A stretch of 64,000 nucleotides of DNA from Aureispira sp. CCB-QB1. Its GTDB lineage: Bacteria > Bacteroidota > Bacteroidia > Chitinophagales > Saprospiraceae. Under the pieces are notes generated by a model. The model was not told where the DNA came from and ran no database searches. It saw only the letters and a program-made list of their open reading frames with translations. The position numbers and the translations under genes were made by a program. This document shows, one piece after another, positions 1-64,000 of this stretch. How positions within the stretch are numbered: position 1 is the stretch's first letter; the number at the start of each line of letters is the position of its first letter. The DNA is taken from positions 1-64,000 of the forward strand of contig NZ_JHBV01000031.1 of assembly GCF_000724545.1 (NCBI RefSeq). Reading direction: 5' to 3'.

Positions 1-613
1 GAAACTTAAGTATCAATGGCATTTGTTTAAAATTTTTGTCTTTTATTTCAATGAACTTCCATCATACATTTAACAACACAACCGTTATTAAATACATTAC
101 TACGTTGATTTTTTCAATGGAGTATTATAAAATAAAAGAATAGACAATCATTTCAACAGACCGATTTTTATATCTCCCAGATAAGATATTTTGCATTTGT
201 TAAGGACATAGAAAGGTACTGCTAGAAAATTATTAGATAGACAGCAATAAGTAATCGTTCAAAAAAATAATCTCATTTGTTGTTATTATTTTTTCTGATC
301 ACTTACTTAATAATTTTCATAATCCGCTTTTTGTCCTGAAAAAATAATAACAAACCAATACTCTAAAATTCCTAATTTATATAGGAGTGTTTTAGCTTAA
401 TAATTCGCTAATCTTTTGTTGTTAAAAAAAAATAAAAAAGCAACAAATTACTACCTATAATGTCAGTATTGTTTGGAGAAAGAAGGGGATTTGGGTTCTT
501 AAACTATCTCCAAAAATAATCTCTCTTGCTTTTACATTCTAAAAGCAAAGGATAGTTAATGCAAAAATTAAAATCGACATATTCTTATAACCAAAAACAA
601 AAACAGAAAGTGT
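1..613. other. Non-coding region upstream of the giant protease gene
   Basis: No convincing gene is seen here. The stretch is very AT-rich. Its one clear structure is the inverted pair of a dispersed motif at 248-309, listed separately. I could not find a full TTTG-N19-TAnnTTTG promoter in front of the gene at 614. The closest element is TAATCTTTTG near 411, which has two extra bases and is not convincing. Confidence 0.6.
248..309. repeat. Inverted pair of a dispersed intergenic motif
   Basis: Arms at 248-271 and 285-309 are imperfect inverted copies of the motif TTTTTCTGAACGATTACTTA, separated by a 13-base loop. The inner parts, AAAAAATAAT and ATTATTTTTT, pair perfectly. Single copies of the same motif recur between genes throughout the window (10413-10433, 13008-13028, 14763-14783, 27543-27563). 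Here they could fold into one hairpin, like a small REP or MITE unit. Confidence 0.65.
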
Positions 614-3600
614 ATGCAAAAAATTAGTTTACTCACTACGTTGTTTTTTATTTGTAGTTTAACAGCTTTTGCGCAAATCAACGATGGCTCTATGCCTAAA
701 AGTTTTACGCCAGCTTTTTACCTCAATAAAAATATTCCTTTAGTAACAATGCCTGCATTGGATATGGCTACCATCAACCATGAAAATACAGAGCGTGATG
801 CAAAAGGTGTTTTGATGTTTAACACTAAAATTCAATCAACTAGTATTGCCTTGGGCGCACAAGGAGTTTGGGATAAGTATCCGAATGGAGACCGAATCTG
901 GAGAACTCGTATACAAGCCAAAGATGCTAAGGGAATGGTTTTGTATTTTAGTAATTTTAGAATTCCCCAAGGAGCAAAATTATACGTTTATAGTATTGAC
1001 AAAAAAGAAGTTTTAGGTGGTTTTACGAGTACTAACAACCAAGTTAGTGGTAAGTTTGCTCTAGGACCAATCCATAGCGATGATGTTATTGTAGAATACT
1101 TGGAACCTTCCAATGTAGCTGGACAAGGGCAATTTACGATTGACGGAATTGGTAATATGTATCGTTTTGCCAAGTCGGCGGATAATTTTGGTGATTCTGA
1201 TCCTTGCGAAGTCAATGTGAATTGTACGCCAGAAGGAAATGGAAAGATACAGCAACGGGATGCTGTGGCGCGTATTTTGGTGCGAGTAGGTAGCAATGCG
1301 GGTTGGTGTTCTGGAGCTATGGTTAATAATGCCTTGCAAAACTGTGATCGCTATTTTTTAACCGCTCTACACTGTGCTCTAGGAACGCAAGGAGTGAACT
1401 CATCAATAGCATCTGCTTCTGATTTTGGACAGTGGATTTTTTACTTTAATTATCAAGCATCAGGATGTACGAGTCCATCATCGCAAGGAACCTTAGCCAA
1501 TCAATCTTTGACAGGCTGTACCATGCGAGCGCATAGTAATGGTGGTGGTGGAAACAATGGATCAGATTTTTTACTATTAGAAATCAACAATGCCATTCCA
1601 TCTAGTTATAATGTATTTTTTGCGGGTTGGAATGCAGGTACAGCTGCCACTACAGGCGGTTATGGCATTCACCACCCAGCAGGTGACATCAAAAAAGTTT
1701 CTACTTTTTCAGCAACAACAGCAACAACAGGTTGGAATGGTTCAGGATTGAATAGCCATTGGGGCTTGTCTTGGATTGCTACAACAAATGGACATGGTGT
1801 CACAGAAGGTGGTTCTTCGGGTTCTCCTTTGTTTAATAGTGCTGGACTAATTGTAGGAACCTTAACAGGAGGTAGCTCTTTTTGTACAAGTCCAAATAGT
1901 CCAGATGCTTATGGTAAAATGTCGTATCACTGGACATCCAATGGTGCTGCCGCGAATAGACAGTTAAAAGTATGGTTAGATCCTAATAATAGCGGTATAA
2001 CTACATTAGCGGGTACTTATTTCCCCTGTACGCCTGTTAATTCTCTAGATGCAGGAATTTCAAACATAACGAACCCTGCTGACAGTACAACAATTTGTGA
2101 CGATCCTTTTGCACCAGAAGTAGTTTTGGAAAACTTTGGTACAACTACCTTAACATCTGCAACGATTAATTATCAAGTTAACTCTGGAACAATTAATACG
2201 TTTTCTTGGACTGGATCTTTGGCAACAGGAGCAACACAAACCGTAACATTACCAACGGTTGCTATTCCAGCAGGAGGAGCCGTGTTTACCTTCCGTGCTT
2301 TTACAAGTAATCCGAATGGTGGTACAGATGGCAATACTGCCAATGACGAGACGTCAGTTGTGAGCCAATACAGAACTTCTAGCGCATTGCCTTATGCAGA
2401 AGCATTTGGCGGGGGAGCACTACCAACCGATATTATTATACTAGATCAAAATGGAGATGGAAACGAGTGGGGACATAATACGACCGTAAATGGTTTTGGA
2501 GCAGCAGCAGGAACAGGGTGTATGGCAATGGATAATTTTGCGGCTAACTTTGCAGGTCAATACGATTGGTTTTTTGTGCCCACCTTGGATTTAACAGGTC
2601 AAACAGGAACATCATTGACCTTTGATGTCGCTTATGCTCGTTATGACGCTACCTATAGCGATACCTTGATTGTTGCTATTAACTCAGATTGTGGAACATC
2701 GTATACACCTGTTTATTTTAAAGGAGGAAGTGATTTGGCAACCGCACCAGATGCGACAACTATTTTTACTCCTACGGCAGCACAATGGCGCACAGAAACC
2801 GTTGACTTGAGTGCTTACGATGGTGCTAGCCATGTACGAGTTGCCTTTTTGAATTTATCAGGTTATGGGCAACGTATGTTTGTCGATAATATCAACATTC
2901 AAGCAGGAACAGTAGCCAATGGTTTGGATGCAGGAATTTCAAGTATTACCAACCCTGTTGATAGTACGACAATTTGTGACGATCCTTTTGTCCCAGAGGT
3001 GGTTTTAGAGAACTTTGGCACAACAACCTTAACATCGGTAACCATTAATTATCAAGTTAACACAGGAACAATAGGCACATTTGCTTGGACAGGATCTTTA
3101 GCAGCAGGTGCTACAGAAACAGTAAGTTTGCCTCTAGTTAATATTCCAGCAGGGGGAGCTATTTTTACATTCCGTGCCTTTACTAGTAACCCTAATGCAG
3201 GGACCGATGCAGATCCTAATAACGATGAAACGTCTGTTGTGAGCCAATATAGAGCAACAAGCGCATTGCCTTATGCAGAAGCATTTGGAGGAGGCGCTGT
3301 TCCTACGGATATTATTTTATTAGATCAAAACGGAGATGGTAATGTTTGGGATTATGATAACTCTGTGAATGGTTTTGGAACAGCTGTTGATGTTGGATGC
3401 ATGCATATGGATAATTTTACGGCTAACTTTGCAGGTCAATACGATTGGTTTTTTGTTCCTACCTTGGATTTAACAGGTCAAACAGGAACATCATTGACTT
3501 TTGACGTCGCCTATGCTCGTTATGATGCTACCTATAGCGATACCTTGATTGTTGCTATTAATTCGGATTGTGGAACATCTTATACGCCTGTTTATTTAAA

Positions 3601-5449
3601 AGGAGGAAGTGATTTGGCAACGGCACCAGATGTAACGAGTGTTTTTGTACCAACAGCGGCACAGTGGCGCACAGAAACAGTTGATTTGAGTGCTTACGAT
3701 GGTGCTAGCCATGTACGAGTTGCCTTTTTGAATTTATCAGGTTACGGACAACATGTTTATGTGGATAACATCAACATTCAAGCTGCTGTATCTTGTAACT
3801 TGACAGGAGCGATTGCGGCTACAACAGATGTTAGTTGTCATGGTGGTAATGATGGAGGTGTCACGGTGACAGCTTCTGGAGGAACGCCAGCCTATTCTTA
3901 CAATATAGGTGCAGGAAGCCAAGCATCTGGTACTTTTGCAGGATTGAGTCAAGGAACTTATACCATTACAATTACAGATAATGCTTCTTGTTCAGCAACA
4001 GTAGGTGTTTCTATTGGCGAACCTGCTGCCTTAACAGCTTCGTTGAGTTCAAGTTCAGATGTTGCTTGTTTTGGAGGAGCAACTGGAATGGCTGAAATTT
4101 CGACAGTAGGAGGAACACCAGTCTATTCTTATAATATTGGTTCTGGGAGTCAGGTATCGGGTTTATTTAGTGGGCTTGTTGCCAATAATTATACCGTCAC
4201 AGTGATCGATGGCAATAACTGTACAACAACAGTTCCTGTTACTATCACAGAACCCACCAGTGCTCTAACGGGAGCCGTGTCGAATACAACGGATCCTACT
4301 TGTAATGGTAGTTCAGATGGAAGTATTACCGTAGGGGGAACAGGAGGAACAGCACCTTATAATTACAATATTGGATCTGGCAATCAGTTTACAGGCTCAT
4401 TTACGGCTTTGTCAAGCGGTACTTACACGGTTTCAATTACAGATGGTAATAACTGTACGACCACAACAACAGCAACATTAACCAATCCAAGTTTAATTTC
4501 ATCGAATGTATCCGTTTCTAGCAATTATAACGGAGCACAAATCAGTTGTAATGGAGCATCTGATGGAGAAATTACAGCCACCGCAACAGGTGGAACTGGA
4601 GCATTGACTTATGCATGGAGTAATGGACAAACAGGCTCTGTAGCTAGCAACTTGTCTGCCAATGCTTACACTGTGACAATTACAGATGCCAATGGTTGTA
4701 GTACGGACGTAGCTGTAATCGTGAGTGAACCAACAGCACTAGTCGCCACGGCTACTGTCAATAATGCGGTTTCTTGTAATGGAGGAACAGATGGTATTGC
4801 TAGCGTTACTACAACAGGTGGTACAGGGGCAACTACGGCGATATGGAGTGATGGACAAGTAGGGGTAACTGCAACAGGTTTGGCAGCGAATGCCTATACT
4901 GTCAGCATTACAGATGCGAATGGTTGTAATACGTCTACTAGTGTAACTATGACTGAACCAACAACGGCACTTTCTGGAACAGTCGTTGATAATGGAGATG
5001 GTTCTGCAACAGCAGCAGGGACAGGAGGAACAGCGGGATACACGTATCAGTGGGATGCTGCGGCAAACAACCAAACAACCGCAACAGCAACTGGATTGGT
5101 TAATAACGGAACTTACGATGTGACAATTACGGATGCCAATGGTTGTACAACGGTTGCATCTGTAACGATCAATATCGTTGGTTTGAATCAAATTTCAAAT
5201 CTATCTACTTTTGATGTTATTCCAAATCCTAATGCAGGAACGTTCCAAGTACAAGTATCCTTTACAGAGGCTAAGACAGCAACGGTGCGTTTGACCAATG
5301 TATTGGGGCAAGTATTAAGAGAGTATACTTACTCAGATGCTTCGTTTAGCATACCAGTAGAACTTACAAATCAAGCAAGTGGTGTTTACTTTGTTGTCCT
5401 TCAAACAGGAACACAGCACACGACGAAAAAAGTTGTTGTAACAAAATAG
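614..5449 (+). CDS. T9SS-secreted trypsin-like serine protease with SprB repeats
   Basis: This 1611-residue secreted protein starts with a signal peptide (about residues 1-20, ending AFAQ). A chymotrypsin/lysyl-endopeptidase-like domain spans about 213-470. Its likely triad is His253 (in TALHC), Asp318 (in GSDFLLLE) and Ser404 (in GGSSGSP). Next come two near-identical modules of about 290 residues (about 478-765 and 770-1055), each joining a CARDB-like segment (LDAGIS..NP) to a MAM/cleaved-adhesin-like jelly roll. Five SprB-type repeats and one degenerate copy follow (about 1059-1525; hallmark SCNGGTDG). The C-terminus is a type A T9SS sorting domain (PNPNAGTF, GVYFVVLQT). Expected role: extracellular or cell-surface proteolysis, exported by Sec and then T9SS. 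Domain assignments rest on motif recognition. The first ATG fits the signal peptide. Confidence 0.88.
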   Translation: MQKISLLTTLFFICSLTAFAQINDGSMPKSFTPAFYLNKNIPLVTMPALDMATINHENTERDAKGVLMFNTKIQSTSIALGAQGVWDKYPNGDRIWRTRIQAKDAKGMVLYFSNFRIPQGAKLYVYSIDKKEVLGGFTSTNNQVSGKFALGPIHSDDVIVEYLEPSNVAGQGQFTIDGIGNMYRFAKSADNFGDSDPCEVNVNCTPEGNGKIQQRDAVARILVRVGSNAGWCSGAMVNNALQNCDRYFLTALHCALGTQGVNSSIASASDFGQWIFYFNYQASGCTSPSSQGTLANQSLTGCTMRAHSNGGGGNNGSDFLLLEINNAIPSSYNVFFAGWNAGTAATTGGYGIHHPAGDIKKVSTFSATTATTGWNGSGLNSHWGLSWIATTNGHGVTEGGSSGSPLFNSAGLIVGTLTGGSSFCTSPNSPDAYGKMSYHWTSNGAAANRQLKVWLDPNNSGITTLAGTYFPCTPVNSLDAGISNITNPADSTTICDDPFAPEVVLENFGTTTLTSATINYQVNSGTINTFSWTGSLATGATQTVTLPTVAIPAGGAVFTFRAFTSNPNGGTDGNTANDETSVVSQYRTSSALPYAEAFGGGALPTDIIILDQNGDGNEWGHNTTVNGFGAAAGTGCMAMDNFAANFAGQYDWFFVPTLDLTGQTGTSLTFDVAYARYDATYSDTLIVAINSDCGTSYTPVYFKGGSDLATAPDATTIFTPTAAQWRTETVDLSAYDGASHVRVAFLNLSGYGQRMFVDNINIQAGTVANGLDAGISSITNPVDSTTICDDPFVPEVVLENFGTTTLTSVTINYQVNTGTIGTFAWTGSLAAGATETVSLPLVNIPAGGAIFTFRAFTSNPNAGTDADPNNDETSVVSQYRATSALPYAEAFGGGAVPTDIILLDQNGDGNVWDYDNSVNGFGTAVDVGCMHMDNFTANFAGQYDWFFVPTLDLTGQTGTSLTFDVAYARYDATYSDTLIVAINSDCGTSYTPVYLKGGSDLATAPDVTSVFVPTAAQWRTETVDLSAYDGASHVRVAFLNLSGYGQHVYVDNINIQAAVSCNLTGAIAATTDVSCHGGNDGGVTVTASGGTPAYSYNIGAGSQASGTFAGLSQGTYTITITDNASCSATVGVSIGEPAALTASLSSSSDVACFGGATGMAEISTVGGTPVYSYNIGSGSQVSGLFSGLVANNYTVTVIDGNNCTTTVPVTITEPTSALTGAVSNTTDPTCNGSSDGSITVGGTGGTAPYNYNIGSGNQFTGSFTALSSGTYTVSITDGNNCTTTTTATLTNPSLISSNVSVSSNYNGAQISCNGASDGEITATATGGTGALTYAWSNGQTGSVASNLSANAYTVTITDANGCSTDVAVIVSEPTALVATATVNNAVSCNGGTDGIASVTTTGGTGATTAIWSDGQVGVTATGLAANAYTVSITDANGCNTSTSVTMTEPTTALSGTVVDNGDGSATAAGTGGTAGYTYQWDAAANNQTTATATGLVNNGTYDVTITDANGCTTVASVTINIVGLNQISNLSTFDVIPNPNAGTFQVQVSFTEAKTATVRLTNVLGQVLREYTYSDASFSIPVELTNQASGVYFVVLQTGTQHTTKKVVVTK

Positions 5450-5485
5450 GAACTATCCTAAATACAACTGAATATAGTTTTATAG

Positions 5486-5521
5486 AGCACTATTCCTTTA
5501 CAGGGAGTAGTGCTTTTTTTG
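5486..5521 (+). terminator. Intrinsic terminator of the giant protease gene
   Basis: An 11-bp stem (AGCACTATTCC with GGAGTAGTGCT, one G-T wobble) has a short loop and is followed directly by at least six T. It lies 36 bases after the stop codon at 5449 and before the convergent SDR gene. Confidence 0.85.
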
Positions 5522-5568
5522 TACGAAAAGTATTTTAAATTTTAGTATAGATAGTAAAGTAGGCGAAC

Positions 5569-6297
5569 CTAGTTTCCTTTCATGATTTTGGCAGCGAAAG
5601 AAGGGCTAATTCGTTGTATTACTTTCAACCATTTTACCTTTCCTATATTGATTTCAAAAACATCTTTTTGAAAGGCTTGCATAAATTCTTGTGCGAGTTG
5701 CTGCGGACTAATTTTCCCTTTACCTCGACCTGCTGTCATTGCCGTATCTACTAAAGGAGGAATGATTTCAAAAACCTTTATGGTATCTAATTGGTAACGT
5801 AGGGCTTGCGAAAAGATGTGGATTCCTGCTTTTGTACCACAGTAGACAGGAGCCATTTTTTTTGGTGCCAAGGCTAAACCAGACGATACATTTATAATAG
5901 CAGCATTTTCATTTTGTTCTAAAGTAGGTAATAATAATGCAATTAATTGAATAGGAGCGATGAAGTTCACATTAATTTCTTGGGTGATTTTACTTGGCAG
6001 GTGTGCTTCTTTTAAGAAGTGATAATTGTACTGCATTCCTGCATTATTAATTAAAATGTTTAAGTCTGGGTGTTTTTGTTCTATAAATAAAACCAATTCC
6101 TCTAGGCATTCCTGAGAACTAAGGTCACCAGCAAAAGGGCTTATTCGAGCATCTTTTTGTGCCAATGCTTTTAATTGCGCTTCGTTTCTTCCAAGAGCAA
6201 TAATCTGATTGTCGTTTTTTAAAAAAGCTTTTAATAAAGCCAAGCCAATGCCAGCTGTTGCGCCTGTAATCAAAATTTTGTTTCCACTTAATTTCAT
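5569..6297 (-). CDS. SDR family oxidoreductase (DltE-like)
   Basis: This is a classical short-chain dehydrogenase of 242 residues, which is normal length. It has the cofactor-binding glycine motif TGATAGIG (residues 11-18), NNAG (84-87) and the catalytic set Ser139, Tyr152 and Lys156 (YCGTK). The best overall resemblance is to DltE/YciK-like NAD(P)-dependent reductases; the substrate cannot be read from sequence. It lies 108 bases downstream of a Crp/Fnr regulator on the same strand, so that regulator could control it, but this is inference. It converges on the giant protease gene. Confidence 0.85.
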   Translation of the reverse strand: MKLSGNKILITGATAGIGLALLKAFLKNDNQIIALGRNEAQLKALAQKDARISPFAGDLSSQECLEELVLFIEQKHPDLNILINNAGMQYNYHFLKEAHLPSKITQEINVNFIAPIQLIALLLPTLEQNENAAIINVSSGLALAPKKMAPVYCGTKAGIHIFSQALRYQLDTIKVFEIIPPLVDTAMTAGRGKGKISPQQLAQEFMQAFQKDVFEINIGKVKWLKVIQRISPSFAAKIMKGN

Positions 6298-6405
6298 AAT
6301 TCGTATTGTTTGTTGTCTTTAAAGCATATAACTAACAACACAAAATTCTACTAATCTTAAGTCAAAAACATTTACATAGGTAAAGAAAAAAGCCAAAAGA
6401 TATCA

Positions 6406-6981
6406 TTATTTCAACTTTCGTTCGCCTCTAATTCTACTAAGCTGAGTGGCGCTAATTCCCAAATAGGAAGCAATGTGATATTGAGGTATTTGTTGTTCTA
6501 AGTAAGGGTGTTCTTCTTGAAAAATCGCATAGCGTTCCTTCGCTTCTAGCATGACCAATTCAATTTCTCGCTTTTCTTTTCGGATAAAAAACTGTTCTGC
6601 TAGGAGTCTGGCAATGCGTTCTATATTGGGATACTGTTCAAACAAATTGGTAAACGAACGATACTCGGCAACGAAGAGTTCGCAGGGTGTAAGGCATTGG
6701 ATGTTAATAAGATTAATGTCTTTGCTAATCAAAGAGGAGAAAGCTCCAACAAAGTGCTTAGACGTAAAAAATGTCTTATTGTATTCCTCTCCCTTAGCAT
6801 TTCTATAAAACGCCCGCAAAGTGCCAGACTGTACGAATGCAAAACGCCTAGCATAACGTCCTTCTTGAGCAAAATAAGAATTTTTTTTCCATTGCTCAAG
6901 GCGAAATAAAGCGGTTAGTGCTTGCCATTCTACAGCATTTAAGGGAACAAGTTGTTGAATAACTGCTTTCAGTTCTTCCAT
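6406..6981 (-). CDS. Crp/Fnr family transcriptional regulator
   Basis: A 191-residue protein with an N-terminal cyclic-nucleotide-binding-like beta roll (about 20-115; FAFVQSGTLRAFYRNAKGEE) and a short C-terminal helix-turn-helix (YHIASYLGISATQLSRIR). This layout is typical of the many Bacteroidota Crp/Fnr regulators. The residues that bind cAMP in E. coli Crp are not evident, so the ligand is unknown. It starts 4 bases after the end of the YdjM-like gene, suggesting co-transcription, and precedes the SDR gene at 5569. Confidence 0.88.
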   Translation of the reverse strand: MEELKAVIQQLVPLNAVEWQALTALFRLEQWKKNSYFAQEGRYARRFAFVQSGTLRAFYRNAKGEEYNKTFFTSKHFVGAFSSLISKDINLINIQCLTPCELFVAEYRSFTNLFEQYPNIERIARLLAEQFFIRKEKREIELVMLEAKERYAIFQEEHPYLEQQIPQYHIASYLGISATQLSRIRGERKLK

Positions 6982-6985
6982 GGTT

Positions 6986-8218
6986 TTATTTGCCTTTTAT
7001 GCGATTCCAAAGTGTCTGAGCCATTTCACCAACTTTGATGCGTTCCACATCTCTATCTTCTTGTACGTCAAAATGACCATCTTTTTCGGTGAGAATAAAA
7101 CGAAAAATATAACGATCTTCCAGTGGAATAGTACTATCTTCAGGAACGCCCATCATACCAAAACGAAGGTTATTAAACGTAATGCTACCGTCGGGTTGTT
7201 CAATCAAGTTATAATAACCATTCGCAAACCAAAGTAAAATGTTTAAATATTCTTCACCTTGATATTTGTCAATCAGAGTGTGATTTTTGGGAAGTTTGAT
7301 GAACTCAATAGTAGGCTGCTTATCCAATAGCGAATAGGTTCCGTAATAATAGGCATCATCTGTAGCGACTGTTGTTTGCCAAAGAACCGTATTTAAAATG
7401 GTAGGATAAGTAATGTATTCTGTGTATTCAATTCCTTGCTCCTGAAGGCTGTTTGCAACGACTTTATTCATGATAGATTTGCCATAAAAGGTGCTAGCCA
7501 TGTACAGTGTTGCTATAGAAATGCCAAGATAATTCCAAAAGCGCTGCTTGGTATATTTCTTAGCAAAAAAGACGCCTACTAAGCCAATAATCATAGGAAC
7601 AGTATAAAGCGGGTCAAGAATTGAAATGTTGTTGAAGGCTACCCTATAACGAGAAAAAGGCTCAAAAATTTGAGTGCCATAAGCGGTACAAGCATCAATA
7701 ATCCAATGGGTTAAAAAGGCAAGAAAGAACATTAATGTCCAGTTTCTTAGAGAAGGATCATATTGAATGGATGCCCGATGTTCGTAGTTGTATTTTAAAC
7801 TATTAATCAATGGAATAAAACCTAAAGCAAAAATACCTACCAACCCACCTGCTACTAGACTTTGGGTAGAATAGGTCAAGTAAAACAAGGCAGCAACAAT
7901 GACTCCATAAAAAAGCAACCACCAAGTTGTTAAAACTTTTTGAGTCATGGCGCTTTTGTGCCAGCCTTGTTTGTAATACTGCAAACTAAGCCAAGCAAAT
8001 ATTGGTGAAGCCACCAGCGTAAAAATAATGGAATGGGTAATCCCTCTATGATAAACCAATCCATAGACTTGATGATCTAGAAATAGCCTTGAAAATATAT
8101 CTAAGTCTGGAATCGTACCAGCAATTGCACCTACCAAAATAGCTTTATTACCCATTTTTTCTCCCAAAACGGCATGTCCCATCGCTGCACCAAGTGTCGC
8201 TTGTGTAATTGAATCCAT
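6986..8218 (-). CDS. YdjM-like metal-dependent membrane hydrolase
   Basis: A 410-residue multi-spanning membrane protein. The N-terminus carries the YdjM/DUF457 hallmarks: MDSITQATLGAAMGHA, then PDLD near residue 37 and HRGITHS near residue 58. These conserved Asp and His residues are thought to bind metal in this family, which is annotated as LexA-binding inner-membrane-associated putative hydrolase. Several hydrophobic helices follow, then a soluble C-terminal segment of about 130 residues. The biochemical role is unproven. The Crp/Fnr gene follows after 4 bases. Confidence 0.8.
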   Translation of the reverse strand: MDSITQATLGAAMGHAVLGEKMGNKAILVGAIAGTIPDLDIFSRLFLDHQVYGLVYHRGITHSIIFTLVASPIFAWLSLQYYKQGWHKSAMTQKVLTTWWLLFYGVIVAALFYLTYSTQSLVAGGLVGIFALGFIPLINSLKYNYEHRASIQYDPSLRNWTLMFFLAFLTHWIIDACTAYGTQIFEPFSRYRVAFNNISILDPLYTVPMIIGLVGVFFAKKYTKQRFWNYLGISIATLYMASTFYGKSIMNKVVANSLQEQGIEYTEYITYPTILNTVLWQTTVATDDAYYYGTYSLLDKQPTIEFIKLPKNHTLIDKYQGEEYLNILLWFANGYYNLIEQPDGSITFNNLRFGMMGVPEDSTIPLEDRYIFRFILTEKDGHFDVQEDRDVERIKVGEMAQTLWNRIKGK

Positions 8219-8264
8219 GATTTGTTATACTTGTTTTTTACTTTCTTAGTTGCTTGTTATACTC

Positions 8265-8312
8265 AGTAGTTCGTTGATTTTTTACCAAAAAGTAAAAAAT
8301 CAACGAACTACT
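8265..8312. repeat. Perfect 21-bp palindrome (dispersed element)
   Basis: Arms at 8265-8285 and 8292-8312 are perfect inverted repeats with a CAAAAA loop. Each arm begins or ends with AGTAGTTCGTTGAT. The same end sequence and the same TTTTTTACCAAAAAG core appear at 14791-14860, and the end sequence again near 58318-58334. On either strand the structure lacks a classic T-tract directly after the stem, so a mobile or REP-like repeat fits better than a terminator. Confidence 0.75.
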
Positions 8313-8497
8313 ATCTGTACTCTTGTCTAAATAGCACGTGTTACTAACATCGATCCACTCGACAAGTTTAGTTATTTATTTTTGAACACAAACAAGACCA
8401 AAAAAGAGCCATAATGTTTAGTTCTATTTAATTTATTCAATGAACGGCGAGTTTTATTCAATGAATGGTATGTAGAACGCTAAAATAGAAGAAGAAA

Positions 8498-8953
8498 TTA
8501 GTAGTTTTTATTTTTAGAATCCATAATAATGGTAACTGGACCATCATTAACAAGAGCTACTTGCATATCGGCACCAAATACACCTGTTGCGACTGTTTTT
8601 CCTAGTTTTTTTTCTATGGTTGTTACAAAATTCTCATAGAGAGGAATGGCTATTTCGGGTCTAGCAGCTTTGATAAATGAAGGGCGAGTACCTTTTTTGA
8701 TATTGGCATGAAGTGTAAATTGACTGACGACTAGAATGTCACCATTAAGATCACTTATAGAGCGATTCATTTTGCCTTCTTCATCACTAAAAATGCGCAT
8801 GTCTAAGACTTTTTTGCTCAACCAATCAATATCTTCTTGACCATCTTCTTGTTCTATTCCTAATAACAAAAGCAAGCCTTGCCCAATTTGAGCATTGATT
8901 TTTTCTTCTATTGTAACAGATGCCTCTTTGACACGTTGTAGTATAATTCTCAT
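8498..8953 (-). CDS. dtd: D-aminoacyl-tRNA deacylase
   Basis: A 151-residue protein of full family length. It hydrolyses D-aminoacyl-tRNAs and glycine mischarged on tRNA-Ala, a cytosolic proofreading step in translation. It opens with [16 protein letters not shown]. The diagnostic SQFTL motif (SQFTLHA, near residue 78) and the NDGPVT motif near the C-terminus are both present; together they build the D-chiral active site at the dimer interface. It lies 57 bases downstream of the rarA start on the same strand. Confidence 0.96.
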
Positions 8954-9010
8954 ATTTTGTGTTAATATTTTTATCGGAAAAATAAGTGGACTAAGTGGAT
9001 ATCAATAGCG

Positions 9011-10300
9011 CTAGTAATTATATTTTTCTTTCCAGAAATGCTTTAAATAATTGCGCATACCTTTTTCTCGCTGATTATGACCTGGTTCATACAATTTGGT
9101 ATTTTCAATTTCCTTAGGTAGGTATTCTTGGTCGACAAAATTACCAGGATAATCGTGTGCATATTGATATTCTTTGCCGTAATCCAATTGTTTCATGAGC
9201 TTTGTTGGCGCATTGCGCAAGTGTAGCGGAACCGATAAATCTCCCGTTTGTTTTACCAAACGTTGGGCATTATTAATTGCCATATAAGACGCATTGCTTT
9301 TGGGAGAAGCAGCCAAATAAGTAGCACATTGAGACAGTATAATCCTACTTTCGGGATAGCCAATAGTGGTTACTGCTTGAAAGGTATTATTTGCAATAAC
9401 TAGTGCTGTTGGATTAGCATTGCCGATATCTTCTGACGCAGCAATTAACATTCTTCTAGCAATAAATTTGACATCTTCTCCACCCTCAATCATTCTTGCC
9501 AACCAATAAACCGCAGCATTGGGGTCAGACCCTCTAATAGATTTTATAAATGCAGAAACGATATCATAGTGTTGTTCGCCTGTTTTGTCGTATCGAACAA
9601 TATTTTGTTGTACTTTAGATTGCACTAGAGCATTGGTGACAATTACTTTTGGAGCTTCTTCAGAAGTACAAATCAATTCAAAAACATTGAGTAATTTTCG
9701 GGCATCTCCTCCCGAAAACCGTAAGAGTGCATCGACTTCTTTTAGAACAATCTCTTTTTCGGATAGAATAGGGTCTTTTTGAATTGCATTTTCAAGCAGT
9801 TGAACCAAGTCTTGCTTGTCCAAACTATTCAAAATATATACTTGGCAACGAGACAAAAGAGCAGGAATAACTTCAAAGCTAGGATTTTCTGTTGTTGCTC
9901 CAATCAATGTAATAATTCCTTTTTCCACAGCTCCTAACAAAGCATCTTGTTGAGATTTACTGAATCGATGAATTTCATCAATAAACAACAAAGGGCGTTG
10001 CTGAGGACTAAATAATCCATGATGTCCTTCGGCTTTTTTGATGACTTCTCGCACTTCTTTGACACCTGCATTAATGGCAGATAGACTATAGAAAACACGT
10101 CCTGAACTACTGGCGATAATATTTGCTAAGGTTGTTTTTCCAGTACCGGGAGGTCCCCAAAGAATTAAGGATGGAATACGACCAATCTGAATGACTTTTG
10201 TTAAGGCTCCACTGTCTCCAACCAAATGTTTTTGGCTGATATAATCTTCTAGCGATTGTGGGCGCATTCGTTCTGCAAGTGGTTGGTTTTTGTTTGCCAT
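9011..10300 (-). CDS. rarA: Replication-associated recombination ATPase RarA/MgsA
   Basis: A 429-residue AAA+ ATPase related to clamp-loader subunits and eukaryotic WRNIP1, acting at stalled replication forks. Walker A is [10 protein letters not shown] (about 48-57), Walker B is [10 protein letters not shown] (about 104-113), sensor 1 lies in [10 protein letters not shown] and the arginine finger is in LLSRCQVY. The C-terminal tetramerisation domain follows ([22 protein letters not shown]). Length and motif order are normal. The dtd gene follows on the same strand. Confidence 0.96.
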
Positions 10301-10412
10301 ATCTAGAGTAGTAAAATTTTGATAGCTTTAGATGAGTTCTTTATCTACAACAATATTCTAGACCATAAAGTTAAACATTAAGTTCCGTTCTTTGTGCCTA
10401 GATTTATTTTCA

Positions 10413-10433
10413 TTTTGTCTGAGCGATTACTTA
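10413..10433 (+). repeat. Copy of the dispersed 20-base motif
   Basis: The sequence matches TTTTTCTGAACGATTACTTA with two substitutions. It sits about 55 bases before the preferred start of the DUF2071 gene. Whether it is a regulatory site or a repeat remnant cannot be decided from one window. Confidence 0.5.
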
Positions 10434-10486
10434 TATTAATACTATTTCAGCGTTCAAAGTATAGCTACTATATAAAAACAATAAAC

Positions 10487-11197
10487 ATGAAATTTTTGAC
10501 AGCAGAATGGAGAAAGTTAATAATGGCTAATTATTTAGTAGAGCCAGATTTTCTGTTGCCTTATTTGCCAGCAGGAACAGAATTGGATTATTGGAATGGC
10601 AAGCTCCATTTGAGTTTGGTGGGGTTTATGTTTTTGAATACCAAAGTACTGGGTATGCCAATCCCGTTTCATAGAAATTTTGAAGAGGTAAATTTACGCT
10701 TTTATGTCAAGTATCAACATCAAGGAGAATGGCGTCGAGGAGTTGTTTTTATTAAAGAAATTGTTCCTAAAAGGATGATTACTTTAGTAGCCAATACGGT
10801 TTACGGGGAGCATTACGAAACGCTTAAGATGGATCACCATATTTCGATCGAAAAGGATAAATTAACGGTAGAGTATCACATCCAAAAGAATCAATCTTGG
10901 TACAAAATGAAAGCAGAAGCAATAAACCAGTTGTTACCAATAGAGCCTAATAGTGAAGTAGAATTTATAACAGAGCATTATTGGGGATATACTCAAATTG
11001 ACAAAAAACAAACCGCACAGTACGAAGTAGGACACCCTACATGGGATTTTTATGAAGTTGACAACTTTGAAATAAAAGGGGACTTCTCATCGATTTATGG
11101 AAAACAGTTTGATTTTATTAATTCTGCACCTGATTCTGTTTTTTTAGCAGAGGGTTCAGAAATTTTTGTGATGAAAGGAGCTTCAATTAGAATTTGA
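10487..11197 (+). CDS. DUF2071 (YqjF-like) family protein
   Basis: A protein of about 236 residues matching the YqjF/DUF2071 family, whose function is unknown. The family-typical start is MKFLTAEWRKL followed by NYLVEPDFLLPYLPAGTELD, with the conserved RFYVKY and GVVFIKEIVP segments. I chose ATG 10487 because the family normally begins at FLTAEWR. An in-frame ATG at 10394 would add 31 residues with no family counterpart and would run across the dispersed motif at 10413-10433. There is no signal peptide. It is divergent from rarA. Confidence 0.82.
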   Translation: MKFLTAEWRKLIMANYLVEPDFLLPYLPAGTELDYWNGKLHLSLVGFMFLNTKVLGMPIPFHRNFEEVNLRFYVKYQHQGEWRRGVVFIKEIVPKRMITLVANTVYGEHYETLKMDHHISIEKDKLTVEYHIQKNQSWYKMKAEAINQLLPIEPNSEVEFITEHYWGYTQIDKKQTAQYEVGHPTWDFYEVDNFEIKGDFSSIYGKQFDFINSAPDSVFLAEGSEIFVMKGASIRI

Positions 11198-11366
11198 ATG
11201 TCTTGTTTTTTGTTGTTTTTTATGTGTTGATAAATAGATGTTTGTGTGCTTTTGTTGGGTTTTGGAATTCCTTAAAAAATGTTTTTTTTGACTTTTTTAT
11301 TGCTTGAGAATACTGTAATTTAAGACATTCCAATAATCAATAGATTGTAATTTAAAACACAGAAAT

Positions 11367-13001
11367 ATGTCTGCGGAAATGTATAATGTCTCTTTGTATG
11401 AGGCGCATTCAAGCAAAAAAACAATTTTAACTAAAAAAGAAGTTTGGGAACTTTGCCAACATTATAACCAGCATAATGAAGAACTAGAGCGGTTTTTAGA
11501 ACAGTTTGATTTTGACGAATGGGCTTGTGTTGGCATCGATATAGATGCAGTGTACTATGAACATACCAAAGATGGAAAAATGGATTGTAGTGCAGCGGAA
11601 TTTTTAGGTATAATGCTTACTTCCTTGCATGATGATAAATTTGAAATGGCATTTAAGAGGTATCAGAAATCTCAAAATCCTGATGAATTTAGTTTTAGAA
11701 ATATTCCTAGTTTTGAACTTAGTAAGGATATTTATGACGAAACGAGTGATACGTATAAAGTTATTGCAAGAGCCAATTCTTTTAATGTAATAGAGGGCTG
11801 CCCTTTATGGGTAGTTCGAGTGGATAGTTTCTCCGATTATCGCTTAGCAGGAGTTGTTTTGATTCCTACAAAATTTTGGGACAGTAATGCTTTAATGTAT
11901 GAAAGTGCAGGTTACGGGTATACAATCAAGGATAGAAACTGGTATCGTTGGGAGAGTGCTATTCCATATCGAATGAATCGAGTAGGAAAATGGTCGCCTA
12001 ATTTTTTAGAATCAATGTCAACCCTGCTGCCAACACAAGGTGAACCATATCAATACGATGCAGCAGAAGAACGATTCTTTAAAATGCCTTCACACTATGG
12101 CAAAAAACAACCTATTGAGTATTACGATTTAAAAAGCGGTGCTTGGGAACAAGTAGAAGGTTTTGATCCTGTTGGTATGAGTGTTCAAGACGGACTTTAT
12201 CATATTTATACTAAAAAAGGCTTAATTAAAACCAATAAAAATTTTGAAAAATTAGAAAAACTAGACAGCAAAACAGGCTTAATGGGAAACACGGTTTTGC
12301 AAGAGTATACAGGCAAGGGTTGGTCGGTTGTTTTAACAAGCAAAGGAATCGATATACAATCGTTCAAAACACAGAAAAAAGATAAATTAAGTGCATTTAA
12401 AATTAAAGCTGGAGATGCAAGAGGAAAGCGCTTGTTAATTTACGCTATTGACAAGGAGCATTTGGTATTGCTCAATGACAAACTAATGCTTGTTGATGCG
12501 GATTTAAACCTTACTGTTCATTCTTTAAAAAAGAGCTTCAAAAAAGAGTTAGAGCCTTTATTGGGAAAAAGCTTTATTGGTGTGCCTTATGTAAATGGTG
12601 GGATAGATGTTCCCAATCGTGCTCCTTTCTTCTTTTTAAATAACCTAGTCATTTCTTTAGATGAGAAAATGAATCCTATCGTCATGAATTCAACTTTAGA
12701 GAAATTAACAGGGGAGTTTAATTTTTACGGTGCTGTTCCTGATAGTGAGTTGGAGGGAATGTGGATGTTGGCAGGTTTGGAACGTTTGGTCTTTCTGAAA
12801 AATAATCTCAAAGAGGCATTTGTCTTTAATACAGCTCCCCGTGGCTCTGTTGGAGGTGGAAAATATCCTTTCCCATGGATACACTTAGACCAAGGTGGAA
12901 ATTTGCGTTATGCTCTAAGTTATCATGAAAAGGTACGCATAATTACTCGAGATGAATTGAGGAGGCAATTAAAGACAGCAACAGCCTACTCCACAAAATA
13001 A
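11367..13001 (+). CDS. Uncharacterised 544-residue cytoplasmic protein
   Basis: I do not recognise this protein. It has no signal peptide, membrane segment or cysteine-rich motif. The N-terminal third (1-180) is acidic and mixed helical. The remainder (about 230-530) alternates short hydrophobic strands with turns (LYHIYTKKGLIKTNKNFEKL, WSVVLTSKGIDIQSFK, LVLLNDKLMLVDADL), which suggests a beta-propeller or similar repeat fold; that is inference. The ankyrin gene at 13034 starts 32 bases later on the same strand, so the two may form a transcription unit. Codon use looks like that of the neighbours. Confidence 0.75.
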   Translation: MSAEMYNVSLYEAHSSKKTILTKKEVWELCQHYNQHNEELERFLEQFDFDEWACVGIDIDAVYYEHTKDGKMDCSAAEFLGIMLTSLHDDKFEMAFKRYQKSQNPDEFSFRNIPSFELSKDIYDETSDTYKVIARANSFNVIEGCPLWVVRVDSFSDYRLAGVVLIPTKFWDSNALMYESAGYGYTIKDRNWYRWESAIPYRMNRVGKWSPNFLESMSTLLPTQGEPYQYDAAEERFFKMPSHYGKKQPIEYYDLKSGAWEQVEGFDPVGMSVQDGLYHIYTKKGLIKTNKNFEKLEKLDSKTGLMGNTVLQEYTGKGWSVVLTSKGIDIQSFKTQKKDKLSAFKIKAGDARGKRLLIYAIDKEHLVLLNDKLMLVDADLNLTVHSLKKSFKKELEPLLGKSFIGVPYVNGGIDVPNRAPFFFLNNLVISLDEKMNPIVMNSTLEKLTGEFNFYGAVPDSELEGMWMLAGLERLVFLKNNLKEAFVFNTAPRGSVGGGKYPFPWIHLDQGGNLRYALSYHEKVRIITRDELRRQLKTATAYSTK

Positions 13002-13007
13002 ACCAAT

Positions 13008-13028
13008 TACGTAATCGTTCAGAAAAAA
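13008..13028 (-). repeat. Copy of the dispersed motif between paired genes
   Basis: Read on the minus strand, this 21-base stretch matches the dispersed motif TTTTTCTGAACGATTAC almost perfectly. It fills most of the 32-base gap between the 544-residue protein gene and the ankyrin gene. Confidence 0.55.
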
Positions 13029-13033
13029 TAAAC

Positions 13034-14599
13034 ATGTTAGAACAAGAATTATTAGAAGCTGTTCGTCAAAAGAGCAAGACAAAGATAAATAAATTGATAA
13101 AACAAGGCATTGATTTGAATGCTCAAAATGAGATTGGTCAAACGCCGTTGATGTTGGCTTTGGAAATGGTATTGAGTGCTAGGATTGATCATTGGTACTC
13201 GGAGGGGCACAACGGAGATCGTTTTGTTCAATACAAATTGAACAATGGGTTATTTACTTATCATGTCAATAAAGAGGAACGCTCGTTCCCATTAAAAGAT
13301 CAAAAATATTGTGCCAAACAATCTTGGGGGCCACAAGGTCAAATGGATTATTACAATGCGATTGACAGTGCTTTGGCTATTTTAAAAGGTGCTTCTCAAT
13401 TGGATAGACAGGATGATAATGGAGATACTGCTTTGATAATTGCTGCTAGAATCGGAGAACCTCGTTTGTTAAAAGCACTATTAAAGGGGGGCGCTGATCC
13501 TACGATCTCAAACAAAAAGGGAGAAGTAGCACTTCATGCCATTGCAACAAGCGGTCGTCTGGATGGCTTAAAATTCTTTTTCAAACAAATAGAGGGGCTT
13601 GATGTCCATACTAAAGATGGAGCAGGTTGGACGGTTTTACATCATTTGGTAGCAACACAAGATCATCTAGCTATGTTCAAGTTTTTTGAAGAGCAAGGTG
13701 TTGATTTTAAGCAAGCTTCTACTACCGAAAAATTAGGCTATCCAAAAGGCACCACGGCTTTGGAGATTGCAAAAGATAAATCTAGAACCCAAATTGTTCC
13801 TTTCCTAGATGTTGAAAAAACAACTTTTACAATTGCCGAAATTAGAGAAGCCGCTTTGAGTAATCGACTGTCTATTGTTGAGAAATACTTGCAAAAAGGA
13901 GGCGATCCAGCAATGCAAGATGATCAACATAAAACGTCTATTTTATTATCGGTAGCTAGAAATGATCGAGGAGAAGAACACACGGCTGATATGGTAGCAT
14001 TGTTGTTAAAATATGGTGCGGATGTAAACGCCGTTCAAGGAAGTAATTTTAATGCGTTGATGCTTTGTATTAATAGTTTATACAACAAAGGACCTCGTAT
14101 TTTGGCTTTTGATAATGAATATATGGAACACGTAAAAATTGCTAAAATTTTAATAGAAAACAATGTTAATTTGGCACAAGCCAAATCTGGTTCCAACCAA
14201 AAAGCCCTTCGAGATGCGTGCGAAATATCGCCCGAAATTACTACCATGATTGTTGATAAATTAATTGCTGATTACCCTAATTATAAACAGGAATTTGATC
14301 ACCAAGATAGCGATGGTTTTACGGCATTGCACGTAGGTGCTCGTTCAGGAAATGTAGATGTCTTAAAATTATTAATAGAAAAAGGAGGCGCCTCTATCAA
14401 TTTGCCAGAAGACTATGGATTTATCCCGTTACATGAGGCTATTATTGCAGGCAAGTATGATGCTTCCAAGTATCTAATTGAGCAAGGAGCAGATGTGCAG
14501 CATAAAATTTCAAGAGGTTATAGCGCTTATCGATCAGGAGATGACGCCAAGGCTATTGCAAGCAAATCTAGTAATAAAAAAATATTGAATTTGTTTTAG
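13034..14599 (+). CDS. Ankyrin-repeat protein
   Basis: A 521-residue protein built largely of ankyrin repeats, which mediate protein-protein contacts. Clear repeats include NEIGQTPLMLAL (about 36), DDNGDTALIIAARIGEPRLLKALLKGG (about 125-150), NKKGEVALHAIA, DGAGWTVLHHLV, a block near 265-320 (LLLKYGADVNAV), DSDGFTALHVGARSGNVDVLKLLIEKGG (about 425-450) and PLHEAIIAGKYDASKYLIEQGAD. No signal peptide, membrane segment or catalytic domain is visible, so it is probably a cytosolic scaffold or inhibitor. It is probably co-transcribed with the upstream unknown protein, a likely partner. Confidence 0.9.
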   Translation: MLEQELLEAVRQKSKTKINKLIKQGIDLNAQNEIGQTPLMLALEMVLSARIDHWYSEGHNGDRFVQYKLNNGLFTYHVNKEERSFPLKDQKYCAKQSWGPQGQMDYYNAIDSALAILKGASQLDRQDDNGDTALIIAARIGEPRLLKALLKGGADPTISNKKGEVALHAIATSGRLDGLKFFFKQIEGLDVHTKDGAGWTVLHHLVATQDHLAMFKFFEEQGVDFKQASTTEKLGYPKGTTALEIAKDKSRTQIVPFLDVEKTTFTIAEIREAALSNRLSIVEKYLQKGGDPAMQDDQHKTSILLSVARNDRGEEHTADMVALLLKYGADVNAVQGSNFNALMLCINSLYNKGPRILAFDNEYMEHVKIAKILIENNVNLAQAKSGSNQKALRDACEISPEITTMIVDKLIADYPNYKQEFDHQDSDGFTALHVGARSGNVDVLKLLIEKGGASINLPEDYGFIPLHEAIIAGKYDASKYLIEQGADVQHKISRGYSAYRSGDDAKAIASKSSNKKILNLF

Positions 14600-14700
14600 A
14601 TTCCTTAAGGAACCAATAACAGAAATAAAGAAGTGTAAATAGACGTTTTAATAGTTTTAGTGAGGTTTCTTTCAATGGAAGGAAACCTCTACTAAATTTA

Positions 14701-14783
14701 ACGGGCTAAAGCAAGATGTTTCGATGAAGAGTAGCGCAAAAAGAAGGTTGTTTTTTATATAGTTTTTTCTGAACGATTACTTA
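14701..14783 (+). repeat. Dispersed repeat, copy related to 53161-53263
   Basis: This segment shares, in the same order, a CGGGnTAAnGCAAG block, TTTCGATGAAGAG, AAGAAGGTTGTTT, a TATATA block and an end motif with 53161-53263. Here the end motif TTTTTCTGAACGATTACTTA is perfect. A more degenerate relative lies at about 16355-16410 (GGATAAAGCAAGTC followed by AAAAGGTTGT). Confidence 0.6.
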
Positions 14784-14787
14784 AAAT

Positions 14788-14966
14788 AGTAGTTCGTTGA
14801 TTAGCTCCCTGCGGTCGTGAGATCGCTATCGCTTAGTTGTTTACTTTTTTACCAAAAAGATAAAAAAGCACATTTATATTAGTTTGATAATCAAAATTTA
14901 ACATAAATTGCAATAAAATCGCAACTTACTGATTATCAAACTAATAAAGTTTTTCAACGAACTATT
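14788..14966. mobile_element. MITE-like nested palindromic element
   Basis: The outer arms AGTTCGTTGA (14791-14800) and TCAACGAACT (14954-14963) enclose an inner perfect 17-bp inverted repeat, TATTAGTTTGATAATCA (14877-14893) with its complement at 14930-14946. Internal blocks CTCCCTGCGGTCGTGAG, CGCTTAGTTGTTTACTTTTT and TTTTTTACCAAAAAG are shared with the repeats at 58042-58335 and 8265-8312. No ORF is present, so if mobile it would be non-autonomous. No target-site duplication could be defined. Confidence 0.5.
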
Positions 14967-14984
14967 GTTAAAAGCGACTACATA

Positions 14985-16217
14985 TTATAATGAGCCCGCA
15001 ATCATTACTTTATCAATCCAGTCCGAACCAAAAGCATAAGGCATATAAGCAATTGAATTCATAGGTTTGGTAATAATTAAGTTAGCTAATTTACCTTTGC
15101 TGATGGTTCCTAAGCGGTGCGACTCTTCCATTGCATAAGCTCCATTGAGAGTAGCGGCATGAATAGCTTCCTCAGGGAGCATTTTCATTTTGATACAAGC
15201 TAATGACAAGACAAAAGGAATTTTGCCAGAAGGAGTAGAACCAGGGTTGTAATCACTTGCCAGTGCAACAGCCATGCCTGCATCTATCATTTTTCGAGCC
15301 TGTGGATAGTGATCGTTGATAAAGAAAGGTGCTGAAGGGAGTAGTGTTGCCATTGTATCCGATGCCAAAAGACAAGCAATCTCTTCGTCATTGATTACTT
15401 CCAAATGATCTACAGAAATAGCCTTGTGAGCTATCGAAGCTTGAATGCCACCCATACAATTAAATTGATTGGTGTGAATTTTAGGCTTTAAGCCATATTT
15501 GGCTCCTGCCTCCATGATTTGTTCTGTTTCTGCGACAGAAAAAGCTACTTTTTCACAAAAAACGTCAATATAATCGGCTAGTCCTTCATCTGCAATTTGA
15601 GGCAACATTTTATGAACAATCAAATCAAGATAACCCGCTCTATTTTCCTTGTAAGCCAACGGCAAAGCATGAGCCCCTAAAAAGGTAGCTTTGATAGGCA
15701 TTTTGGTCTTAGACTTTAAATCTCGGATAACTCGAAGCATTTTTAGCTCAGCATCTACTGTGAGACCATAACCACTTTTGATTTCTATAGCACCAGTACC
15801 ATAATTTTTTACCTCCATCAAGCGTTGGTAAGCTGATTCTAATAAGACTTCGTGAGGAGTAGTTTGTAAACGTTGGGCAGAATTTAAAATACCTCCTCCC
15901 TTACGGGCAATCTCTTCATAGGAGACGCCTTGTATTTTATCAATAAATTCACCTTCTCTAGTAGCTGCAAAAACCAAGTGAGTATGAGAGTCGCACCAAG
16001 TTGGCAAAACAAAAGCTCCTGTAGCATCAATAGTTTGGTCTGGACTAAATGTTGGGCAATTGTCCATTGATCCCCAGTCTACAATCTGCTCTTCTTCCAC
16101 CAAAACAAAAGCATTGTTTAGTTGCGAGAGAGTTTTCATGTCAGCACCTTGGACAAGTTTAGGAGCCTGATTGTTAGCTAATAGAAGTGTTTTGATGTTA
16201 CGAATTAAGGTGTGCAT
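14985..16217 (-). CDS. hutI: Imidazolonepropionase
   Basis: A 410-residue amidohydrolase-superfamily enzyme of normal family length. It hydrolyses 4-imidazolone-5-propanoate to N-formimino-L-glutamate, the third step of histidine degradation. The metal-binding HTH lies in DSHTHLVFAATREGEF (about 76-91). KSGYGLT, KIHTNQFN, SVDHLEV and ALASDYNPGSTP supply substrate and metal contacts characteristic of HutI. The other histidine-utilisation genes are not in the window, so any hut operon is split here. A palindromic repeat element lies just downstream. Confidence 0.95.
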   Translation of the reverse strand: MHTLIRNIKTLLLANNQAPKLVQGADMKTLSQLNNAFVLVEEEQIVDWGSMDNCPTFSPDQTIDATGAFVLPTWCDSHTHLVFAATREGEFIDKIQGVSYEEIARKGGGILNSAQRLQTTPHEVLLESAYQRLMEVKNYGTGAIEIKSGYGLTVDAELKMLRVIRDLKSKTKMPIKATFLGAHALPLAYKENRAGYLDLIVHKMLPQIADEGLADYIDVFCEKVAFSVAETEQIMEAGAKYGLKPKIHTNQFNCMGGIQASIAHKAISVDHLEVINDEEIACLLASDTMATLLPSAPFFINDHYPQARKMIDAGMAVALASDYNPGSTPSGKIPFVLSLACIKMKMLPEEAIHAATLNGAYAMEESHRLGTISKGKLANLIITKPMNSIAYMPYAFGSDWIDKVMIAGSL

Positions 16218-16407
16218 GATAGAGGCAAAAATTTTAAAAAAAAATGTGCAAATTAAGAACCTTGAAAATAAATAGAACAGAAATTATTTGTTCGGCGTTA
16301 TTCCTACAATCTAGTAGCGTAACGTCTATTTCCAGAGCTCAAAATTAGCACATTCGAGGGATAAAGCAAGTCTAATGCTCGAAAAAAGCAAAAGGTTGTC
16401 TTTTTCC

Positions 16408-17271
16408 TTATTTCATAAGGCTTAAATCTTTGACCAAGCCATCGATATTATCTCTTCTTAAATCGTTTCTAAAGTAAGCGGCATCTCTTTTAGAATTAAA
16501 GGCACCCAATACCAACTTATAAACGATAGACCCATTGTATTCATCAATATGAATTAATGTTTTTTTGCTGTATTTACGCTTGAAAGTACTTGCTTGAGCC
16601 AAGACAGTTTCGTAAGTGCTGAACACGCCAACTTGCACCCCATAACCTCTAGATTCCTGTTTGCGAACAGCTACTTCATATAAGCCTAGCCCAGAAGAAA
16701 CTGGTTTTTCTGCTTGGTTTGGATAATTGTTGGTTGTTATTGTTCCTATTTGAGTTGGGTTCGTAGGAGAATTTGTTTTAGACATTGGTTTATCAGCAGC
16801 AATAGGAGCAGGCTTTGGAGCTGTGTTAACAGGAGGAACAGGTGCTGGTTTTACCGTTCTTAACTGAGAAAACTCTTCAAGTAAATCATCTGCATTTTTG
16901 TAACCAACCAAACGTTTTACTAACTCACCTTGCTCATTGAATATAAGCATGGTAGGCAATGCTTCTACTTCGTACTGTTGCGACCACATAACACCATCAA
17001 AGTCTTGTACATCAACACGTACTGCTACAACATTTTTGCTAATATAGTTGGCTAAACGCTCGCTCATATACGTGCTTTCGTCCATATTGCGACACGTAGC
17101 ACAATAACTAGCATCAAAATCAACAAAATACAATTTCCCTTCGGCTATTGCTCTAGATTTAGAACTTTCCCAGTTGGCAGATTCAAATTGTACAATGGTA
17201 GAGGTTGGCTTAAAAGCAGCAATCAATACAAAAAGTGGAGTTATTGCTAAAGCAAGAAGTATCTTCTTCAT
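16408..17271 (-). CDS. Thioredoxin-fold/SPOR-domain fusion protein
   Basis: A 287-residue exported protein. An N-terminal signal sequence or anchor (1-20) is followed by a thioredoxin-like domain with Cys57-Ala-Thr-Cys60 (SYCATCRNMDE) and the cis-proline Pro106 (ALPTMLIF). A proline-rich linker (about 140-175) leads to a C-terminal SPOR domain (about 200-287; GYGVQVGVFSTYETV, YKLVLGAFNSKRDA). SPOR domains bind denuded septal peptidoglycan. The fusion therefore suggests a periplasmic oxidoreductase held at the cell wall or division site; that localisation is inferred. It reads as a single gene with no close same-strand partner. Confidence 0.87.
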   Translation of the reverse strand: MKKILLALAITPLFVLIAAFKPTSTIVQFESANWESSKSRAIAEGKLYFVDFDASYCATCRNMDESTYMSERLANYISKNVVAVRVDVQDFDGVMWSQQYEVEALPTMLIFNEQGELVKRLVGYKNADDLLEEFSQLRTVKPAPVPPVNTAPKPAPIAADKPMSKTNSPTNPTQIGTITTNNYPNQAEKPVSSGLGLYEVAVRKQESRGYGVQVGVFSTYETVLAQASTFKRKYSKKTLIHIDEYNGSIVYKLVLGAFNSKRDAAYFRNDLRRDNIDGLVKDLSLMK

Positions 17272-17478
17272 TGGATAGTAGTTAAAAGGTCAATAAATAG
17301 ATCGTTGAATGAGCTGTCCAATGAGGGGGGAAAATTGGTGTGTCGTGTTCCCTCTTGTCCACCTTCTTCTTTAACGTCTATTCAAGTGTTTTTTAGTATA
17401 TGAATAAAGTCTTTTCTTTTCTGCTAAGTATAGAAAGACTTGTGGCTAATATAGAAGATTTAGATTAGAATGTAAAAA

Positions 17479-17511
17479 AAAGCCTCATCAAAACGAGATT
17501 GATGAGGCTTT
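17479..17511 (-). terminator. Intrinsic terminator of the PfkB kinase gene
   Basis: A perfect 13-bp stem (17479-17491 with 17499-17511; AAAGCCTCATCAA/TTGATGAGGCTTT) is followed on the minus strand by eight T. It lies 30 bases downstream of the stop of the PfkB-family gene. Confidence 0.9.
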
Positions 17512-17540
17512 CTAGTATTTTTTATTAGAATATAGAGCTT

Positions 17541-18467
17541 TTATGCTTCTACTGCCATCGAAATATCCATCAAACCAAGGAATTCATTGGTTCTATTACG
17601 GATGTCTTCTTCACTAATCTCTTTTAATTTGTTTGGTCCAAATTTTTCGACACAATAAGAAGCAACAACAGAACCATAGACCAAAGCACGTTTCATATTA
17701 TCAAATGAGAAATCGTCCGTTTTGGCTAAGTAACCCATAAAACCTCCTGCAAAAGTGTCGCCAGCTCCTGTTGGATCAAATACTTCTTCCAAAGGTAGGG
17801 CAGGAACATAGAACATGCCTTCTTTGTGGAACAACAACGCACCGTGTTCGCCTTTCTTGATGATCAAATGAGTTGGACCCATTTCTAAGATGGTCTCAGC
17901 AGCTTTTACCAAAGAATACTCTCCAGAAAGTTGGCGGGCTTCTTCATCGTTGATTGTCAATACATCAACTTCCTTGATAACTGCTTTCAGTTCGTCCATA
18001 GCAATATCCATCCAAAAGTTCATGGTATCCATTGCCACCAATTTAGGGCGAGATTCTAATTGGTCTAAAACGCTCTTTTGTACAGCAGGGGCAAAGTTCC
18101 CTAACATCAAATAGTCAACATTCTTGATAGAATCAGGCAATACAGGAGCATAGTTTTCCAAAACATTTAATTCTGTAGCTAGAGTATCCCTAGAGTTCAT
18201 GTTATTGTGATAACGGCCAGCCCAAAAGAAAGATTTTTCATCTTCTCTTATTTCTAGTCCATCCATATTAACACCTCTATTTTTCAAAGCATCCAATTCT
18301 GAATTTGGAAAATCGCCACCAATGACAGAAACTAATTTGATGTCATTGTAAAAGTGAGAACTAGCCCATGCCACATAGGTACCTGCACCACCAATAATAC
18401 GATCTGCTTTACCAAAAGGGGTTTCAATGGTATCAAATGCCACCGTACCCAAAACCAATAAACTCAT
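17541..18467 (-). CDS. PfkB-family sugar kinase
   Basis: A 308-residue ribokinase/PfkB-fold kinase. It shows the N-terminal signature GGAGTYVAWA (about 26-35), the C-terminal signature DPTGAGDTFAGGF (about 232-244) with the catalytic Asp, and a TINDEEARQLSG segment typical of the family. It would phosphorylate a sugar or nucleoside with ATP in the cytosol; the substrate cannot be assigned. The gene is monocistronic, with its own terminator. A hairpin at about 18505-18546 in its leader (TAAATAGATT/AATCTATTTA) may influence expression. Confidence 0.9.
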   Translation of the reverse strand: MSLLVLGTVAFDTIETPFGKADRIIGGAGTYVAWASSHFYNDIKLVSVIGGDFPNSELDALKNRGVNMDGLEIREDEKSFFWAGRYHNNMNSRDTLATELNVLENYAPVLPDSIKNVDYLMLGNFAPAVQKSVLDQLESRPKLVAMDTMNFWMDIAMDELKAVIKEVDVLTINDEEARQLSGEYSLVKAAETILEMGPTHLIIKKGEHGALLFHKEGMFYVPALPLEEVFDPTGAGDTFAGGFMGYLAKTDDFSFDNMKRALVYGSVVASYCVEKFGPNKLKEISEEDIRNRTNEFLGLMDISMAVEA

Positions 18468-18729
18468 AATAATTTATTTTTGTAAAATTGTAATAGTTGT
18501 CTTCCTTAAATAGATTTGCAATTTTTGATTGCAAACAATCTATTTAGCTAATAGCACAAAAATAATAAACTCTATTTACAGCAAAGCATTTTGAACCGTT
18601 TTTATCGAAAAATAACTTTTTTCAAAAAAAAGCTAAAAAAAATATTTTTAATAATTTGTTGATTTTTAAGTTGTTGTGATTTTTGTCGAAAAGTTTTTTT
18701 ATTTTTTTTTATTTTTTTTTGCCAAAAGC

Positions 18730-18760
18730 TTTGGAAAAGTGAAAACCCGTCGTATATTTG
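18730..18760 (+). promoter_or_regulatory. Bacteroidota-type promoter of tRNA-Asn
   Basis: TTTG (18730-18733), a 19-base spacer and TATATTTG (18753-18760) match the Bacteroidota housekeeping promoter TTTG-N19-TAnnTTTG exactly. Transcription should start about 14 bases before the tRNA. Confidence 0.85.
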
Positions 18761-18780
18761 CATCGCTCTACAAGAGTAAC

Positions 18781-18854
18781 GCCTTCATAGCTCAGTTGGT
18801 TAGAGCATCTGACTGTTAATCAGAGGGTCACTGGTTCGAGCCCAGTTGAGGGCG
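18781..18854 (+). tRNA. tRNA-Asn (anticodon GTT)
   Basis: A complete cloverleaf can be drawn. The acceptor stem is GCCTTCA with TGAGGGC (one G-T pair). The anticodon stem TCTGA/TCAGA carries loop CTGTTAA with GTT as anticodon, and the T arm ACTGG/CCAGT carries loop TTCGAGC. The discriminator base is G at 18854. CCA is not encoded. It has its own promoter and terminator. Confidence 0.97.
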
Positions 18855-18856
18855 CT

Positions 18857-18893
18857 AAAAAGGGTTTATCAGATTTGATAAATCCTTTTTTTT
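18857..18893 (+). terminator. Intrinsic terminator of tRNA-Asn
   Basis: AAGGGTTTATCA pairs with TGATAAATCCTT (one G-T pair) around a GATT-type loop and is followed by a run of T. It lies immediately after the tRNA. Confidence 0.88.
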
Positions 18894-18939
18894 AATCTAT
18901 TAATTTATTGTTTCTGACATCGTAAGATGAAGTTAATTT

Positions 18940-18969
18940 TTTGGAATTGATTTATTTTTATTATCTTTG
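18940..18969 (+). promoter_or_regulatory. Bacteroidota-type promoter of rpsU
   Basis: TTTG (18940-18943), an 18-base spacer and TATCTTTG (18962-18969) fit the TTTG-N18/19-TAnnTTTG consensus. The expected start lies about 36 bases before the rpsU ATG. Confidence 0.8.
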
Positions 18970-19012
18970 TGTTCCAAAATAAAAGAGAATCAAAAAACAT
19001 TAAAAATATCAC

Positions 19013-19207
19013 ATGCTAGTTATTAACGTAAAAGATGGGGAATCTATCGACAGAGCTTTGAGAAGATACAAAAATAAGCACAAAAAAGTGCAATTAATGA
19101 AACAACTACGAGCTAGAAAGCATTTTGTAAAGCCTTCTGTAGAGCGTAGAGTTGAAATTCTAAAAGCTAAATACAATACTGAAAAATTGAGAGAAATGGA
19201 AGGATAG
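19013..19207 (+). CDS. rpsU: 30S ribosomal protein bS21
   Basis: A 64-residue, highly basic protein matching ribosomal protein S21 along its length: VKDGESIDRALRRYKNKHKK at the N-terminus, then a KHFVKPSVERR segment and a basic helical tail. It joins the platform of the 30S subunit near the mRNA 5' end and anti-Shine-Dalgarno region. Length is normal for the Bacteroidota form. It stands alone with its own promoter, next to tRNA-Asn. Confidence 0.96.
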   Translation: MLVINVKDGESIDRALRRYKNKHKKVQLMKQLRARKHFVKPSVERRVEILKAKYNTEKLREMEG

Positions 19208-19272
19208 GCTCTGGCTTATTTATTTTCCAAATCTTATACAATATATATTTCTTGTTTACAAGGAAGCAATGG

Positions 19273-19301
19273 ACTCTGTTCTTTTTGAGCAGGGTCTTTT
19301 G
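19273..19301 (+). terminator. Probable rpsU terminator
   Basis: A 10-bp stem (19273-19282 with 19288-19297, two G-T pairs) has a TTTTT loop and is followed by TTTTG. It lies 65 bases after the rpsU stop codon. Confidence 0.6.
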
Positions 19302-19580
19302 TCGTTTGATGTGAGCCGTGTTACAGGGTTGAGAGTATTGTGGCTGTAAGTGTTCGGTAGTACACTTTAATAAATGGTTAAAAAATAATTGAATGGAACT
19401 ATTTATAGGATAGAAACGTATTTTTATCCTACAAATTGAAACCCATATGAAAATTAGATAGTTATTTATTGGACTTGTCTCGTTTTTTAGGAGAGCGAAT
19501 ATCTTCTAAGAGACGAGACTTTTTTAAGTAATCGATTAAGAGGATGGTATAGTAAAGGCATCTAAACAAACACGAAGTTT
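19302..19580. other. Non-coding region between rpsU and the SDR gene
   Basis: No gene is visible. GTCTCGT (19477-19483) and ACGAGAC (19513-19519), followed by TTTTTT, form a long-loop terminator-like hairpin on the plus strand. GGATAGAAACG...TTTTTATCC near 19413-19432 forms another small hairpin. These could belong to a short untranslated RNA or a second terminator; the sequence does not decide. Confidence 0.4.
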
Positions 19581-20381
19581 TTAAGAAATACCAAACAAGC
19601 GTTTAATCTGTTGACTGACAATCTTAATTCTTAATTTGGTTGGAAGAAAACGTGTTAAAAAATAATGCCCCAACCGCATGAAAAAGCTTCCAGCTACATA
19701 GTTAGGCGACTTTCCAAGTGCTCGAAGAGCTTGTTGTACCGATTGTTGAACAGACATAACCATACCTCCATTGCCATCACCACCTTGAGCGATGTAACCA
19801 GGAGTTTTGGTTGGTCCAGGCATAAAACCAAGGACATCGACACCAAAGGGTTTTAGTTCTGCCCAAAGAGACTCTGCTAGTTTTAAATCAAAAGCTTTAG
19901 TAGCAGCGTAAGTAGCATTGTAGGCACTAGATAGCTCTCCTGCACCAGAGGATAGGATGATAATGCCTCCACGTCTCTGAGCTTGCATCTGGCGAGCAAA
20001 ATGATGGGTTAACAATAAAACGACTTTGGTATTTAAGTGCAATTGCATAGACAAAAACTGAGTCGATTGAGGAGCAAAATAGCCAATTTTAGAAATGCCT
20101 ACGTTATTGATTAACAATCCAATTTGATAGGCTTGGATTTGAGGCAAAAGTAATTCTAAAAAATCTGTTCTAGAGAGATCAAGGACAATCGGACGTACTT
20201 CTACTTTTGTTTTCTGCGTAATTTCTTCGCACGTTGTAAGCAAGGCAGTTTTATTGTGGTCAACAGCAATAATAGAAATGCCTTTTTGAGCAATTTGGAG
20301 CGCAAATTCAGCTCCTAGCCCCATAGCAGCACCTGTTATTAATGCCCAAGGACCATATTGTTGAGCAAATGTTTGATTCAT
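19581..20381 (-). CDS. SDR family oxidoreductase
   Basis: A 266-residue short-chain dehydrogenase with the glycine motif TGAAMGLG (about 16-23), NNVG, catalytic Ser in ILSSGAGE and YxxxK in NATYAATKAF. The C-terminal extension is basic (LRIKIVSQQIKRLFG), perhaps membrane-associating. It resembles 17-beta-hydroxysteroid/3-ketoacyl-type reductases; the substrate is unknown. Its ATG overlaps the stop of the upstream secreted dikinase-like gene by one base (TAATG), implying translational coupling. It is not closely similar to the other SDR at 5569. Confidence 0.87.
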   Translation of the reverse strand: MNQTFAQQYGPWALITGAAMGLGAEFALQIAQKGISIIAVDHNKTALLTTCEEITQKTKVEVRPIVLDLSRTDFLELLLPQIQAYQIGLLINNVGISKIGYFAPQSTQFLSMQLHLNTKVVLLLTHHFARQMQAQRRGGIIILSSGAGELSSAYNATYAATKAFDLKLAESLWAELKPFGVDVLGFMPGPTKTPGYIAQGGDGNGGMVMSVQQSVQQALRALGKSPNYVAGSFFMRLGHYFLTRFLPTKLRIKIVSQQIKRLFGIS

Positions 20382-22885
20382 TATCTTTTTACAAATTTTT
20401 TAGAGGTGTAGGTTCCTTTATGAGCTAAAAAGCCACTTAATACGTAAATTCCTGGAGGTAAATCTTTGATATAAATCCTAAAATCTGGATGGTTAGAAAT
20501 GCTTAGACATTGGTGTAACACTTGTTTGCCAAGCATATTACTAATCATAACCTCCGAAGGATTTCCGTCTATCCAATCTACTTGGATGTAGTCACTAGCA
20601 GGATTCGGATATAGATTAAAATCAAGATGATCGGAATCAGGAATACTAAAGGAATGGGTAGCTTGATAGGCAACCCAAGGGCGGGCTTGTTTGATAATTA
20701 ATTGACCATCACGCGTGATTTTGTATTCTATTTCCATGGCAAATGTTTCATTACCAATAGCATCATAAAGCCCTTCAAATTCATGGTGAATGGTGGTTAA
20801 ATAAGTGCGCATTTGGTTAAGGTAATCTCCTTGCATGATGGTGGTATTATTGGCAGCAAGATTAGAACGTCTAACGAGGATGTAATCGTTAGAACTTGAC
20901 GAGTTGGCATCCAATAAAATTTCTTCAGGAATAGCATTGCCATCTGGATTGGTAATTAGAGTTTCCCCTACTTGTGAATTTAGGTAATAAAACGTATTGT
21001 TGGTTTGGTAAACAGGATCTTTGCTAACTCCTACACCATTGACTTGCTCATTGGCATAGTTGGAATGACAGAGTAGTGCCATAGATGCTGTAAAATGGTT
21101 GACCTTATAAAACGCTCGTTCGTCAAAAGCTCTCAAACTCCACAAACTGGCATAAACTTGTTGAACGGATTTTGCAATATGCCCTTCATTTGGATGATGG
21201 GTCTTAGATTCGTATAGTCCAGCGCCATTAAAACCTGGTAAATCCTCATTATTAGTACTAGAGCGACACCGAATAGAAGTGTTCGGAGGAAATGAAGCTT
21301 GCATCTTTTCTAAATTATCCCGCATCCAATTGGGCATTAAAGCATTTTCTATTTTTTTTCTAAAATCGGCTAAAAGATGTGCTCTTAAGTTTCGGTTGGT
21401 GGCAAAATCTGGATTGCTAAGCATCAACCTAGCTTGTTCAAAAAGATTGTTGTGCTTCATGAACTTCTGATAATAATAAAAGGGAATGCCAAAACCATTG
21501 GGAATTGTTCCTTCTGGAAAACCAAACGTTCGCATGGTTGCAACATTGGCACATTTGGCACCAAAACCGTCGTACATCGAAAAGGTAATTTCATCTAAAG
21601 GTAAGATGGCGTCATGATTTAGATTTAAAGGAGAGGTTTGTTTTTGCTCAGGGCGTAAGCTCTCATACCATTGATTGACTTCTTCTGAACTGGCTTCTCG
21701 AATAAAAAACTTATCGGGCTCGACTTTGAAATAAATAGTATGATTTAATAAGCGAGCAATGGAGTCTATAGATAAGGGGTCTCGAATAAATGCATTGGGT
21801 ACGCCGTCTTGAATCGCCCTTAAATTAACATGAGACAAAGGTGTTTGTATGACAGAGGTGATTATTCCTCCTACACGAGGTAGAGAGTTGGGTAAAGAGG
21901 CATATAAAACAATATCTTTGATTCCTGGAATATCAGACAAAGACATTTCCCTAAAAAAGCCATATCCCTCTGCTTCATTCAATCCCCAATAGTCAACTTG
22001 GGCAAAAACATCTTTTTCAAAAAGCAATGGAATTCTAGAAGTTTTGTACTTTGTCGAATCTCGTTCGTATTCGTCTTGGCTGTTTGTGGTAACGTAATAA
22101 GACAAATTATTGTTAAGAAAAGGCATATTGGCTGCTAGCAGCTCATGACACTTTTGAACGATTTCAAAATTTTCGCCATGTCCATTGCTATAATTAAAAG
22201 CAAAAGTACCCAAAGTACCATTGTTCGAAATAGTAGTAGGGTGATAAATAAGTTGTCCTTTTTTGACATCATTTCCTAGATGTCTAATGCCTACTGCATT
22301 GGCAAAATCTGCGTGAAGGGTATGCGTATTTCCATTAATGAAATAGACTTTAGGTGCTGTCGTAAAATCGGTAATAATAAACTTAGCATACCGTTTCCCA
22401 TTAAGAAATTCAGACCATTGTACAAAATCTCTTGCAATAGATAATTGATTGAATGTACTAAAGCTATCAATTGAGATGCTTCCATTGACTGGGGCGATAG
22501 ATGGAGCAGCGTTAATGGGGTTTTGAGTAGGGAAATTTTGAAGCTCTGAAATATCGTCTATGCCATCACCATCTATATCATAGGGAGCGGCAATGGGATA
22601 TTCTAAGACTTGATAATGTGCAAGCGAATAGTATGCTAATGGTTCGGTAAGAGTGGTTGTGCCTGATTTACCAAGTTGGATGGAAGTGGTCAACTCGAAA
22701 CTTTGAGTACTATCGTGTCTTACTTGTAAAAGATAATAGTGTTGAGTAGTTGAAGAAACTTCTAACTGAACTCGTCCATCTATTGTGGTCGAATAATTGA
22801 TAATAGGCACTTGTTGCCCAAAGACAGAACAACACAAAGGAGTTGCCATTATAAAAAAGAGAAGAAAGTAAACTATTTTATACAT
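20381..22885 (-). CDS. Secreted dikinase-like (His domain + ATP-grasp) protein with T9SS tail
   Basis: An 834-residue protein with a signal peptide (1-23). A phosphohistidine-swivel-like segment has candidate His352 in TPLSHVNLRA...GVPNAF. A PEP-synthase-type nucleotide-binding domain covers about 430-755: GAKCANVATMRTFGFPEG, IRCRSSTNNEDLPGFNGAGL and the terminal IKQARPW. A T9SS sorting domain ends the protein (about 760-834; LYPNPASDYIQVDW, GIYVLSGF). His domain followed by ATP-grasp is the order found in plant alpha-glucan water dikinases, not in PpsA or PPDK. Function is unknown. An ATP-using enzyme exported across the outer membrane is unexpected; it may be a surface protein that has kept only the fold. 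It is coupled to the downstream SDR gene. Confidence 0.8.
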   Translation of the reverse strand: MYKIVYFLLFFIMATPLCCSVFGQQVPIINYSTTIDGRVQLEVSSTTQHYYLLQVRHDSTQSFELTTSIQLGKSGTTTLTEPLAYYSLAHYQVLEYPIAAPYDIDGDGIDDISELQNFPTQNPINAAPSIAPVNGSISIDSFSTFNQLSIARDFVQWSEFLNGKRYAKFIITDFTTAPKVYFINGNTHTLHADFANAVGIRHLGNDVKKGQLIYHPTTISNNGTLGTFAFNYSNGHGENFEIVQKCHELLAANMPFLNNNLSYYVTTNSQDEYERDSTKYKTSRIPLLFEKDVFAQVDYWGLNEAEGYGFFREMSLSDIPGIKDIVLYASLPNSLPRVGGIITSVIQTPLSHVNLRAIQDGVPNAFIRDPLSIDSIARLLNHTIYFKVEPDKFFIREASSEEVNQWYESLRPEQKQTSPLNLNHDAILPLDEITFSMYDGFGAKCANVATMRTFGFPEGTIPNGFGIPFYYYQKFMKHNNLFEQARLMLSNPDFATNRNLRAHLLADFRKKIENALMPNWMRDNLEKMQASFPPNTSIRCRSSTNNEDLPGFNGAGLYESKTHHPNEGHIAKSVQQVYASLWSLRAFDERAFYKVNHFTASMALLCHSNYANEQVNGVGVSKDPVYQTNNTFYYLNSQVGETLITNPDGNAIPEEILLDANSSSSNDYILVRRSNLAANNTTIMQGDYLNQMRTYLTTIHHEFEGLYDAIGNETFAMEIEYKITRDGQLIIKQARPWVAYQATHSFSIPDSDHLDFNLYPNPASDYIQVDWIDGNPSEVMISNMLGKQVLHQCLSISNHPDFRIYIKDLPPGIYVLSGFLAHKGTYTSKKFVKR

Positions 22886-23060
22886 TGGGAATCTATATTT
22901 TAAAATCAGCTTGGGGGACTCATCTCATAAGAGAAGTTGTTCTATTAGCAAACGAAATATAGCCACACAATGTTTCCTTTTAACTTTCTATCATAGAGAA
23001 AACACGAGTTGTATTTTTAGTATTAGAAGCCTTGTACTTTCTTTTTTATAAAAAAAATTA

Positions 23061-23102
23061 CGTTCGCTAAAGTTCTTTCTTAAAAGGGAACTTTAGCGAA
23101 CG
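23061..23102 (-). terminator. Intrinsic terminator of prfC
   Basis: A perfect 15-bp stem (CGTTCGCTAAAGTTC with its complement; arms 23061-23075 and 23088-23102) has a 12-base loop. On the minus strand it is followed by TAA and a run of T. It lies 17 bases after the prfC stop. Confidence 0.85.
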
Positions 23103-23118
23103 CAATAGGATAAGGAGT

Positions 23119-24696
23119 TTAAAATTCTGAAGTAAAATGGAACTCCAATTCTGGATAATCTGTTTGAGCGGATTCTAGCATCCATCTAGATTCTGCTAAA
23201 TAAACATTTCTACCTTCCTTATCTTTAGCCATGTAGTTGGCTTTTTTGCGAATGAACTCACTTAACTTTGCATGATCGGTTGTTGTAATCCAACAAGCTT
23301 TGTATAAGTTGATGGGTTCATAACGACAACTAGCTCCATATTCATGTTTGAGTCTATATTGAAGGACTTCAAATTGAAGTTGTCCAACCGTACCAATAAT
23401 TTTTCTATTGTTAGAATTTTTAACAAACAATTGAGCGACTCCTTCGTCCATCAACTGTCGAATTCCTTTTGACAATTGTTTGGATTTCATAGGGTCTGCA
23501 TTTTCAATATATTTAAATTGTTCAGGTGAGAAACTAGGGATACCTTTGAAGTGTAAAACTTCTCCTTCCGTTAGAGTATCTCCAATTTTGAAGTTCCCTG
23601 AATCGTACAAGCCAACAATATCACCAGGGTAAGCATTGTCAACCACTTCCTTTTTGGAAGCCATAAAGGTAGTTGGGTTGGAAAATTTTATTTTTTTGTC
23701 TTTGCGAACGTGCAAGTAGTTGGTATTTCGTTGGAATGTACCCGAGCAAACACGCAAAAAGGCAATACGGTCTCTATGGCGAGGGTCCATGTTGGCGTGA
23801 ATTTTAAATACAAAGCCAGAAAATTTGTCCTCGTAAGGGTCTATAACCCGTTCTTCTGTTTTGAATGTAACAGGAGAGGGAGCAATTTCAATAAAACAGT
23901 CTAAGAGTTCTTTTACACCAAAATTATTGACAGCAGAACCAAAGAAAACAGGAGATAATTTTCCTGCCAAGTACTGTTCTTTGTCAAAAGCAGGATAAAC
24001 GCCTTCTATGGTTTCGACCTCTTCTCTAAGCGTTTCGGCAGCATCCGCACCAATATGTTGCTCTAGTTCGGGAGAATTGATGTCATTAAAACCTAAAATG
24101 TTGCCATATTTCGTATTAGGAGAGAATAAGTTCAACTCTTTTTGGTACAAATTATAAACCCCTTTAAAGCTCTGCCCCATTCCAATGGGCCAACTCAATG
24201 GGCAAGTAGTCAATTTTAATTTGTCCTCAATTTCATCCAATAAATCAAAGCCATCTTTTCCTTCCCTATCCATTTTGTTGATAAAAACAATTACGGGAGT
24301 ATCTCGCATTCGACAAACCTCTACTAGCTTTTCTGTTTGCTCTTCCACCCCTTTTGCAACGTCCATCACAACAATAACACTATCTACAGCAGTCAGGGTA
24401 CGATAGGTGTCTTCGGCAAAATCTTTGTGACCAGGCGTATCCAAAATGTTGATATTACAATCTTTGTAATTAAATCCCATAACAGAGGTAGCAACAGAAA
24501 TACCACGTTGTTTTTCAATCTCCATAAAATCTGAAGTGGTGGATTTCTTAATCTTGTTTGACTTTACAGCTCCTGCTACTTGGATGGCTCCACCAAAAAG
24601 CAATAGTTTTTCTGTTAAGGTCGTTTTACCACCATCAGGATGGGCAATTACAGCAAATGTTCTGCGTCTTTGAATTTCTTCTTTAAAATTGGCCAT
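23119..24696 (-). CDS. prfC: Peptide chain release factor 3
   Basis: A translational GTPase of 525 residues, close to the usual 529, that removes RF1/RF2 from the ribosome after termination. The G motifs are AHPDGGKTT (G1, where HPDAGKTT is commoner), DTPGHKDF (G3) and NKMDREG (G4). The RF3-typical FRAMEWORK is present: [32 protein letters not shown] and WI-type C-terminal segments. I prefer ATG 24696 ([14 protein letters not shown]) because homologues begin a few residues before RRRTF. An in-frame ATG at 24723 would add nine residues. Confidence 0.95.
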
Positions 24697-24908
24697 GGTA
24701 TGTTTACTAATTATAAAATGCAAAATATTGGAAAAGTCTGCAAAAATAAGGATTTTATACTGAAGTGATAATAAAAGCGAAGGTTTTCATTTATAGAAGC
24801 ATAAAAACATAAAAAAGAGATGGCTTGTTTATAGAAGGAATAAGGTATAATGAATGCTTTTGAAACGTCTTTACAAGAGGAGAAGAATAATTTTTAAAAC
24901 TTAAGGTT

Positions 24909-25367
24909 ATGCAATTATTATTTACAGGGCACTTGATATCTGCTATTATTTTGTTTTTCATGGGAATAATTCACGTGCGATCACTTCAAGTAGTAATTGC
25001 AAACATAGAAGTAGTAGGCTTTGATCCCATCGCTTATGATGAACCTGCACATAACTTTGCCATACGTGCCGTATTTTTTTGTGCTTTGACTATATTTGTG
25101 GGTTACAAAACTCGAGCAAGATTGCCCTTGATAGGTGCTTTCTTAGTAGGCAATGGGAGTTGTTTTTTAGGTTTTGGCTTGATAATGATTGGAGTACCTC
25201 GTTATGTCAATATGTATGATGCCTTTTGGTATTGGTGTTTTTACATGGGAGCAAATCTTATTTTAACCATTATAGCCATTGCCCAATATGAAAAAGCGGC
25301 ACCAATAACGCCCATTTATCAGGATAATGTTTTAGATGATTTTTTAGACGATTTTTTAGACAAATAG
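24909..25367 (+). CDS. Four-helix membrane protein, first of three paralogues
   Basis: A 152-residue integral membrane protein of unknown function. Predicted helices lie at about 4-22, 50-66, 72-93 and 103-123, with a polar loop after helix 1. The acidic tail APITPIYQDNVLDDF resembles the tail APIMKPIYKDEILDDL of the protein at 26697. The next gene begins 26 bases later and carries a related four-helix module at its C-terminus. The three genes therefore look like a small operon that arose by duplication. No known family was recognised. Confidence 0.75.
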   Translation: MQLLFTGHLISAIILFFMGIIHVRSLQVVIANIEVVGFDPIAYDEPAHNFAIRAVFFCALTIFVGYKTRARLPLIGAFLVGNGSCFLGFGLIMIGVPRYVNMYDAFWYWCFYMGANLILTIIAIAQYEKAAPITPIYQDNVLDDFLDDFLDK

Positions 25368-25393
25368 TGCATATTTTTGCTAGAAGATAGATT

Positions 25394-26659
25394 ATGACAA
25401 CATTAAAAGAGACCACACTAAAGGAAGAAACAGTGCTTTATGCTACTACTTTTCCTGTGGGAACAATTATTTGCGAGCATCCAGTTGCTGATACTTCAGA
25501 CATTGTTTGTTCTATCAAGATTATTGCCCCTCAAAAAATCTTGGATCAAAGTGTGGTTCAGATGCAGTTGACAGGAAGCACCGTATTATTTCCTTCTCAA
25601 ACAACGTTTTATTACAAGATAAAAAATGAAGCGGTTGAGTATGCTTCAGAGAATGTCCCAGCTTCTGTAGCACTTCAAGAAGATTTGCAGGTTGTAGGTT
25701 TTTCAATTCCTGCTTCGTCTCAACTCATGTTCTTAACCAATACTAGCCAAGCTTTTGTTGGAGAAGAAGAGGAGTCTGATCGTTTGCAAGCGAATGATTT
25801 TAGAGCGACAGTATTAATTTTATTAAAGGAGAAAATAACTTTAGGGCGAACAACCTTGCCTAAAGAATCTCATATATACCTTACGGGCAAAGAATTGTCT
25901 TGGAGCTATTTTGGAGAAGATGCCAACCAGAACAAGATGCATCAACAAGGTGTGTTGATGGACTTTAGAGCACATGTAGAGCAAGCTTTAAAAACAGGAG
26001 AACTTGGTGATATTGAATATGAGGCATTGGAGTATCTGTCTACAAGTTATTTCAAAGAAAATATAGAATGGGCTTGTACTTTGTTAGGGCATTATTATAA
26101 AAATAAAGAGGAAAAGACAATTGCCGCCAAATATTACCTACAAGCTTACCGAACTGTTGTCGAAACAGACACTCCCAACCGAGAAAAAGCTTACCAATTA
26201 GATTATTGGATCTCAAAATTAAAGATGGGAGTCTCAATTACAGAAAAAAAGCATTCTTTAAGAAAGTTCTATATGTTTAATATTTTCTTGGTAGTAGTGC
26301 TTTTCTATGCAGGAGTCCATTTAAACGAAGAAGAAAAAGCATTCTTAGCAGGCTTACGCCCCCAACAAGATTCTTATGATTGGGCAACGTCTTTTTATGC
26401 TATATTGGGACTTATATGCTCTTTATTTGCGACCTATGTAGGCATTCGAACTTGGGCAACAATGCGCCGGATGGGAGTTGCTGTAGGCTTACTTTCGTTG
26501 CTTGGGTTTATTTATTCTATGGTTGTTTTGGTTTATGCAGATACCATGCGTATGGAAGATGTCCTAATGGTTTATGGTCCTTATATTGTGTTGGGAATGT
26601 GGCTGAATGCCTATGTGATGATGATGCGAGATCGTGATTTTTTGGAGGAGGAAGGCTAA
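25394..26659 (+). CDS. Soluble domain fused to a four-helix membrane module
   Basis: A 421-residue protein. Residues 1-285 are soluble and unrecognised; a helical, TPR-like stretch lies at about 210-260 (WACTLLGHYYKNKEEKTIAAKYYLQAYR). The C-terminus holds four predicted helices (about 293-308, 328-346, 355-378, 388-410). Between them are an acidic loop (LNEEEKAFLAGLRPQQDSYD) and an IRTWATMRR segment that parallel the loop and IRTAQR segment of the protein at 26697. It is the middle gene of the paralogous trio. The name and function of the family are unknown to me. Confidence 0.72.
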   Translation: MTTLKETTLKEETVLYATTFPVGTIICEHPVADTSDIVCSIKIIAPQKILDQSVVQMQLTGSTVLFPSQTTFYYKIKNEAVEYASENVPASVALQEDLQVVGFSIPASSQLMFLTNTSQAFVGEEEESDRLQANDFRATVLILLKEKITLGRTTLPKESHIYLTGKELSWSYFGEDANQNKMHQQGVLMDFRAHVEQALKTGELGDIEYEALEYLSTSYFKENIEWACTLLGHYYKNKEEKTIAAKYYLQAYRTVVETDTPNREKAYQLDYWISKLKMGVSITEKKHSLRKFYMFNIFLVVVLFYAGVHLNEEEKAFLAGLRPQQDSYDWATSFYAILGLICSLFATYVGIRTWATMRRMGVAVGLLSLLGFIYSMVVLVYADTMRMEDVLMVYGPYIVLGMWLNAYVMMMRDRDFLEEEG

Positions 26660-26696
26660 GTTTTTTTGAATAGTTACTTAACTCTTAACAAGTCGA

Positions 26697-27152
26697 ATGA
26701 AAACACTTTACCGCATACAAGCTTTTTTAGGTTTTATACTGTATCTCATTGGCTTTAATTTGGAGCAAGAACAACAGCGATTGGTTGCTATTTTCTATGA
26801 AAATGGATATGATGCTGGACCTTATGGAAAACCTTCTATGTATTTTGCCATAGCGGCAGGAATATACTGTCTGTATTGCTTTTTGGTCGCCATTCGCACC
26901 GCTCAACGACTTCCTTTTATGGGACGCATTTGGAGTGTAGCAAGTCTCTGTTTAGGAATTTTCTCCGTTATCTTATTTTCAAGCCCTAGAGCGATTAGCT
27001 TGGAGGAGTGTTTCTGGGCTTGGACACTATACATTGCTCTAGGGTGGGGATGGACGGTTATTGTTTATCGTACTATTGATAACGCTCCTATTATGAAGCC
27101 GATTTATAAGGATGAAATCCTAGATGATTTATCAACCAGCTCAAACGAATAG
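26697..27152 (+). CDS. Four-helix membrane protein, third paralogue
   Basis: A 151-residue membrane protein with helices at about 8-22, 48-66, 73-94 and 104-122. It parallels the protein at 24909: an acidic or polar loop after helix 1, a basic R-A/T-x-R-LP turn before helix 3, a W-rich helix 4 and a PIYKDEILDDL tail. A degenerate copy of the dispersed motif (26661-26680) lies upstream. The alkyltransferase-like gene that follows starts 1 base after this stop, so they are probably co-transcribed. Confidence 0.72.
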   Translation: MKTLYRIQAFLGFILYLIGFNLEQEQQRLVAIFYENGYDAGPYGKPSMYFAIAAGIYCLYCFLVAIRTAQRLPFMGRIWSVASLCLGIFSVILFSSPRAISLEECFWAWTLYIALGWGWTVIVYRTIDNAPIMKPIYKDEILDDLSTSSNE

Positions 27153-27153
27153 A

Positions 27154-27483
27154 ATGGAATTTGATAAAGAACAATTTATAAAAGATATTTATGCCATTAC
27201 TCGACTAATTCCTAAAGGTAGAGTAACGAGTTATGGTGCTATTGCAACAGCCTTGGAGCAAAAACGCCGTGTTCGAATGGTGGGGTGGGCAATGCATGGA
27301 TGTCCAGAGGATGTACCAGCGCATCGAGTCTTGAATCGAAACGGTGTTTTGACTGGTCGTACTGCTTTTGGAGGAAATTTGATGGCAGAATTACTCCAAG
27401 CAGAAGGTATTGTTGTGAAAGATAATAAGGTGGTTGATTTTAAAACGCTCTTTTGGGACCCTCTAAAAGATATGGATTGTTGA
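27154..27483 (+). CDS. Alkyltransferase-like (ATL) DNA-repair protein
   Basis: A protein of about 109 residues related to the DNA-binding domain of O6-methylguanine-DNA methyltransferase. It has the helix-turn-helix and wing (IPKGRVTSYGAIATALEQKRRVRMVGWAMHG). The methyl-acceptor motif PCHRV is replaced by PAHRV, so the reactive cysteine is absent. This is the mark of ATL proteins, which bind alkylated guanines and recruit nucleotide excision repair. I chose ATG 27154 because residues before it (from 27124) overlap the upstream gene and have no family match. Confidence 0.9.
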   Translation: MEFDKEQFIKDIYAITRLIPKGRVTSYGAIATALEQKRRVRMVGWAMHGCPEDVPAHRVLNRNGVLTGRTAFGGNLMAELLQAEGIVVKDNKVVDFKTLFWDPLKDMDC

Positions 27484-27542
27484 GTAATAGACGATGTTTT
27501 GTTGGAGTAAGTGCCGCTAAAAAAGAAAGCGCATTTATGCAG

Positions 27543-27563
27543 TTTTTACTGAACGATTATTGA
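27543..27563 (+). repeat. Copy of the dispersed motif upstream of the acylase gene
   Basis: It matches TTTTTCTGAACGATTACTTA with about three substitutions and lies 90 bases before the acylase start. Confidence 0.45.
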
Positions 27564-27652
27564 AAGATGGAAAAAAACAGTAAATTTCATTGTTTTGATC
27601 TTTTCGCTGCTGTAACCAAAAGGTCTATTTTATGTCTTCTCATTATTAAAAA

Positions 27653-29740
27653 ATGCAATACTATACCACCCTCATTTTAGCAATTTTACTGTCTTCTTAT
27701 GCCCCTTTTTTATACGCTCAAAACGACGTTATTGACCCCAACGATATTACCATTGCTAGAGATAAATGGGGAACGCCTCATATCTTTGCCAAAACAGATG
27801 CTGCTGTAGCCTATGGTTTAGCATGGGCAAACGCTGAAGATGCATTTGAAACGATGCAAGAATTGTTGATTATAGGTAAGCAGATGATGGGCAAAAAAGA
27901 TGGCATAAAAGGCGCACCATTTGATTTTTTTGTACACTCGATTGGAACCGAAATGACTTATCAAGAGAATATTGGTAAGATTTCAAAAGAGTACATGACT
28001 TATTTAGATGGTTATTGTCAAGGAGTAAATGCTTATGCCAAAGCAAATCCCGACAAAATATTGCTCAAGAAAGCTTTTCCCATTGAACCCAAAGATATTT
28101 TAAAAGCTTATTTGGTGGGGTTTTCGGCATTGTCTGGAGCAGTTGACAAAGTAACCCATATTATGGAGGGGGATTATGATAAAGAACCAGCATCCAAACC
28201 TGCGGGATCAAATGCTTATGCTTTTGCACCTCACAAAACAACGAATGGTAATACTTTTTTGTGTATCAATCCTCATTTTAAAATAGAAGGTGCTTTTTCT
28301 TTTTATGATGCCCATTTGCACAGTGAAGAAGGTTTGAATATAACAGGAGCCTTGTTCCAAGGAGGCACTTGTGTTTTTATGGGAAACAATGAGCATTTGG
28401 GATGGGGGAAAACTTTTAACCACATTGATCAAGTTGATGTTTTTGAATTGGAAATGCACCCTCGAAAAAAGCTATATTACAAATACGATGAGGAATATAT
28501 AAAGTTAGAAAAAAGACCTGTTTGGCTAAAAGTTAGGATAGGAAAAATAGTTATTCCTGTACGAAAGATGACCTATTGGTCGAAATTTGGACCTACCTAC
28601 AAATCTCCTCAAAAAAAGTATTATGCCGTACGTTGTCCAGCCTTTTTTAATTTGAAAGCAGGAGAGCAGTACTACAGAATGAACAAAGCAACAAATTACG
28701 ATGAATTCCAAGCGGCACTAAGTATGAATGCCCATTCTATGTTCAATCTTGTATATGGTGACAAGGATGGAAATATTTTGTATTTATGCAACGGTATGTT
28801 GCCGAAAAGAAACCCTGATTATGACTTTACACAGATACTAAAAGGAGATTCAAAAGAGAAGTTATGGACAGAGTATTACACCCAAAAAGAACTTCCTAGG
28901 GTAGAAAATCCTAATTGTGGCTATGTTTTTAATGCGAATAACACACCAACGAATGCGACTTGTGTGATTGGGGATAATTGTAGTAAGGAAGTTCTGAAAT
29001 ATGCCGATATGCGTTCTGGTGATAACAATCGCTCCACTCGTTTTATGGAGATGATGAACCAAGATAAAACATACACGTTTGAAGAGTTTAAAGCCTTGAA
29101 GTTTGATACTAAAATGACGCCGAATTCTAAATTTTGGGAAAGCTTATCAGGCTTGTTTGCCATCAATTCAGAAGAATATCCTCCTTTTGAAGAAGCGATA
29201 AATTTGCTTCAAAATTGGGATGGTGATGCTAGTGCTGAGAATACAACAGCCCCATTGTTTCTATTGACCATCCAATACGTTTTTGATAAGATGGGATATA
29301 CCGATGTTCCTTTTACAACAGGGATACCGGATACAATTCCTGCACAATTATATATTGAAGCGATAGAAAATGCTTCTAAAGATTTGTTGCAACAACACGG
29401 TCGTTTAAAAGTACCTCTGAAAGATATACTTTTCCATAGACGCAACGGCAAATTGTATCCTGCGAGCGGATTTCCAGATGTCTTATCGCCCATTTATACG
29501 GTTCGCGAAGAGGATGGCAAGCAAGTGGCTGAATATGCCGATACTTATATTCATTTTGTAGAATTTGATAAAAAAGGACCTGTTCAAATTCAAACCCTTT
29601 TACCTTTTGAAGTTACGAAGGCTAGTGAGCAGTACGAAGATGAGTTGGAAATGTTTAATGAACGAGAACTAAAGACGATGAGTTTGAATAAAAAAGAGGT
29701 GCTCGAAAAAGCAGTAAAGACCTATCATCCTGTGCCTTGA
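27653..29740 (+). CDS. Penicillin acylase family protein (Ntn hydrolase)
   Basis: A 695-residue exported member of the penicillin acylase/AHL acylase family. After a signal peptide (about 1-22, ending YAQ) comes the alpha-subunit start ITIARDKWGTPHIFA and a linker. The autoprocessing site is likely GS at 185-186, making Ser186 (GSNAYAFAPHKT) the beta-subunit nucleophile. Conserved NPHF and GNNEHLGWGKT support an oxyanion hole. These enzymes cleave amide bonds of acylated amines such as beta-lactams, N-acyl homoserine lactones and N-acyl amino acids; the substrate here is unknown. The protein is probably periplasmic. Confidence 0.9.
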   Translation: MQYYTTLILAILLSSYAPFLYAQNDVIDPNDITIARDKWGTPHIFAKTDAAVAYGLAWANAEDAFETMQELLIIGKQMMGKKDGIKGAPFDFFVHSIGTEMTYQENIGKISKEYMTYLDGYCQGVNAYAKANPDKILLKKAFPIEPKDILKAYLVGFSALSGAVDKVTHIMEGDYDKEPASKPAGSNAYAFAPHKTTNGNTFLCINPHFKIEGAFSFYDAHLHSEEGLNITGALFQGGTCVFMGNNEHLGWGKTFNHIDQVDVFELEMHPRKKLYYKYDEEYIKLEKRPVWLKVRIGKIVIPVRKMTYWSKFGPTYKSPQKKYYAVRCPAFFNLKAGEQYYRMNKATNYDEFQAALSMNAHSMFNLVYGDKDGNILYLCNGMLPKRNPDYDFTQILKGDSKEKLWTEYYTQKELPRVENPNCGYVFNANNTPTNATCVIGDNCSKEVLKYADMRSGDNNRSTRFMEMMNQDKTYTFEEFKALKFDTKMTPNSKFWESLSGLFAINSEEYPPFEEAINLLQNWDGDASAENTTAPLFLLTIQYVFDKMGYTDVPFTTGIPDTIPAQLYIEAIENASKDLLQQHGRLKVPLKDILFHRRNGKLYPASGFPDVLSPIYTVREEDGKQVAEYADTYIHFVEFDKKGPVQIQTLLPFEVTKASEQYEDELEMFNERELKTMSLNKKEVLEKAVKTYHPVP

Positions 29741-29766
29741 TGTCTTATTTGGCTTTGAAGCGTTCT

Positions 29767-30237
29767 TTAAGAATACAAGCGGTGGATTGTCTCCCAAACC
29801 AAGGGAGATTCAAAGCCTTTGTCTATTACATATTTAGCGATTTTCTGCTTGCGTTTGTATAAGTTGGGTTCTTTTAACAATCGGTTTCTTTTCTGAATAA
29901 CCTGTTCGAGGGTCTCCAAATAATCCTCGTCTGGTAATTCATTTTGAATGGCTTTTTTGATGGAATAGGCAGAAACTTGATTTAGTTTTAGTTCTCTGAT
30001 AATTCTATGTTTTCCCCACTTTTTTATTCTAAATTTGCCACCAGCAAAGGCAATGGCATAACGCAATTCATTGAGAAAATTGTCCTCTATTAGGTCAGCA
30101 ATGATTGCATCTACATCATCTCCATAAATACCTAAATCAAGTAATTTCGAACGAACTTCTTTGTGACAGCGTTCTTGGTAGGCACAAAAAGCTTGCAATT
30201 TGGAACGAGCTTGATCGTAAGAAATGTATTTTTTCAT
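29767..30237 (-). CDS. recX: Regulatory protein RecX
   Basis: A 156-residue, all-helical protein matching RecX, which modulates RecA filament growth. Three-helix repeats are visible: ALCAYQERCHKEVRSKLLDLG-type, a central ADLIEDNFLNELRYAIAFAGGKFRIKKWGK block typical of the family, and a third repeat ending in IDKGFESPLVWETIHRL. It is convergent with the penicillin-acylase-like gene, with only 26 bases between the stops. recA is not in the window. Confidence 0.9.
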   Translation of the reverse strand: MKKYISYDQARSKLQAFCAYQERCHKEVRSKLLDLGIYGDDVDAIIADLIEDNFLNELRYAIAFAGGKFRIKKWGKHRIIRELKLNQVSAYSIKKAIQNELPDEDYLETLEQVIQKRNRLLKEPNLYKRKQKIAKYVIDKGFESPLVWETIHRLYS

Positions 30238-30372
30238 AAGTGGCGGTATTATTTTTTTTGAATAAAAGAAAATTAATGCTCAAAAATGAAACTTTTTAGG
30301 GGAATAGTCTCGTTAAAGAAAACATAAAAGCATTAAAAATTAACAATATGAGCAATATCTCACCCGAACTTT

Positions 30373-30402
30373 TTTGAATATCTATATATATTTGTATATT
30401 TG
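30373..30402 (+). promoter_or_regulatory. Promoter of the rimP-nusA-infB operon
   Basis: TTTG (30373-30376), an 18-base spacer and TATATTTG (30395-30402) match the Bacteroidota promoter consensus. Transcription should begin near 30409, about 14 bases before the leader hairpin. Confidence 0.8.
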
Positions 30403-30422
30403 CGCTACAATTAAGTGTGAGT

Positions 30423-30455
30423 AAAAAGAGGGAACAGAGACTGTTCCCTCTTTTT
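30423..30455 (+). terminator. Leader terminator/attenuator before rimP
   Basis: A perfect 15-bp stem (30423-30437 with 30441-30455; core GAGGGAACAG/CTGTTCCCTC) has a 3-base AGA loop and a T-run forming the 3' arm. It lies between the operon promoter and the rimP start at 30503. This is the shape of an intrinsic terminator, so most transcripts could end here unless something allows read-through. No alternative antiterminator fold was found by eye. Confidence 0.7.
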
Positions 30456-30502
30456 AATACATAGAATAGGGGTAAATTTTACCCAGAAGAAGAAATATAA
30501 GC

Positions 30503-30994
30503 ATGATTTCACTAACAGAGAAATTAACAGCACTTCTTGAGCAAAAATTCCAAGAAGAGGAATTTAGCCACTTATTTCTAATTGAGTTAAAACAGCTAAA
30601 CAATGATGTTATCCAAGTCTTTTTGGATAGCGACAATTTTGTAACCTACGAACATTGTGTTAAGATAAGTCGTTACTTAGAGGAACACATTGAAGAAGGT
30701 GGCTGGTTGGGCGAAAAATACACGCTCGATGTTTCATCGGCAGGTGTTGGAGCTCCCCTAAAACTCAAACGTCAGTACGTTAAAAATATTGGACGCAATG
30801 TAAGTATTGAAGTTAAGGACGATCACAAGCATGTCAAAGGTGTTTTGGCAGAAGTGAACGAAGATAGTGTTGTAGTTGAATACGAAGAAAAGGTAAAAAT
30901 TGAAGGTCGAAAAAAGAAAGAGTTGATGACGATTCGCAAAGAGATTTCTTTCGACAACATTAAAAAAACGATAATTACAGTATCTTTTAAATAG
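30503..30994 (+). CDS. rimP: Ribosome maturation factor RimP
   Basis: A 163-residue protein needed for 30S subunit assembly. The N-terminal alpha/beta domain contains VFLDSDNFVTYEHCVKISRYLEEHIEE, followed by the family signature YTLDVSSAGVGAPLKLKRQYVKNIGR; the C-terminal Sm-like barrel covers about 95-163. It is the first gene of the conserved rimP-nusA-infB order. The leader upstream contains a strong terminator-like hairpin. Confidence 0.95.
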   Translation: MISLTEKLTALLEQKFQEEEFSHLFLIELKQLNNDVIQVFLDSDNFVTYEHCVKISRYLEEHIEEGGWLGEKYTLDVSSAGVGAPLKLKRQYVKNIGRNVSIEVKDDHKHVKGVLAEVNEDSVVVEYEEKVKIEGRKKKELMTIRKEISFDNIKKTIITVSFK

Positions 30995-31091
30995 TTAGTT
31001 TATAGAGCAACTACTTTTGTTGTTCGTACAATTTTGCGAAAGGTAGAATTGTAAACTATGAATTTAGATAAACATAAAATATTATGAAAGC

Positions 31092-32363
31092 ATGAGCATC
31101 AATTTAATAGACTCATTCCAAGAGTTTAAGCATATAAAGAGCATTGATCTTCCTACGATGATCAGAGTACTAGAGGATGTTTTTCGTACTTTAATTCGCA
31201 AGAAATACAGCACTGATGAAAATTTTGATATCATCGTGAATGCTAATGAGGGCGATTTGGAGATTTGGAGAAAACGAGAAATTGTGCCAGATGGGGAAGT
31301 AGAGGATGATCGCTTTCAGATTACTATTACGGAAGCATTAGAAATTGAGGCAGATTATGAAGTAGGAGAGGAATGTTATCAGCGTGTTCATATCATTGAT
31401 TTTGGTCGAAGAGCGATTATGGCTGCTCGCCAAACTTTGATTTCTAGAATATTAGAACTAGAGAAAGATAAAGTATTCCAGATGTATGTGGATCGTGTTG
31501 GAGAGGTTATTCGTGGAGAAGTACATCAAATATTGAAAAGAGAATTAGTTGTTTTAGATGATGAATCTGGGGTGGAACTGTTGTTGCCAAAGAGTGAAAT
31601 GGTGCGTGGTGATTTCTTCCGTAAGGGAGATACCCTAAAAGCTATCATTCGCAAAGTTGATATGCGCAATAGCAATCCTGTTATTATCTTGTCTAGAACA
31701 GATAATACATTTTTGGAGAAATTGTTGGAACAAGAGGTACCTGAGATTGAGGATGGATTGATTACAGTTAAGAAAATTGTTCGTGTTCCTGGAGAGCGTG
31801 CAAAAGTAGCTGTAGAGTCTTATGACGAGCGAATTGATCCTGTTGGGGCTTGTGTTGGTATGAAAGGTTCTCGTATTCACGGTATTGTACGTGAATTGCG
31901 TAATGAGAATATTGATATTATCAACTTTACAACCAATGAGTCACTGTTGATTCAACGTTCTCTTACACCAGCTAAAATTTCTTCTATCGAAATTGACGGG
32001 GAAAGAAAGAGAGCTTCTGTGTTTTTAAAACCAGAAGAGATCTCTAAAGCAATTGGAAAAAAAGGTATAAATATTAAATTGGCTAGTAAATTAACTAGCT
32101 ATACAATAGACGTTTATCGAGAAGGATTTGAAGAATCTGATTATGATGTTGAATTGGATGAATTCAAAGACGAAATCGAAGAATGGATTATTGACGAGTT
32201 AAAAACAATTGGATGTGACACCGCACGTAGTGTATTGGAACTGAATGTTGAAGAATTGATTCGTCGCACGGATTTAGAAGCTGAAACTATCGCTGAGGTA
32301 GTAGCTATTCTAAATGCGGAATTGGAAGAAGATGCTTCTGGTAATAATGAAGAAGAGGAATAA
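31092..32363 (+). CDS. nusA: Transcription termination/antitermination factor NusA
   Basis: A 423-residue RNA-polymerase-binding protein controlling pausing, termination and antitermination. The domains are an N-terminal RNAP-binding domain (about 1-125; FEFKHIKSIDL-type start, HIIDFGRRAIMAARQTL), an S1 domain (about 130-200; GEVIRGEVHQILKRELVV), KH1 (VGACVGMKGSRIHGIVREL) and KH2 (KAIGKKGINIKLASKL). A short acidic helical tail follows. The repeated C-terminal acidic domains of E. coli NusA are missing, as usual outside proteobacteria. It is the second gene of the operon, 97 bases after rimP. Confidence 0.96.
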   Translation: MSINLIDSFQEFKHIKSIDLPTMIRVLEDVFRTLIRKKYSTDENFDIIVNANEGDLEIWRKREIVPDGEVEDDRFQITITEALEIEADYEVGEECYQRVHIIDFGRRAIMAARQTLISRILELEKDKVFQMYVDRVGEVIRGEVHQILKRELVVLDDESGVELLLPKSEMVRGDFFRKGDTLKAIIRKVDMRNSNPVIILSRTDNTFLEKLLEQEVPEIEDGLITVKKIVRVPGERAKVAVESYDERIDPVGACVGMKGSRIHGIVRELRNENIDIINFTTNESLLIQRSLTPAKISSIEIDGERKRASVFLKPEEISKAIGKKGINIKLASKLTSYTIDVYREGFEESDYDVELDEFKDEIEEWIIDELKTIGCDTARSVLELNVEELIRRTDLEAETIAEVVAILNAELEEDASGNNEEEE

Positions 32364-32630
32364 TTTTGGTACTAAAAACTTGTAAGAAATTATGATGTAA
32401 TCTAATGAAACAGTTTTTAACCTATAGGCTATTGCGGAAAAATACAGCCTAATTAAAAGCTATTGTTCTCGTCCCTTGCATGGGTCTCTTCTACTAAAGG
32501 AGTATTGAATCCTAATGAATTTTTTTAAATTAATATATAGGAGTATTTATAGTTCGTTTTTTGTCACCAAACAATTCTTAAAAATAAGATTATACGAGCT
32601 ATTTATTTTAAAGTAACGTAAAATTATAGG

Positions 32631-35600
32631 ATGTCAAAACGTTTAGTCAAAGTAGCTAAAGAACTTAATGTTGGAACAAAAACTATTGTCGAATTTTTAA
32701 ATGACAATGGCTTTTCTGTGAGCAACAAACCCACTGCAAAGATTTCGGACGAGATGTATGATGCACTTGCCAAAAACTTTCAGAACTCTATCGCAATCAA
32801 GGAGAAAGCCAATCAAATTACAATTGGTACTCGCAAAACAAAAGAGGAGCAACCAAAAGAAAAAGCAAAAAATTGGAAAACTAAAGAGGAGGAAACAACA
32901 GAACCTGTAACACCTGTTGAGCCTAAAACAGAAACGCCTGTTGTAGACAATACTCCTGTGGTCGAAGAGAAAAAAGAACCTTTAAAAGAACAAGTAGAGG
33001 AGCAGAAAAAAGAAGAAGTTACAGAAAGTAAAACACCTCAGCTTACAGGACCTAAAATTTTAGGGAAAATTAACTTGGATAATCAAGGTAAGAGAGGTAA
33101 GAAGAAAAAAACAGAGCATAAAGTAGAGGATAAAAAGGTTCAGAATGAACCTAAGAAAGAACAGAAAGAAAAAACAGTCGTCAATACATCCAAGGACGAA
33201 CGAACTAAAGATACTCCTAAAGAAGAAAAAGTGGTTGAAGAAATTAAACAACCTGTTGTTGAAGAGAAAAAGAATCCTGTGGTGGCTAAAGAAGAAGAGC
33301 AAACAACTAAGAAAGAGAAAACAGAAGAAACAACCTCTAATAGCTCATCTTCTAATACTGAGTTGGACATCAAAGTAGATGCTCCTCAGTTGAAAGGTTT
33401 GAAAATCTTAGGAAAAATCAATATTGCTTCTCCTAAATCTAAACGTAAGAAAAAAGGAAAAGACAATAAAAAGGGAGGAGAGGATAGTAATGATCCCAAA
33501 AAGAAGAATTTGGTGGCTTCTTCTGAGAGTGGTCAAGGACAGAAAAAACGTAGAAAACGTACTCGTGTTAATAAATCAGATGATTCTAAGAATTCTCAAG
33601 GATCAGGTTCTAACAACAACTCGTCCAACAATAAAGATAATGCTGAGGACAAGAAAAAAACGTTCAAAAAACCAGACGCAACACCAAGTAATCGTAGAAA
33701 TAAGAAAAAAGGTAGACGCAAGGAAATTGACAACAAAGAGATTGATGATAAGCTAAAAGCAACAATGAATCTTTTGAGTGGTCGTGGTGGTAAGAAGAAG
33801 AAGTTTGGTGCTTCTCGTAAAGAAAGAGACGAACAACGTGCTGAGCGTTTGCGTGAAATTGAAAATAGCACAGAGGAAGCTCCTAAGATTCAAGTAACAG
33901 AATTTATCTCTGTATCAGAATTGGCAAACTTGATGAAAGTTAGTCCTACAGAGATTATCATGGCTTGTATGAACGAAAAACGTATGGTTTCTATCAACCA
34001 ACGTATGGATAGGGAGTTGATTGAGTTGATGGGTATTGAGTTTGGTTATGAAATTGAGTTCGTGTCTGCTGAAGACCAAATGGAGAAAGATTACCAAATT
34101 GAGGATGATGAGTTAGATGATAACACGCCTCGTTCTCCAATCGTAACGGTAATGGGACACGTTGACCACGGTAAGACTTCTTTGTTGGATAGTATTCGTA
34201 AAGCGAATGTTGCTGGCGGTGAAGCTGGTGGTATTACACAACATATTGGTGCTTATGAAGTAAAGGTAGGAAACCAAGGAACAATTACGTTCTTGGATAC
34301 TCCTGGTCACGAAGCCTTTACGGCAATGCGTGCTCGTGGTGCTAAAGTAACGGATGTAGCGGTTATTATTATCTCTGCAGATGATAGTATTATGCCACAG
34401 ACTAAAGAGGCTATTAGTCACGCACAAGCTGCTGAAGTACCAATTATTTTTGCCATTAACAAGATAGATAAAGAAGGTGCAAATCCTGATAAAATCAAAC
34501 AAGAATTGGCTTCAATGGACTTGTTGATTGAAGAATGGGGTGGTAAGTACCAAAGTCAAGATATTTCGGCTAAAAAAGGTTTGAACATTGATTTGTTGCT
34601 AGAAAAAATCTTATTAGAGTCTGAAATGCTAGAATTGAAAGCGAATCCAGAAAAACGTGCTGTTGGTACTGTTTTGGAAGCTTCACTTGAAAAAGGACGT
34701 GGTTATGTCGCTAAGATACTAGTTCGCAACGGAACCTTAGCTGTTGGAGATGCAATGGTGGCTGGTCCTCATTATGGTAGAGTTAAAGCAATGTTCAATG
34801 AACGTGGTAAACGTGTGAAAAAAGCAGGTCCCGCTACTCCTGTATTAGTTCTAGGTTTGCAAGGTGCTCCTCAAGCAGGGGAAACTATGAATGTGATGGC
34901 TTCTGAAAAAGAAGCGAAGGATTTGGCTGGAAAACGTGCTAATCTAGTTCGTCAACAACAAATTCGTGCTACACGTCGTGTTACATTGGATGATATTACA
35001 AATCGTATCAAGATTGGTAACTTCCAAGAGCTTAACCTTATCGTTAAAGGTGACTTTGATGGTTCTGTAGAGGCTTTGGCAGATTCATTGTTAAAATTGT
35101 CAACCGACCAAGTTCAAACCAATATCATTTACAAAGCAGTTGGTCCAATTACAGAATCGGATGTTAACTTGGCTGCTGCTTCGAACGCAATTATTGTAGG
35201 TTTCCAAGTACGTCCTAACCCAATGGCAAAACGCTTGGCAGAGAATGAAGGGGTAGAGATTAATACTTACTCTATCATTTACGATGCCATTGATGAAATT
35301 AAGTCAGCTTTGGAAGGAATGTTGGAACCAAAACAAGTAGAAGAAGTAATTGGTATGGTAGAGGTGCAGCAAGTATTCAAAATTTCAAAAGTGGGTGCTG
35401 TTGCAGGTTGTTTTGTTCAAGAAGGAAAAATTACCAGAAACAGCTATGTTCGAGTTATCCGTGGTGGCATCGTGGAATATCCCAAAAAAGAGGGCGTTCA
35501 CGGCGAGTTGTCTAGCTTACGTCGCTTCAAAGATAGCGTAACAGAAGTTAAAAATGGTTTTGAATGTGGTTTGACCATGAAGAACTATAACGATTTGAAA

Positions 35601-35654
35601 GAAGGTGATGTTCTTGAGGTTTATGAAATCAAAGAAGTAAAACAAACTCTTTAA
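32631..35654 (+). CDS. infB: Translation initiation factor IF-2
   Basis: A 1007-residue translational GTPase that brings initiator tRNA to the 30S subunit. An IF2_N segment lies at 1-53 ([20 protein letters not shown]). A very long, low-complexity Lys/Glu-rich linker runs to about 400, with two copies of a KILGKIN motif (about 140 and 260). The G domain starts at Gly509 (GHVDHGKT) with DTPGHEAF and NKID; the C-terminal domains II-IV follow. The final third is strongly conserved. A 267-base spacer separates it from nusA; I saw no tRNA or small ORF in it. Confidence 0.97.
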
Positions 35655-35748
35655 GAATGGTAATTAGTTTATTGTCAGTTTAATATGATTTTTAATAGAG
35701 TGACGTAAGAAAAATAAACAAGATTTACTTCTACATAATATAATGGTG

Positions 35749-35785
35749 GTGCTGTGCTGATCTATTTTCAGTGCAGCACTTTTTT
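35749..35785 (+). terminator. Intrinsic terminator of infB operon
   Basis: A 12-bp stem (GTGCTGTGCTGA with TCAGTGCAGCAC, two G-T pairs) has a 7-base loop and is followed by six T. It lies 95 bases after the infB stop. Confidence 0.85.
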
Positions 35786-35843
35786 ATTTACCTTAAATGT
35801 TATTAGAGACAAGGAAGAAGTTGAAGAATTCTTAGTAAGAAAT

Positions 35844-35882
35844 AAAAAAAATACTACGAATGAAAAACAACATTCGTAGTAT
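35844..35882 (-). terminator. Intrinsic terminator of the 552-residue membrane protein gene
   Basis: A perfect 12-bp stem (ATACTACGAATG at 35851-35862 with its complement at 35871-35882) is followed on the minus strand by a run of T. It lies just downstream of the gene ending at 35908. Confidence 0.85.
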
Positions 35883-35907
35883 CTCTAAACTTAAATGAGG
35901 ATATATT

Positions 35908-37566
35908 TTATTTTCCTAATTCTGGACTAGTGCTAACCGTTGTATTGAGTTCTAAATTATCAAACTTAGCAACAGGAACCGTTGCTTGTCTTGCATCATC
36001 GTAAGCAACCATAACAGAATCGGAGATAGCCGTTAATGGGAACTCGGTTGAAACAATAGATTCTCCCAAAAAGATTTTATTAGGAACATTATCCAAGGTA
36101 AAGTGATAATAAGTTTTGCCATCAATTAAACTAGATTGAATGCGCTGAACATGACCGTAGATCGTATAGATTCCTTCTTTTTTATCGACAACTTTTCCTC
36201 CTCGATAAGAGCGAAGGGCTTCTTCTAATGTTTCACCAACACCAACAATAGAATGATCTCGAACAGAAACCATGGCGACCATTTTAATCAAACCTGCTTG
36301 GTCTTTTAAGGACAGGACATAAGTAGGAACATTATTGATATTGTATAAAATTGGAAAAGAACCAATGTATTTTTTTTCTTGAACTTTCCCCATTGCAGAT
36401 CGACGAGCAGCTTCTTCGGTTGCCCCGACTTGTTTGTAACGAGTAGCTTCTTTGGTTCTTGTATTAACCAATACAAAACCAATTGTTCCTTCTTCTTGCC
36501 CGACAGAAGTAAGACCTGTGTACCAATAGGACTGATCATCTTTACCATAAACTAACGAGAGCCCTTTGGTGGTTGTCTTTTTGTCCAAATTAGAGAAGTT
36601 CCAATACCCATGAATATATTCTCCCCAGTATTCCAACTGTTCCTCTACCATTTCCATAGGTTGAATGCGATCTATCCACTTGGGAGCTGTTTCGGGGGTG
36701 TATTCTTTGATCTCGCCTGTTTCTGCATTAACAACAGCAACACCATAGGCATTCATACCACTAAAACCAACTTCGTGACTATATAAAGTAACAACCCAGT
36801 ATGGTGTACCTTCATCATCAATTTCGAAGGTATAATCTGTCAAACCAGTTGTCATATACCCACTTAAATAAAGATGACGATGTAGATTGCTGCCAAAATA
36901 GGCTTCGGGTTGGTATTTGATTTTTACATTGCTAACCAATTCTACTTCTGGATCGGAGGTAGCTGCGACCTTGATATAAGCAGGTGTGCCTTCACGGTTA
37001 TTAAACCACTTAAAAAAGCCTGAATGCAAAAGAGGAGCTATCCAAAAAAGTTCTCCATTAACATTTTGAATTCTAAATTCACCTACATAAGCTTGGCTAC
37101 CCAAGGTGCGTTCTTGACCTGGTAATTCCTCTCCAAGAACTTTGTCACCCAACCGATGGGCTACCTCTTGGTCAATGATGCGAATTTTATCAAGTTCTAC
37201 AGGAGGTACTTCCTCCGCAAAGTTTTCACTCAATTTTATTTCTCCAATCAAACCTTGATAAGACATAGCTCTAAAACCTTCCCAAGTAGCCAAACTAATG
37301 ACCATAATGTAAGTGATTGTCAAAAGGGCGGTTAAGGTTGATAATTTGAATAAAAAAGTCTTTTTCTTATTGATAACTCGCAACTCAATAATCATTACTG
37401 TTAAAGCAATAAAAAAGATACCTACAGGCAAACTCAAGAACCACATGTTTAATACAGGGAGGTTCATATAGAGATAAACTGGGGCAACAATTAAAAGGAA
37501 TAAACCATAGAGAATCTGTGCCAATCGGTTTAAAAATGAAGTGGGTTGACTTGTTGTCGTGCTCAT
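35908..37566 (-). CDS. Large membrane-anchored protein of unknown function
   Basis: A 552-residue protein with three predicted N-terminal helices (about 14-34, 42-63, 74-96) and a large, probably periplasmic, C-terminal region (about 100-552). That region holds repeating beta-rich units resembling PepSY-type domains: YWVVTLYSHEVGFSGMNAYGVAVVNAETGEIKEY and GTIGFVLVNTRTKEATRYKQVGATEEAARRSA both end in a sentence-like pattern of strand-turn-helix. I cannot name a family with confidence. The gene is monocistronic with its own terminator. Nearby genes give no functional clue. Confidence 0.75.
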   Translation of the reverse strand: MSTTTSQPTSFLNRLAQILYGLFLLIVAPVYLYMNLPVLNMWFLSLPVGIFFIALTVMIIELRVINKKKTFLFKLSTLTALLTITYIMVISLATWEGFRAMSYQGLIGEIKLSENFAEEVPPVELDKIRIIDQEVAHRLGDKVLGEELPGQERTLGSQAYVGEFRIQNVNGELFWIAPLLHSGFFKWFNNREGTPAYIKVAATSDPEVELVSNVKIKYQPEAYFGSNLHRHLYLSGYMTTGLTDYTFEIDDEGTPYWVVTLYSHEVGFSGMNAYGVAVVNAETGEIKEYTPETAPKWIDRIQPMEMVEEQLEYWGEYIHGYWNFSNLDKKTTTKGLSLVYGKDDQSYWYTGLTSVGQEEGTIGFVLVNTRTKEATRYKQVGATEEAARRSAMGKVQEKKYIGSFPILYNINNVPTYVLSLKDQAGLIKMVAMVSVRDHSIVGVGETLEEALRSYRGGKVVDKKEGIYTIYGHVQRIQSSLIDGKTYYHFTLDNVPNKIFLGESIVSTEFPLTAISDSVMVAYDDARQATVPVAKFDNLELNTTVSTSPELGK

Positions 37567-37735
37567 ATTTATGTATGTGTGTCTTTAATTTTTATAATAC
37601 TTTGCTAATTTCATCTTTATTCAATCATTCGTTAAAACTAGGTAGTAACAACGCAGCTAAGTATTTTATTCTATGATAATAAATAATAAAAAGATCGAAT
37701 GCTCTTAAAACAGAATTTTTTAAAAATTGGTTTCA

Positions 37736-38497
37736 TCAAATCTCAATAACAAGACCATCGTATGCAATTCGTACATGAGGTGGCAATAATCGTTCTGTGT
37801 TGGCGTGTGTTCCCATTTTATGACTCAAGTGCGTTAGATAGGCGTTAGGAATTTGTAGTTGTTGAATGAAGTGTACAGATTCTTCCAGTGTAGAATGAGA
37901 ATGATGAGGTTGATGTTGTAAAGCACTAATTACCAATGTTTCTATACCTTCTAATTTACGAATTTCTGACGGTTGGATAGATTTGAAATCGGTTAGATAA
38001 GCAAACGTTCCAATTCTGAATCCTAAAATGGGCAGTTTGCCATGAAAGATTTCTATTGGGGTGATATTTATTCCTGCTGCTGTAAATGTACTGTCTTTTG
38101 TTATTAAATGCTGTTGTACTTTAGGAACCCCTGGGTAGGTTGCTTCAAAAATGTAAGCATACCGCTGTTTGAGTTCTTTGGCAACCCTTTTTGTAGTATA
38201 AATAGGCATATCCATTTCATACATAAAGTTAAAGGGGCGAATATCATCTAAGCCAGCAACATGATCGCTGTGTTCATGGGTAATCAAAATGGCATCTATT
38301 TGCTTTGTTTTGGCACGAAGCATCTGCTGCCTAAAGTCAGGACCTACATCAATTACAATTGTTTTTCCTTTTATTTCAATTTGAATAGAAACTCGCAAAC
38401 GATTGTCTCTAAAATCGGTAGAAAGACAGGCATCGCATTCGCAACCAATGACAGGAATGCCTTGAGATGTTCCTGTCCCCAAAAAAGTAACTTTCAT
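37736..38497 (-). CDS. MBL-fold metal-dependent hydrolase (PhnP-like)
   Basis: A 253-residue metallo-beta-lactamase-fold enzyme. The metal motif HEHSDH lies in ILITHEHSDHVAGLDDIRPF (about 74-93), with further ligands in DVGPDFRQQM, IFHGKLPILGF and LTHLSHKMG. A Cys-rich turn near the N-terminus (IPVIGCECDAC) matches the zinc-binding loop of PhnP-like phosphodiesterases. It probably hydrolyses a cyclic phosphodiester or similar small ester in the cytosol; no phn genes are nearby. The start at MKVTFLGTGTSQGIP is canonical. Confidence 0.9.
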   Translation of the reverse strand: MKVTFLGTGTSQGIPVIGCECDACLSTDFRDNRLRVSIQIEIKGKTIVIDVGPDFRQQMLRAKTKQIDAILITHEHSDHVAGLDDIRPFNFMYEMDMPIYTTKRVAKELKQRYAYIFEATYPGVPKVQQHLITKDSTFTAAGINITPIEIFHGKLPILGFRIGTFAYLTDFKSIQPSEIRKLEGIETLVISALQHQPHHSHSTLEESVHFIQQLQIPNAYLTHLSHKMGTHANTERLLPPHVRIAYDGLVIEI

Positions 38498-38603
38498 GTA
38501 GTAATATTCGTTTATGTTGGATTTGTGTATACTTCAACTTCTGTTGTTGTACAACAAAATATTTCTTCTTGTAAAGATAAAATTCTATCTATTTTGTAAG
38601 GCA

Positions 38604-39341
38604 TCAATCTTTGACAGAATCAAAATGATTAAAAATAACCTCAAAATAAGTAGGGTTAAAAAAATTATCCATACTTAACACGTCAATTGTGTTTTTATGT
38701 GTTCTATTGGGAAGCAAATCATGCCCTAGCACCTCTACAAAAATATTACGCATCAACTCAATACAATACAGCGCCTGGTTATCTTGATCATCAAATCCCA
38801 TGTCAAATGGAACTTTTTCTTTTAAGAGTTGGTGTGCTATTTGTAAAATTTCCCGTTTTTGTTCAGGTAGGCATTTTAGACGAACCAACACCAGACTTCC
38901 TGCGGCACTTTGTTTGATGTATTGCTCTAAAGGTTCGATATGGACATGATTCACCTGCTCGTTAGAAGCGGTATGGAGGACTTGTATGGGCGGTTTAGAT
39001 GTATTAATAATAAAAGCGCAGTGGGTAACGGGGTATTTTTCTTGAAGAAAATCAGCAATGAAGTCACTAATACTACCAAAGCCTTTTCGCAATAAGATAT
39101 CCCCATCTTGAAGTAGACGGAGTTCTCTAGAACTTAAAGAATCAGAATTCGTATTTTGTGCTTTACCATTGCCAAATAATAAGTATTGTGTTAGATTGGG
39201 CATGGTTGTGTCCCATGTTATGGTAGCAAATGAATTAACAGTTGTATCAGTGGACGAAGATTTGCATGCAGAAAAGCAAAAAAGGACTACTGTTAGCAGT
39301 AGTCCTTTTAATATTGTGGGTATATTTTTTTTATTCCGCAT
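38604..39341 (-). CDS. YiiX/YebB-like cysteine hydrolase lipoprotein
   Basis: About 245 residues from ATG 39341. The signal ends in a lipobox (LFCFSAC), so this is a lipoprotein. The mature part matches the YiiX/YebB NlpC/P60-like family: DGDILLRKGFGSISDF, a candidate catalytic His in VTHCAFI and Cys in ALYCIELM. Relatives are permuted papain-fold amidases or thioesterases acting on the cell envelope. I prefer ATG 39341 because it overlaps the upstream gene by only 11 bases; an ATG at 39362 is also in frame. A terminator-like hairpin lies inside its signal-peptide codons. Confidence 0.82.
   Translation of the reverse strand: MRNKKNIPTILKGLLLTVVLFCFSACKSSSTDTTVNSFATITWDTTMPNLTQYLLFGNGKAQNTNSDSLSSRELRLLQDGDILLRKGFGSISDFIADFLQEKYPVTHCAFIINTSKPPIQVLHTASNEQVNHVHIEPLEQYIKQSAAGSLVLVRLKCLPEQKREILQIAHQLLKEKVPFDMGFDDQDNQALYCIELMRNIFVEVLGHDLLPNRTHKNTIDVLSMDNFFNPTYFEVIFNHFDSVKD
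39281..39308 (-). terminator. Terminator-like hairpin inside a lipoprotein CDS
   Basis: A perfect 12-bp stem (AAAGGACTACTG/CAGTAGTCCTTT; arms 39281-39292 and 39297-39308) has a 4-base loop. On the minus strand it is followed by six T. It lies 22 bases past the stop of the upstream lipoprotein gene (39331) but within codons of the next signal peptide. Confidence 0.6.
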
Positions 39342-39753
39342 TAGATTCTTTGGGTTGATCAACCAACCATTTTCCTCCCTCTTGAATTACGGTAATACTT
39401 TTGCAATTGCCTGTAATTTCTTCACAACAGTCACAACTAGCTTTTTGATCGGAAGTAGTGCATTTGATTGTAATGTTCTGACTTACATCTAGCCCGCCAA
39501 AAAGAGAGTTGATTTGATCTTCTTTGCCCATTTGCTGGAGCATATCAATACGAGTAGCCATAAAGTCCATCACAGGATCTGTGCGGTTGGATGTAAATTC
39601 TTTTGCGCCTTCAAAATCATTTGCCTTTATTTTTTGGATAAAGCTTTCCATTGTTTCATCAGGAGAGCCCTTAGAATTTGTTGAGCCAGAAGATTCACAC
39701 CCCAAAAAAACAAATAGGGAACAGAAAAGAGTAGCGAAAAGAATATGTTTCAT
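39331..39753 (-). CDS. DUF4878-like lipoprotein with Cys motif, copy 1
   Basis: A 140-residue lipoprotein (lipobox FLGC near residue 19). The mature part starts with SPDETMESFIQKIKANDFEGAKEF, the pattern of DUF4878/NTF2-like lipoproteins, where ESF and DFEGA mark two N-terminal helices. The second half has a Cys motif C-x8-C-x-CC (KCTTSDQKASCDCC) and ends SITVIQEGGKWLVD. The neighbour at 39816 shares the fold and the Cys spacing, so the two are paralogues. The downstream YiiX-like gene overlaps its 3' end. Function is unknown. Confidence 0.8.
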   Translation of the reverse strand: MKHILFATLFCSLFVFLGCESSGSTNSKGSPDETMESFIQKIKANDFEGAKEFTSNRTDPVMDFMATRIDMLQQMGKEDQINSLFGGLDVSQNITIKCTTSDQKASCDCCEEITGNCKSITVIQEGGKWLVDQPKESNAE

Positions 39754-39815
39754 TGGTCAATTGTTTTAGTAGTCCATTGATTTATTTAATAATGGGATTC
39801 TTATAAGAAGAATTC

Positions 39816-40202
39816 CTAATAAGGAAAATCCATTTGAGCAAACCACTTTTCGTCTTGTTGAATCATTGTTAATTCAACATCAAATTCTGGATTGCAACAT
39901 AGTTGGCAAATCGTAGTGCCACTTTTCTCAGCACAAGTAACTTTGGAAACTTCCATTTTGTAAGGAGCAATCAATTCCTCTTTTTCTTCAGCATTAATCA
40001 TCTTTAGATTCGTAGCAAAATCTCTTAACGATTCTTGAGTTGATTTCGTTCCGTATAATTTAGCTTTTTCAAAATCTTCTGCTTTCAAAGCCTCAAAGAA
40101 ACCTTTAGCTGCTGCTTCAGGAGTACTTTGATCCGTTTGAGGCTCAGACGTGCACGCAATATTTAAAAACAATAAAAAAACTAAGGCAGTCAATAAACGC
40201 AT
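39816..40202 (-). CDS. DUF4878-like lipoprotein with Cys motif, copy 2
   Basis: About 128 residues from ATG 40202, chosen because MRLLTALVFLLFLNIAC is a clean lipoprotein signal. An in-frame ATG at 40244 would add 14 residues in front of it. The mature part (TPEAAAKGFFEALKAEDFEKAKLY) parallels copy 1. The Cys motif is C-x8-C-x2-CC (TCAEKSGTTICQLCC), followed by MIQQDEKWFAQ. It is probably transcribed with copy 1 and the YiiX-like gene as an envelope-lipoprotein operon; pheS lies 87 bases upstream. Confidence 0.8.
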   Translation of the reverse strand: MRLLTALVFLLFLNIACTSEPQTDQSTPEAAAKGFFEALKAEDFEKAKLYGTKSTQESLRDFATNLKMINAEEKEELIAPYKMEVSKVTCAEKSGTTICQLCCNPEFDVELTMIQQDEKWFAQMDFPY

Positions 40203-40288
40203 GATAGTATATTTTAGTAGTTTGTCAACTTTTATCTTAAGCATTCCATATAGTGTTGAAAACCCAATCAGTTGGCGATCAATTTATA

Positions 40289-41326
40289 TTAGAATATTGC
40301 TGTTTTCTTAAACTGACGTAAGAAACGAACATCATTTTCAAATAATAGTCGAATGTCATCAATTTGATACTTTAACATGGCGATACGTTCCACACCCATT
40401 CCAAATGCAAATCCAGAATATTTATCCGTATCAATACCACAATTTTTTAAGACCGCAGGGTCAACCATGCCACATCCCAAAATTTCAAGCCAGCCTGTTC
40501 CCTTTGTAATACGTTTGTCGGCTTCTGTTTCGCACCCCCACCAAACATCTACTTCTGCACTGGGTTCTGTAAACGGAAAGAAAGAAGGACGCATACGAAT
40601 CTTAGTAGCTCCAAACATCTCTTTCGCAAAGTAGTAAATGGTCTGACGTAGATCTGCAAAACTTACTTTTTCGGCAATATACAAACCCTCTACTTGATGA
40701 AATTGGCAGTGTGCTCGAGAAGAAATCGTCTCGTTTCTATAAACACGACCAGGTGCAATAATACGTATCGGTGGTTTTTGGTTCATCATAACATGAGACT
40801 GAACAGAAGACGTATGAGTACGCAACAATCGGCTAGGGTCATTCAAGATATAGTAGGTGTCCTGCATATCCCTAGCAGGATGATCTTCTGGCGTATTCAA
40901 AGCCGTAAAGTTGTGCCAATCGTCTTCAATTTCACTATCTTCTGCTACTGTAAAACCAAGTCGATCAAAAATTTCAATCATTTGATTTAGAACCAAAGAA
41001 ACAGGGTGTCTAGACCCCAATTCTAAGGCTTCTGCTGGTGCCGTCAAATCTATTGCTTCGACCTGATTCGCAGCTTGCGCTGTTAGCGCTTGTTGAGCAG
41101 CATTAAACTTTGCCTCAGCAGCCTGCTTGACTTCATTGACAAATTGCCCATATTCTTTTTTGCGTTCATTAGGGATGTTGCGGATTTCACCAAACAAAGG
41201 TTTGATGGTATTTTTTGTTCCTAAATATTGTATGCGGAAAGCTTCTAAAGCTTCTTTATTATCAATAACAGCCGCTTCAATTGCTTGTTGTATTTCTTTT
41301 ACTTTATCAAATGCTTCAATGACCAT
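40289..41326 (-). CDS. pheS: Phenylalanyl-tRNA synthetase alpha subunit
   Basis: A 345-residue class II synthetase subunit that charges tRNA-Phe together with PheT. It shows the N-terminal coiled coil (about 1-95), motif 1 (GSRHPVSLVLNQMIEIF), motif 2 (RNETISSRAHCQFHQVEGLYI) and motif 3 (GFAFGMGVERIAML). PFTEPSAEVDVWWGCE and WLEILGCGMVDP are typical of PheS. Length is normal. pheT is not adjacent, as in many Bacteroidota. Confidence 0.97.
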   Translation of the reverse strand: MVIEAFDKVKEIQQAIEAAVIDNKEALEAFRIQYLGTKNTIKPLFGEIRNIPNERKKEYGQFVNEVKQAAEAKFNAAQQALTAQAANQVEAIDLTAPAEALELGSRHPVSLVLNQMIEIFDRLGFTVAEDSEIEDDWHNFTALNTPEDHPARDMQDTYYILNDPSRLLRTHTSSVQSHVMMNQKPPIRIIAPGRVYRNETISSRAHCQFHQVEGLYIAEKVSFADLRQTIYYFAKEMFGATKIRMRPSFFPFTEPSAEVDVWWGCETEADKRITKGTGWLEILGCGMVDPAVLKNCGIDTDKYSGFAFGMGVERIAMLKYQIDDIRLLFENDVRFLRQFKKTAIF

Positions 41327-41682
41327 AAAGCTAGTTGGTTGTTTCTTTATTAAATAAATACGACTAAAAGAGTACTTGGTGGATTGTTGTTTGATTGTTA
41401 ATTGTTTGCAGTCTCAAATTTGAAAATAGATTAGATTAACAATCAAGCGGATACAATTTTTCCACGAAGTATTGACAAAAATAGCTTTTTCTTTAGCTAA
41501 TGTCAAAAAAACGACCCATATGTTTATATTCTAACTGAATTACAAGTAGGAAGTCTTCCACAATAGATTCTAACTTCTTTTGAATCGTAGTAGCGCAACG
41601 GAGTATTATATTCTGAAATCTTTTTATTATTTTGGTTAGAAACATCAAGAACATCAACTTTATCAATTACAAACCAAGAACA
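41327..41682. other. Divergent intergenic region, pheS / SIMPL gene
   Basis: This 356-base region separates two divergent genes. It contains an interrupted hairpin near 41473-41509 (TTGACA...TAGCT/AGCTA...TGTCAA) and otherwise AT-rich sequence. No full consensus promoter and no gene could be supported on either strand. Confidence 0.5.
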
Positions 41683-42681
41683 ATGAAGAAGATATTTTAT
41701 ACCATACTATTGTTGTTAACAATGAGCAGCTTGATAATGGCACAGGCAACAGGCAATCGAAATTATGCCAAAAGAGCAAAGGGAAATGTGAATTATAATA
41801 ATAATACCTACAACGATTATTCAGAAGTTCCTCAGAATATAGAACCCAATGTTACGTTAGGGCAAGGCAAGTTGGTTACCCTAGAAGTTCAAATATTGAG
41901 CAATCAAAAAGCAGATACCTATGTGGCGATATTTAACCTAACACAAATGGGAAAAACGGTTGATGAAACCAATTGGCTACTAACTGACCGGTACAATGGT
42001 TTTGCGCAAGAATTACAAAGTGTGGGAATTCCTAAAGACGCAATTTATTTGGATATGATTTCTTTTGTCCCCTTGTATGAATATGAAAAAGAAAAAAAAA
42101 TCTTCTCCAAAACCCATAATGAAGTGCCCAAAGGCTTTGAAATGCAGCAAAATGTACACATCAAGTACAACGACATGAGTATGATGCCTAAGATCATGTC
42201 CGTAGCAGCAAAATATGAAATCTTTGATTTAGTGAAGATAGATTATGCTGTTGATAATCAAGAAGCAGTTTATGTTGAAATGAGAGAAAAAGCCGTTGCG
42301 CACTTAGTTCAAGAAATAGAATTGTATGTCGATCGTTTAGGAGTAGATTTAGAAAGCGGGTATCGTATCGTTGGTGAAAACAAGCAAGTGAGTTTTCCTG
42401 TTGATCGCTACTCTAGTTATAATGCTTACTCGAATGTATCGTTGGGAGGAACTCCTGAGAAGGGAAAGGTACAAGATATGTACAAGCCTAAAACAATGTA
42501 CTATGACAAGGTAGCGTATGATAACTTTGATATTGTTATCAATCCAACAGTATTAGAACCAGCAATACAGTTTATGTATACAATGAAAATTCAAATAGCC
42601 GTGAAAGACCCTAATCAGCCAACACCTCAACATGTCTGGCTAACTCCTGATGGAGATTTAGTGCCCATCAAAATTGATTAG
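41683..42681 (+). CDS. Secreted SIMPL/DUF541-like protein
   Basis: About 332 residues from ATG 41683 (signal MKKIFYTILLLLTMSSLIMAQ); an upstream in-frame ATG at 41632 would bury the signal peptide. The mature protein contains a SIMPL-like region: DTYVAIFNLTQMGKTVDETN with a regular helix-strand pattern, YKNDMS-type strands and VEMREKAVAHLVQEIELYVDRLGV, similar to periplasmic DUF541 proteins. The C-terminus is strand-rich (FDIVINPTVLEPAIQFMYTMKI). It is probably periplasmic; function is unknown. Confidence 0.72.
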   Translation: MKKIFYTILLLLTMSSLIMAQATGNRNYAKRAKGNVNYNNNTYNDYSEVPQNIEPNVTLGQGKLVTLEVQILSNQKADTYVAIFNLTQMGKTVDETNWLLTDRYNGFAQELQSVGIPKDAIYLDMISFVPLYEYEKEKKIFSKTHNEVPKGFEMQQNVHIKYNDMSMMPKIMSVAAKYEIFDLVKIDYAVDNQEAVYVEMREKAVAHLVQEIELYVDRLGVDLESGYRIVGENKQVSFPVDRYSSYNAYSNVSLGGTPEKGKVQDMYKPKTMYYDKVAYDNFDIVINPTVLEPAIQFMYTMKIQIAVKDPNQPTPQHVWLTPDGDLVPIKID

Positions 42682-43037
42682 TTTAGAATTGGATAAATTC
42701 TAAATGTTGGTATTAAACGCCAAAAAAATTGTAAAGTGCTTTGCTTTTTCTTAACTTAATGAATAGTACTTATATGTCTATATGCAGTAGTTAGCTGCGC
42801 TACTATCATGTGGTTTGAATGAATAATGATAGGTGCTAATAACTAAGTAATTATTGCTCAATAGTCCATTTAACCCCACAAAATGATGAGAATAGATTGT
42901 CATAAAAGCATCCAATGAATGTTGTTTGTAGTAATGCGAGCATAATTTTCGAATTGTGTTAGAATTATAAATTGCGCATGACTTCAACAGCTTTTTGAAA
43001 AAATGTTTTTCCTTGATAACTTTTAATCCCTATAAAA
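42682..43037. other. Intergenic region with dispersed repeat copy
   Basis: No gene is supported. A block at about 42785-42822 (AGTTAGCTGCGCTACTA then TGTGGTTTGAATGA) resembles 58046-58085. A short open frame on the minus strand ending in SAANYC results from this repeat and is not a gene. Confidence 0.55.
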
Positions 43038-44036
43038 ATGAACATAGAAAACACATTAAAATCTATCGAAGCAACGAATAGATTGATTAATCAGAATCGA
43101 GTTTTGTTAATATGTGGCGAGGAAGAATATTTGAAACAACTTGACAAAGGCAACTGGATTGGCGGAACAATTCCTTATTGTATGAGTGATAAAGGAGGTG
43201 GTTTGATTGGTGAAAATGCGGTTTTTGTTACAGATTTTACAGATAAGATCATTGATGTTAAGGTAGCTTCTTATTCCAAAGATGAATTTAAAACGATGTT
43301 GAATGATCGTTACTTGGATGGATTTAGTTATGTTGTTGTACCTGCATTTTCAGAAGTACACGAAGAGTATGGTCTGAATATTAGCAACGAATCTAATCTA
43401 TTTGACGTGCCTACAATGGGATGGGTAACAGGGGTCTATTTAGAAGAAATAGGTCTAAAAACGCCCAAAGTGATGAATGGAAAAACGGGGGAGTTGCTAG
43501 AAAATAAAATTTGTGCATTGCATTGTCAATTACCCGAAGGGGTCTATGCAGAGTTGGATATTATTAATATTTATGAACAAGGGAATGGTGATGTTTTTAC
43601 ATTTCCAGAGAATAGTTTTTCTTGCTCGGATTGTTTGATTAATGGAGAACCTGGTAACCTAGCAGAATATTACTTGGAACATGGGGTGAATCGAACACTA
43701 CCTCTAGTCGCTAATTATGCAGGTGTTCCAATAAATGTAGATATACAAGATGTAGATGCAGAAAACAAAACAATGTCTTTTTTTGGACCTTTAAATATAG
43801 CCTATGAATATAAAATTGCCAACCTTGTCGAAGATAGATATGCGTTGTTTTGCAAACGGCTTCCTGATGATAGTTCGAATATTAGTTGTTCCTGCAATTG
43901 TATTTCCAGCTATCTGAATATCGGAATGGAAGGAAAGCACTCGGGGGGAATTGTAGGACCATTTACGTTTGGAGAAATAGCCTATGTCTTGGTGAATCAA
44001 ACAATGGTGACACTTTCAATCAACAATTTTCAATAG
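43038..44036 (+). CDS. FIST-like Cys-motif protein, copy 1
   Basis: A 332-residue soluble protein with no signal peptide. It is a close paralogue of the protein at 44378, colinear throughout: GNWIGGTIPY (about 39-48), FVTDFTD, FDVPTMGWVTGV, FSCSDC (about 193-198), SCSCNC (about 281-286) and the C-terminus GPFTFGEIAYVLVNQTMVTLSI. The last segment and the GWxxGxxxxEIGxKTPKV context resemble the C-terminal part of FIST domains, which are ligand-sensing modules of bacterial signal transduction. Conserved CxxC and CxC pairs suggest metal or redox chemistry. No fused output domain is present. It is probably an operon with the small ORF and copy 2. Confidence 0.75.
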   Translation: MNIENTLKSIEATNRLINQNRVLLICGEEEYLKQLDKGNWIGGTIPYCMSDKGGGLIGENAVFVTDFTDKIIDVKVASYSKDEFKTMLNDRYLDGFSYVVVPAFSEVHEEYGLNISNESNLFDVPTMGWVTGVYLEEIGLKTPKVMNGKTGELLENKICALHCQLPEGVYAELDIINIYEQGNGDVFTFPENSFSCSDCLINGEPGNLAEYYLEHGVNRTLPLVANYAGVPINVDIQDVDAENKTMSFFGPLNIAYEYKIANLVEDRYALFCKRLPDDSSNISCSCNCISSYLNIGMEGKHSGGIVGPFTFGEIAYVLVNQTMVTLSINNFQ

Positions 44037-44139
44037 TTGAGTAATTGTGCAGAATTAACGAACTAATAATCAACAATAGTGCTAGATAAATCTTAGAAAA
44101 ATAGCTAAAAAAGCTTTTTTGTAATTAAAAAACTGTCCT

Positions 44140-44364
44140 ATGGTACCAAATCTTAATGAAAAAGAATGGAAGGATTTATTATTGAATGATGACGCTCCGC
44201 CTCTAAAAAGTTTATCTCTAAAGCTCAAACTTTCTTCTTTAAAAGCCAATATAAAAATAGAAAAAACCACCTTGGCAGAAGCCATATCAGAGCTATACAA
44301 CTATTGTGTGGCGAATGAAAAGTTGTGTGCAAAAGATTTAGCGCTTATTTTCAAAAAAAATTAA
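44140..44364 (+). CDS. Small helical protein between FIST-like paralogues
   Basis: A 74-residue ORF starting MVPNLNEKEWKDLL, followed by a Lys/Leu-rich amphipathic stretch (LKSLSLKLKLSSLKANIKI) and a helical C-terminus (AEAISELYNYCVANEKLCAK). It lies between the two FIST-like genes on the same strand, 103 bases after the first and only 13 bases before the second. That arrangement makes it a credible gene, not a chance frame. I recognise no family. Confidence 0.55.
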   Translation: MVPNLNEKEWKDLLLNDDAPPLKSLSLKLKLSSLKANIKIEKTTLAEAISELYNYCVANEKLCAKDLALIFKKN

Positions 44365-44377
44365 AACCCAATAGAAA

Positions 44378-45373
44378 ATGAACATTGAGAATAAACTAAT
44401 GTCTATACAGGAGGTCAATACTTTAATACATTTAGGAAGAAGCCTTGTAATTGCTGGTGATGAAACGCTTCTTCGTCAATTAGACTTAGGCAATTGGATA
44501 GGCGGCACGATTCCTTATTTTATGGACAAAAATGGAGGTAGTGTTAATCATGAAGAGGTATTTGTAACAGATTTCACCGATGTAATTCTACAGGCAAAGA
44601 TTGAGTCCTATGATAATACCCAAATAAGTAGTACGATGCTTGAGGATCGTTATGCCAATGGCTTCTCGTATGTATTGTTACCTGGGTTTTCTACCATACA
44701 TCAAACCTATGCTTTAGAAACAGGTGAAGTAGCAAGTCTTTTTGATGTGCCAGTTATGGGCTGGATAACAGGTGTGCATTTGGATGATATTGGCGTTAAA
44801 ACGCCTAAGGTGTTTGATGGGAAAACAGGAGAAGTATCTGAAAATAAGGCTTGTGTCATGCACTGTTCATTGAAGAAGGGGAGTTATGCAGAGTTGGATA
44901 TTGTTAATATTTATGAACAGGGAGTGGGAGACAAGATTGAAGTGGATGCGAATAGTTTTTCTTGTTTGGATTGCCGAATCAATGATGAGCCAGCGAATTT
45001 AGCAGATTATTATATAGAGCATGATATTGATGTATCGTTGCCTTTGGTTGCAAACTATTCGGGAGCATCTATTAACGTTAGCGTGCAAGCTGTTAAAGAG
45101 AACGAGCGCGAAATGTCGTTTTTTGCCCCCCTATTACAAGGCAGAACATACTATGTTGCAAAACCAATCGAAGATCTTTATCAAGCATTTTCAGAGGCTT
45201 TGCCTAAAGATACAAGTGCCTTGCTTTGTTCGTGCAACTGTATTTTGAATTATGTTAACATACAAATGGAAAATAAATTTACAGGAGATTTTCGAGGACC
45301 TTTCACATTTGGAGAAATTGCCTATGTATTGGTCAATCAAACTATGGTAACTCTATCTATTCATAACGATTGA
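44378..45373 (+). CDS. FIST-like Cys-motif protein, copy 2
   Basis: A 331-residue paralogue of the protein at 43038. Conserved blocks are GNWIGGTIPYF, FVTDFTDVIL, FDVPVMGWITGVHLDDIG, TPKVFDGKTGEVSENKA, FSCLDCRINDEPANL, LPLVANYSGASINV, CSCNCILNYVNI and GPFTFGEIAYVLVNQTMVTLSI. The C-terminus resembles FIST_C sequences that end in GEI; the N-terminal half is not clearly FIST_N. No signal peptide. Its start is 13 bases after the small ORF, implying co-expression. A terminator follows at 45479. Confidence 0.76.
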   Translation: MNIENKLMSIQEVNTLIHLGRSLVIAGDETLLRQLDLGNWIGGTIPYFMDKNGGSVNHEEVFVTDFTDVILQAKIESYDNTQISSTMLEDRYANGFSYVLLPGFSTIHQTYALETGEVASLFDVPVMGWITGVHLDDIGVKTPKVFDGKTGEVSENKACVMHCSLKKGSYAELDIVNIYEQGVGDKIEVDANSFSCLDCRINDEPANLADYYIEHDIDVSLPLVANYSGASINVSVQAVKENEREMSFFAPLLQGRTYYVAKPIEDLYQAFSEALPKDTSALLCSCNCILNYVNIQMENKFTGDFRGPFTFGEIAYVLVNQTMVTLSIHND

Positions 45374-45854
45374 GCAATGGCTTGAAAGTTTTTGAGCTAA
45401 AAAATAGAAAAAAAATACGTCACTGTGAACTTTATGGTTAAACCTAACGTTCTAAAAGCTCAGTGAATAAAAATAAGCGGAAGTGTTGGTATAAATTAAG
45501 CCAGCACTTTCGTTTTTTTTTATAAAATACTATTTTTGCTAGCAAAAATTAATAGTCCACTGATGATTGCCTTATAATCAAAAGGGTATAATTTGTTGTG
45601 TAAATCAAATTCTATAAGTTAGTACTTTATATTTGTGAGGCAGTTTTATATTTTTATCGATGATGTATTATCCCATAAGTTGTTAACTGTATGGTTGTTA
45701 CGAAAAAAAATAAGATATAATTTTTAGTAGGCTAGAATTAAATAGAATCATTCATTAATAATAACTTAATTGCTACAAGAAAAAAATAATTTTCGGGTAG
45801 GGCATTAAGCAAATTAGTGCCAATATAAGTTGTTTAAAACTAGAGCATCACATT
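45374..45854. other. Intergenic region before glyS
   Basis: Apart from the terminator at 45479-45520, this 481-base gap contains no gene. A lone TATATTTG (45628-45635) fits a -7 element, but no TTTG lies at the right distance upstream. Confidence 0.55.
45479..45520 (+). terminator. Terminator of the FIST-like cassette
   Basis: AAGTGTTGG (45481-45489) pairs with CCAGCACTT (45501-45509, one G-T pair). A CG and a run of eight or more T follow. Confidence 0.75.
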
Positions 45855-47414
45855 ATGACTAAAGAACAGAATACCTCATTTCAAGACGTTGTCTCGCATT
45901 GTAAAAAACTAGGATTTATTTATCAATCTAGTGAGATCTATGGCGGCTTGAGTGCAGTGTATGATTATGGTCCTTATGGTATTTTGTTAAAAAACAATAT
46001 CAAGCAGTACTGGTGGAAATCCATGGTACAAATGCATGAAAATATCGTAGGCTTAGACGCTGCTATCTTTATGGAGCCTACAGTATGGAAAGCTTCAGGG
46101 CATGTAGATGCATTTAGTGATCCTTTGATAGATAATAAAGATTCTAAGAAGCGTTACCGTGCCGATACTCTTATTGAGGACTATATAGAGAACAAGATTC
46201 AAAAGAAGATAAACAAAGATGTTGAAAAAGCTGCCAAGCGTTTTGGAGATGCTTTTAATAAGGCAGAGTTTTTAGCAACGAATGGGCGAATCCTTGAACG
46301 TCAAAAGAAAATTGATGAAATCTTGAATCGAATGAACACCGCTTTAAATTCAGGAGATTTGGCAGATGTTCGTCAACTAATAGTAGACTTGGACATTGCT
46401 TGCCCTGTTTCTGGTTCTAGAAACTGGACCGATGTAAGACAGTTTAACTTGATGTTTTCTACGCAAGGAGGAGGAGCAACGAGTGATGATAAATTATACC
46501 TACGTCCAGAGACGGCTCAAGGGATTTTTGTTAATTTCTTGAATGTGTTGAATACGTCTCGTCAGAAAATTCCATTTGGAATTGCTCAAATAGGAAAAGC
46601 ATTTCGAAATGAAATTGTGGCACGTCAGTTTATCTTCCGTATGCGTGAGTTTGAACAAATGGAGATGCAATTTTTTGTGCGTCCAGGGCAACAACAAGAG
46701 TTTTATCAATATTGGAAAGAGGCTCGTATGAAATGGCATATGGCTTTGGGAACGAATGAGGATAAATTGCGTTATCACGACCACGAAACATTGGCACATT
46801 ATGCAGATGCTGCTTTAGATATTGAGTTTCAATTTCCGTTTGGATTCAAAGAGCTAGAAGGAATCCATTCTCGTACAGATTTTGATTTGAATGCCCACCA
46901 AGAACATTCTGGTAAAAAGTTGCAATATTTTGATCCAGAGTTGAAAGAAAGTTACGTTCCTTATGTAATTGAAACTTCAATTGGGTGTGATCGAATGTTT
47001 TTGGCTATGATGAGTAATGCTTATCAAGTAGATCAAGTACCTGATGCGAATGGAAATTTGAAGGATCGTGTGGTCTTGAGATTGCACCCTGCTATTGCAC
47101 CTATTAAGTGTGCCGTTTTGCCAGTGGTGAAATCAAATGAAGCATTAACAACAAAAGCAAGAGCGATTTTTAATGAAATTAAATACTCGTTTGAGTGTCA
47201 ATACGATGAGAAAGATACAATAGGACGTCGTTATCGTCGTCAAGATGAATTAGGAACACCTTACTGTATTACAATTGATGAGCAGACAGTAGAAGATAAT
47301 ACGGTAACAATTCGTGAGCGTGATAGTATGAAACAAGAGCGAATAGCAGTGAGTGAAGTGGAGAAAATTGTTGGGGAGCGTATTGATATGCGTAATTTGT
47401 TAAAACAATTATAA
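45855..47414 (+). CDS. glyS: Glycyl-tRNA synthetase (single-chain type)
   Basis: A 519-residue class II synthetase of the homodimeric, eukaryote/archaeal/Thermus-like type, charging tRNA-Gly. Hallmarks: GFIYQSSEIYGGLSAVYDYGPYG (about 18-40), LYLRPETAQGIFVNF, QIGKAFRNEIVARQFIFRMREFEQMEMQFF (motif 2) and PYVIETSIGCDRMFLAMM (motif 3). The C-terminal anticodon-binding domain covers about 400-519 (KCAVLPVVKSNEALTTKA, RRYRRQDELGTPYCITID). No separate alpha and beta subunits are present, as usual in Bacteroidota. Confidence 0.97.
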   Translation: MTKEQNTSFQDVVSHCKKLGFIYQSSEIYGGLSAVYDYGPYGILLKNNIKQYWWKSMVQMHENIVGLDAAIFMEPTVWKASGHVDAFSDPLIDNKDSKKRYRADTLIEDYIENKIQKKINKDVEKAAKRFGDAFNKAEFLATNGRILERQKKIDEILNRMNTALNSGDLADVRQLIVDLDIACPVSGSRNWTDVRQFNLMFSTQGGGATSDDKLYLRPETAQGIFVNFLNVLNTSRQKIPFGIAQIGKAFRNEIVARQFIFRMREFEQMEMQFFVRPGQQQEFYQYWKEARMKWHMALGTNEDKLRYHDHETLAHYADAALDIEFQFPFGFKELEGIHSRTDFDLNAHQEHSGKKLQYFDPELKESYVPYVIETSIGCDRMFLAMMSNAYQVDQVPDANGNLKDRVVLRLHPAIAPIKCAVLPVVKSNEALTTKARAIFNEIKYSFECQYDEKDTIGRRYRRQDELGTPYCITIDEQTVEDNTVTIRERDSMKQERIAVSEVEKIVGERIDMRNLLKQL

Positions 47415-47733
47415 AAAATAAAGCTTAAAACTTTGTTTTGTAGCTTTTTATAGGGTAAAGTCATTTTAAAATAGTACTTTTGTAGGTGGTGTTTTAATGA
47501 TTTTACCCAAATAAAAAACAAAAAAGAATAACTCTTTGACGTTTTTATCGTTAAATTTATAGAAACACTATCTTGTTGTTATTACTCAGAAGTATTTATA
47601 ATTATCTTTGATTTCTCTTAATTGAGAATTAATTTTTTAGGAAATATAAAGTACCTCTTAACAATAAATAAAATTCGTAAATTACATTCTAACGATCTAT
47701 TTAGCAATCATAAATCAATCCAACATAGTTACC
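47415..47733. other. Intergenic region between glyS and OmpA-like gene
   Basis: A gene-free 319-base gap. GGGTAAA...TTTTACCC arms at about 47453-47510 form a long-loop hairpin without a clear T-tract. A TATCTTTG at 47603-47610 may be the -7 element of the next gene. Confidence 0.5.
47603..47610 (+). promoter_or_regulatory. Possible -7 element of the OmpA-like gene
   Basis: TATCTTTG matches TAnnTTTG. The nearest TTG (47576-47578) is 24 bases upstream, slightly too far for the usual spacing, so this is tentative. The leader would be about 115 bases. Confidence 0.4.
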
Positions 47734-49134
47734 ATGAAATTACATGTATTATTTATTTACATCACTAGCTTTTTTGTTTTGGTTGCCTGTGGTTCTACTG
47801 CTGGAACGACAAAAAATGATACGGTAGCAACTACAGAAAAAAAAGCACCCGATGATGATTATGATGGTGTACCGAATGATGTGGACCAGTGTCCTTATAT
47901 TTATGGTACAGCTCGAACATTTGGTTGCCCAGATGCTGATGGTGATGGTATCCAAGATTCTGAAGATCGCTGTCCAGACGACAAAGGCTATGCAAATCTA
48001 TTAGGATGTTTGGATAGAGATTATGATGGGATTATTGATCCAGATGATGAATGTCCCGACGCTTACGGAGAGCGTGAAACAGGTTGCCCAGATATAGACC
48101 CTTCGGATGTTGACGGTGATGGTGTAAAAAATGAAGATGACGAATGTCCTGAAGTAAGAGGACTGTTTACAGCCAATGGTTGCCCCGATGGTGATGGTGA
48201 TGGTATCAAAGATGAATTGGACGCTTGTCCTGATTTGTTTGGAATTTCTGAGTATAATGGTTGTCCTTTGGCAATCGGAGATATGATGGAAATCGCAGAA
48301 AGAAATGGTCACCCAGCAAAAGTAAATGGCATAGCAGAAAAAGGCTATTATAAGAGTTATGACGGCAAATTATACGATCGTAATGATATGCGTGTGGATG
48401 TCGTTTCTGGTGATATTGTTGACCAAAGTGGTTCTTTTATTACCGATACTAAAGAGTTCTTTATTGACCGAAAAGGATACATCCGAGATGCAAACGAAGG
48501 TGTTGTGCGTATCGATGAAGAAGGTTATGTATTTAGCCCAGATGGCTTGTTGAGCAAGAAAAAAGTGAACAATGCAACATCGGGTGGTGGCATTAAGATT
48601 GGTTCGGGTTCACTACCTAATCAGCAAAAAAATGGCATTCAATTTGGCACTGACAATACTGATAGTTATTCTGGTGGAGGCAATCCAAATTCGGGCAATG
48701 GAAATGATTTGAATGATAATATTTATGATTATAACCCCAAAAATGCAAAACCATTAACGCCAGCAGAAGCAGCAGATTGTAATCGAATTAATCTACAAAC
48801 TTTGACGGCAGCTATTTACTTTGACTATGATGCAGCCAAAGCGGACAACAGTTCTTTGCGCCAGTTGAATAGAGTAGTTGATGCTATGCAAAAATGTGCT
48901 AAACTAGAATTACAAGTTGGTGGCTATGCCGATAGTGATGGAAGTGAAAATTACAACTACAAATTGTCTGAAAGAAGGGCTAAATCTGTCTTAAAATACA
49001 TTATGGGACAAGGAATTAGCGATCGACGTTTGAAGTACAATGCTTATGGCGAAAAATATCCTTTGTCTAGCAATGCGACCGATGAAGGAAAACAGCGCAA
49101 TAGACGTGCAGAAATACAAGTAGTTCGTAAATAA
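47734..49134 (+). CDS. OmpA-family lipoprotein with thrombospondin type 3 repeats
   Basis: A 466-residue outer-membrane lipoprotein (signal ending LVACGS). Calcium-binding thrombospondin type 3 repeats fill about 38-185 (DYDGVPNDVDQCP, DGDGIQDSEDRCP, DGDGIKDELDACP). A unique segment (about 185-345) contains short repeated YDGKLYDRND/YIRDANEG-type units. The C-terminal OmpA peptidoglycan-binding domain covers about 350-466 (AAIYFDYDAAKADNSSLRQLN, GYADSDGSENYNYKLSERRA, QRNRRAEIQV). It probably tethers the outer membrane to the wall. The domain order is common in Bacteroidota, although most relatives have a beta-barrel instead of a lipobox. Confidence 0.92.
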   Translation: MKLHVLFIYITSFFVLVACGSTAGTTKNDTVATTEKKAPDDDYDGVPNDVDQCPYIYGTARTFGCPDADGDGIQDSEDRCPDDKGYANLLGCLDRDYDGIIDPDDECPDAYGERETGCPDIDPSDVDGDGVKNEDDECPEVRGLFTANGCPDGDGDGIKDELDACPDLFGISEYNGCPLAIGDMMEIAERNGHPAKVNGIAEKGYYKSYDGKLYDRNDMRVDVVSGDIVDQSGSFITDTKEFFIDRKGYIRDANEGVVRIDEEGYVFSPDGLLSKKKVNNATSGGGIKIGSGSLPNQQKNGIQFGTDNTDSYSGGGNPNSGNGNDLNDNIYDYNPKNAKPLTPAEAADCNRINLQTLTAAIYFDYDAAKADNSSLRQLNRVVDAMQKCAKLELQVGGYADSDGSENYNYKLSERRAKSVLKYIMGQGISDRRLKYNAYGEKYPLSSNATDEGKQRNRRAEIQVVRK

Positions 49135-49167
49135 TAATATATCTAGCATATATATGTGCAAAAGTCT

Positions 49168-49209
49168 AGGAGATGCAAACTCAGAATGTCTTGCATCTCC
49201 TTTTTTTTT
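49168..49209 (+). terminator. Intrinsic terminator of the OmpA-like gene
   Basis: A perfect 11-bp stem (AGGAGATGCAA at 49168-49178 with its complement at 49191-49201) is followed by nine T. Confidence 0.9.
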
Positions 49210-49262
49210 GTTAGCTTTGAATTCTCCCCGATATTAATGATCACAAAAGCGTGAGATAAAGG

Positions 49263-50318
49263 ATGTATGATATAATTCCAGCTTTTTTAACTGCCTTTTT
49301 AATAACTTATTTTGCTATACCTTCTATCATCAAGGTAGCAGTAGAGAAAAACTTGGTAGATGAACCGGGAGAACGGCGTTCGCATTCCAAGAGTGTACCT
49401 ACCTTAGGCGGCTTAGGTATTTTTGCAGGACTCATTTTTTCGACAACTTTTTGGGTGCCTTTTCATGAGCAGCCCTCTCATTTGCAATATATACTATGCG
49501 CATTTATCGTCATTTTTCTAATAGGAGCAAAAGACGATATTATTCCACTAACGCCCTCCAAAAAGTTTGCAGGGCAGATATTTGCTGCTTTCTTATTAGT
49601 TTATTTTGCCAAAATACAATTGACGAGTTTGTATGGGATTTTTGGTATTCATGCTATTCCTGATTTTATAGGTATTCCATTAACCATATTTACAATTATA
49701 GTCATCATCAATGCCTTTAATTTAATAGATGGAATTAATGCATTGTCAGGAACAATAGGTTGTATTATCTGTGGTACTTTTGGATATTGGTTCTATTGTA
49801 TGAATCGCCCAGATTTAGCTATTATTGCAGCTGCATTAGCAGGAGCTTTGTTGGCTTTTTTGCGGTACAACTTAGCAGCAGAAATATTCATGGGAGATAC
49901 AGGATCATTATTAATTGGTTTAACAGCAGCAATTCTCGCCATTTCATTTATCCAATCCAATATTACCTATGTGAATGAGCAAAGTGTTAGTTCGGTTCCT
50001 GCCGTAACTGTAGGGATTTTGATTATTCCATTATTTGATACTTTACGAGTTTTTACGCTACGTATCTTAAAAGGTAAGTCTCCCTTTAGTCCAGATCGTA
50101 CACATATCCATCATTTGTTATTAGATTTGGGGTGTAGCCACCTTCAAGGAACAGCTATTTTGGGAATAGTCAACTTAATTTTTATAGCTGTTGTATTTCA
50201 GTTACAATGGATTGGCACATTGCCTTTATTTGGAGTTGTCATTCTGATGGGAACGATTTTAACAGGTATAGTAGAGTATGCCTTGCGAAAAAAAAAGAAA
50301 ACGGAAGGATATGTTTAA
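49263..50318 (+). CDS. WecA/TagO-type undecaprenyl-phosphate sugar-1-phosphate transferase
   Basis: A 351-residue polytopic membrane enzyme of the MraY/WecA (GT4) superfamily. It moves a HexNAc-1-phosphate from UDP-sugar to undecaprenyl phosphate, starting a lipid-linked glycan. Conserved motifs: VDEPGERRSHSKSVPTLGGLGIF, the DD motif in GAKDDIIPLTPSKKFAGQ, NAFNLIDGINALSG, MGDTGSLLIG and the HIHH pair in FSPDRTHIHHLLLDLG. Its place at the head of a polysaccharide locus favours a WecA/TagO role over MraY, which sits in the cell-wall cluster. It overlaps crcB by 8 bases. Confidence 0.92.
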   Translation: MYDIIPAFLTAFLITYFAIPSIIKVAVEKNLVDEPGERRSHSKSVPTLGGLGIFAGLIFSTTFWVPFHEQPSHLQYILCAFIVIFLIGAKDDIIPLTPSKKFAGQIFAAFLLVYFAKIQLTSLYGIFGIHAIPDFIGIPLTIFTIIVIINAFNLIDGINALSGTIGCIICGTFGYWFYCMNRPDLAIIAAALAGALLAFLRYNLAAEIFMGDTGSLLIGLTAAILAISFIQSNITYVNEQSVSSVPAVTVGILIIPLFDTLRVFTLRILKGKSPFSPDRTHIHHLLLDLGCSHLQGTAILGIVNLIFIAVVFQLQWIGTLPLFGVVILMGTILTGIVEYALRKKKKTEGYV

Positions 50319-50682
50319 TGCTCTAGCTGTTTTTGTCGGAGGGGGACTAGGAAGTTTGTGTCGTTATTGTGTAGGGCTGATTTTCCCAGCACCCAGTGCC
50401 TCTTTTCCTATAGCTACTTTAATTGCTAATGTTAGTGCTTGTTTTGTTTTGGGATACCTTACCGATCATTTGACTCGAGACAACTTATCAGATCATTGGA
50501 AATTATTGCTTGGAACTGGTTTTTGTGGTGGTTTTAGCACCTTTAGTACCTTTTCTAAAGAAACCTTAGAACTTGGTCAAGGTGGTTTAACAGTATGGGC
50601 TGTCGTATACTTAATATTGAGTTTGGTCTTGGGTGTTTTGGCTGTCTTTTTAGGTATATGGATGGGAAATATGGATAAATAA
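50311..50682 (+). CDS. crcB: Fluoride channel CrcB/Fluc
   Basis: A protein of about 123 residues with four hydrophobic helices and the Fluc signatures GGGLGSLCRY (about 7-16), NVSACFVLGYL and GTGFCGGFSTFSTF. Fluc dimers export fluoride and protect the cell from it. I chose ATG 50311 because MFNALAVFVGGGLGS is the canonical start; the ATG at 50278 lies well inside the upstream gene. It overlaps the WecA-like gene by 8 bases, so it is co-transcribed with a polysaccharide gene. No fluoride riboswitch was seen. Confidence 0.93.
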   Translation: MFNALAVFVGGGLGSLCRYCVGLIFPAPSASFPIATLIANVSACFVLGYLTDHLTRDNLSDHWKLLLGTGFCGGFSTFSTFSKETLELGQGGLTVWAVVYLILSLVLGVLAVFLGIWMGNMDK

Positions 50683-50754
50683 ATAATGTACGTAGCTTGT
50701 TTTTGTAGTCTGAATATAATTCTAACAATTTAAGGATATTACAAAAGCAATAGC

Positions 50755-50762
50755 TATCTTTG
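50755..50762 (+). promoter_or_regulatory. Possible -7 element before the Wzm/Wzt genes
   Basis: TATCTTTG fits TAnnTTTG. There is no TTTG at 19 bases upstream (TTTAAGG is the nearest), so the assignment is weak. It lies 67 bases before the permease start. Confidence 0.4.
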
Positions 50763-50828
50763 AATTTTTTAACCAAATGTTGGTAACATGTCTAATGTTT
50801 GATTCATTGCTAAATAGTTGTATTTAAC

Positions 50829-51671
50829 ATGAAAGAAGAGTGGGATTTAATTATAAAGCCACAACAAAAATTGTTGAGTCTTAACCTAAAAGAAATTTGG
50901 CAGTATAGAGACCTATTAACAATGTTTGTTAAGAGGGATGTAGTAACGGTATATAAACAAACTATTTTAGGACCTATATGGTTTTTTGTGCAGCCAATTA
51001 TGACAATGTTAGTGTACATTGTTGTTTTTGGCGGGATTGCAGGAATTTCCACAGATGGAATTCCTAAACCATTGTTTTATCTATCAGGAATTATTATATG
51101 GAATTATTTTTCAGAGTGCTTTATACAGACATCTAGTACCTTTTCTGTTAATCAAAATATGTTTGGAAAAGTTTATTTTCCTAGGCTGGTAATGCCACTA
51201 TCTAAGGTAGTTTCAGGATTAATTAAATTTTTTGTTCAATTCACCCTTTTCTTTATCGTTTATGTTTATTTCATTATCAAAGGGGTTACTGTATCTGTAT
51301 CTTTAAGTATTCTATTAGTTCCCTTCTTAATGATGCTAATGGCTTGCCTAGGGCTAGGATTGGGGTTGATTTTTACCTCTCTTACTACGAAGTATCGTGA
51401 TTTACAATTTTTAATACAATTTGGAGTACAATTGCTCTTGTATGCAACACCAATTATTTACCCTATGAGTTTAATTAAAGGTAATTTGACGATGCTTATT
51501 AGTTTAAATCCTTTAGCTCATATTGTTGAAGCCTTTAAATATAGTTTTTTAGGCGAAGGAAGCTTATCTTTTTATGGTTTAGGTTATTCTACACTATTTA
51601 CAATTATAGTATTAATTGTAGGTATCTTAATTTTTAACAAAACAGAACGAAACTTTGTAGACACAGTTTAA
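50829..51671 (+). CDS. wzm: ABC-2 polysaccharide exporter permease (Wzm)
   Basis: A 280-residue inner-membrane permease with six predicted helices and the ABC-2 polysaccharide export pattern: a cytoplasmic N-terminus ending in LTMFVKRDVVTVYKQTILGPIW, SGIIIWNYFSECF, and LNPLAHIVEAFKYSFLGEG near the end. With the ATPase that follows it moves an undecaprenyl-linked glycan across the inner membrane. Length is typical. The ATPase gene begins 75 bases later. Confidence 0.93.
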   Translation: MKEEWDLIIKPQQKLLSLNLKEIWQYRDLLTMFVKRDVVTVYKQTILGPIWFFVQPIMTMLVYIVVFGGIAGISTDGIPKPLFYLSGIIIWNYFSECFIQTSSTFSVNQNMFGKVYFPRLVMPLSKVVSGLIKFFVQFTLFFIVYVYFIIKGVTVSVSLSILLVPFLMMLMACLGLGLGLIFTSLTTKYRDLQFLIQFGVQLLLYATPIIYPMSLIKGNLTMLISLNPLAHIVEAFKYSFLGEGSLSFYGLGYSTLFTIIVLIVGILIFNKTERNFVDTV

Positions 51672-51746
51672 TTGGTTGTTGAGCATAATATAGTGGGCAC
51701 TCATTTAGGTGGATTTTTAGAAAAATATTACATAATAAATTCATAT

Positions 51747-53027
51747 ATGTCAAATATAGTATTAAGTGTTGAAAACTTATCTAAACAATACCGTATTGGT
51801 GAAATAGGTACAGGAACACTATCAAATGATCTAAAACGTTGGTGGGCTCAAATAAGAGGCAAAGAGGATCCTTTTAGTTTAGTCGGGCAGATAAATGACC
51901 GAACCCAAAAAGCTGAATCGGATTATGTTTGGGCTCTTAAAGATATTAATTTTCAGGTAAAAGAAGGTAGTGTATTAGGGATAATAGGGAAGAATGGGGC
52001 TGGTAAGTCTACATTGCTCAAACTAATATCAAGGATAACCTCTCCAACAATAGGTTCTGTGAAAATAAAAGGTAGAATAGCGTCTCTTTTAGAAGTTGGA
52101 ACAGGAATGCACCCAGAAATGACAGCAAGAGAAAATATCTACTTGAATGGAGCTATTATGGGAATGACTAAACAAGAGATTTCTAGAAAATTTGATGAGA
52201 TTGTTAATTTTGCAGGTTGTGCTTTATATGTAGATACTCCTGTTAAGCGATATTCTTCTGGAATGCGTGTACGCCTTGGTTTTGCTGTAGCAGCATTTTT
52301 GGAGCCTGAAATATTAATCGTAGATGAAGTTTTGGCTGTTGGTGATGCAGAGTTTCAAAAGAGAGCTATTGGCAAAATGAAAGAAGTAAGCCAAGGAGGA
52401 GGAAGAACCGTATTATTTGTGAGTCATAACATGGCAAGTGTTCGAAATTTATGTAATGAAGCTATCGTATTAGAAAATGGACAAATTGATTTTCAGGGAG
52501 GAACAGAAGAAAGTATTAGTTATTATTTGACAAAAGAAAAAAAACTAAGCAAATTAAGCTTGGAAAGTAGAACTGATCGTCTTGGGAATGGAAAACTACG
52601 GATTACTGATATTCAATGTTTACGAAAAGATAATCAACCATCTTCTATTATTGCATCAGGAGATTATTTAAAATTACGTTTTTTTTATGTAAAAAAAGAG
52701 AGCATCGAGCACCCAATAATAGGAATTACCATATGGGATAAAAATGAGAATTTATTAGCGGCTCATTCTACCCAAGAAACAGGAGAAATAGTTAAATTAG
52801 ACATGGAACGTGGTTATTTTGAAATAGAGTATCCTAGCTTAAAATTGACAGGAGGAACTTACTATATCAAATATTTGATCTCGAATCGAGGAACACAAAT
52901 GGAGGATTTGATTGATGTTATGGAAAAAGCAATAGTACTTGAAGTTGAGCCATCAGATTATTACCAATCAGGCATTATTAATCGACGTCGAAATTGTGCT
53001 ATTATTGATGCTCAGTTTGTTATGTAA
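51747..53027 (+). CDS. wzt: Polysaccharide exporter ATPase with Wzt C-domain
   Basis: About 426 residues from ATG 51747 (MSNIVLSVENLSKQYR); a 25-residue longer frame from 51672 has no family match. The N-terminal ABC ATPase has Walker A GKNGAGKSTLLKL, signature YSSGMRVRLGFA, Walker B EILIVDEVLAVGD and the H-loop in LFVSHNMASV. A C-terminal immunoglobulin-like domain (about 285-426; HPIIGITIWDKNENLLAAHS) resembles the Wzt glycan-binding domain. Such domains recognise the modified non-reducing end of O-antigen chains, so export may depend on a terminal cap. Confidence 0.94.
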   Translation: MSNIVLSVENLSKQYRIGEIGTGTLSNDLKRWWAQIRGKEDPFSLVGQINDRTQKAESDYVWALKDINFQVKEGSVLGIIGKNGAGKSTLLKLISRITSPTIGSVKIKGRIASLLEVGTGMHPEMTARENIYLNGAIMGMTKQEISRKFDEIVNFAGCALYVDTPVKRYSSGMRVRLGFAVAAFLEPEILIVDEVLAVGDAEFQKRAIGKMKEVSQGGGRTVLFVSHNMASVRNLCNEAIVLENGQIDFQGGTEESISYYLTKEKKLSKLSLESRTDRLGNGKLRITDIQCLRKDNQPSSIIASGDYLKLRFFYVKKESIEHPIIGITIWDKNENLLAAHSTQETGEIVKLDMERGYFEIEYPSLKLTGGTYYIKYLISNRGTQMEDLIDVMEKAIVLEVEPSDYYQSGIINRRRNCAIIDAQFVM

Positions 53028-53160
53028 TTAAGTAAAAAAATAAAGCTAAAAAATCGGCTTGTTTTTTACTGCTAATTGATGATCACAGTGAACTTTGAGA
53101 GCTTGGTACGATGTACCAAAGGGATAGCAAAAAAGTGTAGCTTTATTTCTAGTGCTATTT

Positions 53161-53263
53161 TGTAGCGGGTTAAGGCAAGTCTTTTCGATGAAGAGCGCAG
53201 AAGAAGGTTGTTTAGTTATGCTATTATTGCGTGGTTTATATAATTTTTTTGATTGAATACTTA
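53161..53263 (+). repeat. Dispersed repeat, copy related to 14701-14783
   Basis: This segment repeats, in order, CGGGTTAAGGCAAG, TTTTCGATGAAGAG, AGAAGAAGGTTGTTT, a TTTATATAATTTTTTT block and a degenerate end motif (GATTGAATACTTA). The similarity to 14701-14783 is interrupted by about 20 extra bases before the last block. It fills much of the 273-base gap between the ATPase and sulfotransferase genes. Confidence 0.55.
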
Positions 53264-53300
53264 AGTATATATAATGAAATGAAAAATACAAAACATTTAA

Positions 53301-54188
53301 ATGGCAACAATTATACATATAGGTTATCATAGAACTGGAACTTCTTTCTTACAAAAATCTATATTTCCTCAATGCTCTAAGCACTCTTTTCATGGTCATC
53401 CCGAAATGATAGAACATAACTTGATAGATATTGCTTGGAAGGCTGACCGATCTATAAATTATAATCAATTACAAACAAAATACTCCGAAGGAGATTATTT
53501 TATTTCTTTTGAGAGTTTTATAGGACCTATCAAAGATGGGTCAATTTTAATTGATATCGTACCTTGGCGTTTGAAAAAAGTTTTTGGAGATAAAAAAGTG
53601 AAAATACTAATAACTATACGAAAACAAGATGAATTTTTAAAGTCATATTACGCTCAATGGATAGCCTCAGGAGGAACAATTAAAATAATGGATTGGCTTG
53701 GTCAGAAGAATTTAGATAAACCAAGATTTGATATAAATACATTAGATTACTTAGCTACCTATAAGGTATATGCAGAGGTATTTGGCGAAGAGAATATTCT
53801 TGTGCTACCTCATGAATTGTTAAAAATAAAAGAAGATAAATTTTTGGCATCGTTAAATGATTTCTCAGATGAAACATTTCAGGCAATTCCACGAACAGAA
53901 GTGGCTTTAAATAGATCTTTGAGTGGGTATCAGCTAAAATGGATGCGATTTTTAAATAAAGTTTTCGAGACACAAATATCTTTAGACTATTTATTTTCAA
54001 AGAAATATTTCAATACAACTAAATATCGTATAAAATTACAACATTCTAACTTTTTACGTTTTGGTGAAAGTTTTAGTGAGGAAGAAAAAGCATATCTAAA
54101 GCAAATTTTGGAACAATTCAAATATTCTAATTTTATCTTAAATCAAAAGTTTGATCAGTATGATTTAAAAGAATATGGATATTGTTAA
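53301..54188 (+). CDS. Sulfotransferase-like protein
   Basis: A 295-residue protein whose N-terminus IIHIGYHRTGTSFLQKSIF matches the 5'-phosphosulfate-binding loop of PAPS-dependent sulfotransferases. LITIRKQDEFLKSYYAQWIASGG fits the 3'-phosphate-binding segment, with Arg and Ser at the expected places. In this locus it probably sulfates the exported glycan or its precursor, which is inference from context. A tail from about 260 (FGESFSEEEKAYLKQIL) is also seen in bacterial family members. The next gene starts 62 bases later. Confidence 0.82.
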   Translation: MATIIHIGYHRTGTSFLQKSIFPQCSKHSFHGHPEMIEHNLIDIAWKADRSINYNQLQTKYSEGDYFISFESFIGPIKDGSILIDIVPWRLKKVFGDKKVKILITIRKQDEFLKSYYAQWIASGGTIKIMDWLGQKNLDKPRFDINTLDYLATYKVYAEVFGEENILVLPHELLKIKEDKFLASLNDFSDETFQAIPRTEVALNRSLSGYQLKWMRFLNKVFETQISLDYLFSKKYFNTTKYRIKLQHSNFLRFGESFSEEEKAYLKQILEQFKYSNFILNQKFDQYDLKEYGYC

Positions 54189-54250
54189 TTGAAACAATCT
54201 TTTTTAGAATAAAAGTATTATTAATATTGAACATAATCAAAAATAAAATA

Positions 54251-55222
54251 ATGGAAAAAATATTAGTTACTGGTGGTGCTGGTTATATAGGAAGTGTATT
54301 GGTACGAATTCTATTAAAAAAAGGCTATAATGTGAGAGTCCTTGATAATTTAATGTTTGGAGGAGAATCTTTAATAGAATTATTTAATTACCCTGAATTT
54401 GAGTTTCAAAAAGGAGATGTTCGAAACGAACAAGACATAAGAGCAGCCCTAGAAGGAGTTGATGCAGTTGTTAATCTTGCTGCAATTGTGGGAGATCCTG
54501 CTTGTGCAAAAACGCCAGACTTAGCTAAAGAAACAAATTTGGATGCCACCCAGAAAATGTATACCATGTGTAATGAAATGGGAATTTCAAGATTTGTATT
54601 TGCATCAACTTGTAGTAACTATGGTAAAATGGAGGGGGGTGACTATGTAGTTGAAACATCTAAATTAGCGCCTGTATCTCTATATGCAGAAACAAAAGTA
54701 AGCTCTGAGAAATTTTTATTAAATCAACCTAAAGAGAATATATGCAAGCCTACTTCCTTGAGATTTTCAACGGTATATGGATTATCTGAACGTCCTAGAT
54801 TTGATTTAACTGTAAATGAGTTTACCAAAGAGATAGCATTAGGAAGAGAATTAGTAATTTTCGGTGAACAGTTTTGGAGACCTTATTGTCATGTTTACGA
54901 TTTAGCTAGATCAGTTGTCTTAGTGTTGGAGTCAGATATAGAAAAAGTAGCATATGAGGTGTTTAATGTTGGTGATACTACTCAGAATTATACCAAAAAA
55001 ATGATTGTTGATGAGATTGTGAAACAAATTCCAACAGCTAGCATTAAATACGTGCAAAAAAATGAAGATCCTAGAGACTATCGAGTGAACTTTGATAAGA
55101 TAAAAAATCAGTTGGGTTTTGAAATAACGATAAAAGTACCTCAGGGAGTAGAACAAATAAAATATGTTGTTGAAAACGGTTTTTTTGATAATGTAGATGA
55201 TATGAAATATAGAAATTCTTAG
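54251..55222 (+). CDS. NAD-dependent nucleotide-sugar epimerase/dehydratase
   Basis: About 323 residues from ATG 54251 (MEKILVTGGAGYIGS); the frame open from 54182 lacks family resemblance and overlaps the sulfotransferase gene. It is an extended SDR with TGGAGYIG (NAD binding), the catalytic Ser/Thr in FASTCSNYG and YxxxK in SLYAETK, plus RPYCHVYDLARSV and VFNVGDTTQNYTKK typical of sugar epimerases. It probably converts a nucleotide sugar for the glycan made here; whether it is a C4-epimerase, reductase or dehydratase cannot be decided. Confidence 0.87.
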   Translation: MEKILVTGGAGYIGSVLVRILLKKGYNVRVLDNLMFGGESLIELFNYPEFEFQKGDVRNEQDIRAALEGVDAVVNLAAIVGDPACAKTPDLAKETNLDATQKMYTMCNEMGISRFVFASTCSNYGKMEGGDYVVETSKLAPVSLYAETKVSSEKFLLNQPKENICKPTSLRFSTVYGLSERPRFDLTVNEFTKEIALGRELVIFGEQFWRPYCHVYDLARSVVLVLESDIEKVAYEVFNVGDTTQNYTKKMIVDEIVKQIPTASIKYVQKNEDPRDYRVNFDKIKNQLGFEITIKVPQGVEQIKYVVENGFFDNVDDMKYRNS

Positions 55223-55261
55223 GCTTTTGAAGTTTGGTTTATAAATATAATAATATTTAAT

Positions 55262-56401
55262 ATGGAAAAAGTTGTTGATTTTATTAGAAAGCAATTTAAA
55301 GAACCTGAACAGTTCATCCCTCTACATGCGCCAGTTTTTGTCGGTAATGAAAAAAAATACCTTAATGAGTGCATTGATTCTACATTTGTTTCTTCAGTAG
55401 GTAAGTTTGTGGATCGGTTTGAAGCAGACATAAAAGCAATTACAGGGGCAAAGAGTGCTGTGGCAACTACAAATGGTACCGCTGCTTTGCATATTGCTTT
55501 GCACGCATTGGATGTAAGTACGCATGATATTGTTATTACACAACCTTTGACTTTTGTAGCAACTTGCAATGCGATAAAGTATACGGGGGCAACACCTCTT
55601 TTTGTAGATGTTGATCTAGAAACGATGGGCATGTCGTCAAGTAGTTTGCGGACTTTTTTTGAGGAGCATTGTGAATTAAGAACAGGGCGTTGTATACATA
55701 AAAGAACAGGGGAAATAGTAAAGGCTTGTGTGCCAATGCATACTTTTGGTTTTCCATGTGATATAAAATTAATTGTTGAAATTTGTGAAGAATGGAATGT
55801 TGCTGTGGTGGAAGATGCTGCTGAATCCTTGGGAAGTTGGGTTGGAAAACAACATACTGGAACTTTTGGTAAATTAGGAGTTTTTAGCTTTAACGGAAAC
55901 AAAATTGTAACAGCTGGTGGTGGTGGATGTGTGGTAACAGATGACATCGAATTGGGAAAAAAAATAAAACACCTAACTACAACAGCAAAACAACCACATC
56001 CTTGGGCTTACCGACACGAGGAATTAGGGTTTAACTATCGAATGCCTAATATAAATGCTGCCTTGATTTGTGCACAATTAGAGTGCCTACCTCAGTTCTT
56101 AGAGAAGAAAAGAACCTTGGCAACTGCCTATAAGATGTTCTTTGAAAAACAAGAAATTATATTTAAATGGGAACAAGAGGGAACAACGGCTAATTTTTGG
56201 TTGAATACTCTGCTATTGAAAGATGAGCATCAAAAAACAGCTTTCTTAGAGGCAACAAATAAAAATGGAGTAATGACGCGCCCTATATGGGACTTGATGA
56301 CAACTTTGCCAATGTATCAAGATTCGTTGGATGTGCCTATTCCTAACGCAGAGTACTTGGCAAGTCGCATTGTTAATATTCCTAGTAGTGTAATTATATA
56401 A
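55262..56401 (+). CDS. LegC-like nucleotide-sugar aminotransferase (DegT family)
   Basis: A 379-residue PLP-dependent DegT/DnrJ/EryC1 aminotransferase. The beginning IPLHAPVFVGNEKKYLNECI followed by STFVSSVGKFVDRFE is characteristic of the LegC subgroup, which aminates 4-keto sugars on the way to legionaminic acid-like sugars. The PLP lysine lies in FSFNGNKIVTAGGGG, with VEDAAESLGS contacting the cofactor. No NeuB-like synthase is present in the window, so the end product is open. The formyltransferase gene follows after 4 bases, suggesting that the new amino group is acylated. Confidence 0.88.
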   Translation: MEKVVDFIRKQFKEPEQFIPLHAPVFVGNEKKYLNECIDSTFVSSVGKFVDRFEADIKAITGAKSAVATTNGTAALHIALHALDVSTHDIVITQPLTFVATCNAIKYTGATPLFVDVDLETMGMSSSSLRTFFEEHCELRTGRCIHKRTGEIVKACVPMHTFGFPCDIKLIVEICEEWNVAVVEDAAESLGSWVGKQHTGTFGKLGVFSFNGNKIVTAGGGGCVVTDDIELGKKIKHLTTTAKQPHPWAYRHEELGFNYRMPNINAALICAQLECLPQFLEKKRTLATAYKMFFEKQEIIFKWEQEGTTANFWLNTLLLKDEHQKTAFLEATNKNGVMTRPIWDLMTTLPMYQDSLDVPIPNAEYLASRIVNIPSSVII

Positions 56402-56405
56402 TATT

Positions 56406-56972
56406 ATGAAAAAGAAATTTGCTATATTTATTTCAGGGTATGGTCGTGGAGCCATTGATATTATAGAAAAAAATGAACAAGGGCTTATAAGACCTGATTT
56501 ACATTTAGTTATAAGTAATAACCCTAAGTCGGAAGCCTTAAATATTGCGAAAAAATATCACATTAAGACTGCTATCATGCCTAAAAAAAGTGGCTTATCT
56601 AAGGCAGAATATGAAGCGAGCTTACTTGAAGTACTAAAAAGAAACAATATAGAGTATATTTTTTTAGCAGGTTGGATGTTAATTTTATCTGAAGAATTTA
56701 TTACAAATTTTAAACAAAAAGTAATGAATATTCATCCATCTCTATTGCCAAGCTTTAAGGGGCTTAGAGCAATAGATCAAGCATTAGATTATGGTGTAAA
56801 AATTACTGGAATTACAACTCATTGGGTTGATGGAAGCATAGATGGAGGCACTATTACAAAACAAAAGGCTGTAATTATAGAGCCTGATGATAATTTTGAA
56901 TCGTTAGACAAAAAAATATTTGAAGCAGGGACAATCCTTAGTTTAGAATCAATTAATGAATTTTTTGTATGA
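56406..56972 (+). CDS. GART-like formyltransferase
   Basis: A 188-residue protein with the formyltransferase fold of PurN: ISGYGRGAIDII at the N-terminus, the catalytic Asn-His in NIHPSLLPSFKG and Asp in THWVDGSIDGGTI. PurN itself makes formylglycinamide ribotide. Here the gene sits 4 bases after an aminotransferase and overlaps an acyltransferase gene by 4 bases in a polysaccharide locus. N-formylation of an amino sugar therefore fits better, though the known sugar formyltransferases are usually Fmt/ArnA-like. Fold confidence is high, substrate confidence low. Confidence 0.82.
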   Translation: MKKKFAIFISGYGRGAIDIIEKNEQGLIRPDLHLVISNNPKSEALNIAKKYHIKTAIMPKKSGLSKAEYEASLLEVLKRNNIEYIFLAGWMLILSEEFITNFKQKVMNIHPSLLPSFKGLRAIDQALDYGVKITGITTHWVDGSIDGGTITKQKAVIIEPDDNFESLDKKIFEAGTILSLESINEFFV

Positions 56973-57997
56973 AAATAATAAGTCTAGAGGATGAGGGAGT
57001 ATGGTTAAGTTATTTACAAAAATTGCCTAGAGAGGTTCAGGATATTTACTATACTCCAGCATATTATAGACTATATGAGAATAATGGAGATGGCAAAGCT
57101 TATTGTTTTATCTTTGAGCAAGGAGAGAAAATTGCAATGTATCCTTATTTATTGAAAGAAGTACCGTTTGTCTCTAACGCATTTGATATAGAAGGATGCT
57201 ATGGTTACAATGGCGTGCTTTTTAACAATGAGAATGATAGTTTTAAAAATGCTTTTTATGCAAGTTTCGAGAAGTATTGCTGCGAAAAAAACATTATAGC
57301 AGAGTTCACTCGTTTCAATCCAATGACAAATAACCATACTTTTTCGAAAGAGAATATGGAAGTTTTGTATGATAGAAATACTGTGCTGCTGGATTTAGAG
57401 CAATCGCCTGATGATATTTGGAAAAAAGAATTTTCAAGTAAAAACCGTAATATGATTCGAAAGGCTATTAAGGAAGGCGTCATTGTTACAAGAAAAAGAA
57501 CAAAAGAAGCCTTTAAAGCTTTTTTTGAATTGTATAATAAAACCATGGTAGATTTGAATGCTGCTGATTTTTATTTTTTTAAGGAGAGTTATTTTTTACA
57601 AATATTAGAAACTATAGAAGGTGCTTGGATATATCAAGCAACTCTTGATAATATACTTATTGGTTCTATTTTGGTTTTTGAATATGGAGCATTTGCACAT
57701 TATCATTTATCTGCTAGAGACCGAAACTATTCAAGATTAGCATCAAATAATCTATTATTATATGAAGCTATTAAATATGCAAGAATAAATGGTTGCCGTT
57801 CGTTTCATTTTGGTGGTGGAAATGGTGGAGAGAAAGACCCTTTGTACAAGTTTAAATTAAACTTTAGTAAAAGAATCCAATCATTTTATATTGGTAAGAA
57901 AGTACATAATCCAATTATTTATGATGAAGTAATTCAAATTTGGAAAAATAATAAATCATCTACTCCTTCAAATAAAGTTCTGTGCTATCGAGACTGA
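56969..57997 (+). CDS. FemAB/GNAT-like acyltransferase
   Basis: A 342-residue protein of the FemAB-like (Acetyltransf_6) group with two GNAT-fold halves: YYTPAYYRLYENNGDGKAYCF and LLKEVPFVSNAFDIEGCYGYNG in the first, then SSKNRNMIRKAIKEGV, GAWIYQATLDNILIGSILVF and FHFGGGNGGEKDPLYKFKLNF in the second. Relatives transfer amino acids to peptidoglycan or acyl groups to amino sugars. Overlap with the formyltransferase gene places it in the same operon, where it may acylate the glycan. Specificity is unknown. Confidence 0.84.
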   Translation: MKIISLEDEGVWLSYLQKLPREVQDIYYTPAYYRLYENNGDGKAYCFIFEQGEKIAMYPYLLKEVPFVSNAFDIEGCYGYNGVLFNNENDSFKNAFYASFEKYCCEKNIIAEFTRFNPMTNNHTFSKENMEVLYDRNTVLLDLEQSPDDIWKKEFSSKNRNMIRKAIKEGVIVTRKRTKEAFKAFFELYNKTMVDLNAADFYFFKESYFLQILETIEGAWIYQATLDNILIGSILVFEYGAFAHYHLSARDRNYSRLASNNLLLYEAIKYARINGCRSFHFGGGNGGEKDPLYKFKLNFSKRIQSFYIGKKVHNPIIYDEVIQIWKNNKSSTPSNKVLCYRD

Positions 57998-58507
57998 ATA
58001 GATACAGATTGGCTAGTTTAAACTGTTTTTATAAAACTTTTTAATAACAATAGTTAGCTGCACTGCTACTACGTGGTATTACATGAGGACTTCGCCGTTG
58101 ACAATTAACAAGTTGTGAATTTGTGGCTTTGCATAAGTTTTTGGTTGTCAATTTGGTATGAGTTTTTCTTTTTGCTAACTGAGCTTGCACCTTCACGAGC
58201 GAACCGAGTATAGCGAGCTCACAACCGTAGGGAGTAACAAACCGAGCTAAAAAAGTAAACAACTAAGCAATAGCCGAGTAGGCTTGTACTAGTAGTACAA
58301 AAGAGCTGCTCATAAAATAATCAACGAACTACTATAGTAGAGAAGCTAAATATAAATCAATATACCAGCATAAGTTAGATAAAAGCCTTATTCGAGAATT
58401 AATCATAAAGTTTCAAATATTAAATTTAGATAATTCTACTCAATCAGTAGTTTATACTCTTTTTTGATATGTGTTAATTTGTTATAATATATAATAGCCT
58501 TGTAGTT
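57998..58507. other. Repeat-bearing gap inside the polysaccharide locus
   Basis: This 510-base gap holds no supportable gene. Positions 58042-58335 are occupied by the dispersed mosaic element. Short frames here, such as one reading SSSAANYCY on the minus strand, arise from the repeat. Confidence 0.65.
58042..58335. mobile_element. Mosaic dispersed repeat, long form
   Basis: The left part (AATAGTTAGCTGCACTGCTA then ACGTGGT) matches 42785-42815. The right part read on the minus strand gives AGTAGTTCGTTGATTA, then GCTATTGCTTAGTTGTTTAC and CTCCCTACGGTTGTGAGC, matching blocks of 14788-14860, though in a different order. Its outer ends AATAGTT and AACGAACTACT are also those of the shorter palindromes. 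It is less AT-rich than the surroundings and carries no transposase, so it looks like a non-autonomous repeat. Confidence 0.5.
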
Positions 58508-59575
58508 ATGAAGCAAAAAATAAAAGAATTAGAACTAGATATAAATGCCACCATTTTAGAGGCTTTGCTAAAAATGGATAGTATTGACCGAAAATTGTTG
58601 ATCATAACAGAGGATAATAAATTTAAGTCTTTATTAAGTATTGGTGATATTCAAAGAGCAATTATAAAGGGGGGAGAGTTGAATGTTTGCGTGTCACAAG
58701 TTTTAAGAACGTCAGTTAAAGTTTCAAAAGAAGGGGAGTCCATAGAAAGCATAAAGCAGAATATGCTAGAGTTAAGATGTGAATTTATACCCTTGGTAAA
58801 TAAGGATAATGAGTTAATTGATGTTTATTTTTGGGAGGATTTAATAGCAGAACAAAAACAAATAAAGAAAGAACTAAATGTACCTGTTGTCATTATGGCA
58901 GGCGGTCAAGGTACGAGGTTAAAGCCTCTTACTAATATTATTCCCAAGCCATTGGTCCCTATTGGAGAAAGAGCTATTATGGAGCTGATTATTAATAGTT
59001 TTAATAGTTTAGGATGTATGGAATTTTATTGTTCTGTGAATTATAAAGCTAAAATGATTGAACAATACTTTTCAGAGTTGGACAGAAATTATACAATTGA
59101 ATACTTTCAAGAAGCTTTCCCTTTGGGGACAGCAGGAAGTTTGTCGATGTTGAAAGGCAAAATTAATAGTAGTTTCTTTGTTAGTAATTGTGATATATTA
59201 ATTGATCAAGATTATACAGAAATATATACTTTCCATAAAAAGCATAACTACGAATTAACTATTGTTGCTGCACTTAAAAATTATAAAATTCCTTATGGCA
59301 TACTAGAAGTAAGTGAAAATGGAAAACTTGAAGCTGTAAAAGAAAAACCAGATTTAACTTTCTTTGTGAATACAGGGATGTATATTCTAGAACCCCATCT
59401 ATTGCAAGAAATACCTAGCAAGAAATATTTCGATATTACTGATTTATTTGAGAAAATAAAGCAAAGAAATGGGAAAATAGGTGTTTTTCCTATTAGTGAA
59501 GGAGCGTGGATGGACATTGGAAATTGGGACGAATATAGCAAAACTCAAGACATATTTAAAAAAAAACTTAAATGA
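58508..59575 (+). CDS. CBS-domain sugar nucleotidyltransferase (PtmE-like)
   Basis: A 355-residue protein with a pair of CBS motifs in front (about 1-115; DRKLLIITEDNKFKSLLSIGDIQRAI, LELRCEFIPLVNKDNELIDVYFW). A nucleotidyltransferase domain follows (about 122-350) with the signature MAGGQGTRLKPLTNIIPKPL, then SNCDILIDQDYTE and NTGMYILEPHLLQ. This pairing occurs in PtmE, the glucosamine-1-phosphate guanylyltransferase of legionaminic acid synthesis, which would go well with the LegC-like aminotransferase. The nucleotide is unproven. The glycosyltransferase gene starts with a 4-base overlap (ATGA). Confidence 0.88.
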   Translation: MKQKIKELELDINATILEALLKMDSIDRKLLIITEDNKFKSLLSIGDIQRAIIKGGELNVCVSQVLRTSVKVSKEGESIESIKQNMLELRCEFIPLVNKDNELIDVYFWEDLIAEQKQIKKELNVPVVIMAGGQGTRLKPLTNIIPKPLVPIGERAIMELIINSFNSLGCMEFYCSVNYKAKMIEQYFSELDRNYTIEYFQEAFPLGTAGSLSMLKGKINSSFFVSNCDILIDQDYTEIYTFHKKHNYELTIVAALKNYKIPYGILEVSENGKLEAVKEKPDLTFFVNTGMYILEPHLLQEIPSKKYFDITDLFEKIKQRNGKIGVFPISEGAWMDIGNWDEYSKTQDIFKKKLK

Positions 59576-60828
59576 AAATATTATTAGCGGGGCATATTAG
59601 TTTTAACCTTATAGCCCCCTATACACGAAGAGTAAAACAAATTCTTCCTATGAGTGAAATTGGTGTATTAGGACTCAATCGACCAGGTACCCAAATTAGA
59701 GACGAAGATAAGATAGTATTTGATGAAGTAATAGAAAAACCTACATGGACTAAAAAGAAATTATATAAAGTATTATTCTCGTATAATTTTATCAAACACT
59801 GTTTGTCTTTTTTTATAAAACAAAAGAATGTTTTCAACTATAAAATATACTTGAATCTAAAGCAGACTATTATTAATCTAGCCAATGAAGTATTAAATGA
59901 TGAATTTTATAAAAATACTTTTCAACGATTTGATATTATAAATTTTCAATATATAGATAGAACTTCTACTAAATATTTACAATATCTTAATGCCAATAAT
60001 AAAGTTGTGTTAACATTTTGGGGAAGTGATTTAATGTGTACAGCAGGAGTAGAACTATATGAAGAACAGCTAAGATTGATAGATCGAGCGGATAGACTTG
60101 TTGTTCATTCTTTGCAAATGAGGGAGATATTATTATCCAAATATGGTCGTAAATATTTGGATAAAGTTCGATTGAATTACTTTGGTTTAGAGGATATTAA
60201 ATTCAACAAAATATCTAAAGCAGAAGCAGATAAAAAAGGTTTAAAAGAGTACGCCCAAAAGTGGCAAATTCCTGAAAATAAGATAAAGTTGCTCATAGGT
60301 TATAGTGGGGCGAAAAGTACAAGACACCATAGAATATTAGAAGAGTTGAATAAGAAAAGCGAGGAGTGGAGAGATAAGTTTCACTTAGTAATACCCATGA
60401 CTTATAATAATAATGACAAAGAATATTTTAAAGCTATTGAAAACCTTATAAATAAAACAGAATATTCCTCTACTCATATTGTTGAATATTTGACAGATGA
60501 TGAAGTTGCTTACCTATATAACTTAATAGACGTTTTTATTAACATAAGGGAATCTGATGCTTTTAATGCAACAATGGTTGAAACATTATATCTAAATAAA
60601 ATAAATATAGTAGGAAGTTGGCTACCTTATGAAATGATAAAACGATCAGGAATTAATTATTTAGAGGTAGAGAAAATTTCAGATATTAATAAAGCCTTAT
60701 ATCAAGTTTTAGTAGGAGATCTCAATCCAAACATCAGACATAATAAGGAAAAAATCTATAAATTGACATCTAATAATTATACAGTACCTAAATGGTGCGA
60801 TATCTACAAGGAACTATATCAATTATGA
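59572..60828 (+). CDS. Glycosyltransferase (GT-B fold)
   Basis: A 418-residue protein with GT-B features: an N-terminal half that includes LTFWGSDLMCTAGVELYEEQL and RADRLVVHSLQMREILL, and a C-terminal half with IGYSGAKSTRHHRILEEL, VEYLTDDEVAYLYNLIDVFINIRESDAFNATMVETLYLN. The last segment is the donor-binding E-x7-E-like region of retaining family 4-type enzymes. It probably adds a sugar to the glycan chain at the cytosolic membrane face. It overlaps both neighbours by 4 bases. Confidence 0.82.
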   Translation: MKILLAGHISFNLIAPYTRRVKQILPMSEIGVLGLNRPGTQIRDEDKIVFDEVIEKPTWTKKKLYKVLFSYNFIKHCLSFFIKQKNVFNYKIYLNLKQTIINLANEVLNDEFYKNTFQRFDIINFQYIDRTSTKYLQYLNANNKVVLTFWGSDLMCTAGVELYEEQLRLIDRADRLVVHSLQMREILLSKYGRKYLDKVRLNYFGLEDIKFNKISKAEADKKGLKEYAQKWQIPENKIKLLIGYSGAKSTRHHRILEELNKKSEEWRDKFHLVIPMTYNNNDKEYFKAIENLINKTEYSSTHIVEYLTDDEVAYLYNLIDVFINIRESDAFNATMVETLYLNKINIVGSWLPYEMIKRSGINYLEVEKISDINKALYQVLVGDLNPNIRHNKEKIYKLTSNNYTVPKWCDIYKELYQL

Positions 60829-61841
60829 ATAACTTAAAATTTGCCATTGTCGGCTGTGGAAGAATTGCTCAACGTCATGCAAAACACATTAAAAATACGC
60901 AAGGCTCTGAATTGGTAGCCGTATGTGATATTGTTGCAGCAAAAGCAGATCAATTAGGGGCTGAGTACGGGGCTAAAGCCTTTTATACAATTGAGGCTTT
61001 ATTGGAGAATGAAGACATTGATATCGTGTCTATTTGCTCTCCTAATGGTTTGCATGCCAATCATTCCATTCTTTCTTTGAAAGCAGGAAAACATGTTTTG
61101 TGCGAAAAACCAATGGCTATTTCTGTTTATGATTGTGGCGAAATGATTAAAACGGCAGAAAAAGCCAATAAACGGTTGTTTGTAATCAAACAAAACCGTT
61201 ATAACCCACCTGTTAATGCTGTCAAAAATGCGATTGATTCAGGAAAGTTAGGTAAGATAAATAGCGTACAATTATCTTGTTTTTGGAATAGAAATGAAGA
61301 CTATTATAAAAATAGTTGGAAAGGAACCAAAGACTTGGATGGAGGCACCTTGTATACACAGTTTAGTCACTTTGTAGATTTACTATACTATTTGGTTGGC
61401 GATGTAAAAGATGCGAAGGCTTTTGGTGGAAATTATTGTCATGAAGGAATTACAGAATTCGAAGATACAGGAGTAGTGATTTTAAAGTTTCATAACAATG
61501 CTATCGGAACAATTAATTATACTGTCAATAGTTATGGAGGAAATATGGAAGGTTCTCTAACTTTGTTTGGAGATAAAGGAACTGTGAAAATTGGCGGGCA
61601 ATACCTAAATGAGTTGGAGTATCAAAAAATTGAAAATTTTAGTATTGATAACTTGCCTATGGGCAATACTGCTAATAATTACGGACAATATCAAGGATCT
61701 ATGTCTAACCATGATATGGTTTATGAAAATGTCGTTGATGTACTATTAAACGATGGTCAAATTACGACCAATATGTTTGAAGGATTAAAGACAGTAGAAA
61801 TTATTGATAAAATTTACAATGAAATAGAAAAAAATGGCTAA
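60825..61841 (+). CDS. Gfo/Idh/MocA sugar dehydrogenase (WbpB/WlbA-like)
   Basis: About 338 residues from ATG 60825, which overlaps the previous stop as ATGA; the frame open from 60792 lacks the Rossmann start. Features: GCGRIAQRHAKHI (NAD binding), the catalytic Lys in CEKPMAIS, NRYNPPV, and NSWKGTKDLDGGTLYTQFSHFVDLL. With the next two overlapping genes it gives the B-D-E order of WbpB/WlbA, WbpD/WlbB and WbpE/WlbC, which turn UDP-GlcNAcA into a 2,3-diacetamido uronate. In that scheme it oxidises C3. The C6 dehydrogenase (WbpA) is not in the window. Confidence 0.87.
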   Translation: MNNLKFAIVGCGRIAQRHAKHIKNTQGSELVAVCDIVAAKADQLGAEYGAKAFYTIEALLENEDIDIVSICSPNGLHANHSILSLKAGKHVLCEKPMAISVYDCGEMIKTAEKANKRLFVIKQNRYNPPVNAVKNAIDSGKLGKINSVQLSCFWNRNEDYYKNSWKGTKDLDGGTLYTQFSHFVDLLYYLVGDVKDAKAFGGNYCHEGITEFEDTGVVILKFHNNAIGTINYTVNSYGGNMEGSLTLFGDKGTVKIGGQYLNELEYQKIENFSIDNLPMGNTANNYGQYQGSMSNHDMVYENVVDVLLNDGQITTNMFEGLKTVEIIDKIYNEIEKNG

Positions 61842-62307
61842 AGATAACCCTGATAAGCGATATCAGTCAACGATTCGAGCAGTAGCGTTTGGAAATAATG
61901 TTACGGTAGTAGAGCCAGTCAATATTTACGAATGTGAGATTGGCAATGATTCTTTTGTCGGTCCGTTTGTTGAAGTTCAAAAACAAGTTAAAATAGGGCA
62001 ACGAACTAAAATTCAGTCGCATACTTTTGTTTGCGAATTAGTTACTATTGGAGACGACTGTTTTATTGGACATGGAGTTATGTTTATCAATGATTTGTTT
62101 GAAGAGGGCGGTCCTGCTATGGGAGATACCTCTAAGTGGAAATCAACGAGTATAGGAAATGGGGTTTCTATTGGTTCTAATGCCACTATTTTACCTGTCA
62201 ATATCTGTGATGGAACAGTAATTGGAGCAGGAGCAGTTGTAACAAAAGATATAAATATTAAAGGGATTTATGTAGGGAATCCCGCTAAATTATTGCGAAA
62301 ATTATGA
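61834..62307 (+). CDS. Left-handed beta-helix acetyltransferase (WbpD/WlbB-like)
   Basis: A 157-residue hexapeptide-repeat acyltransferase. The repeats run from VAFGNNVTVVEPVNIYECEI through IGDDCFIGHGVMFINDLF to IGSNATILPVNICDGTVIGAGAVV, ending GNPAKLLRKL. The length is that of WlbB-type N-acetyltransferases, and the VMFINDLF loop is typical of them; acetyl-CoA would acetylate the 3-amino group made by the next gene's enzyme. It overlaps the oxidoreductase gene by 8 bases and the aminotransferase gene by 4. Confidence 0.9.
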   Translation: MAKDNPDKRYQSTIRAVAFGNNVTVVEPVNIYECEIGNDSFVGPFVEVQKQVKIGQRTKIQSHTFVCELVTIGDDCFIGHGVMFINDLFEEGGPAMGDTSKWKSTSIGNGVSIGSNATILPVNICDGTVIGAGAVVTKDINIKGIYVGNPAKLLRKL

Positions 62308-63392
62308 TACCATTTGTAGATCTAAAAGCTCAATATCTCAGCATTCAAAAAGAGATTGATGAGGCTATCCAAAGTGTAATTAATCAAACTGCATTTATTG
62401 GAGGTAGTTATGCTGCTAAATTTGAAAAGGAATTTGCAGATTTTCATGGCGTAAAACATTGTATTGCTTGCGCAAATGGAACAGACTCACTAGAGATTTT
62501 ACTTCAAGCAATGGGAGTAGGAGCTGGTGACGAAGTTTTGGTACCCGCACTATCTTGGATTTCGACTTCTGAGGCTGTATCTACTGTGGGAGCAACACCT
62601 ATATTTGTAGATATAGATCCTGATTATTATACCATTGATTTGGATTTGATAGAGGAAAAAATAACGGCTAAAACCAAGGCAATTATTCCTGTTCATATTT
62701 ATGGACAACCTGTCGATATGCCTCGTTTGATGGCAATTGCTCAAAAACATAATCTAAAGGTGTTGGAAGATTGTGCACAAGCACATAGTGCTACATTTGA
62801 TGGTCAAAAGATCGGGACTTTTGGGGATTGTGCTTCTTTTAGTTTCTATCCTGGAAAAAATCTGGGTGCTTATGGCGATTCGGGAGGTATGATTACAAAT
62901 GACCCAGAAATTGCACGAATAGCAAGAATGATTGCTAATCATGGACAAGAAGGTAAACACAACCATTTGATGGAAGGTAGAAATAGTCGAATGGATGGTA
63001 TTCAAGCAGCAGTTTTATCGGTCAAATTAAACTATTTAGATGAGTGGACAGATGCTCGTATTGCAAATGCCAAGCGTTATGATGCCTTACTAAAAAATAG
63101 TGATGTTGTGACACCTCGTGTTATAGAAAATGGTAAGCACGTATTTCATCTATATGTTATTCGTTCTAAGAATAGAGCAGCTTTGATGCGTACGCTAAAG
63201 GCAGAAAATATCGGTATTTCTATTCACTACCCTACGGCTTTACCTTTCTTAGATTGTTATAAAAATAGAAAGTATACGGCAGAAGATTTTCCTGTAGCGC
63301 ATCAAGTAACCCAAGAAATTATTTCATTACCTATGTTTGCAGAGTTAAGCGCAGAGGCGATCGAAAAAGTGACACAAACAATATTGAAGTAA
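62304..63392 (+). CDS. DegT-family aminotransferase (WbpE/WlbC-like)
   Basis: A 362-residue PLP enzyme of the DegT/DnrJ/EryC1/StrS family. It begins MIPFVDLKAQYLSIQKEIDEAI, and has CANGTDSLEI, LEDCAQAHSATFDGQKIGTFGDCASFSFYPGKNLGAYGDSGG (PLP lysine in PGKNLG) and SIHYPTALPFLDCY near the end. These match the WbpE/WlbC subgroup, which aminates the C3-keto sugar with glutamate. It is the last of three overlapping genes. It is clearly different from the LegC-like aminotransferase at 55262. Confidence 0.92.
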   Translation: MIPFVDLKAQYLSIQKEIDEAIQSVINQTAFIGGSYAAKFEKEFADFHGVKHCIACANGTDSLEILLQAMGVGAGDEVLVPALSWISTSEAVSTVGATPIFVDIDPDYYTIDLDLIEEKITAKTKAIIPVHIYGQPVDMPRLMAIAQKHNLKVLEDCAQAHSATFDGQKIGTFGDCASFSFYPGKNLGAYGDSGGMITNDPEIARIARMIANHGQEGKHNHLMEGRNSRMDGIQAAVLSVKLNYLDEWTDARIANAKRYDALLKNSDVVTPRVIENGKHVFHLYVIRSKNRAALMRTLKAENIGISIHYPTALPFLDCYKNRKYTAEDFPVAHQVTQEIISLPMFAELSAEAIEKVTQTILK

Positions 63393-63395
63393 TTC

Positions 63396-64000
63396 ATGAA
63401 AGTCTTTCAAGCACTACATAAATACGCTCCATACATTCCTTATTTTGAGCAGAAGTATGATACTTCTCAAATGTCTTTTAAAGAACATTTGCAAACTTTA
63501 ATTGCAGATCGTTTTTATACCTTGCATATTCTAAAGCCTGCTTTAGATTTTTCTGAGGAGGTCTTTTATACGTTGTGGGATTATGAAGCATTGCAATTGA
63601 AGTGGGCTAGAGAAAATGGTTGGAATGAAACGAATTTAAAAAAAATACTATATGCTCAAATAGAGACTTATCAACCAGATGTGTTTTATAATATGTCGCC
63701 TACTTTTTTTAATAAAGAAGAGTTGGACAACAATTTGGCGCCTTCTATTCTTCGTATTTGTTGGTCTGCGTCTCCTTTTTTTGATAACGAGTTGTTTAAG
63801 TTATACAAAACTAGACTAACTAATGTTCCTTTGGATGTTCAGCCAATATCAAAAGTAGGATTTAGAAGTGACCTATTTCAACCTGCTTATGATCCTTTAA
63901 TGGACTCTTATGCTAAAAATACGGAACGTCCTATAGATTTGTTTTTTTATGGGCAATATGCTCGGTCTATTTTTAAAACAAGAAACAAGCAATTGGATCG
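63396..64000 (+). CDS. Probable glycosyltransferase, N-terminal part (runs off window)
   Basis: An open frame starts at ATG 63396, 3 bases after the aminotransferase stop, and stays open for 201 codons to the window edge. It begins MKVFQALHKYAPYIPYFEQK. Segments YQPDVFYNMSPTFF and SILRICWSASPFFDNELF look like the N-terminal acceptor domain of CgeB/spore-maturation-type glycosyltransferases. With only the first half visible the assignment is tentative. The locus therefore continues past 64000. Confidence 0.7.
   Translation, partial: MKVFQALHKYAPYIPYFEQKYDTSQMSFKEHLQTLIADRFYTLHILKPALDFSEEVFYTLWDYEALQLKWARENGWNETNLKKILYAQIETYQPDVFYNMSPTFFNKEELDNNLAPSILRICWSASPFFDNELFKLYKTRLTNVPLDVQPISKVGFRSDLFQPAYDPLMDSYAKNTERPIDLFFYGQYARSIFKTRNKQLD

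Follow-up and report, generated by a model that had tools for sequence, protein, structure and literature searches.

To our knowledge, every phosphohistidine dikinase characterised so far operates within a cell or a plastid, in surroundings rich in ATP; extracellularly, free ATP is scarce. Rifampin phosphotransferase and the HpeHI-type dikinases are intracellular, and in glucan water dikinase the histidine domain comes before the nucleotide-binding domain. The latter enzyme acts in chloroplasts (PMC12892837). A search of titles and the beginnings of abstracts, with subscription journals and preprints outside its scope, returned no description of an exported dikinase. Here we analysed a stretch of 64,000 nucleotides from Aureispira sp. 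CCB-QB1 (the window), in which one gene is predicted to encode an 834-aa protein of dikinase-like architecture, an assignment that is well supported by sequence comparison.

The open reading frame was found at the coordinates given by the first-pass annotation and lies on the minus strand (Table 1), the plus strand having no listed open reading frame of at least 90 aa over the same interval. In Pfam, the protein matched PPDK_N and Por_Secre_tail and no further family at E <=1. Downstream lies a short-chain-dehydrogenase-like gene, whose ATG shares one base with the stop codon of the 834-aa frame, and upstream a release-factor-3-like gene (both named by eye). Among congeners both neighbours are kept in L037, only the upstream gene in L045 and neither in L038; dehydrogenase-like genes also occur near the homologue in L048, L085 and L114, the family itself being common.

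Table 1. Features of the 834-aa protein gene, with positions in the window
Feature	Residues (aa)	Position	Strand	Basis
Whole gene	834 aa	20381..22885	minus	ORF; stop codon 20381-20383
Signal peptide	1-23	22817..22885	minus	by eye: cleavage before QQVPI, no lipobox
T9SS-clade extra module at the N-terminus, with a DxDxDGxxD motif at its end	24-125	22511..22816	minus	alignment
Uncharacterised N-terminal domain; invariant His191 (codon 22313-22315)	130-310	21956..22498	minus	alignments
Phosphohistidine-like swivel domain; His352 (codon 21830-21832)	311-415	21641..21955	minus	profile comparisons and alignments
PPDK_N nucleotide-binding domain; K444, R541, S560, E720, Q733, R735; C445, C540, C606	441-741	20663..21565	minus	Pfam and alignments
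T9SS type A sorting domain	758-834	20384..20614	minus	TIGR04183 E 4.5e-11; PF18962 E 8.6e-11

Export signals and relatives

The signal peptide and the T9SS tail proposed by the first-pass annotation were borne out, the former by eye and the latter by profile matches, with Por_Secre_tail covering aa 758-831. The window genome encodes SprA (2416 bits) and at least 150 type A sorting tails (150 of the 337 candidates scored; the tail of 20381..22885 is not among the matches listed), which together indicate a T9SS in Aureispira sp. CCB-QB1. Thus the protein has the signal peptide and type A tail of a T9SS type A cargo, in a genome with the secretion system. Another type A sorting tail was seen at window positions 5219-5440 on the plus strand, within a 1625-aa open frame. 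In a contig scan that returned at least 528 relatives, the best 80 were kept, all named Bacteroidota, and an open reading frame was recovered for every one of them. Within this set, a signal-like N-terminus was present in 77/80 by a simple hydrophobicity rule, a hydrophobic N-terminal stretch being found in the other three too, and the TIGR04183 tail occurred in 73 of the 74 C-termini scanned (the 834-aa protein and the 73 of the best 80 that are uncut by a contig end). The export signals of the 834-aa protein can be regarded as well supported.

The best 80 relatives comprise short forms, like the 834-aa protein, as well as long forms that reach up to 1570 aa, one of which (L010) has CARDB matches in its additional part. 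Of 395 genomes drawn evenly from the phylum, only the window genome and G102 (L128) had an open reading frame of the T9SS form, so it is not common there; phages gave no match to the family. In a tree of the nucleotide-binding domain, which carried long-branch warnings, the T9SS, paralogue and tail-less forms grouped together (96/94) and the T9SS clade was recovered at 100/99. Two proteins of Streptomyces plasmids (L156 and L157) have the same succession of N-terminal domain with its histidine, phosphohistidine domain and nucleotide-binding domain, together with the catalytic set. Their loci (L156:3127-7807, L157:3154-7981) hold genes for an ATP-grasp protein, the His-then-NBD dikinase-like protein and an MFS transporter, a set that looks like a small-molecule pathway.

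In the window genome, PPDK_N matches three proteins at E 0.001, each of which begins with a signal-like segment. Besides the 834-aa protein, these are a 670-aa paralogue (C43, L002 394-2406; L044) of His-then-NBD order, without a T9SS tail and with intact catalytic residues, and a 327-aa protein (C8, L003 1345-2328) scoring 22.4 bits against a cut-off of 27. The latter has no histidine domain and an altered RSS motif and is a degenerate copy, so that loss is visible where it happened in this genome. Since the window genome gave no PF00391 match at E 1 and all its PPDK_N proteins start signal-like, a cytosolic PpsA was not found there. Across the genus (G000-G007), PF00391 likewise has no match at E 1 in any of the four genomes that carry the T9SS form, but matches strongly in three of the four others; the last of these, G002, reaches only E 0.011. 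This split could be lineage structure.

A second family with signal-like starts (L013, L014, L015, L018, L142) consists of proteins of about 970 aa with SHVQLLARNLGIPNA followed by the nucleotide-binding domain. A serine-hydrolase-like gene (by eye) lies directly 3' of these genes in 5/6 loci first examined, being absent in L017, and an SHVQ motif occurs in 16/17 loci, L170 being the exception (L142 and L167 are one gene, as are L017 and L169).

Nucleotide-binding and histidine domains

The PPDK_N match (E 1.2e-21; 77.8 bits, gathering cut-off 27) contains the RSSTNNEDLPG and QARPW motifs named by the first-pass annotation. Hhalign placed the domain on cytosolic PpsA across 298 columns (99.5%, E 4.1e-22), and solved PEP synthases were matched too (9dae, E 1.9e-21); in the PpsA register given by hhalign, the full dikinase ATP-site set (Lys, Arg, Thr/Ser, Glu, Gln, Arg) is present. 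In the alignment of the 834-aa protein with the best 80 of the at least 528 relatives, Lys444, Arg541 and Ser560 are invariant (81/81), Glu641 is kept in 80/81, with Ser in L057, and no exception occurs at Glu720, Gln733 or Arg735 in the 80 readable rows, L077 ending inside the domain. As 126 of the 431 columns of aa 311-741 are conserved in at least 80/81 of these close relatives, a deep alignment of 18 sequences constitutes the stronger test. It comprised eight members of the T9SS clade, five tail-less proteins of about 630 aa, three of the 670-aa paralogue group and the two from Streptomyces, the ten non-T9SS rows having 17-23% identity to the 834-aa protein over the N-terminal and phosphohistidine domains. 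Even there, where 35/431 columns are invariant, H191, H352, K444, R541, S560, E720, Q733 and R735 were found in 18/18. The conservation of His352 and of the ATP-site Arg and Glu in homologues with T9SS tails, which the first-pass annotation had proposed as a check, was thus observed, and its suggestion of a protein that has lost catalysis is unlikely, given the complete or almost complete conservation of His352 and the ATP-site residues in the 81 close and 18 diverged sequences. Catalytic competence of the 834-aa protein is therefore likely on sequence grounds.

Previous work on rifampin phosphotransferase bears on these residues. Substitutions of Lys22, Arg117 and Thr136 are reported to have abolished resistance or product formation (PMC4844700), and K444, R541 and S560 may correspond to these three, in a register set by motif position rather than from a printed residue alignment. 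Activity was not abolished by Glu297Ala in that enzyme (PMC4844700), and so the conservation of E720 alone proves little.

Three cysteines set the T9SS clade apart among the rows compared. Among the protein and the best 80 of at least 528 relatives, Cys445 is kept in 75/81, Cys540 in 72/81 and Cys606 in 81/81, and in 80/81 rows Cys606 occurs together with one or both of the others, the exception being L077 (Val, Ser), whereas all three are absent from the ten non-T9SS rows of the deep alignment (0/10). Cys445 adjoins Lys444 and Cys540 adjoins Arg541, and the set may act as a redox switch of the ATP site or form a disulphide there.

As the first-pass annotation stated, the segment TPLSHVNLRA with His352 is present. 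His352 and the whole of QTPLSH are invariant in 81/81 rows (the protein and the best 80 of at least 528 relatives), which makes the motifs more than chance, and in the deep alignment the only invariant histidines are His352 and His191. That this segment forms a swivel domain is shown by a chain of matches, leading from this family to the L013-type proteins and from them to the phosphohistidine domain of PEP synthase, and not by a direct match. A profile of the N-terminal and phosphohistidine domains that leaves out the L013-type rows (A5) gave 21 matches in 20 of the 395 genomes. Ten, in nine genomes, covered the whole profile, six of them being rows of A5 itself; the other eleven covered the phosphohistidine part only, and, with a best E of 2.6e-10, all lie in L013-type open reading frames of 970-1041 aa. 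In these genomes A5 matched no PpsA-type frame at E 1e-4. In turn, the phosphohistidine domain of the L013-type proteins (five rows) found solved PEP synthases at ranks 1-3 in the PDB (E 3e-5, 0.0057 and 0.0074) with the catalytic histidine in register, matches from E 0.013 onward being mostly unrelated; in Pfam, L013-type matches to PEP-utilizers had E values of 1.1e-4 to 3.5e-4, slightly under the cut-off of that model.

The direct comparison of the phosphohistidine domain with that of PpsA was not significant (0.4%, and 0.5% for a more diverse profile without the bridge family). When the L013-type rows were included the value rose to 25%, and a sliding-window control with these rows gave 33% and 15% in the two windows over the PpsA phosphohistidine domain and <=0.5% in the other 11. 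The profile without them gave 0.5%, no better than the reversed control; the bridge family therefore carries the signal. Counting against the swivel assignment, no dikinase was among the PDB entries matched by the mixed profile A4. PF00391 matched none of the eight full-length carrier genes at E 1. The best Pfam row for the histidine fragment was Cep192_D5 (E 0.024), which was taken as noise.

Within the N-terminal module, which is gapped in five non-T9SS rows of a MAFFT alignment, D103, D105, D107 and D111 are each conserved in at least 80/81 rows (the protein and the best 80 of at least 528 relatives), and the motif may bind calcium. The following domain is a candidate acceptor domain: its His191 was found in 81/81 rows of the same set and in 18/18 of the deep alignment, where it is the sole invariant column upstream of Gly309. 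This domain gave no credible fold match in the PDB, and hhalign comparison of the family domain with its counterpart in the group of about 630 aa (4.6%) was not significant, the value for the 670-aa paralogue group being 0.5%; homology across the groups rests on MAFFT alignments and on matches of profile A5 that span the domain.

Proposed function and alternatives

We favour, with moderate confidence, the reading that the 834-aa protein is an exported dikinase-type phosphotransferase that passes phosphate from a nucleotide via phospho-His352 to an acceptor. The protein would be exported by Sec and then by the T9SS, and its activity may thus lie outside the cell. By homology, the ATP-grasp domain would bind a nucleoside triphosphate and transfer phosphate to His352, with release of AMP and Pi; the swivel would then rotate towards the N-terminal domain, and the phosphate may be taken up there by an acceptor bound close to His191. 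Likelier acceptors than a starch-like glucan would be a small molecule or some component of the surface or matrix, and the nucleotide might come from lysed or damaged cells or from dissolved nucleotide. Nothing in the analysis provides a supply of extracellular ATP, which counts against the dikinase reading, and a phosphate-relay role that has no classical acceptor would also account for the invariance described above.

An exported nucleotide scavenger, in which phosphate would pass from ATP via phospho-His352 to water, leaving AMP and phosphate for uptake with a phosphatase helping where present, is unlikely. This idea draws on a histidine-phosphatase-superfamily gene with a signal-like or lipobox-like start, which is the immediate upstream neighbour, in the same orientation, in 22 of the 80 loci (best 80 of at least 528), with one further copy downstream on the other strand in L097. 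Its R, H, R, H set, which we take to be the functional residues of such phosphatases, is invariant in 23/23 copies, the copy in L093 matches His_Phos_1 at E 4e-14, and no other neighbour family exceeds six loci (86/87 neighbourhoods covered, L064 left out). However, by a stricter pattern that misses L124, and with taxa grouped by record names, the linkage among the best 80 is confined to long forms: 16/19 of Flavobacteriales, 4/4 unplaced and 1/31 of Saprospiraceae/Chitinophagales, against 0/26 open reading frames of <=950 aa (24 with room upstream; L069 and L077 are cut). The dikinase cores of the 23 linked loci are 72-97% identical, which implies few independent linkage events, and the phosphatase falls below the NCBIfam SixA and CobC cut-offs. 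As a general partner it was rejected for the genus of the window, since the window genome and its seven congeners have no homologue at E 1e-6; in 60 genomes, homologues occur in 3/8 carriers and 19/52 non-carriers, hence no co-occurrence. The scavenger reading also leaves the conserved N-terminal domain unexplained.

The first-pass annotation had read the protein as an envelope or extracellular analogue of glucan water dikinase acting on a polysaccharide. The part of this reading that stood is the dikinase-like architecture with the histidine domain before the nucleotide-binding domain; the kinship is weak, and as a whole we regard the reading as quite unlikely. GWD1_pHisD lies over His352 (fragment E 0.1, 12.6 bits, gathering cut-off 27; E 0.786 genome-wide), which is the window genome's single match to this model at E <=1, and it matched that region in 7/8 full-length carriers among 60 genomes including that of the window (model positions 43-113). 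Every match is nevertheless below the cut-off and, for the His352 fragment, ranks behind Cep192_D5. Of 25 rows in this search, seven belong to this family, two to the L013 type and 16 lie elsewhere, and 4/14 control genomes also matched, so that single matches mean little. The proposed polysaccharide acceptor is unsupported, as Pfam detected no carbohydrate-binding module in the protein at E <=1 and homologues with the same N-terminal domain lie beside ATP-grasp and MFS genes in Streptomyces, suggesting a small-molecule setting. A non-catalytic nucleotide- or phosphate-binding surface protein is very unlikely: the scarcity of ATP outside and the degenerate exported paralogue of the same genome would suit it, but binding alone does not demand the invariance of His352, found together with that of the ATP-site set.

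Returning to the exported phosphotransferase, the clade is of interest in that it keeps the known catalytic set yet carries tags for export across the outer membrane. If the reading is true, some Bacteroidota would run nucleotide-driven phosphorylation in the extracellular space, or would reuse dikinase machinery, e.g., for nucleotide scavenging. A wider proposal, which we consider conceivable but doubtful, is an extracellular phosphohistidine system, in which a T9SS-delivered dikinase would work on extracellular nucleotide, the ATP-site cysteines would be an adaptation to the outside and the phosphatase would be the opposing partner in marine Flavobacteriales.

Comparison with known dikinases

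With PpsA and pyruvate phosphate dikinase, the protein shares the PPDK_N domain with its ATP-site set and, linked via the L013-type proteins, the swivel histidine domain. In contrast to these enzymes, its order is reversed, with the histidine domain before the nucleotide-binding domain, and it is exported by its signals; no PEP/pyruvate barrel domain was recognised in it, and the NCBIfam PEP synthase model gave 63.8 bits against a cut-off of 598, so it is not PpsA or pyruvate phosphate dikinase proper. The plant glucan water dikinases (GWD/PWD) share the position of the histidine domain N-terminal to the nucleotide-binding domain (His352 before 441-741), whereas the protein of Aureispira is bacterial, has a different-looking N-terminal domain and bears export signals. 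An ATP-grasp domain, a swivel histidine and a separate acceptor part are common to it and to rifampin phosphotransferase and HpeHI, and the arrangement of these parts is known to vary (PMC4844700, PMC12167813); the domain arrangement of the 834-aa protein differs from theirs, and no sequence match of the acceptor domain was seen. Finally, the two Streptomyces proteins, named 'PEP/pyruvate-binding domain-containing protein', share the complete layout and catalytic set, and differ in having no visible signal peptide and no T9SS tail and in being flanked by genes for an ATP-grasp protein and an MFS transporter.
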